This document shows positions 1 through 64,000 of a DNA stretch of 64,000 bases, piece by piece. The stretch lies in the NCBI GenBank assembly GCA_030674875.1, contig JASXSU010000002.1:615001-679000 (forward strand), in the 5' to 3' direction. This DNA comes from Candidatus Endonucleibacter sp. (ex Gigantidas childressi). Lineage in GTDB: Bacteria > Pseudomonadota > Gammaproteobacteria > Pseudomonadales > Endozoicomonadaceae. Position 1 is the first letter of the stretch, and every line of letters begins with the position of its first letter. Made by a program: the position numbers and the translations under genes. The notes beneath the pieces were generated by a model that searched no databases, was not told the DNA's origin, and saw only the letters and a list, made by a program, of their open reading frames with translations.

Positions 1-420
1 ATGCATATATCCGCCTCCATTCAAAATGCTATCAATCAGGCCTAACGAGCCTACGAGCCATAGGTATACAGGGTTAGTGGAAGTAACAAACAAAAAAATA
101 AATACAAAGGTGCAAGCACAGGCGGCAATAAGTACATCTAGACACCAGCCTGCATTTAACGCTATCTCTTCTTACCGTGAAAAACAGCATACTCAAAGCA
201 TGCACCTTAGAATAAATATCTCATCTTACTTTTTTCATGTTTTTTGGATCCATACTTACCATTACTAAGAGTATTAATACATAATTCATACCAGCTCCTA
301 CTTCATATAAGCTAAACCTCATGACCCTGCAAGCAGTCTGCGGCTGAGCCAAACGAGAGAGCAATCAACATTATTACACCACCAAAGGAGGATCACCAGG
401 TACCAGTTACCACTCGTATA

Positions 421-544
421 TACCCAAAGGATTTAGAGCAGCTAAGCAGCGACAAGTACGAGAAGCCACGGCTATTTAGGAACACTTAGCAGCCGTGGTC
501 AGCTAACTCTGATCACAAAGTAGCAATTTCAAAGGCGTCTAGTA
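421..544 (+). repeat. Decayed copy of the 124-bp palindromic repeat
   Basis: It starts TACCCAAAGG, ends near a degenerate GGGTA, is preceded by TATA and is exactly 124 bp long. The core hairpin keeps an 8-bp stem, CCACGGCT (about 474-481) with AGCCGTGG (about 491-498), although its sequence differs completely from the CCCCG/CGGGG stem of the young copies. This is one of the clearest compensatory examples. Confidence 0.7.
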
Positions 545-606
545 TAGATAAATGACAAGCCAATGAAGTCCTATAAGCATACGATCAGTAAGCGACTATA
601 GAGTTA

Positions 607-759
607 GTGAGTACAGTGAATAATCTAACATCTTCACAGGGGAGTAGCTATAGAAGCGAGAAGAGCAGTAAGCTGTTTACTTCTCGTCGAAAAAAAGGTC
701 TTGAATTCAGAGCACATGACCACTTAGTTGACAAATTTAGAGCTGCATTAGCAGCTTAG
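607..759 (+). CDS. Possible small protein or gene remnant, 50 aa
   Basis: An open frame runs from GTG at 607 to TAG at 757-759. The product is rich in Ser, Lys and Arg and ends in DKFRAALAA. I recognise no family. It lies between a decayed repeat and brnQ with only a weak purine stretch upstream of the GTG. It could be the 3' end of a lost gene. The remaining bases of 1-822 show no credible gene. Confidence 0.2.
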   Translation: MSTVNNLTSSQGSSYRSEKSSKLFTSRRKKGLEFRAHDHLVDKFRAALAA

Positions 760-822
760 ACTCTGCGCCACTTCGCATTTGAATCCGCGAATCCTTTCAA
801 TTTTTTAGTAAGAAGAGTGCTA

Positions 823-2136
823 ATGAAAAACACTGATATTATTGCACTGGGATTAATGACATTCTCTCTATTTCTAGGTGCGGGTAATTTAATTTTCCCT
901 CCAATGATCGGACAAATGGCTGGTGATAATACCTTAACAGCCGGCCTAGGCTTCATTATAGGAGATATAGGCTTAACTTTACTGGCACTTATAGCTATCT
1001 CCAGGATTGGTGGTCCAGATAAAATTCTTCAGGATTTTCCCAACTCCATTCAAAATTTATTCTGGACCACTCTCTTTATCATTATAGGCCCAGCATTTGT
1101 CCTTCCTAGAGCCTCTATAGTCACCTATGAGATAGGTCTTCACCCCATACTAGGTGACAGCCCTATAGCATTTCACAGCTTTGTATTCATATTCCTTGCA
1201 ACTGGCATGCTACTAACATTAAACCCAAAGCGCATTGTTGACACTATCGGCAAATGGATGACTCCAGTTTTATTATTGTTATTAACGACAATTGCTGTTG
1301 CAACAATACTTTCTCCTCACAGCGCCATTGAGCCCGCAAGAGGAAGCTATATTAATCACGCATTCAGCGAAGGCATAATACAAGGTTATCTCACAATGGA
1401 TGCCCTGGGCGCCCTCGGCTTCGGCTGGATTCTTGCTGCAGCCATAAGAAACCTTGGCTACACCAGCAACAAAGAAATTTCTCGCTATACAGCTATTGCA
1501 GGCGTCTCCGCAGCCACCGGCATGATTCTTGTCTATTGTGCAATGCTGTACCTTGGTGCCACAAGTTATGGTATTGCACCAAACGCCGGGAACGGTGGCC
1601 ATATTCTGTCAGCTTATGTTTCACAACTTTTCGGCCCTTTTGGAGTGACTGTTTTGGCTATAGTTTTCATACTAGCCTGCATGACTACCTGCATTGGCGT
1701 ATCCGGTGCAGGAGCTGAATACTTCCACAAAATTGTTCCCGGCTTCAGCTATCGGCACTTTGTCATTATTATTTTTTCTAGCGCTAGCATTGTCGCAACA
1801 ATTGGCCTTGAAAAATTAATAGGTATAACACTACCCATTATTTTGTTGTTTTATCCGGTCGCTATTGCCGTTATCCTTATTACACTGATTCGCCCTTGGT
1901 TAGCTCAGCCTCAAAAAGCCACTTATATACTGAGCTCTACAGCTCTTACCTTTGGTCTTTTGGATGGCGCCATGGCTATTGGCCTAGTGCCTAAACCAGT
2001 ATCTATGTGGCTAAATAACCATCTACCGTTATTTGATTCCGGCATGGGTTGGGTGATTCCAGGCTGCATTGCATTAATAACTGGCATTGCTTGCAGCCAA
2101 CTTGGATTAGGATCGAACGCCAACAATACCAACTAA
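823..2136 (+). CDS. brnQ: Branched-chain amino acid transport carrier BrnQ
   Basis: Cytoplasmic-membrane carrier of the LIVCS family, which takes up leucine, isoleucine and valine with sodium. The 437-residue product has the family N-terminus (DIIALGLMTFSLFLGAGN, then IFPP) and about twelve hydrophobic segments across its length, matching the usual size of about 440 residues. I chose ATG 823 because AGAAG at 811-815 is well spaced before it; a GTG at 817 in the same frame would sit on that site. The gene stands alone between IS or repeat debris, with a repeat starting 27 bp after the stop. No frameshift is seen. For a host-dwelling bacterium it fits amino-acid scavenging (inference). Confidence 0.93.
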   Translation: MKNTDIIALGLMTFSLFLGAGNLIFPPMIGQMAGDNTLTAGLGFIIGDIGLTLLALIAISRIGGPDKILQDFPNSIQNLFWTTLFIIIGPAFVLPRASIVTYEIGLHPILGDSPIAFHSFVFIFLATGMLLTLNPKRIVDTIGKWMTPVLLLLLTTIAVATILSPHSAIEPARGSYINHAFSEGIIQGYLTMDALGALGFGWILAAAIRNLGYTSNKEISRYTAIAGVSAATGMILVYCAMLYLGATSYGIAPNAGNGGHILSAYVSQLFGPFGVTVLAIVFILACMTTCIGVSGAGAEYFHKIVPGFSYRHFVIIIFSSASIVATIGLEKLIGITLPIILLFYPVAIAVILITLIRPWLAQPQKATYILSSTALTFGLLDGAMAIGLVPKPVSMWLNNHLPLFDSGMGWVIPGCIALITGIACSQLGLGSNANNTN

Positions 2137-2162
2137 ATTTAGACCAATATCGACAAGATCTA

Positions 2163-2289
2163 TACCCATTACCATTATTGAATGGTGTGGGTAGGCAACA
2201 AGTAAACGAAGCCCTCATGAGCCTACGAGTAGTAGGTGATTGAGGATGAATAGAGCGGCCAACAACCTCACACCCTACAATGGATCCTA
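2163..2289 (+). repeat. Old-family palindromic repeat after brnQ
   Basis: It begins TACCCATTACC and ends near TCCTA, with TA on both sides. The termini are inverted (TGGTGTGGGTAGG at the left; CCTCACACCCTACAATGG at the right). The core hairpin has outer stem CCTCA/TGAGG and inner stem CCTAC/GTAGG. The outer stem differs from CCCCG/CGGGG in young copies but still pairs. Confidence 0.8.
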
Positions 2290-2937
2290 TACAATGCTGA
2301 ACTATATTCCCAGTTGACTGTCAAATGGCTTTGAGCAAAGTCATGCCGATAAAGGCATCAAAACCTTGATGCACAGAAGGCACGAAGCCCTAATTTATGA
2401 AGTGCGCAGATACGAGGCTGAGCGCCAATCGGTGGGCACATCTCAACTCTAAAAAATATAATTTTAAGGATACAGAATTGACAACTAATACCTTCCAAGC
2501 AAAGCAGCAAATACCTTGACAGACTTGGCGTCAAGCAAGTATCACTCGGGCATTAGGCTAAATGATATATTCTGCTCGATGATATTACTCGCGGCAACGT
2601 AAATTTAGCTAGAATAGTAATTATCTACTACGATTATTTTTCCCAAAATGCATGGTGGTTAACGGTTTACCGAAAAGTGAAATTGATACAGGTCAATTTA
2701 TAATCAATATTAGACAAAGAAAAGTATTAAGCTATCTTAATCCCATTGAGTTGTTATAGGACAAGCGTGTGTCACTTATGCAGGTAATAGAAGATCCACT
2801 AAAGGACTCCAGGATTTAAATCCGCGGCTGAATATAAAGACCCATGAAAAAAATTATAACAAATATTACAAATGGTGTTTGCAATTGGAGCTCATTTATG
2901 GCTATTATATTGTATTTAGAAGGAAATAGATATCTAA
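2290..2937 (+). other. Gene-poor stretch with transposase debris
   Basis: No intact gene. Around 2355-2451 a short open stretch ends in YEAERQSVGTSQL, unidentified. Around 2645-2790 the forward translation (including RQRKVLSYLNPIELL, then a stop) resembles the C-terminal end of IS30-family transposases (RPRK.L.YL.P motif), so it is probably an IS30 remnant. Confidence 0.4.
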
Positions 2938-3495
2938 GTGAAATACGCAGAATTAGATTTTCGATTTATCCGGGGTCTTTTGTCAAATCTGAGTGAGATT
3001 AGCCCATATCAGTTTTACGTAGATCGGCGTGATCATAAATCATTTGAAATTAATCTGGCAGGTTCAGTTGTTGCCGTAGAAGACGCCGAGTCGGCGCTGA
3101 TTTCGATTATGTTTTCTTTGCAGCGCCTCCGCCTCGCTGATGACGCCAAACGTTTTCTGAATAGCTACCGAAATCGTAAAGGGCTGTCTTTATCTTTAGC
3201 AGACATAAGCAGTCTGGAACGATTATTGCATATTTCTCTTAACGGGAAGAGCAAACCTCCAGAGGAATCGATGTGGGAAAAACCCCAGCGCAGGCGATAT
3301 CGTCCACAAGGCAATAGAAACCAACAAACAAATAATTATTCGAATTATAAATATAAAAACAATTACTCAAATTCGCAGCACCGAAATACTCAAGACCACA
3401 AGAATACTAGCAAAGAACAATCCAGCGCTTCTTTTTCCCGGGAATATAGTGATGCAGATAAACAGCTCCAAGAAGCATTAAGGTTACTTAGCTGA
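2938..3495 (+). CDS. Orphan protein with basic Asn/Tyr/Lys-rich tail
   Basis: The 185-residue product is not one I recognise. Residues 1-110 look like a folded alpha/beta domain with no signal peptide or membrane segment. Residues 115-165 are low-complexity, rich in Asn, Tyr, Lys, Gln and Arg ([13 protein letters not shown] and YKYKNNYSN), which in other proteins often means nucleic-acid binding; that is inference only. The start is GTG 2938, because an in-frame TAA lies directly upstream; AAGGAA at about 2920 is a possible but distant ribosome site. The frame is clean for its whole length amid decayed sequence, suggesting it is kept under selection. Confidence 0.6.
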
Positions 3496-3864
3496 CCGGT
3501 TAATTGATCTTTTTTAAAAAGCTGAGTTAAAAATTTTTCTGAACATAAAAGAAAGTTGATAAAACAGCTTATAAAGACCATAGCTTCTGATAATTTTGAT
3601 TAATAAATTATCTATACTTTCAACAGAAGCATACACGTTTACCTGCCAAATATTCAATCGCTCAGAGGGTACTCAATACCTTTCTCGGCTGCACATTAAT
3701 AGCGAATTACACTAGTTATACGTATTACTTGAGCAACTCGTATATTTTCATAGCTTCCAAAAAAGAACACCTAACAAAATACCTTCACGAAAGTAAGGGC
3801 TGATTTTAAAAAACACAATATGCAATTGCAACTTCGGTGTTGTTCAAAGCAGTTATCAGACCAA

Positions 3865-4047
3865 TTATACTGCCTTAGCTATCAATCTCTTATCTTCAAA
3901 ATCACCTATCCTTGGACTGAGTGTGGCTTCATCGACTGGCGTCCAGTCTAGAATATCCCAACTCCATCGCTCAGGTTCTCGTGCATCGTCCACCCTATAA
4001 GCTAAGCGTGATTTCTGCACACCAAAATATCAATACTCGAACAGCAT
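3865..4047 (-). pseudogene. C-terminal remnant of an unidentified gene
   Basis: Reverse-strand translation gives an open stretch of about 54 codons (FGVQKSRLAYRVDD, then REPERWSWDILDW and DEATLSPRIGDFEDKRL), ending in TAA at 3865-3867. An in-frame TGA lies at 4030-4032, and upstream similarity is lost where a decayed repeat begins near 4057. The composition looks coding rather than random. I cannot name the family. Confidence 0.35.
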
Positions 4048-4056
4048 GACGCTGCC

Positions 4057-4150
4057 TTACCATTGACGGTGCGGATCTGTTGACTCTCTCACTCAATCCA
4101 ACCACCTACTGCACCTACTACTCTCTCTGCGACGATGAATATAACAAATT
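4057..4150. repeat. Strongly decayed old-family repeat
   Basis: ACCATTGACGGTGCGG, then CTCACTCAATCCAACCACC and CCTACTACTC recall the termini and core of the old repeat family read in reverse. Boundaries are approximate. The rest of 3496-4309 holds no recognisable gene. Confidence 0.35.
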
Positions 4151-4309
4151 CCTTATGGTGTATTATAGGCTGTAGCTCTATACTTCTCACCATTCGACAT
4201 TTTATAGTCAAAATCACTGAAAATGCAGTTAGTCGGTAAGGGACGAAGTAGCCAATTTCTGTATTTTCAACTACGCTGGTTATATTTAGCGCAAGGTTGG
4301 TAATGATCT

Positions 4310-5401
4310 ATGGGTTTTAAATGCGGTATTGTTGGGTTGCCTAATGTCGGTAAATCAACACTTTTCAACGCACTAACCAAGGCAGGAATTGCTGCGGAAA
4401 ACTTTCCTTTTTGCACCATTGAACCTAATGCCGGCGTGGTTCCTATGCCTGATCCTCGCTTGGATAAGCTATCGGCCATTGTTGAACCTCAACGCACAGT
4501 GTTGACAACAATGGAATTTGTGGATATTGCAGGCTTGGTTGCTGGGGCTTCTAAGGGTGAGGGACTGGGCAACAAGTTTCTGGCAAATATTCGCGAAACT
4601 GATGCTATTGCCCACGTGGTTCGCTGTTTTGAAAATGATAATGTTATCCATGTATCTAACAAAATAGATCCTGTTGCTGATATTGAGATTATTAATCTTG
4701 AGCTGGCAATGGCAGACTTGGAGAGTTGTGAGAAGCAACTGCAGCGCGTCACCCGCAACGCTAAAGGTGGCGATAAAGAAGCTGTAGCACAAAAGGCGTT
4801 ATTAGAAAAAATTATTCCCAGCTTAGAAGAAGGCCTTATCATTCGCTCCATTAATTTCAATAGCGATGAGCTGAAGATGGTGAAGATGCTACATTTGTTG
4901 ACCACCAAACCTACCATGTATATTGCTAACGTTGATGAGAATGGCTTTGAAAATAATCCCCATTTGGATAAGGTTAGGGGTATTGCTGCCAAGGAAGGTT
5001 CTATTGTTGTGGCAGTATGCAATAAGTTGGAATCTGAAATTGCAGAACTGGAAGATGACGAGCGAAATGAATTTTTAGCTGATCTCGGTATGGACGAACC
5101 TGGTTTTGATCGAGTGATGCGTGCAGGCTACAAGTTATTGGGCTTGCAAACTTATTTTACAGCTGGCGTCAAGGAAGTGCGCGCATGGACTATAAAAGTA
5201 GGTGCAACCGCCCCCCAGGCTGCTGGTGTTATTCATACTGATTTTGAACGTGGTTTTATCCGTGCCGAAGTAATAAGCTACGATGATTTCCTACAATATA
5301 ATGGTGAGCAAGGGGCTAAAGAAGCGGGTAAACTGCGAGTTGAAGGCAAGGAGTATATTGTCAACGACGGTGATGTTGTGCACTTTCGTTTCAATGTCTG
5401 A
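4310..5401 (+). CDS. ychF: Ribosome-binding ATPase/GTPase YchF (OLA1/Obg-related)
   Basis: Universally conserved P-loop NTPase of the Obg/OLA1 family that binds ribosomes and prefers ATP in studied members. The product is 363 residues, the family length. The P-loop GLPNVGKST is at residues 9-17, followed by [17 protein letters not shown] (switch/G3 region), the later nucleotide-binding segment around NVDE, and a C-terminal TGS domain ending in VHFRFNV. ATG 4310 gives the standard N-terminus [11 protein letters not shown]. In many gammaproteobacteria pth lies directly upstream; here that position holds only decayed sequence and a repeat, so the usual pair is broken in this window. Confidence 0.96.
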
Positions 5402-6081
5402 AGTATTGTTGTTTCAGCTTCTGACAATAAGTGTCTAGAGTAATACAATAAGTGCAACAGACTAGAATTTGATGCACGAGACGGTTTTTTCGGTAAGCTT
5501 TTAAGCACATCTTTAACATCGCAGCTTGGAGTTAGTGCTCCACGAACAGATGAATAAAAGCACACGGCACCAGCTTCATGCCCCACCTAAAAACAGTCTT
5601 TATCAACAAACAATGGCTGACCACTTTGAGTACACAAAAGTACTGTAAGCCGCGAATTATACCCATTTCTCTTGAAGTAGTGGGTGCTCTCTCCCCCCAA
5701 TCTTCAACTCTAAATATTCTAAAATATGGCTGGAAGTATGGTAGTGCAACTTAGTGCGTGAAACTCCCAGCCTCATCAACGATAGATCACCCAGCATGTT
5801 CACTAGAGCAGACATAAATGACTCTTGTTCTTTTTGTGGTATAAAAGGTGAGTTATTCATAAAATAAGAGAAGCTAGGATAAACAATGAATAAAACAATA
5901 ATTTCATGAAACCTCATAATCTTTTAAATATCCATTGCTGTGTGTCCCGTACTTATGCTAATTGACTTTGTACGGACAAAACACAGATAACCCTACTAAA
6001 ACTGAATATCCAGCCGTGTCAGTATAGCTGTCGCCTCCTCTCATTTTTCCAACTTAATTGGTGATGGTCATATAGTGATCA
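5402..6081. other. Intergenic stretch without a supported gene
   Basis: An 86-codon open frame on the reverse strand (5657-5917) contains SALVNMLGDLSLMRLG but has no recognised family and no clear ribosome site, so I do not call it. A short segment near 5445-5475 (AATAAGTGCAACAGACTAG) resembles sequence upstream of the IS30 element at 49735, perhaps an IS scar. Confidence 0.3.
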
Positions 6082-6362
6082 ATGCCACGCTATTCAGAAA
6101 AACCCAAAGAGTCCATAATTCAGAAAATGATGCCACTCAATGATGTGTAAGTCGGTCAATTGGTGCGTGTTCCTGGTGTCTCTAGCATGACTCTGTACAG
6201 TTTACGGAAAACAGTATTGCCTAAAGGAATACCAGCTCCTGGTGACGGTAAAAATTCAGATCAATGAATCCTGCAACCCAATTGGCCGTGATCATCGAAA
6301 CGGCTACATTGGCTGAATACTATCGTGAAAAAGTCCTGTTTTCTGAACAAATTCAACATTCA
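6082..6362 (+). pseudogene. IS3-family OrfA remnant
   Basis: Forward translation reads MPRYSEKPKESIIQKMM, then VGQLVRVPGVS, GIPAPGDGKN and further on a match to the ETATL.EYYREK region, with stops and frameshifts between. This is the pattern of IS3-family OrfA (helix-turn-helix protein of about 100 residues). The same start sequence recurs at 63935-64000. No OrfB follows; matching OrfB ends are at 10068-10200 and 56885-57440. Confidence 0.65.
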
Positions 6363-6440
6363 TCTCGGTCTATCAAAACACAGCGAAGGACAATAGCTAG
6401 ACGTCTACTTTCAAGGAGAAATCAACATGTATAGTCAATA
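6363..6440 (+). pseudogene. IS30-family 5' fragment
   Basis: This stretch matches 12383-12460 and 51520-51595, which encode the SYRPIKAQRRT.AR..SRRNQHF segment near the N-terminus of an IS30-type transposase. Only this piece remains, abutting the IS5-like copy that starts at 6448. Confidence 0.55.
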
Positions 6441-6447
6441 AAATAAA

Positions 6448-7199
6448 GAGACCTCAGTATAACCAACGACTTTGGTCACGGTAATTGAACTTTCCAAGCT
6501 TTGTCAGCCATTACGAAGCTTTCTAAGGCGTTGAATATCAAATCATTTGTTTTATACACTGATTTTAATACTTCGGACTGATTTTTAACGTACCTATCCT
6601 GTATAACATGGTTTTGACACACCATAGAGCACCAAAAACTTAGTACCTTTACGAATGTTCGCAGCAATAGCGGCCAGCCCTAAATGGTCGCATTTTCGGC
6701 AAGGCCCATGAACCGAGTTCTGGCAAGTGCGTAGTGTCTTTTATAGGTGGCAAAATTTACGGAACAGAATATCTCTACACCCAAAGCATTTCAAATTGCT
6801 ACTAGGCAGCAAGTAAGCGAAGCCCCGTGAGCCTACGAGTAGTAGGTGATCGGGGTGAGCTAACGCAGCCAACAACGTAGCAACTTGAAAGGCGACGGGT
6901 ATATACAAGCACTGAGCCAACTGTACATCGGATAACGATACCATGTTCCAAGCAATAAGGCTCGAAACAAGGTCAACAGAGGATAGCTGGGGCGACCGGT
7001 GTTAGAGGCGTAGATTGAGGACAGTAATTTCTCAATCTCTGACCATTTCAACAGCGCTTTTGTATCATCCAGACTATGAATAATTGGATTATTTAGGTCG
7101 CTGGCTGAAACGAAGAGTTTGGTCTGTGTTGTGAAGGATTTTTGCATGCCGATATTTTGCCAGAATATAATCGTCTTTGTTGAGTTATGCTGAGGTCTC
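6448..7199 (-). mobile_element. IS5-family element, copy 1 (deleted, MITE-interrupted)
   Basis: Terminal repeats GAGACCTCAGYATAAC mark both ends. The reverse-strand transposase begins MQKSFTTQTKLFVSASDLN, runs through LSSIYASNTGRPSYPLLTLF and SDVQLAQCLY, is interrupted by the 124-bp repeat at 6778-6901, continues RDILFRKFCHL and then jumps by an internal deletion to the 3' end. The catalytic middle is missing, so it is not functional. Compare copy 2 at 15857 and copy 4 at 57581. Confidence 0.85.
6778..6901 (+). mobile_element. Young 124-bp MITE-like repeat, in IS5 copy 1
   Basis: Non-coding element with inverted termini: left (T/C)ACCCAAAGCATTTCAAAT and right reverse complement TACCCGTCGCCTTTCAAGTT. 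It encloses a nested hairpin (CCCCG/CGGGG outside, CCTAC/GTAGG inside) and is flanked by TA. The IS5 gene continues on each side. Copies 3 and 4 of this IS carry the repeat at the same site and in the same relative orientation, whereas copy 2 lacks it there. Confidence 0.9.
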
Positions 7200-7475
7200 G
7201 TGTAATCAATACTGCCTCAAAAAAATGTACGATGCCCGTAAAAGACTAGAAAATAACAATAAACTGCTTTATGGTATAAGTCCCGTAGCAGTTAACTGCG
7301 TATATTAAGAAATATGATTATGTACAGCTTCGGTTAATTATTTTTATTGCAAGGTAATAGTTCATATACATTATATGACCCTAATCTAAAACTACTAATA
7401 TCTTCAAGAATCAGTTGCATATATTTCTCTGAACTTAAATTTTTATTTAAAAATTTAGCAGCCATATATCATATT
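7200..7475. other. AT-rich spacer
   Basis: Nothing recognisable beyond the IS5 end at 7199. An open frame in 7347-7676 on the forward strand is the antisense shadow of the orphan gene that ends at 7476. Confidence 0.4.
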
Positions 7476-8429
7476 TTATTTTTCAGAACCTTGATCTGCT
7501 GTAGTCAGCATACCTTCTGCTTTACCAATAAATCTCGTGAGAAACTTATGATCTTTTTGTGTAATTCTTCCGCCTATATCAGAAAGAAAACTTGTTACCT
7601 GCAAACACTCTGTCGCCCATTTAACATTAGCACTTATTTCCAGCTGCTCTTCCACAGGAAAATCAGTAATGGTTAATTCATCCATTATATATCTTATTGT
7701 ATTTATCTTACCATTAATTTCTTTAATTTTATATGGATCACTACAGTCGCCTTCCATTCTCTTTAACATGTCGAGTGAAAACTTATAATACGTTTTCCTA
7801 TCCTCATCTTTCATCTTGAAATTTTGCGATAACGTTGAGGCTTTCTTTTTAAATTCACTCCTACGCGTTGCAACGATATCCATTGCTCTTTTAATACCAG
7901 CTATCTTCTCATTCTTCTCTGCATTATGCATTATCATTCCATCTACAGCGTCTTTTACTCCCTGTATGTTTACCTCCACCTCGTTAAGCCAGATATCATC
8001 TTCAACTTCTGAGAGGCTGGCATCTAACTCTATCTTATCTATTTCAATTATATTCTTATTATCTTGCTCTATAATGGACAGCTTAGAATCTCTGTTAGAA
8101 GACGCAACTGTATTTTCTGGCATTACTGTAGGCAAGGAAGAAGGCAAGCTTACTTTAACGTCTTTATCTTTTTCTTGCCTAGAACCTACCACCTTTGCAT
8201 TCTCAGCAATATTTACTTTACTTGTGTTTTTTTTCAGCCAATACAAAAGATTTTGCTTTCATGCTTTCATGCTTTCAAATTTATTTATCAATGATTTAAC
8301 ATGACTGCCATTGCTGTATGATACTAATCGTCCATTGCTTATCTTTGCTTTATCAGCATTCTGAGTTCCACATGCACCAGTAAGCATTTGATTTTCCGAT
8401 ACACCTCCACCTTTCTGTATTTTTGACAT
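7476..8429 (-). pseudogene. Orphan coiled-coil protein gene split by an in-frame TGA
   Basis: Reading down from ATG 8429 gives 56 codons (MSKIQKGGGVSENQMLTGAC to FESMKA), then TGA at 8261-8259, then the same frame continues for 260 codons to the stop at 7476. The TGA falls in a tandem octamer, GCATGAAA twice. The product is hydrophilic, Lys/Glu-rich and likely helical (residues about 150-300), without signal peptide or membrane segment. I recognise no family; the Gly/Ser-rich start and lack of homology are effector-like, which is only an impression. GGGACAGG just upstream could be the ribosome site for 8429. Alternatively the two halves are separate proteins, the second starting at TTG 8246 or a later ATG. 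Confidence 0.55.
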
Positions 8430-8833
8430 ACCTGTCCCGCTACAATAAACACGTTAAGCATAGTATGACATAAATATTGATAGTTAGTATAAAAACAAAA
8501 CAAGTTTTATAAAAAAAACACCCTAAATTATCTACGACAACAGACATGCTTGCACCTTAATCCGTGACTTAAAATCAGAGGTAATGACCTTAACCCAGTA
8601 CATAGCAAGGCCTGAAAAGTGACATACACCCTCTCAGCATTTCACCTATAGGGTGAGTTTTTGTGAAATTGAAAATAGAACATCCTGACACTGAATTTTA
8701 TACCTCAACAACTGGTATTATCTCGTCGGATATGCCATAAACTAGGAAACAATTCTTAATAAAACCCTGCGACCTGTTAACAAAAGGGATGATATTCCCA
8801 ATATTTAATTGATTCTAGTATTTCTCTGGCTGG
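8430..8833. other. Spacer without a recognisable gene
   Basis: I see no supported gene, RNA or repeat here. TGAGAGG-type and CCTATAGGGTGAG motifs near 8630-8655 look accidental. Confidence 0.3.
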
Positions 8834-10040
8834 ATAAACCGGACACCTTAAATAAGAGACAATACTAGTCAATTATTGGCGCGTTATTATGAGACATAAA
8901 CGCAGTTACACACAAGACCCCAAAGATGTTAAAACAAATGCAGTAGCCCAGCTCTAGATCAAGGCTATTCGGTAGCTGGTGTGGCTAAATCACTGGGTGG
9001 TGCGACGACTAATTCACTCTATCATTGGAAGCGTCAGCAAGAGCAGTTGCCGGCAGGCACAGGGCTAACTGAAGATGAACATATTAAACTTCACCCCCTG
9101 TGCAAAGAAAATAAACAGTTGCGAATAAAGAAAGATACTTTAAAAAAGGCCATCTACTTCTTTGCGAAAGAAATGAAGTGAAACATCACTTTATCAAAAA
9201 ATACGCTCAAAGCCAGCCAATAAGGCTGCTTTGTCGAGTGATGAGTGTCCGTAAATAGGCCCTATATGCATGGAATGCTCGTCCAACTAAGATAATAACA
9301 TCCCAAGATCTACCGCTGTATAGAAGAATTAACTCGTTGTTCACTCAGTAGAGAGAGTTTAAAAAGCCGAGAGAGAGAGAGAGAGAGAGAGAGAGCTCAA
9401 AAACTACAACCATAATACTTTAATGTTACTCGCTATCAAACCATGAAAGTCATCAGAATATTAAAGCTAAACAGAGCATAGCGTAACTTACAAGGTAGCG
9501 ACGAAGCGTAAACATAGCAATGCTGTTGCAGCTAATTTATTGAATCAAAACTTTTACCCTTTGGGGCAAGATCAAATTTGGGTCGGTAATATAACGTATT
9601 TAAAAACCTCTGAGGACTGGGTCTACTAGTGGTACTGAGTCTTTACTCGCGCCGCATCATTGGCTGAGCAACAGATAAGCGTATAACAACCGACTTGATT
9701 AGACGTACGATGATAATTACTTACAACCTTCGACAGCCACCTGAGGGCCCTATGTTTCACAGCGACATATGGTACACAAGTAAACTATATCGTGAGTTGC
9801 TAGAGAGTTATGGCGCACTATCGTCAATGAGATATGTTGGCGCTTACAGGGATAATACTGTCGACGAACTTTTCTTTGGTAGCTAGAACATGACTCTTCA
9901 GCTCACCAGTCAGCTCGCAAACATATGACGGAGGATGTTAGAGCTTACACTAAGCACTACAATTGAGACAGTATCCACTCATATAATAATTATTTATCGT
10001 CGGTTGATTACAAAAATTTAGCAAATCAATGTGTCCAGTT
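8834..10040 (+). mobile_element. IS3-family element, decayed
   Basis: The left end is near AACCGGACACC (8839-8850) and the right end near GTGTCCAGTT (10031-10040). OrfA is partly open (8981-9181: SLGGATTNSLYHWKRQQEQL with a leucine-zipper-like tail). OrfB is broken by stops and frameshifts, but recognisable pieces remain: NLLNQNFYPLGQDQIWVG (9535-9590), ITYLKTSEDWVY, NLRQPPEGPMFHSD (9725-9770) and RELLESYGALSSM. These cover the first two catalytic Asp regions of the DDE domain. A (GA)n tract lies within it at 9369-9395. Confidence 0.8.
9369..9395 (+). repeat. (GA)13 dinucleotide tract
   Basis: A run of GA dinucleotides about 27 bp long inside the broken orfB of the IS3 element. Such long dinucleotide tracts are uncommon in bacteria and prone to slippage; here it lies in a dead gene. 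Confidence 0.95.
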
Positions 10041-10067
10041 CTCTTGACCAGAACAAACCCTAGAAAT

Positions 10068-10200
10068 GCTGACAAGCAGGAAAACAGCGAACCTCTGAGC
10101 GCTGAGCATGAGATCAACAAGAAACTGGGATTTGACTCACGAAGTATGACTTAATCCAGACAGATCTTTATCGGGTCAACTTAAAAAAGCCACCCGAGTT
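10068..10200 (+). pseudogene. IS3-family OrfB C-terminal scrap
   Basis: Across frames it reads QAGKQRTSERW, NWDLTHEV and LNPDRSLSGQLKKA, which matches the 3' part of the orfB remnant at 56885-57000 (LTPERWGKIPIRNWDLTHEV). Only the last 40 codons or so are present. Confidence 0.6.
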
Positions 10201-10203
10201 AAT

Positions 10204-10447
10204 GTGACAAATATGTCAACAAGCACTGAAACTTTGATAGGATAGACAAACTGATGGAACTACTAACTATTGCTATTGTGTGAAGCCTACTCGTGGGCAC
10301 TCGTGTTCTGGTGATGTAAAGCAATTACCATTATCGTTAAATTTCGATTTGGCTTGAACAGTCTTAGACTAGCACTTAAAAACAACTGTGCAAAAAATGA
10401 TCAAACCACTTTTTTAGATCTGCTAAATGTTTTGTCCCGTACATAGA
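10204..10447 (+). pseudogene. IS4-family 3' fragment
   Basis: It matches the end of the IS4 element at 48455-49715: the region encoding DRMDKLMGLLTIAVV, then FRLGLDRFR.ALKN.CAKN, and the terminal sequence TTTTGTCCCGTACATAG. The 5' four fifths of the element is absent. Confidence 0.75.
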
Positions 10448-10700
10448 TTCAGCACATAGCTGCCTGAGTTAAAATTATACCAAAAGTCATTATCAAAAAG
10501 ATGCCTATACCTTACAATAACATCTGCAAGATCATTACAATGAGTACCCTGGCCAAGCAAATATATTTTGCTACTCCACACCACTCACAGCAACGTGGAC
10601 TGAACGATAATATTAATAACCTGCTACAGCTATTCCACCCAAAGATAATGAGTCTAGGTTACTTATCTAAAATGAAATTAATGATGATCAACTTTTAATC
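10448..10700 (+). pseudogene. IS30-family 3' fragment
   Basis: The open frame 10501-10698 contains KQIYFATPHHSQQRGLNDN followed by NNLLQLFHPK, a degenerate version of the IS30 motif with the catalytic Glu (ERG.NENTNGLLRQYFPK). The Glu of NEN is replaced by Asp here. It abuts the IS4 fragment to its left. Confidence 0.6.
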
Positions 10701-10723
10701 AGAATATGATCTCAAAAGCACTT

Positions 10724-10752
10724 AAACTCATTTCGTTCGATTGAGTTTTTAT
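10724..10752 (+). terminator. Rho-independent terminator-like hairpin
   Basis: The stem AAACTCA (10724-10730) pairs with TGAGTTT (10742-10748), with an 11-nt loop and a following T run. It lies 3' of the convergent PilZ gene and could stop transcription entering from the IS debris. Confidence 0.45.
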
Positions 10753-10844
10753 AGATCGAGCATACGCTACTTTTTATAGGCCTAAAATACGTAACTTATG
10801 CTGACAATATAGAAGAACACATAAAAAATATTTCCGAGAAATAA

Positions 10845-11207
10845 TTAACTACTAAAAGAGAAATATTCTTTCAATGCATCAACCAAATCAACAATACCAC
10901 AACTTGCACTAATTATACTGTAACCTGAATCGAAAAAATCAGGACCAACATCAGGCTTGCACCAGTGACAGCGAGCATCAAAATCCAGAAAAACCTTTCC
11001 CCCATTATCATCAGGAATAACAATGCGCATATTATAAACAGCACCAATCAAGACTGGAATACAACTCACAAGCATTAAACCATTACAGCTAATATTACAA
11101 ATACTTCCCATTTCACGCATAGTGTTACGGTTATAAACTTCCAAGTAATTACTTAATTGACATCGCTTTATAGGACGGTTTTCTTTACCATACGGAACAA
11201 AAGACAT
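10845..11207 (-). CDS. PilZ-domain protein, predicted c-di-GMP receptor
   Basis: A 120-residue cytoplasmic protein consisting almost entirely of a PilZ domain. The c-di-GMP signature is intact: R-x-x-x-R as RPIKR near residues 11-15, and (D/N)-x-S-x-x-G as NISCNG near residues 38-43. The conserved beta-barrel tail includes DARCHWCKPDVGPDFFDSGY. The start ATG 11207 has AAGG about ten bases upstream. It is isolated between IS fragments, so context does not give the target. The FimX-like c-di-GMP protein and minor pilins in the same window suggest type IV pilus or motility control (inference). Confidence 0.85.
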   Translation of the reverse strand: MSFVPYGKENRPIKRCQLSNYLEVYNRNTMREMGSICNISCNGLMLVSCIPVLIGAVYNMRIVIPDDNGGKVFLDFDARCHWCKPDVGPDFFDSGYSIISASCGIVDLVDALKEYFSFSS

Positions 11208-11327
11208 TATTTAGCAACCTTTTTTTATTACAATAATAATCAACACTATGTATAACTACCTACTTTACAATATATCAATATGCTGATAACCCTTAATGAC
11301 CTTCATCAATTTTTCTATTTATTTTTC

Positions 11328-11564
11328 TTAATAGAAAACAGAAAAATAAAGCCTAGATATGAATACTTGTTGACCATCGAGCATTTCGTACAAGACACTA
11401 CAATTATTTATTTCTTTTCCTTTGGAGTACAGTCCATCTTCATTTTCCGAAAAGAACTCAACAACTCTTTTTAAATAATACCTGCAATGCATTATTTCTT
11501 TATCAAGAACATTATTATTTCTTTTAAGATTATTAATAATATCAAGTCTCTTGTTCAACAACAC
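11328..11564 (-). CDS. Doubtful small coiled-coil protein, possibly a frameshifted remnant
   Basis: A GTG at 11564 opens a 78-codon frame (LNKRLDIINNLKRNNNVLDK, then VVEFFSENEDGLYSKGKE) with plausible charge patterning. Directly upstream in another frame a second open stretch (KDKEFVDLVGNNNENADG to ISLLKC) ends exactly where this one begins, so a one-base shift may have split a longer gene of about 120 codons. No family recognised. The surrounding 11216-11890 is very AT-rich and otherwise featureless. Confidence 0.3.
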   Translation of the reverse strand: MLLNKRLDIINNLKRNNNVLDKEIMHCRYYLKRVVEFFSENEDGLYSKGKEINNCSVLYEMLDGQQVFISRLYFSVFY

Positions 11565-11895
11565 TTTAACAAACTAATTGTTTGTTTGATTTTTTTGTTA
11601 TTTTCATTTGTTTTGTTAAAAAAGCCATCTGCATTCTCATTATTATTACCGACAAGATCTACAAACTCTTTATCTTTCCTTCTGGTTAGTTATCCATGCT
11701 ATACTAGCAACCCACCAGCTCATAATAAAAGCCAACACAAACAAAACTCTTTTATCAACCCCCTATATATTCAGGCTAGCAAAAAGATGAGCCACATTTC
11801 GAAAATAATAAATATCAATTCACAATAAAAAACTCATTACATATACCTAAATTAGTAACTTCATGATTTCAGCCACATTTCTAGTGATAAAAGCA

Positions 11896-12143
11896 CCTAT
11901 GTACGGGACAAAACATTTAGTAGATCTAAAAAAGTGGTTTGATCATTTTTTGTACAGCTGTTTTTGAGTACCCGTCTAAGCCTATCCAAGCCTAATCAAA
12001 ACAGACTCTTGGCTGGACGATAATGCTTGTTCCGCGGCAATTGATTGGCATTCCCATAACACCAGGCCCCACTAGTAGGCACCACACAACAGCAATCGTC
12101 ATTAGTCCCATCAGTTTATTCATCCGGCCAAAGTTAGTCATAT
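11896..12143 (-). pseudogene. IS4-family 3' fragment
   Basis: The left edge has the IS4 terminus CTATGTACGGGACAAAAC, followed by the last quarter of the transposase on the reverse strand. It is cut at about 12143, where an IS30 left end begins, consistent with insertion of IS30 into IS4. Confidence 0.75.
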
Positions 12144-12146
12144 GCG

Positions 12147-13205
12147 CCGAACTCATATACTAAGTGCCACACCAAATTTAATAAAAACGATGAACTGCGA
12201 TACCCTTAGTTTTTTGCTCTTATTACGAAGTAAAAATCTATGAAATATCAATAATTTTGATACATTATAGTCTAGCTAAAAAGGCAAGGGTTAAGTTTTA
12301 CGAACATCGCCAAAGCTATCGAAAAACACCGAAGTACCATATATCTAAAATTTAACCTCAATACTTGTTAGTATCAGGATAGTTCATATCGACCTATAAA
12401 AGCACAGCGAAGAACAAAAGCTCGATATCTACGCTCAATACGGAATCAACATTTTACAGACAATGATTACGCGATCGTTAGGTAACTCTTATGTAAACAA
12501 TGAAGTCCTGAGCAGATTACTGGTTACTCAAAGGGGATAGGTGTACGCTGCCTTAGCCATGAAACTATTTATCGATATATTTGGTGTGATAAAAAGAAAG
12601 ACGGTTTTCTACGGAAGCACTTACGCTGCGCTCAAAAGCGAATACGTAAATACTACAAGGCTATATGATAGTTGTAGCAGGCTTGCCAATAAGAGTAATA
12701 CAACAAACCGACCAACTGAGGTAGCAACGAGTAAAACACCAGGCCACCGGGAAATAGATACCGTGATGGGTAAAGGGGATAAACATTGCATCATCACACT
12801 GATTGAGCGAAAAACTGGTTACACATTGATAGGTCAATTAAACGATAGAACACCCAAGTCAAGCAAGATGCGAACGCTAAAATCAACGAGTAAAATGCCT
12901 GAGCAATTTAAAACCATTACATCAGATAACGGCACCGAGATTCACCAATATAAGAAAGCTGAAGAAGCTACTAATTGCTCTTATTACCTTGCCAAACCTA
13001 ATATCTCATGAAAACTTGATAAGAATGAAAATATCAATGGTTTTACCCGACAATACTTAGTTAAGGGAACGTTAATGGCAGGACTAACTCAACAACGATG
13101 CAATATCATCGTTGCTAAAAAATACAAGACCAAAGAAACGATTAGCTTACAAGACACATGAGGAATGCTTTTATGAATAACTACTTTTGTCGCACTTCAA
13201 ACTTA
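12147..13205 (+). mobile_element. IS30-family element (type C), decayed
   Basis: The left end (CATATACTAAGTG) and right end (CACTTCAAACTTAGATACTAA) match other fragments at 41551, 51117, 51277 and 57455. The transposase is broken early by stops. A 156-codon open stretch at 12541-13011 keeps GHREIDTVMGKGDKHCIITL (first Asp) and FKTITSDNGTEIHQY (second Asp), and the frame after the stop near 13011 shows NENINGFTRQYLVKGT (Glu region). Confidence 0.8.
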
Positions 13206-13381
13206 GATACTAAACACGAAGATTGTGGCTGCAATCAGAAAGCCACTGATTCAGAAAAAAACTTAACAAACCTCTATACTTTAGCCTAAATACATACCAA
13301 TAACTCCACACCAACAATACTAAAAATCAAAAGAAACAACTAAATGAGCGCTCTTTTACAGAACTGACAGGCTGTCGCTAG

Positions 13382-14077
13382 TTACAACCCACTTTCTGAA
13401 GGCTTATTCATCTCTCTAACAGAGCTCTCAAGCTGCAACATTTTCCTATTTACCTGAATCCTGAAGCTATCTACGGCCTGCTCAGTACCAACATGACGCC
13501 TCCCGTTCTCTTTTACCGCAGCTTTTAACTCTTGCACAATCTCACGCGAAGCTAACAACTCCAGCTTTAATGTCGCATGCTCACTGGACAGAGTTTGGAA
13601 TAACCGTCCTTGACCATCACCTTCATTTTTTAACGTCGTAACTGATGACAGCATTTTATCGGTCTGAAGAGCTAACTTATCCATTTTTATTTCTAGCACC
13701 CCAAGCCTATCATTATGATCGCTGATATCTCGCTTGTTTCTCTTATTAGCAAGATCCCATAATTTTCTAATTTCCTTGTTAACATCTTTTATCTCAGAAC
13801 GCATAGCTAAATCACTTTTGCTTAAATTTTCACCAGCCATAGATACATCCCCAGTGATACTTTCCACCGCTTTCTGAACAGCCGTTAACTCAACACGAGC
13901 CTGGTCAAACATCACCCTAGCAACAGTAATCTGCCAATATCCATAAATAAAGGCTCCAAGTAATGCCAGACAAAACAATAGACACAAAATACTATACCAC
14001 TTGCTAGCAGCAAACTTAGATTCGGCATTAACACTAGCGGTACCGTTTCTTCGATAAGAACGGTTGTCAGCCGTCAT
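13382..14077 (-). CDS. Single-pass membrane coiled-coil protein, unknown function
   Basis: The 231-residue product has a basic N-terminus (DNRSYRRNG), one transmembrane helix at about residues 30-52 (WYSILCLLFCLALLGAFIYGY) and a long heptad-rich periplasmic or cytoplasmic coiled coil through the rest (MDKLALQTDKMLSSV, LKLELLASREIVQELKAAV). I chose ATG 14077 because AGGA lies seven bases upstream; an ATG five codons earlier (14092) has no ribosome site at good spacing. No family recognised. The gene is intact although both flanks are IS30 elements, which suggests continuing selection. It resembles membrane coiled-coil proteins that organise envelope complexes, but that is not evidence of function. 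Confidence 0.7.
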   Translation of the reverse strand: MTADNRSYRRNGTASVNAESKFAASKWYSILCLLFCLALLGAFIYGYWQITVARVMFDQARVELTAVQKAVESITGDVSMAGENLSKSDLAMRSEIKDVNKEIRKLWDLANKRNKRDISDHNDRLGVLEIKMDKLALQTDKMLSSVTTLKNEGDGQGRLFQTLSSEHATLKLELLASREIVQELKAAVKENGRRHVGTEQAVDSFRIQVNRKMLQLESSVREMNKPSESGL

Positions 14078-14364
14078 AGAGAAATCCTGCATATCGTTTG
14101 AAATAACCTTTCCCCTGATTTATCCAGCAACCCCTGAGATCATTTTTTATTACACGGATTCAAATTCCAAGTGCATCACAGCTTAAAATGCTAACTCAGC
14201 CCTGTGTTCACCCATTATCAGGGCGGGTGTTTTGAAATTCAAATCTTTTCTTGGCCGAGAATTAAGCCGCATCAATGCTCGCTTCACATCTATATGACCG
14301 ACCTTCTTGAAGTCTGTATTCTTTGGAAAATATTGTCGTAGCAAGCCATTGATGTTCTCATTTA

Positions 14365-14488
14365 TACTCAAAGGATTTCAAGTTGCTACTAGGCGGCAAG
14401 TAAGCGAAGCCCCATGAGCCTACGAGTAGTAGGTGATCGGGGTGAGCGAGCGCAGCCAACAACGTAGCAGATTGAAAGGCGACGGGTA
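14365..14488 (+). mobile_element. Young 124-bp MITE-like repeat
   Basis: Inserted just before the NENINGLLRQ segment of the IS30-A transposase. Flanking TA at 14363-14364 and 14489-14490; the left end is mutated to TACTC. The second IS30-A copy carries the same element at the same site and orientation (45153-45275). Confidence 0.9.
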
Positions 14489-14956
14489 TAACCCTCTCTC
14501 CCAGGAGTTGTAGGGTGCGCAAAGTAAACCTCCGCCGATAATGCTTGGCTGATTCTCTCATGGTACGAAAACTCTTTACCGTTGTCAGCCGTAATTGTGT
14601 GAACAATACCCTTAAATGGGTTGAGCAAGCTGATCGTAGCCTTGGTCACATCTGCTGCGCTTTTGCTGTTCGCCTGGACTGAGACCGTGTACTTCGTGAC
14701 CAGCTCGACGATAGTTACCAAAGCCCCGCTATGCCCTTTGCCAATGACGGTATCAATCTCCCAGTCTCCGATACGCGATTTATCGTCAACGATCTCTGGG
14801 CTATCATCTATGCTGACGCGGTTCTTTATCTGGCCGCGCGTTGACTTGCCGTTTCGCCGCTTGTCATACTTCTTGCCCTGGCGACGAAGATGCATGTAAA
14901 GATCGCCGCCAGCCTGCTTATTCGCCCAAATATGTAGGTAGATACTTTCATAGCTA

Positions 14957-15080
14957 TACCCAAAGCATTTCAAATTGCTACTAGGCAGCAAGTAAGCTAA
15001 GTCCCGTGAGCCTACGAGTAGTAGGTGATCGGGGTGAGCGAACGCAGCCAACAACGTAGCAACTTAAAAGGCGACGGGTA
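14957..15080 (+). mobile_element. Young 124-bp MITE-like repeat
   Basis: A second insertion in the same IS30-A copy, upstream of its SYESIYLHIW segment, with TA at 14955-14956 and 15081-15082. The 45-kb copy has lost this region to a deletion, so sharing cannot be judged. Confidence 0.9.
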
Positions 15081-15609
15081 TAATCAGTCGTTCCTGATCA
15101 TTCAGCAATATTCTCTGGGCTCCACTCTACACACAGCTTTGATTCAATCACCGCGATCATTTTTGGCGTCACTCTACTCGCCCGAGCCGACTCTGTACAC
15201 CGCCTATTTGTTCGGCCTTGTGCTTGCCTATATCTACGTTCGCCTGTATTCCTTGCCAACTCACGACTCACCGTGGACTGGCTGGTGCCAATGATCTCCT
15301 ATCTCCCTTTCGCTGCAACCGCTTTTCTTTAGTGCGGAAATCTAGCATCGTTGTTCGTAAGCCAGTTGTTGGTAAGTTATCGTCATCACTTCATCTCTTG
15401 CCGGAGAAAAGGGTAGGAGCTTACCTTCAGCTGGCCCTTTCTTCTACCTAGTCAAGTGATGCACTTCAGATTTGAATCCGCCTTACATTCCAAATTAAAA
15501 TATGCAATGCAATTTTCCAACTTAACGACAGAATCAGACTATAACACGCTCACCGCATCTGAGAATACTGGTGGCGAGGAACTTCCCCACCAGCCACTTA
15601 GCTTTACTT

Positions 15610-15780
15610 TCTAAACTCGCGGGTCTTCGCTTATTTACCCACTACATCTTCAACTCTTTTGGGTATACCCATCCGCTTGGAAAGTATAATGTTGCTGACT
15701 ACACTCACTCCAAATAACCTTCTACTTGTAAACTCATAAGGCATTTCTTACATTTCGCCCACAACCTTCAATGATATTTG
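15610..15780. repeat. Two adjacent decayed repeats
   Basis: A right end CTTTTGGGTATA (about 15655-15667) is followed by a left end TATACCCATCCGCTTGGAAA. The second copy runs to about 15780 (CCTTCAATGATATTTGG) with a decayed core around CTACTTGTAAACTCATAAG. The rest of 15482-15856 is featureless. Confidence 0.5.
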
Positions 15781-15856
15781 GTAGATAGACAGAGCCACTG
15801 CCTAGAAACTAACACAACTTCCAAACCTCATACCACCGAATAAATCAAGCTTATAT

Positions 15857-17179
15857 GAGACCTAAGCATAACTCAACAAAGACGATTATATTCTGGTAAA
15901 ATATCGGCATGCAAAAATCCTTCACAACACAGCCAAAACTCTTCGTTTCAGCCAACGACCTCAATCATCCAATTCTTCGTAGTCTGGATGATACAAAAGC
16001 GCCGCTAAAATGGTCAGAGATTGAGAAGTTATTATCCTCAATCTACGCCTACAACACCGGTCGCCCCAGCTATCCTCTGCTGACCTTGTTTCGAGCCTTA
16101 TTGCTTGGAACATGGATGTACAGTTGGCTAAGTGCTTGTGTAGAGATCTTCTGTTCCGTAAATTTTGTCACCTTGAACTTGGTGGAGCAGTTCCTGAAGC
16201 CTCCACCTTGGGACGCTTTCGAACACGACTTGTCGAACATCGTCTGTGGGATCAATTATTGGCAGAGATTAATCGTCAGCTTGAAGCCAAAAACATCATA
16301 ATGAGATAAGGTAACATTAATATCATTGATGCTACACCGATAGAGGCAGCGCGATCAGGTTCGAGCCACGACAAAAGCGGAAAACCGACAAAAGATCCTG
16401 AAGCGGGCTGGCACGTTAAGAATGACTGTCGTGGTGACAAAAAAAACACCTCTGGTTTTTCCGTTCATACCGGTGTCGATGAAGATGGCTTTATTCATAG
16501 GCAAAGCGTAACGCCTGGCAATGTTCATGATTCTCAGGAACATGACACCCTGCTACTGGGGGATGAAACGGCACTGTATGCGGATTCCGCTTACAGCTCT
16601 GAGCAGACCCGAGAGAAATTAGCGCAGCTAGGTATTAAAGATCAAGTTCAACGTAAGGGCTACAGAGGAAAGCCTCTATCGAAAGAAGATAGAACTCGTA
16701 ACAAAGAAATAGCCGTAACACGGGCGGGTGGTGAGCGTCCTTTTGCCATCTATAAAAGACACTACGGACTTGCCAGAACACGGTTCATGGGCCTTGCCAA
16801 AAATGCGACAATTTATGGGCTGGCCGCTATTGCGGCGAACATTCGTAAAGGTACTAAGTTTTTGGTGCTCTATGGTGTGTCAAAACCATGTTATACAGGA
16901 TAGGACGTTAAAAATCAGTTCGAAGCACTAAAATCAGTGTATATAATATACCCAAAGCATTTCAAATTGCTACTAGGCAGCAAGTAAGCGAAGTCTCGTG
17001 AGCCTACGAGTAGTAGGTGATCGGGATGAGCGAACGCAGCCAACAACGTAGCAACTTGAAAGGCGACGGGTATAAAACAAGTGATTTGATGTTCAGAGCC
17101 TCAGAAAGCTTCGTAATGGCTGACAAAACTTGGAAAGTTCAATTACCGTGACCAAAGTCGTTGGTTATACTGAGACCTC
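15857..17179 (+). mobile_element. IS5-family element, copy 2 (longest)
   Basis: Ends are GAGACCTAAGCATAAC and GTTATACTGAGACC. The transposase starts at 15909 (MQKSFTTQPKLFVSANDLN). About 14 bp are missing after ALLLGTW near 16112, which shifts the frame; RDLLFRKFCHLELGGAVPEA (16141-16200), GRFRTRLVEHRLWDQLL, INIIDATPIEAARSG, VKNDCRGDKKNTSGFSVHTG and YADSAYSSEQTREKL follow in other frames. This is the IS5 DDE layout (Asp in IIDAT, Asp in ADSAY). It lacks the MITE found in copies 1, 3 and 4 at the site after SDVQLAQCL, but has another at 16949. Confidence 0.88.
16949..17072 (+). mobile_element. Young 124-bp MITE-like repeat in IS5 copy 2
   Basis: Located near the 3' end of the IS. Copy 1 of the IS (6540-6570, reverse) gives the uninterrupted sequence GTGTATAAAACAA, so the insertion target was a TA-rich site. 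The outer stem pair is altered to TCTCG/CGGGA in this copy. Confidence 0.9.
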
Positions 17180-17369
17180 TATATATAAAATCCAGTAAAA
17201 CAATCAATTCTTTTGCATTAGCAAGAGTTGAAATGTACATTTGCATCCTGTACATGTATATTCACCATACTTAAAAATGCAGCACTACTGATACCGTACT
17301 TATCATTCAAAGATCATAGATATTCGCCACCTTTCATACCTGACTACATTTTCAAGTATTTTGGGTACA

Positions 17370-17494
17370 TACCAGTTACAATTGAAGGAGTGAGTAGATG
17401 ACAAGCTAGTAAAGCATCATGATCCTCCGAGTAATAAGTGGTTAACGGTAGTGAGAGAAGTCAATAACCTTACACTTTAAATAGAAAAAGTATA
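17370..17494 (+). repeat. Old-family repeat upstream of sodB
   Basis: The left end TACCAGTTACAATTGAAGG and a right end near TTTAAATAG/AAAAAGTATA bound a decayed copy with AGTAATAAGTGG in its core. An end of another copy (CAAGTATTTTGGGTAC) lies immediately left at 17352-17368. No gene is seen in 17180-17616. Confidence 0.5.
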
Positions 17495-17616
17495 TCACTG
17501 CGCATAGACTCGTAACTGATATCACCGGATACCGTCAATAGCTGATGACTCAGCATGATAATAGCCCCATTCTGATCCGACATATAGAACATTAAATCCA
17601 AATGGAGACATCAACA

Positions 17617-18198
17617 ATGGCTTTCAAACTACCAGCTCTTCCTTACCCCCGTGAAGCACTAGAACCCCACATATCAAAAGAGACTATTGATTATCATTAT
17701 GGTAAGCACCATAACACTTATGTAGTAAAACTCAACGGCTTGATTGAAGGCTCTGAACTAGCAAGAAAAAGTCTTGAAGACATTATACAAACATCTGAAG
17801 GAGGTATTTTTAATAATGCAGCCCAAGTCTGGAACCACACATTCTATTGGAACTGCCTAAGCCCTGACGGTGGTGGCGAGCCTGTCGGTGGCCTAGCAAC
17901 AGCTATCAACACAGCCTTCGGCTCTTTCGACAACTTTACAAACAAATTCACCGATATGGCAGTTAACAACTTTGGCTCAGCTTGGACTTGGCTAGTGAAG
18001 AACAACGATGGCTCTATTGAAATAGTTAATACTAGCAATGCAGCTACTCCACTAACCACAAACCAAAAGCCGTTGCTGGCCTGTGATATTTGGGAGCATG
18101 CTTATTATATTGATTATCGAAATGCTCGCCCTGACTACCTAAAAGCCTTTTGGCAGCTGGTAAACTGGGAATTCGCGACCCAAAATTACACAAGTTAA
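17617..18198 (+). CDS. sodB: Superoxide dismutase [Fe], SodB type
   Basis: Cytoplasmic enzyme converting superoxide to oxygen and hydrogen peroxide. The 193-residue product has the length and near-complete motif set of FeSOD: MAFKLPALPYPREALEPHIS start, His27 in DYHYGKHHNTY, the second His in VWNHTFYWNC (His74 region), and Asp/His in CDIWEHAYYIDYRNARPDY. The A-A-Q-V-W-N-H segment and GGIFNNAAQ favour the iron rather than the manganese form. ATG 17617 is preceded by GGAG nine bases upstream; a longer frame from 17602 would have this site inside its own start codon region. It is the only sod seen here, flanked by repeats. Confidence 0.96.
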   Translation: MAFKLPALPYPREALEPHISKETIDYHYGKHHNTYVVKLNGLIEGSELARKSLEDIIQTSEGGIFNNAAQVWNHTFYWNCLSPDGGGEPVGGLATAINTAFGSFDNFTNKFTDMAVNNFGSAWTWLVKNNDGSIEIVNTSNAATPLTTNQKPLLACDIWEHAYYIDYRNARPDYLKAFWQLVNWEFATQNYTS

Positions 18199-18374
18199 TT
18201 CCACTCCTCAGTCTGATGTTATAGCTGATCAGTACAATTACCTTGAGTCATTGCGAAAGCATACTGGCTTATTCAACTGTCATACTGACGCCTGCACCAA
18301 TCGTACCTGGAAATGCAGGCGTGCTTTAACAGAGCCATTTTCGGCATAATTTCTGCATATCCACTAACGTTGCA

Positions 18375-18495
18375 TACCCATTATCCTTGGAGGCGTGGAA
18401 CTGCTTACCGCTCTCGTTCACCCCAGTCGTACTATTTTTGTAGGCTCATAGAAATTCGTTTGTCTGCAGCCTTCCCACACTTCAATGGTAACGGG
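18375..18495 (-). repeat. Old-family repeat after sodB
   Basis: Left TACCCATTATCCTTGGAGGC and right CACTTCAATGGTAACGGG are inverted. The right end touches the first bases of IS5 copy 3 (GAGACCTCAGC at 18495), so the IS inserted at or beside the repeat edge. Confidence 0.65.
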
Positions 18496-18784
18496 AGACC
18501 TCAGCATAACTCAACAAAGACGATTATATTCTGGTAAAATATCGGCATGCAAAAATCCTTAACAACACAACCCAAACTCTTCGTTTCAGCCAGCGACCTA
18601 AATCATCCAATTCTTCGTAGTCTGGATGATACAAAAGCGCTGCTGAAATAGTCAGAGATGGAGAAGTTATTATCCTCAATCTACGCCTCTAACACTAGTC
18701 GCCCCAGCTATCCTCTGCTGTCGAGCCTTATTGCTTGGAACATGGTATCGCTTATCCGATGTACAGTCGGCTCAGTGCTTGTAT
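18495..18784 (+). mobile_element. IS5-family element, copy 3 (5' fragment only)
   Basis: From GAGACCTCAGCATAAC through MQKSLTTQPKLFVSASDLN to the segment encoding SDVQSAQCLY, with a stop and a deletion. The match to the IS ends precisely where a repeat begins (18785), the same position at which copies 1 and 4 contain their MITE. The 3' half of the IS is gone. Confidence 0.8.
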
Positions 18785-18890
18785 ATACCCGTAGCCTTTA
18801 AAGCTCCTACTTTGTTATCAGCCGTCCGCTCACTACAACCCCCCAAGCCTCGGTGGCCTCGTTCGCTTGCCTTCTCGCAACCTTTGGGCA
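18785..18890 (-). repeat. Palindromic repeat at the break of IS5 copy 3
   Basis: It begins TACCCGTAGCCTTTAAAGC and ends CAACCTTTGGGCA. It is more mutated than the young copies (core CACTACAACCCCCCAAG), and what follows is not IS5 sequence. This suggests recombination between repeats removed the right half of the IS. Confidence 0.6.
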
Positions 18891-18940
18891 TATAACAAAT
18901 AACTCACTCTGAACCACATACAATTTGCATAACAGAGAGC

Positions 18941-20563
18941 TTAGGCACCTAGCTTCCATCCATTGGTTATTGGGTAGCGACGATCTCGACCAAAACCCCT
19001 TGGTGTTATCCTTACGCCAACAGGAGCCTGACGTCTCTTGAATTCATTAATATCAACGAGCCTTAAAATTCTGTAAACTGTTTCTCGATCGTAGCCTTTG
19101 GCTACAATATCATCAGCACTGTTATCTTTTTCAATGTATAACTCAAGAATACCATCCAGCTCTTCATAAGGAGGCAAGCTATCTCCATCAACCTGACCAG
19201 GAGCCAACTCTGCTGATGGTGGACGACCAATAACCCTACTAGGAATAACATACCCTATGCTATTTCGATATTTTGCCAACTCAAAGACCAAGGTTTTAGA
19301 GACATCTTTAAGCACATTAAAGCCCCCTGCCATATCCCCGTAAAGAGTGCTATAACCTACAGATATTTCACTTTTATTGCCTGTAGTGAGCACCAAATAA
19401 CCTTTTTTATTAGAGATTGCCATCAGCACCGTACCACGACTGCGGGATTGTAGATTTTCTTCTGTGGCATCCTTTCCATATCCTTGAAACTCATTACGTA
19501 GTGTTTTCGTAAAGGCATTAAAGATAATATCAATTGGCAAAACCTTGTAATCAACACCTAATAAAGCTGCCTCTTCTTCTGCATCCTCAAGGCTCATCTC
19601 GGAGGTATACCTATAGGGCATCATAACAGCCTGAACACGCTCTGGACCAAGAGCATCACTTGCAATGGCCAGCGTTAACCCAGAGTCAACACCACCAGAA
19701 AGTCCAAGTACAATACCCTTGAAACCATTTTTATTAACATAGCCTTTAACCCCTGCCACCAATGCTTGATAAACTCTGGCATGAATGTTTGGGCGCTCAG
19801 CTTTTGCCCCAGCAAGCAATTTACCCGATGCAATATCAAACTGAATAGGGCAAAGTTCTTCATTGAAATAGCAAGCTTCAACCATCAACTCGCCACTGCC
19901 ATTCATAGCAAATGACCCACCGTCAAATACCAGCTCATCTTGACCTCCAACCAGATTGGTATAGATTACTGGCAACCCTGTTTCACGGCAGCGCTTACGG
20001 ACCATATCATGCCTGACATATATTTTATCCCTATGGAAGGGTGATGCATTAAGACTGATAATGAGATCTGCTTCAGCCTTTTTTGATTCTTGGATAGGAG
20101 CAGGATGCCACAAGTCTTCACAAATACTCAGAGATATCTTGACCCCCTTGCATTCAAATAAGCCTAAATCTTTGCCAGGGGAAAAATAACGGCGTTCATC
20201 AAATACCTGATAATTTGGAAGATACTTTTTTCCGTAACGGCAGATCACGTTTCCTGCCCGAATAACTACAGCCTGATTTTCCAGACCATAAGAACCTATC
20301 GCAGCTACACCTATAATAAGATCAATATCTTTCACGACCCCAAGCTGAGTTAAAGCTTTTTCACTTCTAACAATAAGACTAGGCCTAAGCAACAGGTCTT
20401 CCGGGGGGTATCCGCAAATAGTCAGCTCAGGAAAAACAATTAAATCGGCCGCCATTGTGTTACGGACGCGCTCAACTGTTTCTATTATTTTTGATGTATT
20501 ACCGTCAATGTCGCCAACCATAAAATCTAGTTGAGCCATGACAATATTGAGAAATGATGGCAT
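18941..20563 (-). CDS. nadE: Glutamine-dependent NAD(+) synthetase
   Basis: Last step of NAD synthesis: deamido-NAD plus glutamine plus ATP gives NAD. The 540-residue protein has two domains. The N-terminal nitrilase-type glutaminase has the Glu-Lys-Cys triad in FPELTICGYPPEDLL (Glu46), KKYLPNYQVFDE and SICEDLWHP. The C-terminal ATP-pyrophosphatase has the P-loop VLGLSGGVDSGLTLAIA, followed by TTGNKSEISVGYSTLYGD. Start ATG 20563 gives the family N-terminus; the ribosome site is weak. No nadD or other partner lies nearby. A repeat (20596-20707) occupies the 5' region, so the promoter lies within or beyond it. Confidence 0.96.
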   Translation of the reverse strand: MPSFLNIVMAQLDFMVGDIDGNTSKIIETVERVRNTMAADLIVFPELTICGYPPEDLLLRPSLIVRSEKALTQLGVVKDIDLIIGVAAIGSYGLENQAVVIRAGNVICRYGKKYLPNYQVFDERRYFSPGKDLGLFECKGVKISLSICEDLWHPAPIQESKKAEADLIISLNASPFHRDKIYVRHDMVRKRCRETGLPVIYTNLVGGQDELVFDGGSFAMNGSGELMVEACYFNEELCPIQFDIASGKLLAGAKAERPNIHARVYQALVAGVKGYVNKNGFKGIVLGLSGGVDSGLTLAIASDALGPERVQAVMMPYRYTSEMSLEDAEEEAALLGVDYKVLPIDIIFNAFTKTLRNEFQGYGKDATEENLQSRSRGTVLMAISNKKGYLVLTTGNKSEISVGYSTLYGDMAGGFNVLKDVSKTLVFELAKYRNSIGYVIPSRVIGRPPSAELAPGQVDGDSLPPYEELDGILELYIEKDNSADDIVAKGYDRETVYRILRLVDINEFKRRQAPVGVRITPRGFGRDRRYPITNGWKLGA

Positions 20564-20595
20564 TGAGATATCTTAAAGCCTAATTTACCTATCTA

Positions 20596-20707
20596 TCTCC
20601 GTTACCATTGAAAGTATGAGTAGGCAACAAACAAAGCCCCAATTACCTACGAGCAGTAGGTAACTGGGGTAAGAGAACAGTTAACAACCTCATATCTACG
20701 GAGAATA
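20596..20707 (+). repeat. Old-family repeat between nadE and the FimX-like gene
   Basis: Termini CTCCGTTACCATTGAAAG and TCATATCTACGGAG. The core stem is perfect and extended: CCCCA/TGGGG outside and TTACCTAC/GTAGGTAA inside, another compensated version of the family hairpin. Confidence 0.8.
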
Positions 20708-20746
20708 AATAGAAACATCATAGTATATTCCAAATAAAGAGTAAAT

Positions 20747-22825
20747 TCAGAGTTCACTATCAAAACTGTAATCCATTATCTCTTTTGGAGTAGATAGAAA
20801 TGGTCCTTGAACATAGTCAATACCACTATGCCATAACGGAGCAAGAGAAGCAGTATCTGGTACTTGCGGAACAATAATATGTTTCCCGGTATCAGCTATT
20901 TTCACCAGCATATCCTTAAGCTCCTCTACGCATTTATCATTATTGGCCAAGTCTGCAGTAAAGCTCGGATCAACCTTAACAAAGTCAATATGCATAGATT
21001 CAATTATCTCCAAAGGATTAACACTACATCCAAATTCGCTAACAGACGTCAGGCAGCCTACATTTTTTACAGCGTCCAAAAAAGCACAAGCAGCTTTTTT
21101 ATCACGAACAATATTAGATTCTCGAACTTCTAGAGTGACTGCAGATGGCGGTAACCCTATCTTTGTTAATGTCGATGAAACCCATGAAACAAATAACTTA
21201 TCATTAATGACAGAGCCTCCCAATTGCACGAAAACACGGGTATCACTACCATTTTTCCGTTTTTGAAGAAGCTGCTTACTTACCTCAACAAGCTGCCAGC
21301 GATCAATATCTATCCATACCCCTCCATTATCCAGCTTCATTCTAAAGCTCGACGCTTGGTGTTCACGCCCGCGAACATCAGTCATTGAAAAATTCGTAGA
21401 ATAATAATGCCCCTCAGAACCCTTAAGACTCACTACAGGCTGATAATACAATTTTAATGTTTTGCTCTTCATTGCTTGGTTTAACATGATTGCCAAGTAT
21501 TTATCTACTGTGTTAACAACGCCAACTTTTCTGGGCTTAAAAAAGGACAGCCTGTTACCACCTTCTTTTTCTGACTGAGAGCATGCATGTTTGGCTCTAA
21601 CCATTAGTGTTTCAGAATCTATAGCCGTATCACCAAGAATGATAGCCCCTATACTAAGCGATATTTCTGCCGCCACCTCACCAGCTGAAATCGCAGCCAC
21701 CCCATCAATAGTTTGTTGAGATATTTTTTGGACATCGGCCTCTACATTAGTACGGAGCAGCAAGACAAAATTTCCAGCGCCTAGATTCGCTCCGATATGC
21801 ACAAGGCCCAGACTTTGCTCTACTTGTTCCTCAACCAAAGTTTCAATATTTTTACTAACTTCCAAACCCTGGTCGTCATGCATTTCCTGAAGGCCGTTAA
21901 TCATTACATGCACTAATGCAGCCTTGCCTTTACCTGATGCGGCCTGTTGAACGCTAACTTCAATCCTCTCCATGAGGTCATTTTTATCCAGCAACCCTGA
22001 TAATTTTTTCTTGTCCTTATCAGAAATTGCTACATCATTGGACGTTGACGAATTAATAGTTTTAATTTGTAGGCTTAAACAAAATGCCCCTTCGTAAGAA
22101 GTTGGCTTAATAATTGACCTGATAGGTAATTCTTCGTCATTACCCAATACTATTGAGCATTGCAACACGCCTACGGCTTGCCCTGTTTCGTCCATTGACT
22201 CAAGAAAATAGTTTACATCCTCCTGCTCAGAAGCCAACACACAGTCACCAAAAGAGCGCCCCTCATAATCCATTCTCCCCTCTTGCCCAAGCAGATCGCA
22301 AAAGGCTGGATTCACATACCTAATAAGCCCATCTCGAATATAGATAATGGCATCAATTTCATCATCCAAGAACTGCCGTCTCTGCCTCTCAGACTCATGA
22401 AGCGCAATACTCATCCGTCTGTAATTTCGGCGAATATAGAGATTCTCTATCTCCTGATTGGCCAACAAGAGTAACAACTCTTCCTGATCAGGAGCTACGA
22501 CAGCCTTTATCCCTTTTTTAAAATATTCTACCTCTTCATTACCACCCTTATGCTCCGAAATAATGATAATAGGTATATCTTTGCTCTGGTGGTCAATGCT
22601 TTCCAATAGCGATGCAAGATCTAAATCAACAGGAAATGTTGATACGATCAATAAATCCCATTTTTTCTTTTCCAAGAACGCTTGTTCCAGAGCAGCTATA
22701 GAAGTCACATGATGAGCTCTTGTTGTCTGTCCAGCATCACGAAAGACATTAACCAGACGGTCGGCTGCATCAGCACCTGCGTCCACAATCAGTAGCCTTG
22801 TTGCACTCCTAACATCCTGTTCCAT
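20747..22825 (-). CDS. FimX-like protein: REC-PAS-degenerate GGDEF-degenerate EAL
   Basis: The 692-residue cytoplasmic protein has a response-regulator-like N-terminus (LLIVDAGADAADRLV; residues about 8-125), a PAS domain (AIIYIRDGLIRYVNPAFCDLLG; about 145-260), a GGDEF domain with the motif degraded to GAGNF (about 275-435) and an EAL domain (LKLYYQPVVSLKG onward, about 455-685) in which the EAL signature is lost (STNFSM in its place). Known proteins of this kind, such as FimX, bind c-di-GMP without making or cleaving it and control type IV pilus assembly. The pilE and pilX genes directly upstream fit this. ATG 22825 is the likely start; an upstream ATG at 22888 would add 21 residues encoded by a repeat. 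Confidence 0.85.
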   Translation of the reverse strand: MEQDVRSATRLLIVDAGADAADRLVNVFRDAGQTTRAHHVTSIAALEQAFLEKKKWDLLIVSTFPVDLDLASLLESIDHQSKDIPIIIISEHKGGNEEVEYFKKGIKAVVAPDQEELLLLLANQEIENLYIRRNYRRMSIALHESERQRRQFLDDEIDAIIYIRDGLIRYVNPAFCDLLGQEGRMDYEGRSFGDCVLASEQEDVNYFLESMDETGQAVGVLQCSIVLGNDEELPIRSIIKPTSYEGAFCLSLQIKTINSSTSNDVAISDKDKKKLSGLLDKNDLMERIEVSVQQAASGKGKAALVHVMINGLQEMHDDQGLEVSKNIETLVEEQVEQSLGLVHIGANLGAGNFVLLLRTNVEADVQKISQQTIDGVAAISAGEVAAEISLSIGAIILGDTAIDSETLMVRAKHACSQSEKEGGNRLSFFKPRKVGVVNTVDKYLAIMLNQAMKSKTLKLYYQPVVSLKGSEGHYYSTNFSMTDVRGREHQASSFRMKLDNGGVWIDIDRWQLVEVSKQLLQKRKNGSDTRVFVQLGGSVINDKLFVSWVSSTLTKIGLPPSAVTLEVRESNIVRDKKAACAFLDAVKNVGCLTSVSEFGCSVNPLEIIESMHIDFVKVDPSFTADLANNDKCVEELKDMLVKIADTGKHIIVPQVPDTASLAPLWHSGIDYVQGPFLSTPKEIMDYSFDSEL

Positions 22826-22845
22826 AACAATATTTTCTCTGTTTG

Positions 22846-22968
22846 TAACCACTACCATTGAAGGTGTGAGCTTGTTTACTTTTCTCACTCACCCCAATCA
22901 CTTACCACCCGTAGGCTCATGGGTCTGCACTCGTTTGTCGCCTACTCACCCTACAATGGTAACTGGTA
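22846..22968 (-). repeat. Old-family repeat at the 5' end of the FimX-like gene
   Basis: Left ACCACTACCATTGAAGGTG, right TACAATGGTAACTGGTA, with the core CCAATCACTTACCACCCG/GTAGGCTC. It overlaps the open frame upstream of the true start of the FimX-like gene and creates a repeat-encoded extension of about 20 codons. Confidence 0.8.
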
Positions 22969-23084
22969 TATCCCAGTAGTCCTTGAAGTTGTAAGCGCTC
23001 GTTCACCACAGTCACCTCATTCCCTTAAGCGTCTGCATTATCTCTAACTTACCGCCTAGCAGCACCTTCAAGTCCTTTGGGTCT
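22968..23084 (-). repeat. Second repeat, back to back with the previous one
   Basis: The left end TATCCCAGTAGTCCTTGAAG and right end CACCTTCAAGTCCTTTGGG share a boundary with the repeat at 22846. Ends are of the CCTTTGGGTA type seen in young copies, but the core has decayed. Confidence 0.6.
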
Positions 23085-23095
23085 CGCTGTAAACG

Positions 23096-23485
23096 TTAAT
23101 TATTCCAAACACCAGTACGCCGACCTATAGTATCAAGAGTAAAAGTCTTGCCTCCATCGTTGCTCACATGATCCCCCTGAGGAGTAGCTGTTACTTTAAT
23201 ACAAGGGGATGGGCTACATTCTTTAGCAGTGATAGCATAATAATCCCCCTCGCTTTTCAGTGTATCACTAGCATAACCCAATTTTGAAAGGGTGGCCGTG
23301 TATTCTAAATTTTTAGTAAAATAACGTTCTTCTTCTTGCATAACTTCAAGCAAAAGAGCCATCGCTCCCACTCTTCTTGACTCAATTACATACTTCGTAT
23401 ACTGGGGGTAACCGATACTAGCTAAAATACCTATAATTGCAACAACAATCATAATCTCTACTAACGTAAATCCTTTCACTTTCAT
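23096..23485 (-). CDS. pilE: Type IV minor pilin PilE-like
   Basis: A 129-residue prepilin. The leader MKVKG is followed by FTLVEIMIVVAIIGILASIG, the type III signal cleaved by PilD after Gly5, with Glu5 of the mature protein present. The soluble domain has the minor pilin pattern YPQYTKYVIESRRVGAMALL and a Cys pair (KECSPSPC) plus the C-terminal GKTFTLDTIGRRTGVWNN. It is exported and assembles at the base or tip of type IV pili. AAGGAA eight bases before ATG 23485 is a good ribosome site. In related bacteria pilE is last in a fimT/pilV-pilW-pilX-pilY1-pilE operon; here only a PilX-like gene lies upstream, 1.27 kb away. A heptanucleotide tandem repeat sits about 64-127 bp before the start. 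Confidence 0.9.
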   Translation of the reverse strand: MKVKGFTLVEIMIVVAIIGILASIGYPQYTKYVIESRRVGAMALLLEVMQEEERYFTKNLEYTATLSKLGYASDTLKSEGDYYAITAKECSPSPCIKVTATPQGDHVSNDGGKTFTLDTIGRRTGVWNN

Positions 23486-23538
23486 ACCAATATTTCCTTT
23501 TAGTAAGTGTTATTTTCTAAAGCCCACTTTTAGGGGTT

Positions 23539-23720
23539 ATACCCTTCACCCTTTAGCCTTCACCCTTTAGCCTTCTAGCCTTTAGCCTTTAGCCTTTAGC
23601 CTTTAGCCTTTACGGCAAGGGTAAGTGACAATCGAGATAAGTCCCACAAGCCTACAATTAGCCTGTGGCCGATATAAGCAATAGCAGCCAACAACCACAT
23701 AACTTCAGTGGGAGTTGGGC
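23539..23720 (-). repeat. Old-family repeat expanded by the heptamer array
   Basis: It starts TATACCCTTCACCC. Beyond the array the family core is visible as CCCACAAGCCTACAATTAG and CCTGTGGCCG, then CAGCCAACAACCACATAAC and CTTCAGTGGGAGTTGGG. The hairpin stem here is CCCACA...TGTGG. Confidence 0.55.
23549..23612 (+). repeat. CCTTTAG heptanucleotide tandem repeat upstream of pilE
   Basis: Units of CCTTTAG or close variants, about eight to nine copies, including a 14-bp unit CACCCTTTAGCCTT repeated twice at the left. It lies inside the left part of a decayed palindromic repeat (about 23539-23720) and in the 5' region of pilE. Confidence 0.9.
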
Positions 23721-24583
23721 ATAGACCTCTTACACTTAACATACAAGAGTGCTCACTTTGCTCCTAGACCCTATTTTATACATCCAGTTACTTTGAGTAT
23801 AAAAATGGCTCAGACTAACTCTACAAAGCATTCCTTTCACGCTTTATACTCGCTCCCAACAACAAACAATTGGTGCATCATCTCTAGCAGAATTATCGAC
23901 AAAACAAACAAAAAGCTCACTGTTTTAAGACCGCTATTTTCCCAGACTTCATTACCTTTTTTCAGACTAACTACCATCAGGCCAAATGACTGCCATTTTT
24001 TCACCTTCTCATATCCACCCTAGACCAAAATAACTTTCACTGAGTTTTGCGAAATATAATGGTTCTTAGCCCTAATTTTTCGCATCTATTTTCCTGACTC
24101 TACTTCAATATATATTCTCACACCAATAGCATAAATATCTAGCACCCTCACTCGCGTGATGATCAAAGTCATCACTTAGCTCACCAGATTATTTCTATAA
24201 ATATCATGCTTTCCATCATCATGACATCGTCCAAGATCAATTAAGCCTAAATCCAATTAGCCAAACCCTAAAGACAGAAGCAAACCAACTACACTAGATA
24301 ATAAAGGGTTATGGCAACTATCACAGGCAACATCAAAACTACAGCTGAGATCTTTACTACCAAATAATTCTTTACCCAACTAATACAAAGGGAAGCTGTT
24401 AACATCTGGTATATTGTTACTTGCAGCTAAACCATTAGTTAGACATCTTTTTAACAAACAGTTTAAGCTCATGATCTTAAATATCAGTAGCGCCAATCAC
24501 AGGATTACACGCCAACAAAAAAGTAAAAATTAGAGTTAACAAATCATAATGAGAATAGCTTTTTATTGTCCCTAATACTCCTA
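23721..24583. other. Gene-free gap where pilY1 would be expected
   Basis: No frame of useful length, no recognisable PilY1 motifs (VWA-like or beta-propeller) and no transposase. The sequence is AT-rich and full of stops in all frames. It may be an old deletion scar or fully decayed coding sequence. Confidence 0.4.
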
Positions 24584-24709
24584 TACCCATCGCCTTTCAA
24601 GTTGCTACGTTGTTGGCTGCGTTCGCTCACCCCGATCACCTACTACTCGTAGGCTCACTGGGGGCTTCGCTTACTTGCTGCCTAGTAGCAATTTGAAATG
24701 CTTTGGGTA
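24584..24709 (-). mobile_element. Young MITE-like repeat, 126 bp, in the pilX-pilE gap
   Basis: TACCCATCGCCTTTCAAGTT at the left and ATGCTTTGGGTA at the right, with TA on both sides. Two extra G in the GGGGGC tract make it 126 bp. It is the only young copy not inside a recognisable transposase gene. Confidence 0.9.
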
Positions 24710-24753
24710 TATACCCGAATAAACCAAAATAATGGACATAAATACTCAACTCC

Positions 24754-25818
24754 TTACTTGGCCCCTATTCTTTTGTTTTTAACAGCACCTTCCGCCCATG
24801 TATAACCACACGTATTTGTATGCACCTGCCAAAACCCTCCATGGAGTATCGTGCATCTATCAATCGGGTCTGGTGACCTACCATCCATATTATATTCAAA
24901 CTGGCGAAATTTTAACCTACGCCAAGCTGGCCATAAACATTCAAACAAAAAACAATCATCATCTGCTGCTCCTGGTATAACCCATGCATGCCAATAAAAC
25001 TGTACATTAGTGGATCTCCTTGGCACCTCAATAATCCAACTCCCTCCTCCCCCAAAGTTAGGACTACTCACATATTCCCGCTTACCACTCGGTGAAATAT
25101 ATGTCGCAGTACACTTAGCCTCAGTCAGAAAACCTTTTGACAGATAGTTAGCTATTATCCCTATTACTCCAGGGAAAAAATTTAAAATACTATTAGATGC
25201 TGCAATACAAGCAAACCTCCAAGGAAATGGTGTTTTGACAACAGTAACCTCCCACCAATCAGGCAGATAAAAACCTATATCCGCCATAAGCTGATCTCGA
25301 TTTGTTTGAATGTTACGACCAAGCGGAACATTATCTGGCATCCATAGTTCAAGTTGCACGGATCTTAGTTCAGAATACACTTCTGACATTGCTCCAGATT
25401 TAAGATGTTCCGCTTTAGAATAAATCTTAAAGTGCCTAGCTAAATACTGATCTTCCTCTAGATTTAGTACAATTAACTGAGCAGGAATAGCAAGCCGCGA
25501 CAAATAAACGAGTTTAACAGTTTGACAGATAGCATCCTTAGCCTTTGATGAACAACCATCTTTATAAAGTGTTGGCGTTAGATTATGACTCTTATCCTCG
25601 CTAAGTAGGTCCTTAGTATACTCAATTTTCTCTAGCTGAGTATCCAGCTCTGATCTTGCTACTTGCTCAACCATAAGCTGCCACTGCTGATTACCAGCTT
25701 TTTTTTCTTCAATTTTGGACGACTCCATAACCCCTAGCATACTAAATGTAAGAACAGACATTAGAGCCATGGCCACAGGTAATACAAAACCAGTTATATT
25801 TTTTTTAGTTCTTATCAT
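24754..25818 (-). CDS. PilX-like type IV pilus assembly protein with atypical C-terminus
   Basis: The 354-residue product starts with a PilX-type leader and hydrophobic helix: GFVLPVAMALMSVLTFSMLG followed by ESSKIEEKKAGN, the conserved E-[RK]-[MK]-A-G-N motif of PilX proteins. Residues 40-170 read like a PilX pilin domain. Residues about 180-354 are unlike usual PilX (normally about 170-200 residues): rich in Trp and Cys, with LPDWWEVTVVKTPFPWR, SPNFGGGGSWIIEVPRR and VQFYWHAWVIPGAADDDC. This may be a lineage-specific extension or a fusion to downstream sequence. AGGGA eight bases before ATG 25818 supports the start. The pilV, pilW and fimT genes normally upstream are absent; IS4 sequence begins 180 bp away. 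Confidence 0.7.
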   Translation of the reverse strand: MIRTKKNITGFVLPVAMALMSVLTFSMLGVMESSKIEEKKAGNQQWQLMVEQVARSELDTQLEKIEYTKDLLSEDKSHNLTPTLYKDGCSSKAKDAICQTVKLVYLSRLAIPAQLIVLNLEEDQYLARHFKIYSKAEHLKSGAMSEVYSELRSVQLELWMPDNVPLGRNIQTNRDQLMADIGFYLPDWWEVTVVKTPFPWRFACIAASNSILNFFPGVIGIIANYLSKGFLTEAKCTATYISPSGKREYVSSPNFGGGGSWIIEVPRRSTNVQFYWHAWVIPGAADDDCFLFECLWPAWRRLKFRQFEYNMDGRSPDPIDRCTILHGGFWQVHTNTCGYTWAEGAVKNKRIGAK

Positions 25819-26000
25819 TGAAAAATTCCCTATAAGACCGACAAACTCCAGTTACCCCCCCTCATCACTTCGCAAACATATTACTTATTATCATAATACC
25901 CATGTAAAGGTTAAAATTTCAACCAAAATAACTACGCAGTTCCAAATAACCAATATCAATGGCAGCTCAAAATCATAGATAATAAACTAGAACTGTTTAC

Positions 26001-27080
26001 ATGTTATGGTTATTGAACATGAAAAACGTAAGTTCATTGACCGAGAATCTTAAGACTCACCTGTTCCTGAATCAAGCTCAAATCATCTTTATTGCAAAGT
26101 TTGTACTAGCTTTGCTGCTTAGCCGTTTCACTAACTTGTGCAGTGTAACCGAAAAGCTTCAAACGAAAGCAGGCAGCGAGTCCAGTTATCACCGTATAAA
26201 GCGATTTTTAGTTGACTATGACTACAACTTTGAGCAGCAGGTGAGATGATTCTGAGCCGCCTGGACACGCCCGCCTTACCCTGTGCATGGATAGAACCAT
26301 GCTTGAATCATGGCCCCACAAACGTCAACTATTTGATGGTATCAAATCACTTGACAAGGGATCTCAATTCCACCGTTTGGGAGTGCCTTGACAAAAAAGG
26401 AGGAAACTCCAATACAAATGAACGCATAACGATAATGCAGCATGTACCAAATTTCATTTCGATAAAATGTATTGAGAACTTTCTGGCAGCTCGTGAGTTT
26501 ATAGGACACGAATAGTTTGACTGGCTACGCCAAAACAAACTGTAATGCAGGATTCTTATTAAAAGCAATAATCTGGTGGAACATCGAGGCAAAAAAATTG
26601 CCATTGGCCAGCTATAAATAGGCGTTAGTATCAATCAGACAGTAACACGGCATAGCAAAAAGAAAATATCTAGAGTACGTTATATATTGCAGCCCATCGA
26701 ACGCTGAAAGGATTTTTGATCGTCGTAACCACTGAAAAGCCATACAGCATTATGGATGACCATGCTAAGCGCTGAAGTATTGAAACCCTGTTCGTCAATC
26801 TAAAAAGTCTGCCTTTAATTTGGAATCTACACATATGACTAACATTGACCTACTGGTCAGACTAATGATAATGCTAACAATTGCTGCTCTTTGGCACCTA
26901 CTCGTGGGCCGCTGGTACTATGGGAATGAAAATCAATTGCCACTGAACAATCATTACCGCCCAGCCCAGAGCCTGTTCCGATTAAGCCTAAATAGGTTTA
27001 GACTGGCGCTTAAAAATAACTGCGCAAAAAATGATTAAACCACTTTTTTAGATCTGCTAAATATTTTGTTCCATACATAG
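26001..27080 (+). mobile_element. IS4-family element without MITE, decayed
   Basis: The forward transposase is readable in pieces: LLNMKNVSSLTENLKTHLF, SRFTNLCSVTEKLQTKAGSE, SYHRIKRFLVDYDYNFEQQV, LNSTVWECLDKKGGNSNTNE and TNIDLLVRLMIMLTIAAL, with stops and shifts between. It ends in the IS4 terminus TTTTGTTCCATACATAG. Its CACCGTATAAAGCGATTTTT gives the empty-site sequence for the MITE insertion seen at 49347 and 60765. Confidence 0.85.
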
Positions 27081-27483
27081 TCCGCTACCATTAAAGGCGT
27101 AAAGAGAATGAAGCCGTATGCTCCTTATCTTGGCAATCTAAGCATTAGATTTGAGCGATGCATGTAATCACCAACTTTACATACCTGCATTTGAGTTTAC
27201 TGAACGATAAAGATTAGTATCGTTCAGTCAGAGACAAATATTTACAAAGGTTTCCAATGGTTATCAATAAAACCAGCTTACTTGATTAAAATCAAAAGCA
27301 AGACACGGCAAAGCCATTAGAACACTCGTCTTTCGGAAGCGCTATCAGTAGCTATAACACACGACGGTGTTTTGCGATAAAATAACCATGATGCAATTTT
27401 TTCTGAGCCACGGCACAATAACGATGCAACAAATGTAGAAAAAACTGCATTGAATCGGCAAATAACAAAGGGTGGGTGATATT
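27081..27483. other. Spacer upstream of pmbA
   Basis: A partial old-repeat end (CTACCATTAAAGGCG) lies at about 27090-27105. The rest holds no recognised gene; yjgA, a common neighbour of pmbA, is not visible. Confidence 0.35.
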
Positions 27484-28839
27484 ATGAGTGAAATTTACAA
27501 TAGTATTCTGGATCCTCAAGCAGAAGAGAACCGTTTAAAAACGTTAGTTGCCGATATTCTTGGAGAGGCTCGTAAGCAGGGGGCTGATGCTTGTGAAGTA
27601 GGGGTTAGCCTTGATGCTGGCTTGTCCGTCAGTGTGCGTATGGGCGAAGTGGAAACTCTTGAATTCAATAGCGATCAAGGCTTTGGTATTACAGTTTACC
27701 GGGGCAAAAGAAAAGGCTCTGCCAGCACATCAGACAGCACCAAACAGGCCATTACTGATACTGTTAAAGCCGCATGTGATATCGCTCATTTCGCTTCTGA
27801 GGATCCTTGTGCCGGCTTGGCAGACATCGACTTAATGGCAAAAGAAATGCCAGACTTAGATTTATATCACCCCTGGGATATTAACCCTGAGCAGGCCATC
27901 AAACTGGCCCTCACCTGTGAAACTGCAGGCAGAGATTCTAGTGATAAAATCACTAATTCTGATGGCGCTAGTATTTCAACGCATCAGGGCTGCCGAGTTT
28001 ACGGTAATAGTCATGGTTTTATTGGTCATTATCTTTCTAGTCGCCACAGTCTCAGCGCCGTTCTGATTGCACAACAACAAGATGAAATGCAACGAGATTA
28101 CTGGTATACCCTATCAAGAAATGCTAACCACCTTGAGCACGCTAAGGACGTTGGTAAGAAAGCTGCAGAACGAACCATTAACAGGCTAGGAGCACGACAG
28201 ATTAAAACTAGTCGAGTGCCTATTCTTTTTTCAGCAGAAATTGCATCTAGCCTAATATCGCATTTTCTGGGCGCTATTAGTGGAGGAAGTTTATACCGAC
28301 AGTCATCATTTTTGCTGGACTTTTTAGGCAAACAAATCTTTCCTGACTGGCTTAGAATTTATGAACAACCCTTGCTTAAACAAGCATTGGGCTCAGCAAG
28401 CTTTGATAATGATGGGCTTGCTACCAGAGAAAAAGACTTTATCACCGAAGGCATATTACAGAGTTATATATTGAGCACATACTCGGCTCGCAAGCTGGGA
28501 ATGATCAGCACAGGAAATGCTGGAGGCGTGAACAACCTTTTTGTGGGTAACAATACCGGTGGCCAGCAAGAAATGCTCAAACAGATGGGATCAGGTTTTT
28601 TAGTAACAGAGTTAATGGGGCAAGGCGTTAATATCGTAACCGGTGACTACTCAAGAGGTGCTGGTGGTTTCTGGGTGGAAAATGGTGTCATTCAATATCC
28701 CGTATCTGAAGTAACTATCGCAGGGAATCTCAAGGAAATTTATCAACGTATTATTGCTATCGGAGACGATGCGGACAAACGAAACAGTGTGCAAACAGGA
28801 TCAATTTTAGTGGAAGAGATGGCAGTAGCAGGAAATTAA
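27484..28839 (+). CDS. pmbA: Metalloprotease-related protein PmbA/TldE
   Basis: Partner of TldD in the heterodimeric TldD/TldE protease that trims peptides such as microcin precursors; PmbA/TldE lacks the catalytic zinc motif and is the structural subunit. The 451-residue product shows family motifs in order: RMGEVETLEFNSDQGFGITV, RKGSAST, FGNSHG-type VYGNSHGFIGHYLSSRHSLS, SGGSLYRQSSFLLDFLGKQI, NAGGVNNLF, ELMGQGVNIVTGDYSRGAGG and GFWVENGVIQYPVSEVTIAG. ATG 27484 gives the usual length; an in-frame GTG at 27472 overlaps the GGGTGG ribosome site. tldD is not in this window. Confidence 0.95.
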   Translation: MSEIYNSILDPQAEENRLKTLVADILGEARKQGADACEVGVSLDAGLSVSVRMGEVETLEFNSDQGFGITVYRGKRKGSASTSDSTKQAITDTVKAACDIAHFASEDPCAGLADIDLMAKEMPDLDLYHPWDINPEQAIKLALTCETAGRDSSDKITNSDGASISTHQGCRVYGNSHGFIGHYLSSRHSLSAVLIAQQQDEMQRDYWYTLSRNANHLEHAKDVGKKAAERTINRLGARQIKTSRVPILFSAEIASSLISHFLGAISGGSLYRQSSFLLDFLGKQIFPDWLRIYEQPLLKQALGSASFDNDGLATREKDFITEGILQSYILSTYSARKLGMISTGNAGGVNNLFVGNNTGGQQEMLKQMGSGFLVTELMGQGVNIVTGDYSRGAGGFWVENGVIQYPVSEVTIAGNLKEIYQRIIAIGDDADKRNSVQTGSILVEEMAVAGN

Positions 28840-28927
28840 ATATCTTTTCCTTAAGAGCAGTTATTTCTAGCTCTTAGCAATCTGAATATGCTTGAACTTG
28901 TGTTTTAATTTTTTATTGTTCAAATAT

Positions 28928-29040
28928 AACCGTTCCCATTGAAAGGTCGGGAGGCGACAAACAAGAGAGCCCTCATGAACCTACCAGCAGTAGGTGATTG
29001 GGGTTAGTAAGAGCAGTCAACAACTCTATTAACAAATACC
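28928..29040 (+). repeat. Old-family repeat between pmbA and yqhA
   Basis: The left ACCGTTCCCATTGAAAGG and a decayed right end (CAACTCTATTAACAAATACCC) bound a core with CCTAC/GTAGG and CCTCA/TTGGGG stems. It fills most of the space between the two convergent genes. Confidence 0.7.
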
Positions 29041-29043
29041 CAG

Positions 29044-29538
29044 CTATTTATTGCTCTTAGCAATTGTATCCAAATATCCCATGGCAAATGCCGAAATAAC
29101 AAAGGTCAAGTGCAGCAGCATGTACCACATTAGCATTCCATCCTTAACACTACTTGCATCCATAAATACTTTGAGTAGGTGTATAGAAGATATAGCTACA
29201 ATAGCTGCCGCAACCTTGGCCTTGAGTGAACTAGAGTCCATCGTACCTAACCAACTAAGCTTTTCTGTTCCCTCTGCAATATCTAGTGTAGAAACAAAAT
29301 TTTCATAGCCTGCATACATCACCATTATAATCAGACCTCCAACTAACGCTACATCTATCAAGGATAAGGCCTTCAAGGTGACATCATTCTCACTCATCTC
29401 GATAACATTACATAAAAGGTGAAAAACTCCTTGATAAAACTCAATCACCAAAGCAACAAGAACTAAACCCAAGCCTAGATAAATAGGGGATAACAGCCAA
29501 CGAACTGAATATATAAGACTATCAAACAACTTTGACAT
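29044..29538 (-). CDS. yqhA: UPF0114 membrane protein YqhA
   Basis: A 164-residue inner-membrane protein of the YqhA family, function unknown. The sequence shows four hydrophobic segments ([79 protein letters not shown]). The family motifs [25 protein letters not shown] and [21 protein letters not shown] are present. Length is typical. The ribosome site before ATG 29538 is weak. The gene converges on pmbA with a repeat between. Confidence 0.9.
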
Positions 29539-30281
29539 ACGCTTTTCAATACCTTGCTAAAACAAAAAAATAACCACAGCCATCTTAAAATAATTCATCA
29601 AACCAATATCTTCGTCAAACCAATGTGAATTTCAAAAAAGATAAGTAAGCAATTGCCAACCTAAGGAGTAACAATAAAACCTAGGAAAAATCACTAGATA
29701 ATTACTAGCGAGTGAACGTAACACGTTTCTAGCCTTTCTGCATCCGTTGCTTATACCGCCAGCTTCAAAGTACGTAGTTAGGGAGAGTAGGAGCCGTTCA
29801 CAATATCATAGCTTCAAGGGCAATGGATACAAACAATACCCACGCATCAATTTTTTCATACAAATGTCTCTTTAAATGACTGTAACGCACTACTTTTCAT
29901 GCTCTCTAATCAAGCATTCAGGCGCTGATCATTATCGAATTTGAAAATTCAAAGGAACGGTTTACCCACCCCTGAAGGTCCGGGGCTGTTGACTTACCTC
30001 ACTCACCCCACCCAACTACTGCTCAACTCGGGAATGTCCAACAGTACATTAACATTAACCTCTTAAATGTGTTAGACTAGCAAGGGCTGAGGATAGGATA
30101 AGATGCGGTATTGTTTGTTAGTATTTTATAGAACCGACATAACACACGCCTGAGAAATCAGAAACCTGCACTCCTTAACGCAATTTAACTTGCACCTAGC
30201 AATGAGAGTATCCCAGCAATTTTGCTGAAGATAATGTTAAAAACCCAATTTCTAAATAGTCAATCAAACATAGGAGATTGG
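29539..30281. other. Spacer with decayed repeats
   Basis: Around 29750-29830 (CCAGCTTCAAAGTACGTAG to CTTCAAGGGCAATGGATA) and 29950-30040 (CGGTTTACCCACCCCTGAAG to CTACTGCTCAACTCGGG) lie eroded old-family copies. At 29690-29753 is a segment also found at 33708-33768 (shared AACACGTTTCTA and TTGCTTA). No gene supported. Confidence 0.4.
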
Positions 30282-30836
30282 ATGACGTCAACACTTAGCC
30301 AGTATTATAAAGCCATCATCGAAACCATTGGTGAAAACATTCATCGCGATGGACTGAAAGGCACTCCTGCTCGTGCAGCAAAAGCAATCCAATACTTAAC
30401 TCACGGCTACAATCAAAACATTGAAGATATTGTCAATGGCGCTATTTTTGAGTCCAGTATCAGTGAGATGATAGTCATTAAAGACATTGAACTTTACTCT
30501 CTATGTGAGCACCATATGCTGCCTTTCTTTGGAAAATGCCACATTGGCTACCTACCAAAAGGAAAAGTGCTAGGTCTGTCTAAATTTGCCCGCATTGTTG
30601 ACATGTTTGCCCGCCGACTACAAATTCAAGAAAACCTAACCAATGATATAGCTAGCGCCATTATGAGCTCTATCAATGCCAAGGGTGTTGCTGTGGTTAT
30701 TGAGGCTCAACATATGTGTATGATGATGCGGGGAGTAGAAAAACAAAATTCAGCAATGACAACGTCAGTGATGCTCGGATTAATGCGTGATCGCCAAGCA
30801 ACCCGAGAAGAATTCTTGCAATTTATCAAGCACTGA
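30282..30836 (+). CDS. folE: GTP cyclohydrolase I
   Basis: Converts GTP to 7,8-dihydroneopterin triphosphate, the entry to folate synthesis. The 184-residue product has zinc ligands in [15 protein letters not shown] (Cys and His) and in [16 protein letters not shown] (second Cys), the substrate region [26 protein letters not shown] and the expected Arg/His positions. ATG 30282 has AGGAG five bases upstream; an in-frame ATG at 30222 would add 20 residues without a ribosome site. No other folate gene is adjacent. Confidence 0.95.
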
Positions 30837-30839
30837 ACT

Positions 30840-30965
30840 CGGCAATAAATAACCACATAACCATAGAAGGCCTGAAACTATTACCCGCCCTCTCACCACA
30901 ATCACCTACTACACATAACTTCATGAGGATTATCGCGCTTATCGCCCACCCAAACCTGCCATCAT
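30840..30965 (-). repeat. Eroded old-family repeat between folE and tdh
   Basis: ACCATAGAAGGCCTGAAAC, then CCACAATCACCTACTACAC and CGCCCACCC echo the family in reverse orientation. It lies between the convergent ends of folE and tdh. Confidence 0.45.
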
Positions 30966-30992
30966 ATTCACATATGAGTGTCATCAATCAGA

Positions 30993-32018
30993 TTAACGCC
31001 AGTCCAAAACAACTTTACCTGACTGGCCTGAACCCATAATACCAAAGCCTTTCTCAAACTCAACCACAGGAAGACTGTGAGTAATCACGGGGCTAATGTC
31101 GAGACCAGATTGCAGCATACTGACCATCTTGTACCATGTTTCATACATCTCCCGACCATAAATCCCTTTTATCACTAAGCCTTTGATGATCACCTGATTC
31201 CAATCAATAGCTATATCATTTGCTGGAATACCTAGCAAGGATACCTTGCCTCCATGGTTCATATGCCCCAACATCTGCTGAAATGCACTACCATTACCTG
31301 ACATCTCCAAACCAACATCAAACCCTTCTACCATACTTAAGTTTTTTATAGTCTCGTCAAGAGAAGTTACCTCAACATTAATAGCTGCCGTAGCACCTAT
31401 TTTTCGTGCCAGATCAAGACGGTATTCGTTAACATCAGTAATCACAACATGGCGCGCACCCACATGTTTGCAGATAGCTACAGCCATAATCCCAATTGGT
31501 CCTGCACCAGTAATCAGAACATCTTCACCAATCAAATCAAAAGACAATGCTGCATGAACGGCATTTCCAAAAGGATCAAAAATAGAAGCAAGATCGTCAC
31601 TAATATTATCAGGGATAGGAAAAGCATTCACTGCCGGTATACAAAGGTACTCGGCAAACGCACCATCACGATTAACACCCACACCCACAGTAAAATTACA
31701 TAAATGACGACGCCCAGCACGGCAATTACGACAGTGCCCACAGGTAATATGCCCCTCTCCAGAAACCCGTTGCCCAAGCGTAAAACCTTTGACCCCTCCA
31801 CCCATCTCAACAATTGCACCAACGAACTCATGACCAACATGTATTCCTACGGGTATTGTTTTCTGGGACCATTCATCCCAGTTGTAAATATGCATATCAG
31901 TGCCACAGATGGCTGTTTTATGGATTTCTATTAACACATCATTGTAACCAATTTTAGGCTTCGGCCTTTCCGCAACCCATATACCCAGTTCTGGCTTCAA
32001 CTTGGCAAGTGTCATCAT
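30993..32018 (-). CDS. tdh: L-threonine 3-dehydrogenase
   Basis: Zinc-dependent medium-chain dehydrogenase oxidising threonine with NAD to 2-amino-3-ketobutyrate. The 341-residue product has the family length and motifs: [20 protein letters not shown] (catalytic zinc Cys), [12 protein letters not shown], the structural zinc cysteines CGHCRNC...HLC, the Rossmann glycines [11 protein letters not shown], and [13 protein letters not shown] near the end. I placed the start at ATG 32018 ([11 protein letters not shown] follows), as in homologues; an upstream in-frame ATG at 32078 adds 20 atypical residues. It is downstream of kbl on the same strand, as in many gammaproteobacteria, but with a gap of 230 bp. 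Confidence 0.95.
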
Positions 32019-32248
32019 ATTTAATAAACCTACTACTCTACCCATCGGATTTAAAGATACAGGAAGCCGCTTCCCCAACCATTTAACTTTCCAAAAAAAA
32101 AAGCATTAAAAGCCAGCGTCAGTGCAAATCTTCAAAAATGAAGAATAAAAACGGAATCTGTCAGACAAATAACAGAATCACCTCAGAAGCACCATCAGCT
32201 CCCTTAGCCTATTCTTTATGACTCCCATATAACTGTTAACACTGCTTC

Positions 32249-33445
32249 TTAGGAAATAACATTTAGTTCTTGGCCAACTTTTATAAAAGCCGCGATTGCT
32301 TTATCTATATGCCCCTTATTGTGGGCTGCGGATATTTGAGTTCTAATGCGAGCCTGCCCCTTGGGTACCACAGGAAAGGAGAAACCAACTACGTAAACAC
32401 CTTCTTCTAACATTTTATCCGCAAACCTGCCCGCTAACGAGGCATCACCTAGCATAACTGGAACAATTGGGTGACCATTACCGGCCAATTCAAAGCCCAG
32501 TTTGATCATTTCTGTACGGAAGTATTGGGAATTGTTTTTTAATCTTTGGCGCAAGTCATCACCTGCCTCTAGCATGTCCAAAACCTTAATAGAAGTTGCC
32601 GCAATAGTCGGGGATAAAGTATTAGAAAACAGATATGGCCGAGAGCGATTTCTAAGCCACTCTGTCAGCTCTTTACGCCCAGAAGTGTAACCACCGGAAG
32701 CTCCTCCAAGCGCTTTACCAAGAGTACCCGTGATAATATCAACACGCCCCATTACCTGGCAGTATTCATGAGTACCCCGACCGTCATCACCAATAAAACC
32801 TACCGCATGGGAGTCATCAACCATTACCAGAGCATTGTATTTATCTGCTAGATCACACACACCCATCAAGTTTGCAATAACTCCATCCATAGAAAAAACA
32901 CCATCCGTAGCAATCATCTTGTAACGAACACCCTTTTCATCAGCAGCCTTAAGCTGATTTTCCAGGTCATCCATATCATTATTTTTATAACGGAAACGAC
33001 TAGCCTTACATAGACGAACACCGTCAATAATACTTGCATGATTCAATGAATCGCTAATGATAGCATCTTCTGGCCCCAGCAGTGTTTCAAACAGACCTGT
33101 ATTAGCATCAAAGCAAGATGAATAAAGAATGGTATCTTCCATTCCCAAAAACTCAGACATTCTCTTTTCCAGCTGCTTATGAATCCCTTGAGTACCACAA
33201 ATAAAGCGAACAGAAGCCATTCCATAGCCGTATTCATCCAATGCTTTTTTAGCCTCATCTATCAGTTCTGGTGCATTAGCCAAACCAAGGTAGTTATTTG
33301 CACAGAAATTCAACACTCCCTCGCCAGAATCCACCAGGATATTAACTTGCTGCTGAGAAGTTATTATTCTCTCAAATTTATAAAGACCATCCTTGTTCAG
33401 ATCATCTAACTGCTGCCGAAGACCCGCATAAAACTCAACTTTCAT
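32249..33445 (-). CDS. kbl: 2-amino-3-ketobutyrate coenzyme A ligase (glycine C-acetyltransferase)
   Basis: PLP-dependent enzyme that splits 2-amino-3-ketobutyrate with CoA into glycine and acetyl-CoA, the step after Tdh. The 398-residue product has the canonical length, with [54 protein letters not shown] and the PLP lysine in [19 protein letters not shown] five bases before ATG 33445 is a clear ribosome site; an upstream ATG at 33460 has none. A repeat begins 36 bp upstream, so any promoter lies in or behind it. Confidence 0.96.
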
Positions 33446-33480
33446 ACCTACCTCAGTCATATTAAAAATTTTTCCCTCTC

Positions 33481-33604
33481 TCTATTACCATTGATGGTGT
33501 GGGTAGATGACAAACGAGCGAATCTACATGAGCCTACAAGTAGTAAGTGATGTGGGTAAGAGATAACAGTCAACAAGCCCACACCTTCAGGAGGGAATTG
33601 GTAT
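33481..33604 (+). repeat. Old-family repeat in the kbl 5' region
   Basis: Left ATTACCATTGATGGTGTGGG and right CCCACACCTTCAGGAGGGAA are inverted. It has length 124. The core outer stem CTACAT/ATGTGG (one G-T pair) replaces CCCCG/CGGGG. Confidence 0.8.
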
Positions 33605-33919
33605 ACAAACGCCTTCGTCAAAATCAAGGCTAATTTCAGCAAACAAAATGCATATTTGCTAACCTAAGCAATCATGATAAAGATTAAAAAAAACAACTAG
33701 ACAGCAACTGATTAGCGAACTTAACACGTTTCTAACCTGCCCGCACTCATTGCTTAATACCACGACTCAACAACAGTTTCCGCTGGTGAGTCAAGCTCTA
33801 CAGCTATTATCATTGAAGGCGTGGATATATTATCAAAGCCGCTTAATGTTCTACCTAAAAGAGATAACGGCAAAGTAATACTGCCAATACCTAAGCCTCC
33901 CAACAGCATCACCACTTAC
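33605..33919. other. Spacer between kbl and the NIF3 gene
   Basis: No gene. The segment 33708-33768 resembles 29690-29753 (TTAGCGA, AACACGTTTCTA, TTGCTTA), and a partial repeat end (TATCATTGAAGGCGTGG) lies at about 33807. Confidence 0.35.
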
Positions 33920-34681
33920 TCACACTGGAGAATCAATATCAACGAACTCATGCTCAATACCATATTTTTGCTCTAAAAAAACAGCCAATGCCTGAACACC
34001 ATAACGCTCCGTAGCATGATGCCCTGCACTAAAATAATGAATGTCATTTTCCCGAGCAAAATGTACTGTAGCTTCTGAAATTTCACCACTAACAAAAGCA
34101 TCCACACCTAGTTTCACAGCATTTTTTATCATACTTTGAGCCGCGCCGGTACACCAAGCAAGTGTTTTAATGTCATGGCTCCCTCCCCTGATAACAAGAG
34201 GCTCTCTACGGAGACTCTTCTCCAACTTGGATGCCATTTCATCAACGCTTATCACCTGATCAGGCTTCCCCCAATTACCCACCGATCTTTCTTGACCAGA
34301 CTCCATACCACCTTTGACAGACCATCCCATACGTTTTGCTAATTGTGCGTTATTACCAAGCTCAGGATGCCCATCGAGTGGTAAGTGATAAGCAATGAGA
34401 CTTATTCCATTTTTCAGTAATGCTTCGATGCGTCGCCTGCCCATACCGGTCAAAACAACATCATCTCCTCTCCAAAAATAACCATGATGAACCAATAAAG
34501 CGTCAGCACGAAGCTCAATAGCCTTATCTATCAAAGCCTGACAGGCAGTGACTCCGGTAATAATTTTACCTACGCTACCCCTTCCTTCAACTTGTAGTCC
34601 ATTAGGACAATAATCTTTAAATAACTGAGGCTGCAACTCTTCATCCAGACAGGCAATCAGCTCTTTCAGGGCAATACCCAT
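33920..34681 (-). CDS. NIF3-family metal-binding protein (YbgI type)
   Basis: A 253-residue member of the NIF3/YbgI (DUF34) family, often labelled GTP cyclohydrolase I type 2 although the function is not settled. It shows the dinuclear metal-binding motifs ADALLVHHGYFW and LIAYHLPLDGHPELGNN in the first half, and FSAGHHATERYGVQALA in the second. The N-terminal LYS/CLDEELQPQLFKDYCPNGLQVEG is typical. GGAGG five bases before ATG 34681 gives a strong start. In many gammaproteobacteria this gene neighbours the periplasmic protease gene degS/algW, as here (divergent, degS-type gene at 35096). Confidence 0.93.
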   Translation of the reverse strand: MGIALKELIACLDEELQPQLFKDYCPNGLQVEGRGSVGKIITGVTACQALIDKAIELRADALLVHHGYFWRGDDVVLTGMGRRRIEALLKNGISLIAYHLPLDGHPELGNNAQLAKRMGWSVKGGMESGQERSVGNWGKPDQVISVDEMASKLEKSLRREPLVIRGGSHDIKTLAWCTGAAQSMIKNAVKLGVDAFVSGEISEATVHFARENDIHYFSAGHHATERYGVQALAVFLEQKYGIEHEFVDIDSPV

Positions 34682-34721
34682 AACACCTCCAACGTTCTGC
34701 GTCTAAATAACCTTAGGCATA

Positions 34722-34851
34722 TACCCACCCCCATGAAGGTCTGAGATTGCTACTTTGTTGTCAACGTTCCCTCACGACATCAGCTTAGTAATCCTAAGCT
34801 TATATGGCTTCACTCACTTGTCACTGAAAACAACTCCAAATCCTTTGGGTA
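34722..34851 (-). repeat. Old-family repeat in the NIF3/degS divergent region
   Basis: Left TACCCACCCCCATGAAGG and right CTCCAAATCCTTTGGGTA with TA on both sides. The core stem AGCTTAGTAATCCTAAGCTT (about 34781-34800) is a new sequence that still folds. Confidence 0.75.
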
Positions 34852-34879
34852 TAGAGCACAGACTTAGTAAATAAATTTG

Positions 34880-34904
34880 GATACCTGTCACCAAAACAGG
34901 TATC
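34880..34904. promoter_or_regulatory. Short perfect palindrome upstream of degS-type gene
   Basis: GATACCTGT (34880-34888) and ACAGGTATC (34896-34904) form a perfect 9-bp inverted repeat with a 7-nt spacer between two MITE-like repeats. It could be an operator or a small hairpin. No T run follows, so terminator is less likely. Confidence 0.4.
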
Positions 34905-34945
34905 GTTGTGGTGGAAGCTAAGCTCCTAACAAATTATAACGGGTA

Positions 34946-35055
34946 TACCCCCTTCCTCTTTGAAGGTGTGGGCTATCATAAATCACCTGCGCTACTGTAG
35001 GCTCATTGAGGTTAGCTCGCTTACCGCCTTCCTGCACCGTAAATGATAACGGGTA
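34946..35055 (-). repeat. Old-family repeat just upstream of degS-type gene
   Basis: TACCCCCTTCCTCTTTGAAG at the left and AAATGATAACGGGTA at the right, TA-flanked. It ends 40 bp before the start codon, so the promoter or leader overlaps the repeat. Confidence 0.75.
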
Positions 35056-35095
35056 TAGTCAAACATACCAATTATTCTAAGTAACGGGATACTAT

Positions 35096-36217
35096 ATGAA
35101 AAAATTATTGCAGTTTTTGTGCTGGCCAATTCTTTTTGGATTTATTATTGGCATTGGGATAATTTGTTTAAAACCAGAACTGGCTGGATTAACATCATCG
35201 TCAACGGATTATTTTTTCAGTCAGGTAACTACTCTTATTTCTGGATCAAAACGAGTTTCTTTCGATGCTGCAGTCAAAAAAGCCACACCAGCAATTGTTA
35301 ATATCTCCGCAAAAACCATCTTAAATCACGACAAGGCATTTATAGCAATTCCTCTTCATTTACAGAAGCATAAAAACAATATTGAAACTAGCATTGGTTC
35401 TGGCATCATCATTCATCCCAATGGATTTATACTCACCAATAACCACGTTATTCAAGGGGCAGATCATATAATTGTAGGTCTCAGAGACAACCGCAATATA
35501 GATGCCACCGTGGTAGGTATAGATTCAGAAACAGATCTTGCAGTTTTACAAATACATGTGAATAAACTACCCCATATACGTTTTGCAAACTCCACCAAAG
35601 CTAAAGTTGGTGATATTGTTTTAGCCATTGGTAACCCTTTTGGACTAGCTCAAACCGTAACAATGGGAATTATCAGTGCGACTGGTCGTCACGACCTACA
35701 ACTGAACACCTATGAAGATTTCATTCAAACAGATGCAGCAATAAATATAGGCAATTCCGGCGGAGCACTAGTCAACGCTTATGGCGATCTCATCGGCGTC
35801 AACACTCTACTTTTATCTACAGGAGGTGGCAATGAAAGCATAGGCTTTGCTATTCCCTCTGAGATGGCTCGCTTTGTCATGAACTCCATTCTTCGTCACG
35901 GCTACGTTATTCGTGGCTGGCTAGGTATTGAGTCACAACCACTCAACAGTAGCCTTGCAGAGGCCTATGAAATCGATACCGATTCAGGAATTCTTATTTC
36001 TGGCGTTTATGAGAACGGACCAGCAGATCAGGCAGGACTACGTAGAGGGGACATTTTAATAGATCTTAATGGTGACAAGACCATTGATGGAAAGCGTCTA
36101 ATGAACCGAGTAGCCCAAATACCACCTGGTAGCAAAGTTACTCTTAGGGTTCTCAGAAACGGCAAAAAGATCAAACTAAAAGCACAAGTAGCCAAACGAC
36201 CCATTATCAATAGTTAA
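35096..36217 (+). CDS. Membrane-anchored periplasmic serine protease, DegS/AlgW type
   Basis: The 373-residue protease has one N-terminal membrane anchor (LCWPILFGFIIGIGIIC, residues 9-25), a trypsin-like domain with His117 (TNNHVIQGADH), Asp147 (SETDLAVLQ) and Ser221 (GNSGGAL), and a single C-terminal PDZ domain (about 275-365; RGDILIDLNGDKTI). One PDZ domain and the anchor fit DegS/AlgW, which cuts RseA/MucA-type anti-sigma factors to activate the envelope stress response; no sigma-E operon is in the window. Start ATG 35096 has GGGA upstream. The divergent NIF3 gene is a common neighbour. Confidence 0.92.
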   Translation: MKKLLQFLCWPILFGFIIGIGIICLKPELAGLTSSSTDYFFSQVTTLISGSKRVSFDAAVKKATPAIVNISAKTILNHDKAFIAIPLHLQKHKNNIETSIGSGIIIHPNGFILTNNHVIQGADHIIVGLRDNRNIDATVVGIDSETDLAVLQIHVNKLPHIRFANSTKAKVGDIVLAIGNPFGLAQTVTMGIISATGRHDLQLNTYEDFIQTDAAINIGNSGGALVNAYGDLIGVNTLLLSTGGGNESIGFAIPSEMARFVMNSILRHGYVIRGWLGIESQPLNSSLAEAYEIDTDSGILISGVYENGPADQAGLRRGDILIDLNGDKTIDGKRLMNRVAQIPPGSKVTLRVLRNGKKIKLKAQVAKRPIINS

Positions 36218-36251
36218 AAAAGTAATATTGGTTGCAACAACGCATATACCC

Positions 36252-36294
36252 AAGAGAATTTAAGATGCCGATCTCCACATCTCAAAATTCTCTT
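36252..36294. terminator. Bidirectional terminator between convergent genes
   Basis: AAGAGAATTT-AAGATG (36252-36267) pairs with CATCTCAAAATTCTCTT (36278-36294). The stem lies between the convergent ends of the protease gene (36217) and the lipoprotein gene (36304), with TTT/AAA flanks. The start TATACCCAAGAGAATT recalls a repeat end. Confidence 0.6.
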
Positions 36295-36303
36295 TAAAAT
36301 ATT

Positions 36304-36975
36304 TTATGGTGAAGCAATGATATCCACTTTACGATTATCTGCCCGTCCAGCCACCGTATCATTATTGTCTTCTATTATCCCCCCTGAACCCATAAATAGA
36401 TGGTCAGTTGAAACACCCAAAGATAGAAGATAATTTTTTACAGATTCAGCTCGTCGCTTGGCTAACCCTGCATTATCAAAACGAGGCTTACCAGTATTAT
36501 CCGTGTAACCATTAAAAATAATCTTTATATCATTATAGGCATCGACTCGATCGATAATATCTTTCAATACTACTTTCGCTTTTTCATCAAGCAGAGCTGA
36601 ACTTGTCTCAAAATAAATGCTACCGGGCTTCTCTTCAGCAAGCAGCACTTTCTGAGGCGTACCAATAACATCACTATCTATTTTTTCTTTCATCTCTTCG
36701 GTAGGACTGAGAACATCTACCTCTGTAAGAGATTCTGGCTCTGTTTTAGCGAAAACACAAATGAGACCTCCTAAAACAGCACCGGCCAATGCGCCAATAG
36801 GTACGCCAGCAGTGTTACTCAAAGCCCCAGCAATACCACCCAATCCGCCACCGATACCTGCTCCCACTAATGTGTATTTCCCCCACCTGTTAACGTCTTT
36901 GTTAGCAACGCAGCCCGATAAAATCAGACAACATATGAGTAAAGCCGTAACTTTTCCATTGATTTGAAACTGCAT
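36304..36975 (-). CDS. OmpA-family outer-membrane lipoprotein
   Basis: The 223-residue product has a lipoprotein signal ending LILSGC (Cys about residue 22), a glycine-zipper segment (VGAGIGGGLGGIAGAL and VPIGALAGAVLGGLI, about residues 35-75) and a C-terminal OmpA/Pal-type peptidoglycan-binding domain (FNGYTDNTGKPRFDNAGLAKRR to NRKVDIIASP). In the OmpA domain the usual GHTD is GYTD here, while the N.xLSxxRA-type region is NAGLAKRRAESVKNYL. ATG 36975 has GGGGAG seven bases upstream; the longer frame begins at a GTG overlapping that site. It probably tethers the outer membrane to the wall. Confidence 0.9.
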   Translation of the reverse strand: MQFQINGKVTALLICCLILSGCVANKDVNRWGKYTLVGAGIGGGLGGIAGALSNTAGVPIGALAGAVLGGLICVFAKTEPESLTEVDVLSPTEEMKEKIDSDVIGTPQKVLLAEEKPGSIYFETSSALLDEKAKVVLKDIIDRVDAYNDIKIIFNGYTDNTGKPRFDNAGLAKRRAESVKNYLLSLGVSTDHLFMGSGGIIEDNNDTVAGRADNRKVDIIASP

Positions 36976-37938
36976 CAATAAACTCCCCACAGAGCAAGTA
37001 CAAACTAATTAAAACCGCAAACTAATTTATTCCCTAAAAAAAACGTTTACAGGCTCGATTTTTCTATATTTCCGGACGCCAAAGGCCGCTACAACCTTCG
37101 CACTTGAAGATGGATGGCTTTGATTTCCCATAACCACCTTAATTCATTAGCTATCCAAACTAATGGGAGTTTCACTCCCTTGTCGCACTCTTGACCTACA
37201 CCTCCAATTACTTCACCTGCCTCAAACTACGACTAATACAGGAGATAGCTGTCCGAACGACCAAGTGTAAAACAGTACTGGTGATGCAAACAATACTTTT
37301 TCCGCAATCACGGCAAATTTCCAAATAATAAAATACGCAACTGCCAGCCTGAGAAGCCCACCCACCTTCCTACACAGCCAGTGTCGCGTCATTCTGAAAT
37401 TCTCAATAACATGATAGCTGTACAACCAAACAGCCCGCCATGTAGTTTTTTATTGTCAAAAATCACTGATCCACAAATAGCTTCTAATAAGGAATACAGA
37501 AACTAATTTTTTAAAAAAAATACTACACAGAAGAACCATAAAAACAGAAAGGCTAATACACTTTCTACAACAAATATTCCATTGATTTTAGGTATTTAAA
37601 ATATCTTTACCATTAGTCAATAATATTATCCTCTTAAATTTTACCCAGTACGAAAGCGCCACCCATTGACTGCTGAAGATTAATCTATTTAGCACTTTCA
37701 GAAATAACTCCGAATAATTATAGGGCATAATGCAGCGAGCAATAGTGGGCTTTGAGATCAGGAACGATCTGCTCACTTATTGGCGCATATACCTGCTCTT
37801 ATTTTTAACACACCCATCTGATAGATATAGGAAAGGGTCGATCTACAGAAAAATCCTCACGGCAAGCTATCGATCACCCCAGCTCTAATGTATTATTCCA
37901 AGTTAAATTTTCGACTGCAGAGCTACATTACAGAGCTA
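36976..37938. other. Long gene-free stretch upstream of leuS
   Basis: About 960 bp without a supported gene on either strand. Short open frames (37222-37425, 37588-37776, reverse) have no recognised similarity or ribosome site. GACGCCAAAGGCCGCTACAA to GGATGGCTTTG near 37075-37115 may be an eroded repeat. Confidence 0.35.
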
Positions 37939-38062
37939 TACCAATTTCCATTGAAGGCATGGGTAGGCGACAAACGAGAAAACGCCCATGAGCCTAGGAG
38001 TATTAGGTGGCCGGGATAGTGAGAGCAGTCAACAACCCCCACACCTTCAAGGGAAATGGATA
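37939..38062 (+). repeat. Old-family repeat abutting the leuS start codon
   Basis: It runs from TACCAATTTCCATTGAAGG to CACCTTCAAGGGAAATGGATA, 124 bp, ending two bases before ATG 38064. Its right terminus contains GGGAAA at 38051-38056, seven bases from the ATG, so the repeat end serves as the leuS ribosome binding site. Core stems CCTA/TAGG and CCC/GGG remain. Confidence 0.85.
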
Positions 38063-38063
38063 A

Positions 38064-40679
38064 ATGATAGATAAACACTACAATCCGGCTAAAATTGAAT
38101 CCTTAGCTCAACAATATTGGCAGCACAATGATAGTTTTTCTGTGCTGGAAGACGGTAGCAAGGAAAAGTATTACTGCCTTTCCATGTTTCCTTATCCCAG
38201 TGGCAGGCTGCACATGGGTCATGTTCGAAACTACACCATTGGCGATGTCATTTCTAGATACCACCGCATGAGAGGCAAGAATGTCCTTCAACCCATGGGA
38301 TGGGATGCATTTGGCCTGCCAGCAGAAAATGCCGCCATCAAAAATAAGACTTCACCAGCTCCATGGACTTACGACAATATTGATTATATGAAAGGTCAGC
38401 TCAAGCGACTTGGCTTTGGTTATGATTGGAATAGGGAGTTGGCTACCTGTACTCCTGAATACTACAAATGGGAACAATGGTTTTTCACGCAACTCTATGA
38501 AAAGGGATTAGCTTACAAAAAGATGGGTATCGTTAACTGGTGCCCCAACGACGCCACTGTGCTCGCGAACGAGCAGGTTAACGACGGTCGCTGCTGGCGT
38601 TGTGATACTAAAGTAGAGCAGAAAGAATTACCTCAGTGGTTTATTAAAATCACAGCGTATGCCGAAGAACTTCTCATAGATATAGATCAGCTTGAAGGTT
38701 GGCCCGAGAAGGTCAAAGCCATGCAACGGAACTGGATTGGTCGTTCAGAAGGTACGCAAATAACTCTCAGTATTGCATATTCATCAGTAGCAACATTAAA
38801 AGGCGTTCCATCGGAACTTCATATATATACAACGCGTCCAGACACATTAATGGGGGTAACTTATATTGGTGTTGCAGCAGAACATCCTTTGGCTAAAGCA
38901 GCGGCCGAGAATAATTCAAAACTGGCGCAGTTTATTTATGAATGCAAACAAAGCACAACCTCTGAAGCAGAAATGGCTACCATGGAAAAGGCTGGGGTTG
39001 ATACTGGCATTAGCGCAATTCACCCGATCACGGGTGAAAAACTTCCAATCTGGGCCGCCAATTTTGTTTTGATGAGCTATGGAACTGGCGCAGTGATGGC
39101 CGTTCCTGCTCATGACCAACGGGATTTTGAATTTGCTACTTGTTTTAATTTAGCTATCAAACAGGTTATTAAGCCAGTCACAAGCAATATTACCTGTAAT
39201 CTTTCTCAACACGCTTTTACCGACAAAGGGTTATTAATTAATTCTGCCAAGTTCGACGGACTCAGCTCCGAAGATGCCTGCAAAGCTATTTCAGACTGGC
39301 TCATTCAAGCAGGAAAAGGCAAAAAACAGATTAACTACCGCCTGCGTGACTGGGGTGTCAGCCGTCAGCGCTACTGGGGGGCTCCAATTCCCATGTGCTA
39401 TCTTGAAAACGAAGCCGAAGCACCAGTACCTCTGGAAGATCTACCAGTATTGTTGCCAGAAAAGGTGCAGATGGATGGTATTCATTCTCCTATCAAAGCT
39501 GATCCGGCGTGGGCAACAACCACTCATAATGGCCAGCCGGCACGCAGGGAAACCGATACTTTTGACACTTTTATGGAATCCAGCTGGTATTATGCCCGCT
39601 ATTGCTCTTCTAACAATGATAAAGCCATGCTAGATCCCGACGCAGCTAATTACTGGCTACCAGTTGATCAGTATATTGGCGGTATTGAGCATGCCGTTAT
39701 GCACCTGCTGTATGCACGCTTTTTTCATAAGCTTCTTCGTGATTTTGGTTTGGTCGATAGTGACGAACCTTTCAAAAGTCTGCTATGTCAAGGCATGGTG
39801 TTGGCGGATACATTTTACTCCCTAGATGAAAAAGGCATTAAACATTGGTTAGCGCCTACAGAAGTCACCACGGAAAGAGATGAGCAAGGTCGGCTGACTA
39901 ATGCGTTTCATAGGCAGACTGGCAAAAAAGTCCAGTATGCGGGCATGAGTAAAATGTCCAAATCTAAAAATAATGGTGTAGACCCTCAGTCCCTTATTGA
40001 TTTATACGGAGCTGATACTATTCGGCTTTACACTATATTTGCTGCACCACCTGAACAAACTTTGGAATGGTCAGACAGCGCAGTTGAAGGCGCTCACCGG
40101 TTCTTGCGCCGTTTTTGGAAACAAGCTGTTGATCACATTAACTGCGGCAAAGTCGCTCCTCTTGACGTCCGTCAACTCAATGAAGAGCAGAAAACACTGC
40201 GTCGTAAAGTTCATGAGACTATTAAGAAAGTAACTGATGATTTTGAGAGGCGACTGACTTTTAATACCGCTATTGCTGCAGTAATGGAGTTAACCAATAC
40301 TACTAGTAAGTTTACAGATAAATCATCTCAGGGTAGAGCAGTATTAAATGAAGCATTGGAAGTGTGCACTTGCTTATTAGCACCAGTTGCCCCCCATATA
40401 ACCCATAGTATTTGGGTTGCATTTGGGTATAATCACCCGATTATTGAAGCAAAGTGGCCAACGATTGATGAGACAGCGCTGATAAAAGACACTATTACGA
40501 TTGTGGTTCAGGTTAATAGCAAGGTTCGCGCTAAACTTGACGTAGCCCTAGACATGCCAAAAGATATCATCGAGACCTTAGCACTTCAGCACCCTAATGT
40601 TACTAAATTCACAAACAATAAAACTATTCATAAAGTGATTCTAGTGCCTGGCAAGTTGATTAACATTGTTGCGGACTGA
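38064..40679 (+). CDS. leuS: Leucyl-tRNA synthetase
   Basis: Class I synthetase charging tRNA-Leu. The 871-residue product is full length: [15 protein letters not shown] with the HIGH-type motif HMGH at residues 50-53, [13 protein letters not shown], the CP1 editing domain ([21 protein letters not shown] and the [15 protein letters not shown] editing loop), the KMSKS motif in [15 protein letters not shown], and the anticodon-binding and C-terminal domains ending [14 protein letters not shown]. Translation likely depends on a ribosome site formed by the repeat end. lptE and holA, usual downstream neighbours, are absent; a hairpin follows at 40729. Confidence 0.98.
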
Positions 40680-40728
40680 GTATTCACTTTAACCTTCCCT
40701 AAGATTAATCCTACGCACTTACAGTGTG

Positions 40729-40756
40729 GAAGATGTGGCAGTACGGCTGCATCTTC
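40729..40756 (+). terminator. Hairpin downstream of leuS
   Basis: GAAGATG (40729-40735) pairs with CATCTTC (40750-40756), with inner CAG/CTG pairs. A loose T-rich stretch follows (GGTTATTTT). Probable leuS terminator. Confidence 0.5.
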
Positions 40757-40894
40757 AATGACTTTGGTTATTTTGAAGGTTACGATTAGCACCTCACACG
40801 AAGTCATCTTCTTTCCCATGGTCTCAAATAACAAATTACGATTTAAAGGATAAACTCGTTACTAGATACTCTTTTGTCTAGTGTTTTGTCTTCA

Positions 40895-41016
40895 TACCCG
40901 TTACTATTGAAGGTGAGAGTAGGCGACAGAAGAACAAATCCCCTTAACACTACTAGCGGTAGTCATCGGGGTAAAGGAGAGCAGTCAACAACCCAGCGCC
41001 TCCAAGGGCATGGATA
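40895..41016 (+). repeat. Old-family repeat between leuS and the next gene
   Basis: TACCCGTTACTATTGAAGG at the left; CGCCTCCAAGGGCATGGATA at the right. The core outer stem is CCCC/GGGG with a changed inner stem (ACTAC.../GTAGT). Confidence 0.75.
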
Positions 41017-41043
41017 TAAACATAATGGACAGGAGAGACACGG

Positions 41044-41553
41044 ATGATCAGTGAAAAAAAACAGGTAAGAACTGTACTAGAAGAAAGAATAAAGCAGTTT
41101 AAAGCATGGTCAGATAGCAAACCAAAGGCTATCGAGGGATTGTGTATCCGAAAATTTCCTTGTAAAGTTGAACTTCTTTCATTCGTAGCGTCGAACAAAC
41201 GTCAACCCGCAGCTCAGGCACAGCTTAAAGTTATTTTTGTAAATCAACGACAACTTTGGTCTGCTGAGATGACATTGTCGATTTTTACCCGCACAGTGCG
41301 GAAGCCAGGCTATGAGGATTTAAAGTCTGGCATATACTTCCACGCATCAACTAATGCCGGAGAAAAACCAATTCTTCTTAACTCTTATAAAATAATCATG
41401 GATTTGAAAGGGGCTTACGAACCTGCTGATTTTAATCAATGGTATTTTTACTGGCTGCAGCGCATGTTAAAATCCCCTGAAATTAAAGGACTATTTGCTC
41501 ATAAGCAGTTGTTTTCAGATAGCGACATTGAAACCCAAATGTATACTCCTTAG
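41044..41553 (+). CDS. Orphan cytoplasmic protein, 169 aa
   Basis: I do not recognise the family. The product is soluble, mixed alpha/beta, without signal peptide or membrane helix. It has a helical start (EERIKQFKAWSDSKPKAIEG), a central strand-rich part (AQLKVIFVNQRQLWSAEMTLS) and a Trp/Tyr-rich end (FNQWYFYWLQRMLKSPEIKG). AGGAGA seven bases before ATG 41044 makes the start firm. The stop TAG at 41551 coincides with the first bases of an IS30 remnant, so the original C-terminus may have been cut. Confidence 0.6.
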   Translation: MISEKKQVRTVLEERIKQFKAWSDSKPKAIEGLCIRKFPCKVELLSFVASNKRQPAAQAQLKVIFVNQRQLWSAEMTLSIFTRTVRKPGYEDLKSGIYFHASTNAGEKPILLNSYKIIMDLKGAYEPADFNQWYFYWLQRMLKSPEIKGLFAHKQLFSDSDIETQMYTP

Positions 41554-41648
41554 GTTTTTACTTCGTGATTGGAGCAAAAAACTAAGGGTATCGCAGTTCA
41601 TCGTTTTTATTACATTGGGTGTCGCACTTAGTATATTAATTCGGCCTC
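41551..41648 (-). pseudogene. IS30-family (type C) left-end fragment
   Basis: TAGGTTTTTACTTCGTGATT to CACTTAGTATATTAATTCGG is the reverse complement of the left end and leader seen at 12155-12241 and 51285-51375. No coding part remains. The following 41650-42230 shows nothing recognisable. Confidence 0.75.
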
Positions 41649-42230
41649 AGTAAATACTGAAACAGCTTTGAAAATCAGAAATTATTTCTCTGCTGGCCTG
41701 AATATCCGTTATGCTTAAGTATGGCGGGAGGCTAGCTCTATAATTTCTGGCAGCTAAGCTTGAATGAAAACATCAACTCTTTATTGCAGCATTACTCCTC
41801 AAAAGATACGAAGATAGGTGGATCAGCCAAGAGAAAAATATATTTAAAAGCATACGAAACAAAAAAAATAAATCTCCTCTTCTGGCATTATATATCAAGA
41901 AGTCCAGAAAAGAACTGAAGTTACTGAAGTCTCCTGTTGTCGAGCACCTATGGGCCGCTCTATATACAGGTCACTTTCTATTGACTTTGCCTTGTGCGAT
42001 TTAATCTATAAATAATAGTATGGCTATTGGCCTGCTTAATATCTACATTTTAACAACAGATAGTGCTTTCTGAAGACCAACCTAATGACGACCTCTTTCT
42101 ATAATCGGCCTGCATTGGTCAGTATCTTTCTTTCACTTATTAGCATTGCCATTTCGTTCTGTTTTACCCTTTTTCACAGATTCATAGTAATAACTGCTTG
42201 GATCTAAACTTATTCCTAATTAGCTACAAA

Positions 42231-42300
42231 TAGTAGTGTTATATACTTCAAACTTGATACTAAGCTTATACACCTTGAAGGCAAGGAATACACTTAAAGC
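42231..42300 (+). pseudogene. IS30-family (type C) right-end scrap with repeat end
   Basis: ATACTTCAAACTTGATACTAAG (about 42242-42263) is the right terminus of IS30 type C, followed by TTATACACCTTGAAGGCAAG, a decayed repeat end. Confidence 0.45.
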
Positions 42301-42386
42301 AACTTGACACTACAATTAATCAAGACCACCATATCATTCAGATTGACTCTTTGCATTCTAATGATGATCTCTCTTCATCATTTGCA

Positions 42387-43388
42387 TTAAATTTCAATAG
42401 TACCTAGCTGCCCTTTACCTCGCGCCTCTTCTTGCAAGAGAATTGGCAGCATACCGTCTAATGCATCTAGATCACTTCGCATATTACTATAACCAATCTC
42501 ATCACCATTACAATAAAACCATTGTCTAAGCTGCATATTTTGACTGCCATCTGTGCTACCTTGAATATTAGACGTCAGGAAGCCAGCTACATGAGCCATT
42601 ACGATCAACTTATTCATTTTATCTTGATCTTGTTTGAGAACGCGGTTGTTAGTGGTATTATATTTTTCTTTAAGTGCATGGAACTCATTTACCGATTTAG
42701 TAATCCTATCCTTAAGATGATCCTTCACGGCGATAAATAATTTTCTCATCCCCTCCTCATCAGGAAATTCATCATATTCGCCTTCTGCCCTGCCTCTAAC
42801 TTCTCTTATCGCATCAATAAGCACTCTATCTTGCTTATTACGCATCATCTCATAAGCCTCCCTAGACCCAGCAAACAAAACAGCTCTAGACCAAAGGCCC
42901 GTATTATATGTTTGCACATTTTTAAGCTTTCCTGCTGCTAGATCTTTATCTGCCTGCTCTCTTGCCTTAATTCTATCTTCTAATGCTGTGTCTAGCTCAT
43001 CTACTTTATCAGATAAAAAAGATAGATTCTCTTTTAAATGCTTAACAGCATCCTTATTGATCTTCAAATTCGAAACAGATGCAAGCTTTTCCAATTTTTT
43101 GGCGAAAGATTTAGCCTTAGCAGTCTCAGTACCATGTGATTTATCTAAAAGCATACTGGCTAGCATCGCCTCAGCCGGCACCACTCTTCTTAACATAACG
43201 ACTCTATCTATTCTTAACTTTCCTTTCGCTTTCTTAAGTTGTAATACTAATCTAGAATTCAACAGTCTATCTACTGTTCTAGAACAAAAAGATTTCGCCC
43301 TGTGTAACATATTTGTTCGCGCTTTTGATCTGACTCTAGTAACAGGAGTCTGCGCTCCAAAAAGTCTAAGTTTATTAAACAAGCCCAT
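42387..43388 (-). CDS. Orphan helical protein, 333 aa, possible effector
   Basis: The product is hydrophilic and strongly helical with a basic N-terminal third (RVRSKARTNMLHRAKSFCSR, KKAKGKLRIDRV), a long coiled-coil-like centre (KHLKENLSFLSDKVDEL, DRIKAREQADKDLAAGK) and a C-terminal part ending LPILLQEEARGKGQLGTIEI. No signal peptide, no membrane segment, no recognised domain. ATG 43388 follows GGAGAGAG at ideal spacing; an ATG at 43403 overlaps that site. The frame is clean and isolated among decayed sequence. Large orphan coiled-coil proteins of this type are often secreted effectors in host-associated gammaproteobacteria, but no secretion signal proves it. Confidence 0.65.
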   Translation of the reverse strand: MGLFNKLRLFGAQTPVTRVRSKARTNMLHRAKSFCSRTVDRLLNSRLVLQLKKAKGKLRIDRVVMLRRVVPAEAMLASMLLDKSHGTETAKAKSFAKKLEKLASVSNLKINKDAVKHLKENLSFLSDKVDELDTALEDRIKAREQADKDLAAGKLKNVQTYNTGLWSRAVLFAGSREAYEMMRNKQDRVLIDAIREVRGRAEGEYDEFPDEEGMRKLFIAVKDHLKDRITKSVNEFHALKEKYNTTNNRVLKQDQDKMNKLIVMAHVAGFLTSNIQGSTDGSQNMQLRQWFYCNGDEIGYSNMRSDLDALDGMLPILLQEEARGKGQLGTIEI

Positions 43389-43499
43389 TTTTTCTCTCTC
43401 CATAGAATAAAAGTTTATACCTTATAGGTTAGACAACTTTAACACACCTACACTAAGTATTGCTGTTTTTTCCTGCACTATAAGTAAATCGACAAATTA

Positions 43500-43840
43500 T
43501 TGGCGACTGCGGCTCTGCACTTTTTCTCTTTAAGGTGTGAGATCGCTAACTACTCACACCCACCCCAGCCACCTATTACGCATAGACTATTGAGAATGCG
43601 ACTACTTGTCTCCGACACATATTTCCAGTAAAAATAAGCATCTATTTATTGTAATAGATACGTCGTCTTTAAAGTTGATACGTTATTTTTTACTCACCTC
43701 AGCCACTTACGCCTAAGCTTCTGCGACAACCCTCACTTTGCTGCCACAGCAAGTCCAATCCTTTGGGCGCAGGCCTTGCACAAGCCTCTTACCATAAATG
43801 GAAGCATGAATACCTCGTCGACCAAATACATCATAAGCTA
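43500..43840 (-). repeat. Two eroded repeats downstream of rsmC
   Basis: First copy about 43510-43630 (TTTAAGGTGTGAGATCG, CACCTATTACGCATAG). Second about 43690-43775 (CACCTCAGCCACTTACGCC, CAAGTCCAATCCTTTGGGC). Both are reverse oriented, decayed and gene-free. Confidence 0.45.
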
Positions 43841-44926
43841 CTATTTTTTACTCCTACCCACTTTTCTAGCTTTATAAACAGTAAATCCATCATTTACAAT
43901 CACTATTTCACAACACCCAAATATCTTTTTTATAATTGGTTGATAATCTAAAAAACTATTAGCCACAATTCTAAGCTCTCCGTTTGAGTGCAAATAACGG
44001 TATGCATCTACAAAAAATTGCTCTGTTACGTCATAGTTAGTTTTAACTCCTCGATGAAAAGGAGGGTTTGATAAAATCAAGTCAAATTTTTCCTCAACGG
44101 CTCCAAGACCATCACTGGCCAACACCTGAAACCCTTCTATATTATTTAAAAGTAATGTTTGTTTGGCACTATCAAGAGCCAATGCATCGCAGTCAACCAA
44201 CGTAAGCCTTGCATATGGTAGCATTATTGCTGCAAAAGCACCTATTACACCAGCCCCACAGCCAAAGTCCATTATTTTTTCACCCTTTATATCAGTCAGA
44301 CTACGCAAAAAAACTTCAGTCCCTCTATCAAGGCGACCATGACAAAATACTCCAGGCAATGACAAAACTTTCAGTATTTTCTCTTCTATCTTAACTTTAA
44401 ACCTCTGATAATAATTCTCTATTTTAAATTTGAGGGATTTATTTTTTAGCCCTAATGCTTCTATGAGCACGCAATGACGGGCACTATCTATACTAAACAC
44501 ATCATTAAACCTATGCGTGAGCCTCTTCCTCCATGATTTAATTCCCTCCTTGTTTTCTCCAACCAGCCAAACCTTACCCTCAGGAGTAATCACTGACGCA
44601 ATCATATCCAGACAGAAATCCATTAACGGCTTGCTTTTTTGTAGAAATAGTAAGACTCCATCAAACTCTAGTGCGTGATCTAAACTAAGAGTTGCACCAT
44701 AAACCAGCACTTGCCTTTTTCCGCCAGCCTGCCAAGAAGATGTCAAACGTAAATATATTGAAAAGTCCTGAGTAAATCCCAGTATATTATTCGCAATATT
44801 TTTTAATAACAGCCTTGTAGCAAGATCATCAGCAGGAGGTGCTAATATCAACAAACGCTCTGATCGAAGAGTATCGCTATTACGAATAACAAGCTGGGAG
44901 GTACTAGCAAGCGTTTTAAGATTCAT
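43841..44926 (-). CDS. rsmC: 16S rRNA (guanine-N2) methyltransferase, RsmC-like
   Basis: The 361-residue product has the RsmC layout: a degenerate N-terminal methyltransferase-like half (RSERLLILAPPADDLATRL onward) and an active C-terminal half with the SAM-binding DFGCGAGVIGAFAA and the catalytic NPPFHRGVKTNYDV. RsmC methylates G1207 of 16S rRNA. ATG 44926 gives the family start; a TTG at 44953 extends into IS sequence. An IS30 end lies within about 18 bp upstream and no ribosome site is evident in the remaining space, so native expression signals may have been lost. Confidence 0.88.
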   Translation of the reverse strand: MNLKTLASTSQLVIRNSDTLRSERLLILAPPADDLATRLLLKNIANNILGFTQDFSIYLRLTSSWQAGGKRQVLVYGATLSLDHALEFDGVLLFLQKSKPLMDFCLDMIASVITPEGKVWLVGENKEGIKSWRKRLTHRFNDVFSIDSARHCVLIEALGLKNKSLKFKIENYYQRFKVKIEEKILKVLSLPGVFCHGRLDRGTEVFLRSLTDIKGEKIMDFGCGAGVIGAFAAIMLPYARLTLVDCDALALDSAKQTLLLNNIEGFQVLASDGLGAVEEKFDLILSNPPFHRGVKTNYDVTEQFFVDAYRYLHSNGELRIVANSFLDYQPIIKKIFGCCEIVIVNDGFTVYKARKVGRSKK

Positions 44927-44941
44927 GACTAATTTCAAACT

Positions 44942-45692
44942 CCGCGAATTCAAATTCCAAGTGCATCACAGCTTAAGCTGCTAACACAGCCCTGCGTTCA
45001 CCCATTATCAGGGCGGGTGTTTTGAAATTCAAATCTTTTCTTGCCCGAGAATGAAGCCGCATCAATGCTCGCTTCATCTATCTGACCGACCTTCTTGAAG
45101 TCTGTATTCTTTGGAAAATATTGTCATAGAAAGCCATTGGTGTTCTCATTTATACCCAAAGGATTTCAAGTTGCTACTAGACGGCAAGTAAGCGAAGCCC
45201 CATGAGCCTACGAGTAGTAGGTGATCGGGGTGAGCAGCGCAGCCAACAACGTAGCAGATTGAAAGGCGACGGGTATAACCCTAGCTCCCAAGAGCTGTAG
45301 AGGTGCGCAAAGTAAACCTCCGCCGATAATGCTCGGCTGACTTTCTCATGGTACGAAAACTCTGTCCCGTTGTCAGCCGTAATGGTGTTAACAATATCCT
45401 TAAATGGGTTGAACAAGCTGATCGTAGCCTTGGTCACATCTGCTGCGCTTTTGCTGTTCACCTGGGCTGAGACCGTGTACTTCGTGACCAGCTCGACGAT
45501 AGTTACCAAAGCCCCGCTATATCCCTTTGGCTGCAACCGCTTTTCTTTAGTGCGCAAATCTGGCATCGTTGTTCGTAAGCCAGTTGTTGGTAAGTTATCG
45601 TCATCACTTCATCTCTTGCCGGAGAAAAGGGAGGCGCTTACCTTCAGCTGGCCCTCTCTTCTACCTAGTCAAGTGATGCACTTCAGATTTGA
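44942..45692 (-). mobile_element. IS30-family element (type A), second copy, internally deleted
   Basis: Same termini as the copy at 14157. The 3' half (ALVTIVELVTKYTVSAQVNS, TITADNGTEFSYHEK) is fused to the 5' end (CNRFSLVRKSGIVV read antisense) by a deletion near 45520. A MITE at 45153 interrupts it at the same site as the copy at 14365. Confidence 0.85.
45153..45275 (+). mobile_element. Young MITE-like repeat, 123 bp, in IS30-A copy 2
   Basis: TACCCAAAGGATTTCAAG to GACGGGTA with TA at 45151-45152 and 45276-45277. One base is missing in GAGCAGCGCAGCC relative to other copies. Same host-gene site and orientation as 14365-14488. Confidence 0.9.
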
Positions 45693-45705
45693 ATCCGCGT
45701 TATAT

Positions 45706-45790
45706 TAATCCAGCGGCACTCAAAAACAGCTGTGCAAAAAATGATCAAACCCCTTTTTTAGATCTGCTAAATGTTTTGTCCAGTACATAG
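45706..45790 (+). pseudogene. IS4-family 3' terminus fragment
   Basis: CACTCAAAAACAGCTGTGC to TTTTGTCCAGTACATAG is the last 85 bp or so of the IS4 element, facing the ankyrin gene. A matching IS4 end in opposite orientation begins at 48455. Confidence 0.8.
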
Positions 45791-45805
45791 CTTTTCAACA
45801 TAAGT

Positions 45806-48373
45806 CTAAAGTAGAATGCAAGATTTCTTTGAATTAGAATGGAACGGTTTGCATAATAGTTTATAGGGATTTAAAAGCCTGTCTTTTACATCTTCAGGCA
45901 AATCATTACTATTTTTCACGATATCAATAAATACGTAAACAGCTTGTATTACTCCAAAATCAATTGCTGTTTTTAGTGCAGGTATACCACACTCTGTTTT
46001 TGCTGCAAGCAGCCTTTCTTTTGCAGCTAAATCAAGATAGCTGCTCAAAACAGCATTAAGGAACACTTCGACAGTTTCAGAACGTCCATTCCTGAGCGCC
46101 ACATTTAAGGGAGGTAGAGCGAAGCCTTTCCCTGCCATCAACTCTTCTTGTACAGCTAAATTCAATTTGAAATTAGAACTGCATACCTTCTCAAGTAATA
46201 TTTTAACAATATCATCTCGTCCATTCTCACATGCTACATATAACATAGGACAGCGATTTGCCGTTTTTCCTGCAAGCAACTCTGCTTTAACAGCCATATC
46301 TAAATTGAAATCACTGCTGCATATGGCCGACAGAAGTATGGAGGCAATGTCATAGCATCTCTCCTCACAGGCTATATATAATGCAGGTGTGCCATTTGCG
46401 AGCTTTCCTGCAAGCAACTCCGCTTTAACAGCCATATTAAAATTACTGCTGCACATAGCCGAAAGGAGTTCTTTGATATCTTCAGTGCCTCCATTTTGAC
46501 ATACTATATATAATGCAGGCACGCCATTTGCCGTTTTTCCTGCAAGCAACTCTGCTTTAACTGCCATATCGAAATTACAATCACTACTGCATATAGCCGA
46601 ACAGAGTGTGGCGATAATATCATGGCGCCCCTTTGCACATGCTATATATAATGCAGGTGAGCCAACTTCGCTCTTGCCAGCAAGCAACTCTTCTTTAGCA
46701 GCAATATCAAAATTGAAATCGCTGCCACATATAGCCGAAACTAGCTCTTTGACAATTTCATAACATCCATTTTTACATGCCATATATAATGCAGATGTGC
46801 CGGGTAATGTTTTGCCTGCTAACAGATTTTTTTTTACATCAGGTTCAAGATTAGAATTATGCGCCGCCTTGATGAGTGCTTTTACACTTTCCAGGTGTCC
46901 ATTCTTACACGCTACACATAATGCAGGTTCGCCATGTGCATTTTTTCCTGAAAGAAACTCTTTTTGTGTGCTTTTACCTAAATCTTCGAAATCAAATGAA
47001 GCCCCTGAATGTCCGTAATGACCATATTCGCTTAATAGAGATATGAGTTCTGCACTCAGGTTACCCATACATACTACTCTACAGTCCTTTTGTAAGTTTT
47101 TCGTCTCAACGCTGTGCAAAAAACCCACTGTATACGATCTTTCAAAGTATACCTCCCAATCTGTAGCACTCCAAAAATCATCACACCTTAGACTTTTCAG
47201 GTCATCTGCAGTATGAAAAATCATCTTTTTGTGCCGAAGTGTATCATTAGGATCATAATAACAAATAATAATATTATTAGCTTTGTTTTTTTTAATACGT
47301 AGACCCATGCCATGTTCGCCTACGCAAAGAAAATATCTTTGCTCTTGCTCCTGGGTAAGCATTGTGGCTATACTCCAAATGGCTTCTGGAAGTTTGTTTA
47401 ATTCGAAGTAAATGCCTTCTGACGGACATTCATTCTGAACAAATGGTTTCTGTAGTCTTGATGCGCTGTGAATATCTTGGCATTTTGCAATACGCTCTTT
47501 CGAAGAAATAGCTTCATACTTAAGCTCCTCTAAAGATAGCCACCAATAACTCAGATGCAAGCAATCGATTAATTTATTGTCGCTAATAACATTACAGTTG
47601 AAGTTATAGCGCTCACCTTTAGACATATATAATACAGCAAAAGCATCAGACAAACTATCACTAACTTTATTACCAGAACACAACTCATAATGAATAGTTG
47701 GCGATGACTCCAATTCTTGATTTTCTGCCATATTTCTTCCTATTCTACTGAATGGATATAAGTATTTAATAACTGTGCCTGGACGGTTATCTCTAATAAG
47801 TTTCTTTATTTTCTTAGTAATAATGTTTTTTATTGTGGGCAACGTAGCTGCATTCTCATCAAGAGAATCACATGGTATAACACAGTTATTAGTAGGACAC
47901 TGATGTCTTAGTTTGATTATTGTATGACATAAAATATAATGGAAATATGAGTAATCTTTAAGGAGAAAAAGCTTGTTCGCTATCTGTTCGCATCCATTAC
48001 AATTACACAACCAAGATCTGAGCTCCTGATCATCTATCGCCTCTATATGCTTTTTGAATTGATATTCCATCTGAGGAGAAATGGGAGAAATGGGAGAAAG
48101 GGGAGAAATTTGTGACAAATAAGCTTTAGGCATCGCTGCATTGTCGGTGATGAGCTCATCTAATTCACTACGCGTTTCTTCTGGAATACTACAAAGAGCC
48201 TGTGCATTAAGGCTGGGGTAATGGCAATTGCAGTCAACAATAGTAAGGAGTTGAGAAAATGCCCCAGAATCCTTATCTATTTTAAGCTCAGCAAACTGCT
48301 CTATTATGCAGTTCAAGCAAGCCATACTTGAACTGCTTAGAAGTATTGTAATAAATAGTAGAATATTTTTCAT
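45806..48373 (-). CDS. Secreted ankyrin-repeat protein with CaaX-like C-terminus
   Basis: The 855-residue product begins with a Sec-type signal (KNILLFITILLSSSSMA). Residues about 190-430 include GERYNFNCNVISDNKLIDC and GEHGMGLRIKKN followed by IICYYDPNDT, a Cys/His/Asp arrangement reminiscent of the EspL/ShET2 cysteine-protease effectors; this is my inference. Residues about 470-830 hold roughly eight ankyrin-like repeats of about 46 residues (LLAGKTANGVPALYIVCQNG and similar). The last residues are KKSCILL, where C-I-L-L fits a CaaX prenylation box preceded by lysines. AAGAG six bases before ATG 48373 supports the start; an ATG-less longer frame begins at 48409. A 9-bp tandem repeat (48076-48113) encodes a Ser-Pro-rich ISPLSPISP stretch. 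IS4 ends flank the gene on both sides. Confidence 0.85.
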   Translation of the reverse strand: MKNILLFITILLSSSSMACLNCIIEQFAELKIDKDSGAFSQLLTIVDCNCHYPSLNAQALCSIPEETRSELDELITDNAAMPKAYLSQISPLSPISPISPQMEYQFKKHIEAIDDQELRSWLCNCNGCEQIANKLFLLKDYSYFHYILCHTIIKLRHQCPTNNCVIPCDSLDENAATLPTIKNIITKKIKKLIRDNRPGTVIKYLYPFSRIGRNMAENQELESSPTIHYELCSGNKVSDSLSDAFAVLYMSKGERYNFNCNVISDNKLIDCLHLSYWWLSLEELKYEAISSKERIAKCQDIHSASRLQKPFVQNECPSEGIYFELNKLPEAIWSIATMLTQEQEQRYFLCVGEHGMGLRIKKNKANNIIICYYDPNDTLRHKKMIFHTADDLKSLRCDDFWSATDWEVYFERSYTVGFLHSVETKNLQKDCRVVCMGNLSAELISLLSEYGHYGHSGASFDFEDLGKSTQKEFLSGKNAHGEPALCVACKNGHLESVKALIKAAHNSNLEPDVKKNLLAGKTLPGTSALYMACKNGCYEIVKELVSAICGSDFNFDIAAKEELLAGKSEVGSPALYIACAKGRHDIIATLCSAICSSDCNFDMAVKAELLAGKTANGVPALYIVCQNGGTEDIKELLSAMCSSNFNMAVKAELLAGKLANGTPALYIACEERCYDIASILLSAICSSDFNLDMAVKAELLAGKTANRCPMLYVACENGRDDIVKILLEKVCSSNFKLNLAVQEELMAGKGFALPPLNVALRNGRSETVEVFLNAVLSSYLDLAAKERLLAAKTECGIPALKTAIDFGVIQAVYVFIDIVKNSNDLPEDVKDRLLNPYKLLCKPFHSNSKKSCILL

Positions 48374-48454
48374 GATAACTCTTAGACTATTGGTGTAAGT
48401 GAAATACATTGACCCTAAAGCAACACAACCAAATTAAGGCTATCTTTGGCAGCT

Positions 48455-49715
48455 ATGTACGGGACAAAACATTTAGCAGATCTAAAAAAGTGGTTTGATC
48501 ATTTTTCGCACAGCTTTTTTTAAGTACCCGTCTAAACCTATCCAAGCCTAATCGAAACAGACTCTTGGCTAGACGATAATGCTTGTTCAGCGGCAATTGA
48601 TTTGCACTCCCATAACACCAACGCCCTACTAGTAGGTAGTGAGGCACCACACAACAGCAATCGTCAGTAGTCCCATCATCTTCTCCATCCTGTCAAGGTT
48701 CGTCATATGTGTGGACTCCAAATCAAAGCCCATATTTTTTAGATCGCCAAGCATGGTTTTAATACTCCAGCGCTTACTACAGTCATCTATTATGCTGTCT
48801 GGCTTTTTAGTAGCTACGACGATCAACAATCCTTTCAGAGTTCGACGAGCTGCAATATAGAGCGGTACTTCAGATACTTTCTTTTTGCTATGCCACATTA
48901 CTGCTTGATTGATACTAACGCCTCTGCATAGCTTGTCAATAGCAATCTTTTTGCTTCGATGTTCCACCACATTGTTGCTTTTAACCAGAATTCTGCATGA
49001 CAATTTGTTTTGACGTAACCCGTCTAACCATTCGTAGCCTATAAACTCACGATCTGCCAGAAGGTTATCAATTCTCTTTATAGGAATGAGGTTTAGTACA
49101 CGCCCCATTACCGCTATGCGTTCATCGGTATTGGAGCTTCCTCCTTTTCTGTCAAGACACTCCCAAACAATGGGAATTGAGGTTCCTTGCCAAGCAATTG
49201 ATACCACCAGATAGTTGACGTTTCTGGAGCCATGCTTCCAGTTGGTTCTCTCCATGCGCAGGGTAAAGCGATCCATGTCCAGCAGCTCAGAATCAGCTCA
49301 CCTAGATACTCAAAACTGTAGTCATAGTCAGCGAAAAATCGCTTTATACCCATAGCATTTCAAATTGCTACTAGGCAGCAAGTAAACAAAGCCCCGTGAG
49401 CCTACGAGTAGTAGGTGATCTGGGTGAGCGAACGCAGCCAACAACGTAGCAACTTGAAAGGCGACGGGTATATACGGCGATAACTGGACTCGCTGTCTTC
49501 CTTCGCCTGAAACTCTTCGCCTACACGGTACACGTTAGTGGAACGGCTATGCAGTAAGGCCATTACAAACCGTGCAATGAAGGTGATCCTAGCTTGATGC
49601 AGGGGTAGATGAGCCTTAAGCTTCTTAGCCAATGAACTGACGCCTTTCATGTTCAACAACCATAACCTATTCTGGGGTAAAAGACCTTGCAGGTTACCTT
49701 GTCTGAGAATCACGC
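48455..49715 (-). mobile_element. IS4-family element carrying a MITE
   Basis: The terminus TATGTACGGGACAAAACA is at 48455. The reverse transposase reads, in pieces, LLNMKGVSSLAKKLKAHL (49650), then after the MITE RFFADYDYSFEYLGEL, DMDRFTLRMERTNWKHGSRN (first Asp), LLADREFIGYEWLDGLRQNK (second Asp) and RWSIKTMLGDLKNMGFDLES (Glu region, with Glu replaced by Lys). The longest open piece is 48629-49276. Frameshifts plus the MITE inactivate it. Confidence 0.88.
49347..49470 (+). mobile_element. Young 124-bp MITE-like repeat in IS4
   Basis: It lies between GCTT-TA and TA-TACGGCGATAAC. The empty site in the IS4 copy at 26190 (reverse: GCTTTATACGGTGATAAC) shows that TA was duplicated on insertion. 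Confidence 0.93.
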
Positions 49716-49809
49716 TGGATTAATATAATAAGTGCAATTGACTGAAATTTTATAGGTGAGCCAGCTGCCGGTATATTTGTAGCTATCACCCTAAAAATGG
49801 AAGCCAAGA

Positions 49810-50910
49810 ATGAGTACTCAAACTAGGCCATACAAGCAGTTGACTCAAGGGCAACGGTATCAGATTGAGGCTCTTCTTAGAACAGACTACATGCAGAAAG
49901 AAATCGCAGTGTCAGTAGGTATCAGTGAGAGTGCTTTATTACGAGAGTTGAGTCGTAATGCAAATGATGATGGCTACGGTGCTGAAAGCGCCCACGCACT
50001 ACCCAGTCAGCGTAGAGTGACAGCTACAAAGTTTAGCAAAACAGATGAACGACACATGCCCATAATAAAGAAGGGGCTATTGCTTGGTTGGTCTCCTGAA
50101 AATATCAGTTTCCGGATGAAGGTGGAAGTGCCCGACATCGCACTCAGCCACACCACTGTTTATAAACGTGTTGCTACTAACAAAGTGCTAGGAGGCTCTT
50201 TGTATAAGAATCTACCCCGCTTTGGCAAGAGGCGCTGCAAAGGTGATAAGCGTAAGGCTGGGCGTATCACGATCCCAGGCCACGTCGATATTTCCGATCG
50301 GCCCGCAGTTGTTGATCTGCCGTCTCGTCTAGGCGATAGGGAGGGTGATACGATTTATGGACAGGACGCCCATCTGGTCACCCTTGTAGACCGCAAGAGT
50401 CGGTTAACTTTAATAGGAAAAGTTGATACAAAACACGCCGAAGTTGTTGCTGAAAGTATGATCAAGCTTCTGAAGCGGGTGTCATCGGTTTGCACAGTCA
50501 CCCTAGATAATGGTGGTGAGTTTGCAGCCCATGAGAAAGTAGCAAAAGCAATGAATGCAGGTATCTACTTTGCCAAGCCTTATGCTAGTTATCAGCGGGG
50601 AACTAACGAAAATACCAATGGCATCATTCGGAGAACCTGGCCTAAAAAAATGGCGTTGAGTCATCTGACAGAAGATGATGTGAGGACAATGGAAATGTTG
50701 ATCAATACCATGCCTAGGAAGGTTTTATACCCAAAGGATTTCAAGTTGCTACTAGGCGGCAAGTAAGCGAAGCCCCGTGAGCCTACGAGTTGTAGGTGAT
50801 CGGGGTGAGCGAACGCAGCCAACAACGTAGCGGATTGAAAGGCGATGGGTATAGGAGGGTGGACACCACTCGAAGTCTACACAGGACAGCCGATTGCTCT
50901 TATTGCTTGA
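49810..50910 (+). pseudogene. IS30-family (type B) transposase, intact except for one MITE
   Basis: Codons 1-306 (49810-50727) are a clean IS30 transposase: N-terminal HTH (KQLTQGQRYQIEALLRTDY, ISESALLRELSRN), then the DDE domain with Asp in LGDREGDTIYG, Asp in TVTLDNGGEFAAHE and Glu in GTNENTNGIIRRTWPKK. The frame is broken by the MITE at 50728-50851. Removing the MITE and one TA joins PRKVL directly to GGWTPLEVYTGQPIALIA and a TGA at 50908-50910, giving 324 residues. The insertion is therefore recent and the only lesion. Confidence 0.95.
50728..50851 (+). mobile_element. Young 124-bp MITE-like repeat in IS30-B
   Basis: TA at 50726-50727 and 50852-50853 is the duplicated target. Exact removal restores codons AAG GTT TTA GGA GGG. 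In this orientation and frame it adds KDFKLLLGGK and a stop. Confidence 0.96.
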
Positions 50911-51116
50911 ATCCAGCGTTGTGCTTCTATATAGTATTTTAAATAATATATAGTAGACTAATTAAGTAAAAATACCGATTTATTGTATTCATCTAAGACT
51001 AATGTCTAAGTTATAATTTTTACTATAAATGAGAAGTATTAATTTAGAATGAATTAACAACAATAACCATAACATTAGTTTTTTATTTGAATATACTACT
51101 TTATGCTAATACTGGA
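50911..51116. other. AT-rich spacer after IS30-B
   Basis: Very AT-rich, with no gene or repeat seen. The outer boundary of the IS30-B element could not be fixed. Confidence 0.4.
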
Positions 51117-51276
51117 CTTAGTATCAAGTTTGAAGTGCGACAAAAGTAGTTATTCATAAAAGCATTCCTCCGGTGTTTTATAAGCTAACCGCTTCCTTGG
51201 TCTTGTATTTAATTTGGCCGCGATGATATTACATCGTTGCTGAGTTAGTCCTGCCATTGATTCTCCCTTAACTAAG
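51117..51276 (-). pseudogene. IS30-family (type C) right-end fragment
   Basis: Starts CTTAGTATCAAGTTTGAAG and contains the 3' coding end (AAATACAAGACCAAGGAAGC in reverse) up to CCCTTAACTAAGTATG. It matches 13070-13205 in reverse complement. Confidence 0.75.
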
Positions 51277-51595
51277 TATGCCGAATTCATATACTAAGTG
51301 CGACACGCAATTTAATAAAAACGATGAACTGCAATACCCTTAGTTTTTTGCTCCAATCACGAAGTAAAAACCTATGAAATATCAACAGCTCACCGAGGTG
51401 ATAGATATATGATAGTCGCGCTAAAATGGCAAGGATTAAGTTTTACGGACATTGCCACAGCTATCGGAAAACACCGAAGTACCATTTTCAACGCAATACT
51501 TGTTGGCATAAGGATGGCTCATATCGACCCATCAGGGCACAGCAAAAGACAAGAGCTCGACGTCGACGTTCAAGGAGAAGCCAACATTATAGATG
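51277..51595 (+). pseudogene. IS30-family (type C) 5' fragment
   Basis: The left end CATATACTAAGTGCGACAC and leader, then the transposase start KYQQLTEVIDI, stop, IVALKWQGLSFTDIATAIGK and HRSTIFNAI. It stops at about 51590, where IS4 sequence begins. It lies head to tail with the inverted fragment on its left. Confidence 0.75.
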
Positions 51596-51918
51596 ACTAG
51601 AGTAAGCGCTGAAGTATTGAAACCATGTTTGGCAATCTAAAAAGTCGGGGCTTTGATTTGGAGTCCATACATATGACGAACCTTGACCGGATGGATAAAC
51701 TGATGGGACTACTGACGATTGCTGTTGTGTGATCCTACTAGTAGGGCACTGGTGTCATGGGAATGCAAATCAATTGCCGCTGAACAAGCATTACCGTCCA
51801 AGCCAAGAGTCTGTTTCGATTAGGCTTGGATAGGCCTCGACTGGCACTCAAAAACAGCTGTGCAAAAAATAATCAAACCACTTTTTAGATCTTCTAAATG
51901 TTTTGTCCAGCACATAGA
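51586..51918 (+). pseudogene. IS4-family 3' fragment
   Basis: Encodes RWSIETMFGNLKSRGFDLES (catalytic Glu retained here) through NLDRMDKLMGLLTIAVV with a stop, then the IS4 terminus TTTTGTCCAGCACATAG. Confidence 0.8.
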
Positions 51919-52112
51919 ACGTACACCTTACAGCCCAAACTTGAACTCGTTGAACGATTATGGAAGGTCGTGAATGAACATGCCAGAAATAATAAATACT
52001 TCGTAACTACTTAGAAGTTTCGACAAAAAACAAATCATTTTCTCTATGAAGCTATACCCAAAATTGGTGCTTCATTGATCAGCAGGATAAATGATAATTT
52101 TTGGTATGAACG
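51918..52112 (+). pseudogene. IS630-family transposase C-terminal remnant
   Basis: Translation gives YSPNLN in one frame and, after a one-base shift, LVERLWKVVNEHARNNKYFV, a stop, then KFRQKTNHFLYEAIPKIGAS and SRINDNF. SPNLN-x-(I/V)ERLWK is the signature around the catalytic Glu of IS630/Tc1-type transposases. The N-terminal two thirds is absent. IS630 elements duplicate TA, the same target duplication as the MITE family here. Confidence 0.75.
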
Positions 52113-52149
52113 GATAATGCAGAAAAACAACTTCAAAATAAAGAATTTT

Positions 52150-52319
52150 CAATGATCTTGGGGATATGAAGATGGGGCAGGCGATAAATGAGTGAACTCC
52201 TATGAGGCTGTGGATAGTAGGTGGTATGGTTGTATTGCAGTAATAGAATGTTTGTGATCAGCGTGATTTGATGAGGTTTATGAGCGTACTTTTCACAGTA
52301 TCATACTTGATAGGCATTG
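52150..52319 (+). repeat. Eroded repeat between the IS630 scrap and yhdP
   Basis: GATATGAAGATGGGGCAGGC, then CTATGAGGCTGTGGATAGTAGG. It resembles the left half of the old family; the right half is not recognisable. Confidence 0.45.
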
Positions 52320-55300
52320 TTATTCTTTCTTTTTTTCAGGTTTGTCTTTGGAAAATGGTTTTGATTTATTGGAAAATAGTCGATCTAAAGAAATACTAGG
52401 ACTATCTATAGGCCCATTAATGCTATAGTGAATGCTGGCAAGTTGACCAATCTGTTTTCCCATAAGTTTGTTTACAACAAAAAAGGCGCCTCCAACCTGA
52501 GGTGCTGCGCCTAATAAAACACTGAAAATAGGTAAAGTAGCGGTTACTGGTAGCGTGACCGCAAGACTTGCATCCACTTCATTCTTGTTAATATCAATCA
52601 CGCCCCCAAGTGTAAAGTTTGAAGACGGGCCGTTAATCTCAATGGGAGTATCAAAAGTAATGACCCCATTATTAAAGCGCAGTACACCATCAACCTCGTC
52701 AAAACTGATTCCTGATGAGTAGAGGTCTGAAAAGTTAAATTTTAAACGGCGTATTAGTGATTCTGCATTCAGAACACCAAACAACTTTAATGCATCAGCT
52801 TCCAAATATTTCAGCTTGCCATCACGCAAACGCAGATCCAAGCTTCCAGATATCTGAGAAAGGTCTGCATGAATAGGTGATCCGGGCCAGTTGAGCCTGC
52901 TAGTTAATTTGCTATCTTTTGTCTGGATATATGACGACAAATCAAGATACTTCTGAACCTGTTTTAACCCAATTTCTCCCAGTTCTAGCTCAGCATTTAC
53001 GTAAGTGTGTTGCTCACCTTGCCGTTCAACCCATTCAGCAGAGGCTTTTAAGGCCATATCTGGGAACACCCCCTGTAACGACTCAACCTTTATACCATCT
53101 GGCATTTCCCGTAAATTGAAAGCTAGTTCGCCGTTTGTCATAGAGCCAAATGTCATCGATTTAATCAAAACATCAGCAGCAGGAATTGCTGATGGATGGA
53201 TCTGTAACTTAAAACTATCTTCTATATTAAATGATTTTTTACTTATTTCAGGTAAGGTAATATGATCAAGAATCAAATCATAAGGTTGAGATTCCCGCTC
53301 TGGAATCAGCAGACTCCCTGCTACACTCTCGCTGTTAACGGTCAGCTTCAAAGATTGGGAATCAGGTTCAAGCCCTATTAAGGCATTATTTATCGCGAAA
53401 TCATTATAGCGGAGTTTGCCTATCTTTATTTTACTGACAACTATATTATCAAGAATAGAGAGATCGATAGTACTGGTAGTTTGGTTGCTGAATTTTGTGT
53501 GCCAAGGTTCTATATCAAGTTCTGGCAGAAACCCTGTTACCAGAATTTTACCGGGATCAGCAACGGGAAATCTAGCTTCCATTAGTATTTGTGGAGCAAA
53601 CATTATAGAAGTTTGGTTCATAACCATGCCAGCATTCCAGTCTATTTTTGCTTTACCTAAGCCTTTTATACTGACAGTTAAGTTTTTTGCGGTAGGGTGG
53701 GATGTATATTTTAAGGTTAGCGGTAATTGGTCATTTGCAGTCTTGTATAATGGCTTAGGTAAATTAACATCAAGCCCTTGCAAATCACTTTCTACCACTA
53801 GAGTTGTTGTATTCTGCGTATGGTTAACAACTAGATCAGCGGAATAATATGGCGTGCCGCTAGCTATGTTTAGAACGGGAAAATCAAACCATTCACTAAT
53901 TGACTGAATATCTGTGCGGCCTTGCGCTCGCACCTTAGTTGACAGCGGTAGATCGTTACTCATGACGGATGAAACTGATGCAAAGATAGCTTTATCAAAA
54001 AGCAGACCCGTTAAACTTTTTGCTGCAAGGCCGTCTTCTGTAGAAAACGTGATATCGCCATGAATCTTGTGGATCAAAGTACTGTACTCAGGAAAGCCGA
54101 TAGAAAAATCATCTATCTTACCTTGCACTTGAACATCAATATTTTTAATTTTGTCGATAGGGATGGTCAAGTGAAGCATGGCTACAAGGTTTCCGTTCAT
54201 CTTCCAGTTTTTTACCATCCCGTCCATCAGGTTGTTGATAGGTGTCTCGGTAAGAATACGATGTAAGGTGTCATTATTCGCAGTTGTCAGAGTGTGAACA
54301 GAAACAATCGGTTTTGTTTTTAGAGGAACTCTGACAAACGTCTTTTGCAAATCAGCATCAAGTATTTTTGCTGTACTTGCAGATACCTCAGCTAGATCAT
54401 TATTTATATATATATTACCGGACATCATCGTAACTTTGGGCCAATCTTTATGGTAATTGAACTCTGCGTTAGAAACGTTAAAATACAAACCCCAGGAGGA
54501 ACCCATTATCTCTTCTGTTTTTTGTAAAACGCCATTGTATAGGAATCCTCCCATATGAATGTTTGCTTGCCCTATAGCCCCATCAAGCCATTCAACCATG
54601 GTGCTAGAAAGATCTTTAAGTCCTGCTGGAATATATTTCTTTGCGTGGAGTGCACTGCCCTTTTCAAGTCCAACGGTTAGTGCCATTGTTAGTGGTTTTT
54701 TATCGAATGGAATATCCAGCCTGAGTCGTCCTGCTAGCGTACCTTCTGAACCTTGAAGGTTAATATTATCACTTTTCAAAATGTAGGTATTATCCACCAC
54801 CCCCCAGTATAGTCGTGACTTGGCGGAATCATAATGCCAAATATTTTTGAATACTTTGGATAGATCAAGCTGAAATTTTTGGCTATCTAAATCTAAATAG
54901 CCTTTTAACATACTCATACGAAGAGTGCCGGTAATATTACTTGCAGCTGGTGCGTTTTTCCATGCATTAACAGCAACGTTTTCAAGCTGTGCACTGAGGT
55001 CGAAGTCGAATGATTGTCGACTTGGGTATAGTCTCATCGCCAGATCTTTAATTTGTCCGCTGGGGGTTAAGGTGTTTAGCAATTTAGTGGGAAGCTTTGG
55101 TAGCAGCTCAGTGTTCATTAGCGTCGTAGCTATAGAAACAAGGTCAAGGTTTTTGTTAGCGATGCTGATACTGTATTCGGGTAGGTTTTTAGTAGCTATA
55201 TACCAGTGTCCAGTAATAGGTTGCTGGTGGTCAAGTTGCAGGTAAGCGTCATTTAACCAGATATGCCAATTACTTCCTTTTATGCCCTCAATAAAAAAAT

Positions 55301-56174
55301 CTGTGTGGGCTTTTATCTCATGATGATTCATAGACTTAGTTTGATAAACCATTTTTGGTGCTTGAAAATCACCAATAAATTGCCATTTTTTCTTATTGTA
55401 AGACCATGATATGTTGGATTCTACAAAGGCCTTCTGGAAATGGGCATCACTAACCCCCGTTATTAATGGTAACTGTTTAAGGTCGATATCCTTCATTGAA
55501 ATGGTACCACTCCATTCAAAACTAGCCGGTGTTGTACCCTTACCATGACCAGAAACCTCTACTGATCCACTCCCTATCTCAAACCGAGCAACAAGATTTT
55601 TTATGCCATCATTGTCAACTAAAGATAAATAGTGGTTACTAAACTTATATACATAGCCGTTACCTTGAACGACTGACAATGATGTATTAGACGCATCAAT
55701 AACTCCTTGAAAGCTAAGCCAATCCAGAAATGCTAGGTGGCGTCGGCGGTCAGAATCAATGCCTTTGATGCCAGGAAGCACCCACCCACCAGTATCCGTC
55801 TGAATGACTTTAAGAAACGCGCCATTCACTGACAGATAATTAAAAACAGGTGTTAACTGCCAGAGACTGGTACAAAGATCTAGCTCTAGGTTGACTCTGT
55901 CAACCATAAATACAGGGATGTCAGCATCGATTCCCTGTAATTCCAAACCATTAATAGTCATGGTGGGCAATCCTTCATGCCAATCGACGGCCAGGGACTT
56001 AATTTTTATGGACGCATGTAGATGGTCACTCAAAAAGTGGATGATGCGTTCTTGAAAAATAGGCAGGCAAGCTATCAGTATTCGAGCTCCCACCACTGCT
56101 AGGAGAGCCACAAACAGGCTTGCCATCAGTAACCGCCAGCTCCAAGTTAGAAACTGTAATAAAATTAGCTTCAT
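52320..56174 (-). CDS. yhdP: AsmA-like envelope phospholipid transport protein YhdP
   Basis: The 1284-residue protein has one N-terminal membrane helix (LLMASLFVALLAVVGARILI) and a very long periplasmic beta-rich region, ending with the conserved AsmA-like C-terminus (LRDGKLKYLEADALKLFGVL, LRFNNGVITFDTPIEINGPS, VDASLAVTLPVTATLPIFSV). YhdP with TamB and YdbH bridges the envelope and moves phospholipids to the outer membrane. Length and domain order match the family (about 1270 residues). It directly follows the rng stop codon (TAA-ATG abutting), the standard rng-yhdP order; no separate ribosome site is visible, suggesting translational coupling that the decay of rng may disturb. The frame is clean throughout. 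Confidence 0.95.
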   Translation of the reverse strand: MKLILLQFLTWSWRLLMASLFVALLAVVGARILIACLPIFQERIIHFLSDHLHASIKIKSLAVDWHEGLPTMTINGLELQGIDADIPVFMVDRVNLELDLCTSLWQLTPVFNYLSVNGAFLKVIQTDTGGWVLPGIKGIDSDRRRHLAFLDWLSFQGVIDASNTSLSVVQGNGYVYKFSNHYLSLVDNDGIKNLVARFEIGSGSVEVSGHGKGTTPASFEWSGTISMKDIDLKQLPLITGVSDAHFQKAFVESNISWSYNKKKWQFIGDFQAPKMVYQTKSMNHHEIKAHTDFFIEGIKGSNWHIWLNDAYLQLDHQQPITGHWYIATKNLPEYSISIANKNLDLVSIATTLMNTELLPKLPTKLLNTLTPSGQIKDLAMRLYPSRQSFDFDLSAQLENVAVNAWKNAPAASNITGTLRMSMLKGYLDLDSQKFQLDLSKVFKNIWHYDSAKSRLYWGVVDNTYILKSDNINLQGSEGTLAGRLRLDIPFDKKPLTMALTVGLEKGSALHAKKYIPAGLKDLSSTMVEWLDGAIGQANIHMGGFLYNGVLQKTEEIMGSSWGLYFNVSNAEFNYHKDWPKVTMMSGNIYINNDLAEVSASTAKILDADLQKTFVRVPLKTKPIVSVHTLTTANNDTLHRILTETPINNLMDGMVKNWKMNGNLVAMLHLTIPIDKIKNIDVQVQGKIDDFSIGFPEYSTLIHKIHGDITFSTEDGLAAKSLTGLLFDKAIFASVSSVMSNDLPLSTKVRAQGRTDIQSISEWFDFPVLNIASGTPYYSADLVVNHTQNTTTLVVESDLQGLDVNLPKPLYKTANDQLPLTLKYTSHPTAKNLTVSIKGLGKAKIDWNAGMVMNQTSIMFAPQILMEARFPVADPGKILVTGFLPELDIEPWHTKFSNQTTSTIDLSILDNIVVSKIKIGKLRYNDFAINNALIGLEPDSQSLKLTVNSESVAGSLLIPERESQPYDLILDHITLPEISKKSFNIEDSFKLQIHPSAIPAADVLIKSMTFGSMTNGELAFNLREMPDGIKVESLQGVFPDMALKASAEWVERQGEQHTYVNAELELGEIGLKQVQKYLDLSSYIQTKDSKLTSRLNWPGSPIHADLSQISGSLDLRLRDGKLKYLEADALKLFGVLNAESLIRRLKFNFSDLYSSGISFDEVDGVLRFNNGVITFDTPIEINGPSSNFTLGGVIDINKNEVDASLAVTLPVTATLPIFSVLLGAAPQVGGAFFVVNKLMGKQIGQLASIHYSINGPIDSPSISLDRLFSNKSKPFSKDKPEKKKE

Positions 56175-56495
56175 TTATACGCGAACCACATCAAACTGTT
56201 CCTGATTATAGATAGGTTCCACTTGGAAACGAATCGGCTTATTAATAAATTATTCAAAGTTAGTAATATTTTTGGATTCTTCGGTTAGTAGTATGTCAAG
56301 CGCAGGCTCAGAGGCTAACACCACATACCCTTCACGTTCATAAGCATAAAAAACCCTCAAAACCTCCATAAGTATCTCATAACAAACGGTTTTAGTTGTT
56401 TTTAATTTGCCACTACCTTTACAGGTAGGACAAGGCTCAAATAATATATTCTCCAGCGACTCCCTAGTGCAATTTTTGGTTATTTCTGCTGAGAT
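56175..56495 (-). pseudogene. rng: Ribonuclease G, C-terminal remnant
   Basis: The reverse strand reads TKNCTRESLENILFEPCPTC, KGSGKLKTTKTVCYEIL, YVVLASEPALDILLTEESKN, then an in-frame TAA (56252-56250), then FINKPIRFQVEPIYNQEQFD and VVRV-stop. The CPTC zinc-link motif and the NQEQFDVV end are diagnostic of RNase G. About 100 of roughly 490 codons remain. Upstream similarity stops near 56495. Losing RNase G is tolerable where RNase E is present (known for the family). Confidence 0.9.
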
Positions 56496-56884
56496 TTATA
56501 CTCTACGCAGCTATCGGTCGGTCACGTTCTTCCGCGTTTCTAATGCGGAGAGAAATACCCACATGATTGCTCTTGGTATTAGGACAAAATAACGTGCAGG
56601 CTGAGAGATATGCGCTGTTAACCGAGCATTCTTGGTTCCTAGTGGGTTCTTTGGCCACCTGTACGGTTATCGACGCTCATTCATGAACTAATTATACAGT
56701 AGGATGCCCAGCTGTTATATCCTCGGCTTTTCATTTTTTGATTCTATTATTAGCATGGATAAACGCTGTTCGTTCAAGCCTTTTATCTACAAGGCCCCCA
56801 GAAGAACTCTGCCTACTTTGCCTTTATAAATATCGCCAGCGATACCCTTATTGCAAAATCTGGTGTTTGTTGACATAGTTATTG
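56496..56884. other. Unassigned stretch upstream of the rng remnant
   Basis: Should hold the 5' part of rng but no match is visible in any frame. GTTCTTCCGCGTTTCTAATG to GGAGAGAAATA and neighbouring sequence are unassigned. Confidence 0.3.
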
Positions 56885-57440
56885 CCTCAACTCAAACAGC
56901 TTTCTTAAGTTTACCCGATAAATATCTGTCTGGATTAAGTAAGACCTCGTGAGTCAAATCCCAATTTCTTATTGGTATCTTACCCCAGCGTTCAGGGGTT
57001 AGCTATTTTGCCTGCCTGTAAACTTTTTTGCGGTTATCCATGAACATCTCAGACTCACCACGATGCCATTGAGCAGGTATCAGAAATTTCAGTCCGCTTT
57101 GTTTGTGTTCTTCGTTGTACCACCGGACAAAGCCATGTCCACAGCTTCGTGCTGCTTCAACATCCAAAAATAGCTTGCGTGGGTATCCTGGACGGCACTG
57201 AAAGATTCTGAAAATAGCCTCAGAATAAGGATTGTCATCACTGGCTCTTGGGCTATTAAATGAGCTGACTACACCAAGGCGCTGTAAGGCGGAAAGCATG
57301 GTGCTACCTTTCATGGCACTACCATTGCCAGAGTGCAGTACTAATGGCGTACTGGTTGCGGAGATGCCAGACCTGATGCATGCTCAGTCGATTCCGTTTG
57401 ATGAACCTCTCATGTGATAATTCTACGACTGTAGATGTCT
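56885..57440 (-). pseudogene. IS3-family OrfB 3' fragment
   Basis: The frame 57003-57314 encodes MKGSTMLSALQRLGVV, SPRASDDNPYSEAIFRIFQ (catalytic region), RPGYPRKLFLDVEAARS and FVRWYNEEHKQSGLKFLIPA. After a stop, LTPERWGKIPIRNWDLTHEV continues. Upstream VLHSGNGSA precedes it. This is the C-terminal half of an IS3-family integrase-type OrfB, with Glu in DNPYSEA. Confidence 0.85.
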
Positions 57441-57454
57441 ATTGCCAGATAGAG

Positions 57455-57580
57455 GTCTTAGTATCAAGTTTGAAGTGCGACAAAAGTAGTTATTGGCGGA
57501 TTCATAAAAGCATTCCTCCGGTGTTTTATAAGTTAACCGCTTCCTTGGTCTTGTATTTAATTTGGCCGCGATGATATTAC
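57455..57580 (-). pseudogene. IS30-family (type C) right-end fragment
   Basis: TTAGTATCAAGTTTGAAGTG to CGATGATATTAC matches 51119-51233. It is cut where IS5 copy 4 starts. Confidence 0.75.
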
Positions 57581-58610
57581 GGGACCTCAGCATAACTCAA
57601 CAAAGACGATTATATTCTGGTAAAATATCGGCATGCAACAATCCTTCACAACACAGCCCAAACTCTTAGTTTCAGCCAGCGACCTAAATCATCCAAGTCT
57701 TCGTAGTCTGGATGATACAAAGGCGCTGCTGAAATGGTCAGAGATTGAGAAGTTATTATCCTCAATCTACGCCTCTAACACCGGTCGCCCCAGATATCCT
57801 CTGCTGACCTTGTTTCGAGCCTTATTGCTTGGAACATGGTATGGCTGATCCGATGTGCAGTTGGCTCAGTGCTTGTATATACCCGTCGCCTTTCAAGTTG
57901 CTACGTTGTTGGCTGCGTTCGCTCACCCCGATCACCTACTACTCGTAGGCTCACTGGGCTTCGCTTACTTGCTGCCTAGTAGCAATTTGAAATGCTTTGG
58001 GTATAGAGATCTTCTGTTTAGCAAGTTTTGTCACCTTGAACTTGGTAGAGCAGTTCCCGAGGCCTCCTCTTGGGACGCTTTCGAACACGACTTGTCGAAC
58101 ATCGTCTGTGTGATCAATTATTGGCAGAGATTAATCATCAGCTTGAAGCCAAAAACATCATCATGAGCTAAGGTCGCATTAATATCATTGATGCTACACC
58201 GATAGAGGCCGCGCGATCAGGTTCGGGCCACGCCAAAAGCGGAAAACCGACAAAAGATCCTGAAGCGGGCTGGCACGTTAAGAATTACAGTCGTGGTAAC
58301 AAAAAAAGCACCTATGGTTTTTCCGTTCATACCGGTGTCGATGAAGATGGCTTTATTCATAGGCAAAGCGTAACGCCTGGCAATGTTCATGATTCTCAGG
58401 AACGTGATACCCTGCTGGGGATGAAACGGCACTGTATGCGAATTCCGCTTACAGCTCTGAGCAGACCCGAGATAAATTAGCGCAGCTAGGTATTAAAGAT
58501 CAAGTCCAACGTAAGGGCTACAGAGGGAAGCCTCTATCGAAAGAAGATAGAACTCGTAACAAAGAAAGTTCAATTACCGTGACAAAAGTCGTTGGTTATA
58601 CTAAGGTCTC
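57581..58610 (+). mobile_element. IS5-family element, copy 4, with in-frame MITE
   Basis: Starts GGGACCTCAGCATAAC and ends TATACTAAGGTCTC. The transposase frame runs MQQSFTTQPKLLVSASDLN to ALLLGTWYG; a second open stretch (57855-58166) reads MQLAQCLY, the MITE-encoded 42 residues, then RDLLFSKFCHLELGRAVPEA without a stop. Later parts (DATPIEAARSGSGHAKSGKP, STYGFSVHTGVDEDGFIHR) follow in other frames, with a 3' deletion that joins NKES to the terminal SSITVTK segment. Confidence 0.88.
57880..58003 (-). mobile_element. Young 124-bp MITE-like repeat, read through in frame
   Basis: TA at 57878-57879 and 58004-58005. In this orientation the element plus TA encodes 42 residues (IPVAFQVATLLAAFAHPDHL to SNLKCFGY) with no stop, and the transposase frame resumes correctly. 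Same site as in copies 1 and 3. Confidence 0.92.
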
Positions 58611-58636
58611 ATCACATTTTTGGAGTTTCTGAAAAA

Positions 58637-59710
58637 ATGAGGGTATATAAAATTAAAGTTTTGTTGTGTTTACCAATAGTCATGACCATAAACGTTGCTT
58701 TTTCTCAAGAGATGTATCTTTATCCTAAAGCTTTTGATAAAAATATTGCTGTTGTAGAGCCGCATATATTAGGAAAAACCAGAGAGATCTATTGTGCAAG
58801 TCAGAGTGTATATGGAGAGTGTGTTTTTAGCTTTGAGACGTACTCCATAAATACTGATAGTGGTTATCATAGCTATATGAATATGCTAGGCGGATATGGA
58901 GCATGCCTACATAATTGGGCGAACGCTACCACTGGGACCAAAACACAAGCCAAGCTAGATCATATTCAAGGCGAGTTGGACGATTATCATAAAGATAGTA
59001 GTAATGATAAAATGATTTTTAAGCATGACGTTACAAATAAATGTTACACCCTTACAAGTAACGTGGCAAGTAGTATGATAAAAGACAACTACTTAAAAAT
59101 GTCTATAGTATATCATATGCCAAAAATGAATACATGGCTGGGTATTAAGAGCGACCCCAGTATATCTTCGTATCTATTATGCGTGGATCACTCTCAAATA
59201 ATAATAGACGAAATTAAAGACAGGAAAAAAGAGGCAGACAACAAAGTAGATTTACATCATTTATCTGTTTATACGGCATTATACATGAAAGAACCTGTAG
59301 CTGTGGCGATGCTAGAAAGTAAAGGAGATAATTATCATATTAAAGACATGGTTACTTATCCATACGCGCAGCTTGATGATAGAAAAAGTAGTGTGGTTCA
59401 GGGGGCTGAAGAAGCTCTGTTAAATTTTATAATCAGAGAGGTTAAGAGAAAAGAGCATATAAAGCAGGTTATAATTACGCATCACGTATGCAAGGACGAG
59501 GAATTACTTAAGAAGGGCTGGGTATTAGAGGGCATAACCGATCAGATAGACGTACTAACCAACACAGAAGAAGATATAACCAACACAGAAGAAGATATAC
59601 TCAACATAGAAGAAGACCTAATCAATCAGATTGACCTACAAAGCAACACAACAAAGCCAAAAGATAGACGTAGAAAAAAACATTCCCATTTTTGTGGCTT
59701 TTTCAAGTAG
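58637..59710 (+). CDS. Orphan secreted protein with acidic heptapeptide repeats
   Basis: The 357-residue product begins with a Sec-type signal (VYKIKVLLCLPIVMTINVAF, cleavage probably after FSQ). The mature part contains six or more cysteines spread over EIYCASQSVYGECVFSF, CLHNWANA, NKCYTLTS and YLLCVDHSQ. Near the end are three 7-residue repeats (TNTEEDI, TNTEEDI, LNIEEDL), encoded by a 21-bp tandem repeat at about 59560-59622, then a basic tail KPKDRRRKKHSHFCGFFK. No family recognised. ATG 58637 is the likely start; the upstream in-frame GTG at 58592 lies inside the IS5 terminus. The IS5 end is 26 bp upstream and IS256/IS4 debris follows. Confidence 0.65.
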   Translation: MRVYKIKVLLCLPIVMTINVAFSQEMYLYPKAFDKNIAVVEPHILGKTREIYCASQSVYGECVFSFETYSINTDSGYHSYMNMLGGYGACLHNWANATTGTKTQAKLDHIQGELDDYHKDSSNDKMIFKHDVTNKCYTLTSNVASSMIKDNYLKMSIVYHMPKMNTWLGIKSDPSISSYLLCVDHSQIIIDEIKDRKKEADNKVDLHHLSVYTALYMKEPVAVAMLESKGDNYHIKDMVTYPYAQLDDRKSSVVQGAEEALLNFIIREVKRKEHIKQVIITHHVCKDEELLKKGWVLEGITDQIDVLTNTEEDITNTEEDILNIEEDLINQIDLQSNTTKPKDRRRKKHSHFCGFFK

Positions 59711-59721
59711 CTCCATATACT

Positions 59722-59755
59722 CGTTACCATTGAAGGTGAGGGGTAGGCAGGGGCT
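59722..59755 (+). repeat. Left end of an old-family repeat
   Basis: TACTCGTTACCATTGAAGGT and GGGGTAGGC are the left end; the remainder is replaced by IS256 sequence from about 59755, as if the IS inserted into the repeat. Confidence 0.6.
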
Positions 59756-59890
59756 GTAAAACAAACTGTGTAACTGCCCGTTTAGATATGAGGAACTAGC
59801 CGCTCCTCAAAATCAATTATAAAACGATTTAGCGCTGATTTCCAATCCCTGATCGGCATCGTCCATTTTTTGGATGCGGCCTCAACGGCC
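59752..59890 (-). pseudogene. IS256-family transposase C-terminal remnant
   Basis: The reverse translation AVEAASKKWTMPIRDWKSAL then NRFIIDFEERLVPHI-stop matches the conserved end of IS256-type (MULE-related) transposases (ISKKWTMPI..W..ALN.F...F..R). The 3' terminal sequence CAGTTACACAGTTTGTTTTA follows. It abuts the IS4 element at 59890. Confidence 0.75.
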
Positions 59891-60764
59891 TATGTACGGG
59901 ACAAAACATTTAGCAGATCTAAAAAGTGGTTTGATCATTTTTTGCACAGCTGTTTTTGAGTACCCGTCTAAGCCTAATCGAAACAGACTCTTGGCTGGAC
60001 AGTAATGCTTGTTCAGCTGCAATTGATTTGCATTTCCATAACACCAGCGCCCTACTAGTAGGCACCACACAATAGCAATCGTCAGTAGTCCCATCAGTTT
60101 ATCCATCCGGTCAAGGTTCGTCATATGTGTGGACTCCAAATCAAAGCCACGACTTTTTAGATTGCCAAACATGGTTTCAATACTCCAGCGCTTACTATAG
60201 TCATCTATTATGCTGTCTGGCTTTTTAGTAGCTACGACGATCAACAATCCTTTCAGTGTTCGACGGGCTGCAATATAGAGCGATACTCCAGATAATTCCT
60301 TTTTGCTATGCCACGTTACTGTTTGATTGCTTATAACGCCTCGGCATAGCTTGCCAATGGCGATTTTTTTGCTTCAATGTTCCACCACATTGTTTCTTTT
60401 AACCCGAATTCTGCATAACAGTTTGTTTTGACGTAACCAGTCTAAACCTTTCGTGGCCTATAAACTCACGATCTGCCAGAAGGTATCCATTCGCTTTATG
60501 GGAATGAGATTTAGTACACGCTCCATTACCGCTATGCGTTCATCGGTATTGGAGTTTCCTCCTTTTTTGTCAAGACACTCCCAAACAATGGGAATTGAGG
60601 TTGCTTGCCACGCAATTGATACCACCAGATAGTTGACGTTTTTGGAGCCATGCTTCCAGTTGGTTCTCTCCATGCGCAGGGTAAAGCGATCCATGTCCAG
60701 CAGCTCAGAATCAGCTCACCTAGCTGCTCAAAACTGTAGTCATAGTCAGCGAAAAATCGCTTTA
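59890..60764 (-). mobile_element. IS4-family element, truncated at a MITE
   Basis: Terminus CTATGTACGGGACAAAACA. The reverse transposase pieces are KRWSIETMFGNLKSRGFDLE (Glu), LIVVATKKPDSIIDDYSKR, MDRFTLRMERTNWKHGSKN (Asp) and RFFADYDYSFEQLGEL. The IS sequence stops at the MITE (60765); the part that should follow (SESSYRR, N-terminal) is missing beyond 60890. Confidence 0.85.
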
Positions 60765-60888
60765 TACCCAAAGCATTTCAAATTGCTACTAGGCAGCAAG
60801 TAAGCGAAGTCCAGTGAGCCTACGAGTAGTAGGTGATCGGGGTGAGCGAACGCAGCCAACAACGTAGAAACTTGAAAGGCGACGGGTA
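60765..60888 (+). mobile_element. Young 124-bp MITE-like repeat at an IS4 break
   Basis: Left flank GCTT-TA identical to the 49347 insertion. The right flank is unrelated (TAAAAACACATGATTG) instead of IS4 sequence, so one side has been exchanged or deleted. Confidence 0.92.
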
Positions 60889-61290
60889 TAAAAACACATG
60901 ATTGTTGTTAGCATATAAGATGATACCGATAGCCTTGTGTATCATGTGTGCTAAACTTGCTAAAATTGTGAGCTTATCAAGTAACAGTTATTCGTTCAAC
61001 CTTGAAAAATAGGCACTAAAATAATCTATTTACTGGCCCACAGAGATATGATCCGCGAGAATTGCTAGATTTTTCCTGTGATGGTAACTTTTAGTATGAG
61101 CGAAGGTTTGAGGAAATAGCTTCAAAATCAAGATCATACAATAATAGCAGGTATGTTATCTCGCATAATAAAATTACTAATTTGCACAAATATCACAACT
61201 AATACAGATTGTTTAAGGAACTTTTCAAGTAGATCAGAGTCTAATAAAATATGAAAGTTCAAACAACAATAGCTTAGTAAGGTGATTGAG
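60889..61290. other. Spacer before the small orphan gene
   Basis: No gene, IS end or repeat recognised. Confidence 0.4.
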
Positions 61291-61599
61291 ATGCAAATAA
61301 ATCCCATAAAGCATATGATAACATTGTATCATGACGAGACTGACTCCTCATTCCCTAGAGATTCAAGCTCCACAAAAATAAGTGATTTTGCCGAGGAATG
61401 TTCATTATTTGTGCATTTATTCAGGGTTCGTCCTGAAAGTATGGCTCCTTTCCTTTGGAAAAATAATAAAGATCTAGAGATGAGATATCAACGCAAAATG
61501 CGAAAAGTGCAGAAAAAAAAAGGTTGCTCAGAAGGCCTGTTTCATAAACAGAAACACTGGTCAGAAGAGTTCACAGACCAAGATGACAGCGATATTTAA
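61291..61599 (+). CDS. Small orphan protein, 102 aa
   Basis: Charged soluble protein with no recognised domain, signal peptide or membrane segment. The middle reads FAEECSLFVHLFRVRPESMA and the C-terminal third is very basic then acidic (YQRKMRKVQKKKGCSEG, then SEEFTDQDDSDI). AAGG eight bases before ATG 61291 is a good ribosome site; the in-frame GTG at 61282 overlaps it. The intact frame in a decayed neighbourhood supports a real gene, but it is short. Confidence 0.5.
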   Translation: MQINPIKHMITLYHDETDSSFPRDSSSTKISDFAEECSLFVHLFRVRPESMAPFLWKNNKDLEMRYQRKMRKVQKKKGCSEGLFHKQKHWSEEFTDQDDSDI

Positions 61600-61725
61600 A
61601 TCTCGCATCAGCTTGCAATAAAACGTTTTTAAAATATACATTGTTAATGTTTTGGTAATTATTCGTATTTTACTATACCAAGCGAAGCTTTCCGCAAATT
61701 CAAGTATGAAGTTTATCACAATTTA

Positions 61726-61842
61726 TTCCCGTTACCATTGAAGGTGTAAGTAGAAGACAAGCGATCGAAACCCACATAAGTCTAATAGTAGTAGATGATG
61801 TGGGTGAGCTAGAGAGGTCAACAACATCATTGGTAACTGGTA
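61726..61842 (+). repeat. Old-family repeat
   Basis: Left TTCCCGTTACCATTGAAGGT, right CATCATTGGTAACTGGTA. The core has a perfect 8-bp outer stem ACCCACAT/ATGTGGGT and inner TCTA/TAGA, both different from the young version yet fully paired. Confidence 0.8.
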
Positions 61843-61869
61843 TATGATTGCCCTCAACTAACTTTGTGT

Positions 61870-62040
61870 AAAAATGCTTTTCTTTAGGACATAAATCTGG
61901 CATCGTTACTAGCAGGTCAGGTGTTAAGAATACTCCGTCATCACTTCGTCTCTTCGCCTCTTACCGGAGAAAAAGAGTAGGATTTTATATTCAGATTCAC
62001 TCTTCTTTCACCTAGTTAGATGATGCTTTTCAGATCTGGA
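61870..62040 (-). pseudogene. IS30-family (type A) 5'-end scrap, diverged
   Basis: TGCTTTTCTTTAGGACATAA, CCGTCATCACTTCGTCTCTT and ACCTAGTTAGATGATGC match 15330-15470 with about one difference in six. It is an older copy of the IS than those at 14157 and 44942. Confidence 0.6.
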
Positions 62041-62200
62041 AGGGCATTCTAATGATAGAATTACGGCTGTATTTTTTAAAGAAACAACCTATTTTACGTA
62101 TTTCAGGCTAAAATCAGTATCACAGTCAACAAGCTACCAAAGGGGTCTCAACAGCACCGCCTACGGAAGTATCTGACGAATTATAAATGAGACTAAAGTA

Positions 62201-63541
62201 TTGAGTGGTTTTCTAGGCATATTTCGCAAGAAAAAAAACACCTCCTCCGAGGCTAAGATGAGCGCCGCCAGCTCACAGCAGAAGCCTACGGTTAAAAACT
62301 CCTCTCCCCCCCCTCACCCCAAAAAAACACATCAAACAAAAAACAACTGGAGTCTAAGCCAATTCAACGTAGAGCCTGAGGTAGGAAAAACTCTCTTTCA
62401 TGATTTTGAATTGCCAGAGGGCTTAATGCACGCCATTTACGACCAAGGGTTCAAGTACTGCACCCCCATACAAGCTGAAGTATTAAGTAGCACTTTGGCG
62501 GGAATGGATGCCATAGGAAAAGCTCAAACAGGCACTGGCAAAACAGCAGCTTTTCTCATTAGTACGATCACACAACTTGTCACCATACCACCACCATCCC
62601 CCCGATATCTTGGTGAGCCTAGAGCAATTATTATTGCCCCAACCAGAGAGCTAGCACTACAGATAGGCAACGATGCAGAACAATTAACCAAGTATCTACC
62701 ATTTCATGTTGTTACTGTGGTAGGAGGTATGGACTATGACAAGCAGCTTAAACAACTAACAGAGAACTACGTCGATATTCTTGTTGCAACTCCGGGGCGA
62801 CTTCTTGACTATTGCGAACGCAAAGAACTTCATCTTGACCTTGTTGAAACACTGATCATAGATGAGGCCGACCGTATGCTGGATATGGGCTTTATTCCTC
62901 AAGTTAAACGAATCGTCAGAATGACTCCCCGCCTCGGCGAACGTCAAACTTTGTTGTTTTCTGCAACATATACCGATGAAGTGCTTAGGCTAGGAGAGCA
63001 ATGGACTTGGAATCCAGTAAAAATAGAAATTGAGCCAGACAACATTGTTACAGATACGGTTGATCAAAAAATATACATTGTCACCAGCGAGCAGAAATAC
63101 CGTCTGCTGGTGAATATTATTAATAAAAACCAACTAAAGCGAGTTATTGTCTTCACTAACAGGAGAGATCAAACCCGACACTTGACTGAGAAATTACAAA
63201 AAACAGGTATCAATGCAGAGCAGATTTCCGGTGAAATTCCGCAGAATAAACGACTCAGAACTCTTGACAATTTTCGCAACGGCAAGATAAACATATTAGT
63301 TGCTACTGATGTTGCAGGCAGGGGCATTCACATTGACGATATCAGTCATGTCATCAATTACCATCTACCAGAAAACCTGGAAGACTATATACATAGAATT
63401 GGTCGAACCGGGCGAGCCGGTGCTAGTGGTATCAGTATCAGTTTTGCCTGTGAAAATGACTCTTTTCTGATACCTGAACTGGAGAAATTGTTAGGATCCA
63501 AGCTGAATACTGAATACCCCTCGGCTGACCTCCTTACCTAA
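62201..63541 (+). CDS. rhlB: DEAD-box ATP-dependent RNA helicase RhlB-like
   Basis: The 446-residue helicase, degradosome-associated in enterobacteria, has all DEAD-box motifs: Q motif [13 protein letters not shown], Walker [32 protein letters not shown] (here [13 protein letters not shown]), SAT in LLFSATYTD, and the C-terminal [12 protein letters not shown] and [10 protein letters not shown]. The N-terminal 50 residues are low-complexity and basic ([27 protein letters not shown]), like pseudomonad RhlB extensions. The start is uncertain: the TTG used here gives [12 protein letters not shown]; the next Met is residue 20. [11 protein letters not shown] and [13 protein letters not shown] favour RhlB over other DEAD-box paralogues. 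Confidence 0.88.
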
Positions 63542-63618
63542 GATACGCTTTTGCAAGTTAGCCTATAGTGAAAGCTGCAGAAAATGGAGATAAAAAAATA
63601 CTTTTTTAAAACCCTTTA

Positions 63619-63680
63619 TACCCGTTACCATTGGGGGCGGTAGGCGAAAAACGAGCCAAACCTCATGAGCCTGCCAACCC
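63619..63680 (+). repeat. Left half of an old-family repeat
   Basis: TACCCGTTACCATTGGGGGC and CCTCATGAGCCTGCCAACC; the similarity stops near 63680 and no right end follows. Confidence 0.6.
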
Positions 63681-63714
63681 ATTATCGAAGAGTGTTACCA
63701 GCCCCCCTTGAAAT

Positions 63715-63912
63715 GTGCACCTGAATAAAGGTCCAGCTATGGTACCAAGTAGTGTACTAAGAATCGATGATTGTGAAAGACTGGCTATAAAAACTTTGGG
63801 TTCTTTAAGAGCCACTATCAAAAACTTGCAAGATCCTCCCTGTACCCCCACAGTTGTCGCTTCTTCTGATTCTCTCAACTTAAACAGGCAGAGATCAGGT
63901 AGTGATCAATAA
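63715..63912 (+). CDS. Doubtful small protein, 65 aa
   Basis: A GTG-started frame (LNKGPAMVPSSVLRIDDCER, LAIKTLGSLRATIKN) ending QRSGSDQ. It has plausible composition but a poor start context and no family. It may be the remnant of a gene that displaced the right half of the repeat at 63619. Confidence 0.25.
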   Translation: MHLNKGPAMVPSSVLRIDDCERLAIKTLGSLRATIKNLQDPPCTPTVVASSDSLNLNRQRSGSDQ

Positions 63913-63934
63913 TATGCTCTTCAAAAGAGTTCAA

Positions 63935-64000
63935 AGAGTCCATAATTCATAACATGATGCCTTCCAAAATGTGTCAGTCTGTCAATTGGTGCTTGCTACT
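63935..64000 (+). pseudogene. IS3-family OrfA start, cut by the window edge
   Basis: AGAGTCCATAATTCATAAC and GTCAATTGGTGC match 6109-6160 (KESIIQKMMP of OrfA). The frame is already altered (KESIIHNMMPSKMCQSVN). It continues beyond the window. Confidence 0.55.

Follow-up and report, generated by a model that had tools for sequence, protein, structure and literature searches.

ERIC, a small mobile repeat of gut bacteria, was first described in 1990–91. Its TA termini and TA target duplication have already been published (PMC2229807, Table 1; PMC2759123), and in the part of a 2007 review that deals with such elements, transposase-driven movement stands without experimental support (PMC2229807). 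A report of 2018 on Photorhabdus, which gives MITEEc1 as the ISfinder name of ERIC, described a likeness between the ends of IS630 elements and an ERIC-related MITE (PMC6267812); therefore, the idea of an IS630 mover is not new. The range of ERIC stated in a 2024 review is Enterobacteriaceae and Vibrionaceae (PMC10969869). Intragenic ERICs are known (PMC2759123, PMC10969869), and 'intergenic' in the name therefore does not decide membership. What is new here is the setting: we extend ERIC to Endozoicomonadaceae, a family associated with marine animals, and describe a single genome in which filled and empty sites are numerous, ERIC probably rides on insertion sequences, and deletions are attributed to pairs of ERICs.

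An ERIC inside an IS30-family transposase gene

The window (the whole 64-kb stretch of DNA that was analysed) was taken from an assembly of 3.68 Mb in 12 contigs. Its host is a member of Endozoicomonadaceae, the family in which NCBI places E. arenosclerae. A relative assigned to the host's family, G007, proved to be the E. arenosclerae genome, since a stretch of it and one of the genome recorded for that species (G057) agree at every position over 3465 bp. The features around the interrupted gene are as follows.

49347–49470, plus strand: second ERIC, upstream of IS30-B, adjoining an IS4-type transposase remnant
49714–50917, plus strand: IS30-B insertion sequence with ERIC, its extent being that common to copies at other places
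49810–50766, plus strand: open reading frame of the IS30-family transposase, 306 IS30 codons and 12 codons from ERIC
50726–50727, no strand: left TA of the target duplication, a single TA in empty paralogues
50728–50851, plus strand: ERIC of 124 bp, TACCC...GGGTA, of subtype A, which in our sample was seen only inside IS30-B
50852–50853, no strand: right TA of the target duplication, a single TA in empty paralogues

The transposase frame is open for 306 codons up to the junction and reaches a stop after 12 further codons inside ERIC. The original prediction had placed a 124-bp element bounded by TACCC...GGGTA, with TA on both sides, at exactly these positions, and its claim that an otherwise open IS30 gene is interrupted after codon 306 was confirmed. 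The boundaries and the MITE architecture that it assigned to the element were supported. The transposase matched the NCBIfam IS30 model with an E value of 1.5e-69; Pfam matches to rve and HTH_38 were both under their curated cut-offs. Without the 126-bp gain, IS30-B measures 1078 bp and has the ends GCTGGATT... and ...AATCCAGC. Removal of the element had also been expected to restore a normal IS30 C-terminus. A small correction applies here: in one copy from E. arenosclerae and one from an Oceanospirillaceae MAG, seven residues follow EVYSG/EVYTG before the stop.

The element aligned end to end with ERICs of E. coli (two copies), Vibrio (one), and Serratia (one) and had the same length, core, and ends; its 124 bp are near the 127 bp of ERIC. 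The predicted RNA fold was far stronger than that of shuffled sequences (z −6.0, with 0 of 200 shuffles as good; z −5.1 for the other strand), and the strong, long stem-loop of ERIC was thus found on both strands. A small-region repeat scan found no arms at its settings because the palindrome is imperfect, and no Rfam family scored above its threshold anywhere in the 64-kb window. Among 5426 E. coli genomes, 3162 matched the element, but the match covered 80% or more of the query in only 18. Its core holds what we take, by eye, to be diverged versions of the ERIC-PCR primer sites, the primer sequences being in print. Judged by alignment, the element belongs to ERIC (IRU/RU-1), a named and characterised family.

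The original prediction recognised no named family in the element and had itself offered a match to a characterised repeat family as a ground for abandoning that view. A novel MITE family without kinship to ERIC would fit the host, which is not an enterobacterium, and the modest identity of ~71–79% among the matches listed from plasmids and E. coli; in 2711 E. coli records, shorter segments reach 80–90%. The end-to-end alignment with ERICs from three genera, at the same length and with the same core and ends, refutes this reading, to which we give almost no credence. The unnamed-family and Correia-type readings were both dropped on the same alignment. The analogy with Correia-type elements was fair as to TA (PMC2229807, Table 1), but the element is closer to ERIC proper and to those IS630 elements whose ends resemble ERIC. 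The copy in question sits in a gene rather than between genes, and its host lies outside the Enterobacteriaceae and Vibrionaceae, a range that is as reported and describes no structural property.

Two further loci in the window were recorded. The ERICs at 49347–49470 and 60765–60888 both lie by IS4-type remnants and have the left flank GCGAAAAATCGCTTTA in common, while their right flanks differ. At 57849–58163, an open frame of 105 codons encloses a whole ERIC; at E 0.001, it matched nothing in NCBIfam or Pfam.

Copy number and distribution

The element does not recur by chance. Searched with a pattern for 27 bases of the left arm, three mismatches being allowed, the genome was found to carry at least 205 ERIC left arms, and the reversed control gave 0 matches. 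At least 47 matches to the element were listed genome-wide (40 of 413 candidates scored), and the window alone contains 10 near-full copies and 2 diverged ones. For the comparisons below, we assembled a sample of 115 distinct full ERIC copies from the fetched loci and the window; copies with the same element and the same 25-bp flanks were merged, and partial matches were excluded. The insertion-sequence load of this genome is heavy, with 169 matches to the IS30-B type and its kin and 74 to the IS630 model, and many of these copies are broken.

Among 57 genomes searched, including the window's own, 13 had ERIC matches, all of them Endozoicomonadaceae. No ERIC match was found in two genomes of the same genus (G001 and G002), while other genera of the family did match, so that the distribution within the family is patchy. 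Among the papers listed on ERIC or MITEs with Endozoicomonas and on the range of ERIC, we found no report of ERIC in Endozoicomonas; an 'ERIC' match in one Endozoicomonas review was an author's name. The presence of ERIC in Endozoicomonadaceae widens the host range as given in the review (PMC10969869).

Filled and empty sites

IS30-B 3′ ends were located by a genome pattern search, which gave 60 places, all of which were read. Forty-one of them are empty and have one TA (GGTTTTA–GGAGGG or near), 17 carry the element at that TA, and 2 are otherwise broken. An IS30 copy from E. arenosclerae and another from an Oceanospirillaceae MAG are also empty. Site s1 of a second element, IS30-C, had 29 empty matches and was filled in 13 of the 115 distinct copies. 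A site in an IS4-type gene had 46 empty matches and was filled in 4 of the 115; this gene matched the IS4 model with an E value of 9e-38, but its 130 bits are below the cut-off of 152. At the IS630 site, 13 loci of the window's genome were examined. ERIC follows PPY of the PPYSPNLNPIE motif in seven of them, and one is a matching empty site; of the others, three lack ERIC and differ in sequence there, and two were unreadable.

TA was present on both sides of ERIC in 110 of the 115 distinct copies, and 81 of them were 124 bp long, which with one TA makes the 126 bp gained. One filled and one empty site alone would prove only the gain of 126 bp; the division into TA and 124 bp is preferred because of the TA on both sides in those 110 copies. 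With empty sites at four places, each with one TA, it is firmly shown that ERIC duplicates TA on insertion. Thus, the TA duplication put forward in the original prediction stood when the flanks of paralogues were aligned. Because filled and empty versions of several sites occur together, a single genome fixes the boundaries and the TA duplication without strain comparison.

The same prediction had taken the insertion to be recent, and a recent private insertion was dropped on the census of the 60 IS30-B copies. Since the same TA is filled in the same orientation in 17 of the 60 copies, by two ERIC subtypes and in some well-diverged bodies, the ERIC of the window was probably inherited with IS30 or acquired by conversion rather than inserted there.

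Two sets of IS30-B copies were observed besides. L125, L128, and L129 have the same outer flanks (taagtaag / agtcacac), so that a single duplicated place occurs naturally in both states: L129 is filled by an ERIC shortened to 78 bp, and L125 and L128 are empty. A second insertion site for ERIC in IS30-B (CACTGTTTA–TAAACG) was found in two copies, L109 and L132.

Probable spread of ERIC with its carriers

The 17 IS30-B inserts were divided by eye, from their listing, into subtype A (9, including that of the window; four are identical) and subtype B (8). Of the 14 distinct copies flanked on both sides by IS30-B, 7 had a two-marker signature of subtype A, which was absent from all 101 others (Fisher 8e-8); one marker alone was found in 1 of the 101 copies outside IS30-B. 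A loose left-flank test gave 18 IS30-B copies, four of which came from another context and were excluded in the strict both-flank test. Both IS ends are present in 14 of the 17 filled copies, mostly at places with different flanks. Over the whole sample, 16 repeated contexts account for 77 of the 115 copies; some of these contexts are neighbouring ERICs. ERIC has probably multiplied by being carried along in IS30, IS630, and IS4-type elements, and gene conversion will have contributed.

The phylogeny of IS30 (29 of 58 copies used) places filled and empty IS30-B copies among each other. The filled L129 has outer flanks in common with the empty L125 and L128, and the nearest copy to the filled L081 is the empty L100 (0.56%). 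Therefore, conversion, repeated insertion, or loss must also have occurred. If the TA of IS30 were a hot spot that took up ERIC many times independently, riding would be unneeded, and the two subtypes at one TA, the mixing of filled and empty copies on the tree, and the filled L129 beside the empty L125 and L128 would all follow. Such a hot spot does not account for the orientation, which was reversed in 0 of the 115 copies at the IS30-B site or at IS30-C site s1, and it would need an unseen source for subtype A, whose signature occurred in none of the 101 copies elsewhere. We consider it unlikely.

Gene conversion among IS30-B copies has a stronger claim. It could have spread ERIC after one insertion, with little transposition of ERIC-bearing IS30, and the variants around the site are mosaic. 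L096 holds an unmutated subtype-A ERIC in a body that is ~5% diverged. The divergence of subtype-A pairs relative to that of empty pairs was 0.42–0.53 in the four bins nearest ERIC and 0.47–0.94 in the four farther ones, so that these pairs are relatively more alike near ERIC, but the ranges overlap, one far bin being at 0.47; this mixed result leans towards some conversion. Against conversion as the main route, the filled L081, L104, and L107 lie between outer flanks that differ from copy to copy and diverge by 0.8–2.0% along their full length, which fits the copying of whole units. Conversion in this leading role is a possibility that we rate somewhat short of even. Passage of ERIC along with transposing carriers, with conversion as a helper, remains our preferred reading.

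Among IS30-B copies with all 306 codons open, four of six carry ERIC, compared with 13 of the 52 others (Fisher p 0.055). The dN/dS values among these six were 0.21–0.75 in 14 of 15 pairs, and the pair L138/L139 gave 1.9; in view of these values, a working ERIC-shortened transposase is not claimed.

Candidate IS630 mover

In a relative, G028, an IS630 element of ~1105 bp was found at four loci that are ~99% identical, three of them with an open frame of 346 codons. Its ends are TATACCCAAGTGAATTCAAGATGC and TATACCCGTGACCATTGAAGATGC. Beyond TA, these matched the two ERIC ends at 18 and 16 of 22 positions, compared with 13 and 13 when the ends were swapped, and the controls (two other IS630 types and IS30-B) gave 2–7. 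Shared ends with an IS630 element, a feature of MITEs of the IS630 group, were thus found for ERIC in G028. Six named plasmid-borne relatives of the G028 transposase were fetched, one was set aside, and five were examined. The IS630 elements of Vibrio, Fukatsuia, Photobacterium, and Klebsiella had both ends readable, with 14–17 of 22 positions matching ERIC; that of Enterobacter had one readable end. The IS630 L143 of the window's genome gave 15 and 13, and 11 and 17 when swapped, and its polarity was not kept.

Taken on its ends, an ERIC-ended IS630 is likely to be the mover of ERIC. Something else may move ERIC here, the similarity of the ends reflecting old ancestry only. Two results speak for that. 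Among the matches listed, the window's genome has no uninterrupted IS630 copy of the G028 type (44 matches, 37 of 182 candidates scored). The co-occurrence of the two elements is also weak: IS630 pieces at least 60% identical to the G028 transposase occurred in 7 of the 57 genomes and ERIC in 13, with both in 3 (Fisher p 0.33), and two genomes rich in ERIC matches, G035 (2 contigs) and G013, had no match to this transposase. What tells against another mover is that the IS630 elements of G028 and of four named relatives resemble ERIC at each end and in the right polarity, whereas the controls do not, and that the same link of IS630 and MITE appears in the Photorhabdus report (PMC6267812). We regard another mover as rather unlikely, if less so than the hot spot. 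The IS630 of G028, with its open frames and ERIC-like ends, makes the candidate directly testable.

In L143 (L143:1300-2526) and L152, an ERIC interrupts the PPYSPNLNPIE motif of the IS630 transposase without closing its reading frame. ERIC and one TA make 126 bp, or 42 codons, and the consensus has one frame on the minus strand that is free of stops over its full length. L304, L305, and L306 have open frames of equal length on both sides, which suggests that the frame is also open across ERIC there.

Shortened IS30-C elements and ERIC arrays

The window holds the following features of IS30-C.

14155–15480, minus strand: IS30-C element with two same-orientation ERICs, 468 bp apart
14365–14488, plus strand: ERIC at IS30-C site s1 (CTCATTTA–ACCC)
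14957–15080, plus strand: ERIC at IS30-C site s2 (CATAGCTA–ATCAGTCG)
45153–45275, plus strand: ERIC at site s1 of another IS30-C copy

Eleven of the 115 copies join the left flank of s1 to the right flank of s2, as a deletion between the two ERICs would leave. The left IS end was present in 10 of the 11, with differing outer flanks. Both IS ends were found in three (738–755 bp), and the rest are without the right end in the short stretches fetched. The shortened IS30-C thus exists at several places, and recombination between its two ERICs would explain how it was made.

Separately, L261, L262, and L263 (G000 C1:219829-220445; C3:1272321-1272694; C3:1262907-1263154) are head-to-tail ERIC arrays of 5, 3, and 2 units. 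Their joints are mostly GGGTGTATACCC or GGGTATATACCC, a pattern that would result from insertion of an ERIC at the terminal TA of an existing copy or from duplication of a unit.

Discussion

ERIC in this genome is a non-autonomous MITE of ~124 bp with TACCC ends that enters TA and leaves TA on both sides. Its first movement would have been in trans, through the transposase of an IS630-family element with ends like those of ERIC. After landing in other insertion sequences, ERIC would have been copied with them, with some gene conversion, as the markers and copy counts suggest. In one IS30-C, same-orientation ERICs may then have recombined, with loss of the DNA between them, leaving a shorter IS30-C. 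The present spread of ERIC is probably due to riding and recombination rather than to its own transposition, because all copies of the candidate IS630 mover seen in this genome were broken. As a whole, this account, from TA insertion and IS630-driven movement to riding, conversion, and recombination, is the best explanation, and we hold it with high confidence.

A broader proposal, on which we are evenly divided, is that ERIC has lost its mover in this lineage and persists as a parasite of parasites. It would occupy fixed points in IS30, IS630, and IS4-type genes and be copied by their transposition, and recombination among its repeats would yield further shortened IS forms, which spread in turn. 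On this view, ERIC would be a system that crosses orders of the Gammaproteobacteria, and a clade of ERIC-ended IS630 would be the common mover. If riding is true, it shows a small repeat persisting and reshaping other mobile elements after its mover decays.

Several known systems resemble the one described here. By description, Correia/NEMIS of Neisseria is likewise small, has TA ends, and occurs in transposase genes (PMC2229807), but its terminal repeat is 24 bp, compared with 7 bp in ERIC, in the table of that review. RUP of Streptococcus pneumoniae, also likened by description, is 107 bp long, targets TA, has IS630 as its proposed mover, and inserts in transposase genes of several IS families (PMC2229807); its host, however, is Gram-positive. 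MITEPlu5 of Photorhabdus is described as an ERIC-related element of 123 bp with hundreds of copies, which occurs with the similar-ended CCC-type IS630 elements ISPlu3, ISPlu8, and ISPlu19 (PMC6267812). Photorhabdus belongs to a different order, and the IS630 partner here was seen only broken, by ERIC itself at 7 of the 13 loci examined. The element of this study agrees with ERIC/IRU/RU-1 (PMC2229807, Table 1) in length, TA ends, TA duplication, and long imperfect palindrome, and the two can be aligned over their whole length. Unlike known ERIC, it resides in an Endozoicomonadaceae host, two thirds of its sampled copies lie in repeated contexts, several of which are insertion sequences, and one of its subtypes was seen only inside one IS.
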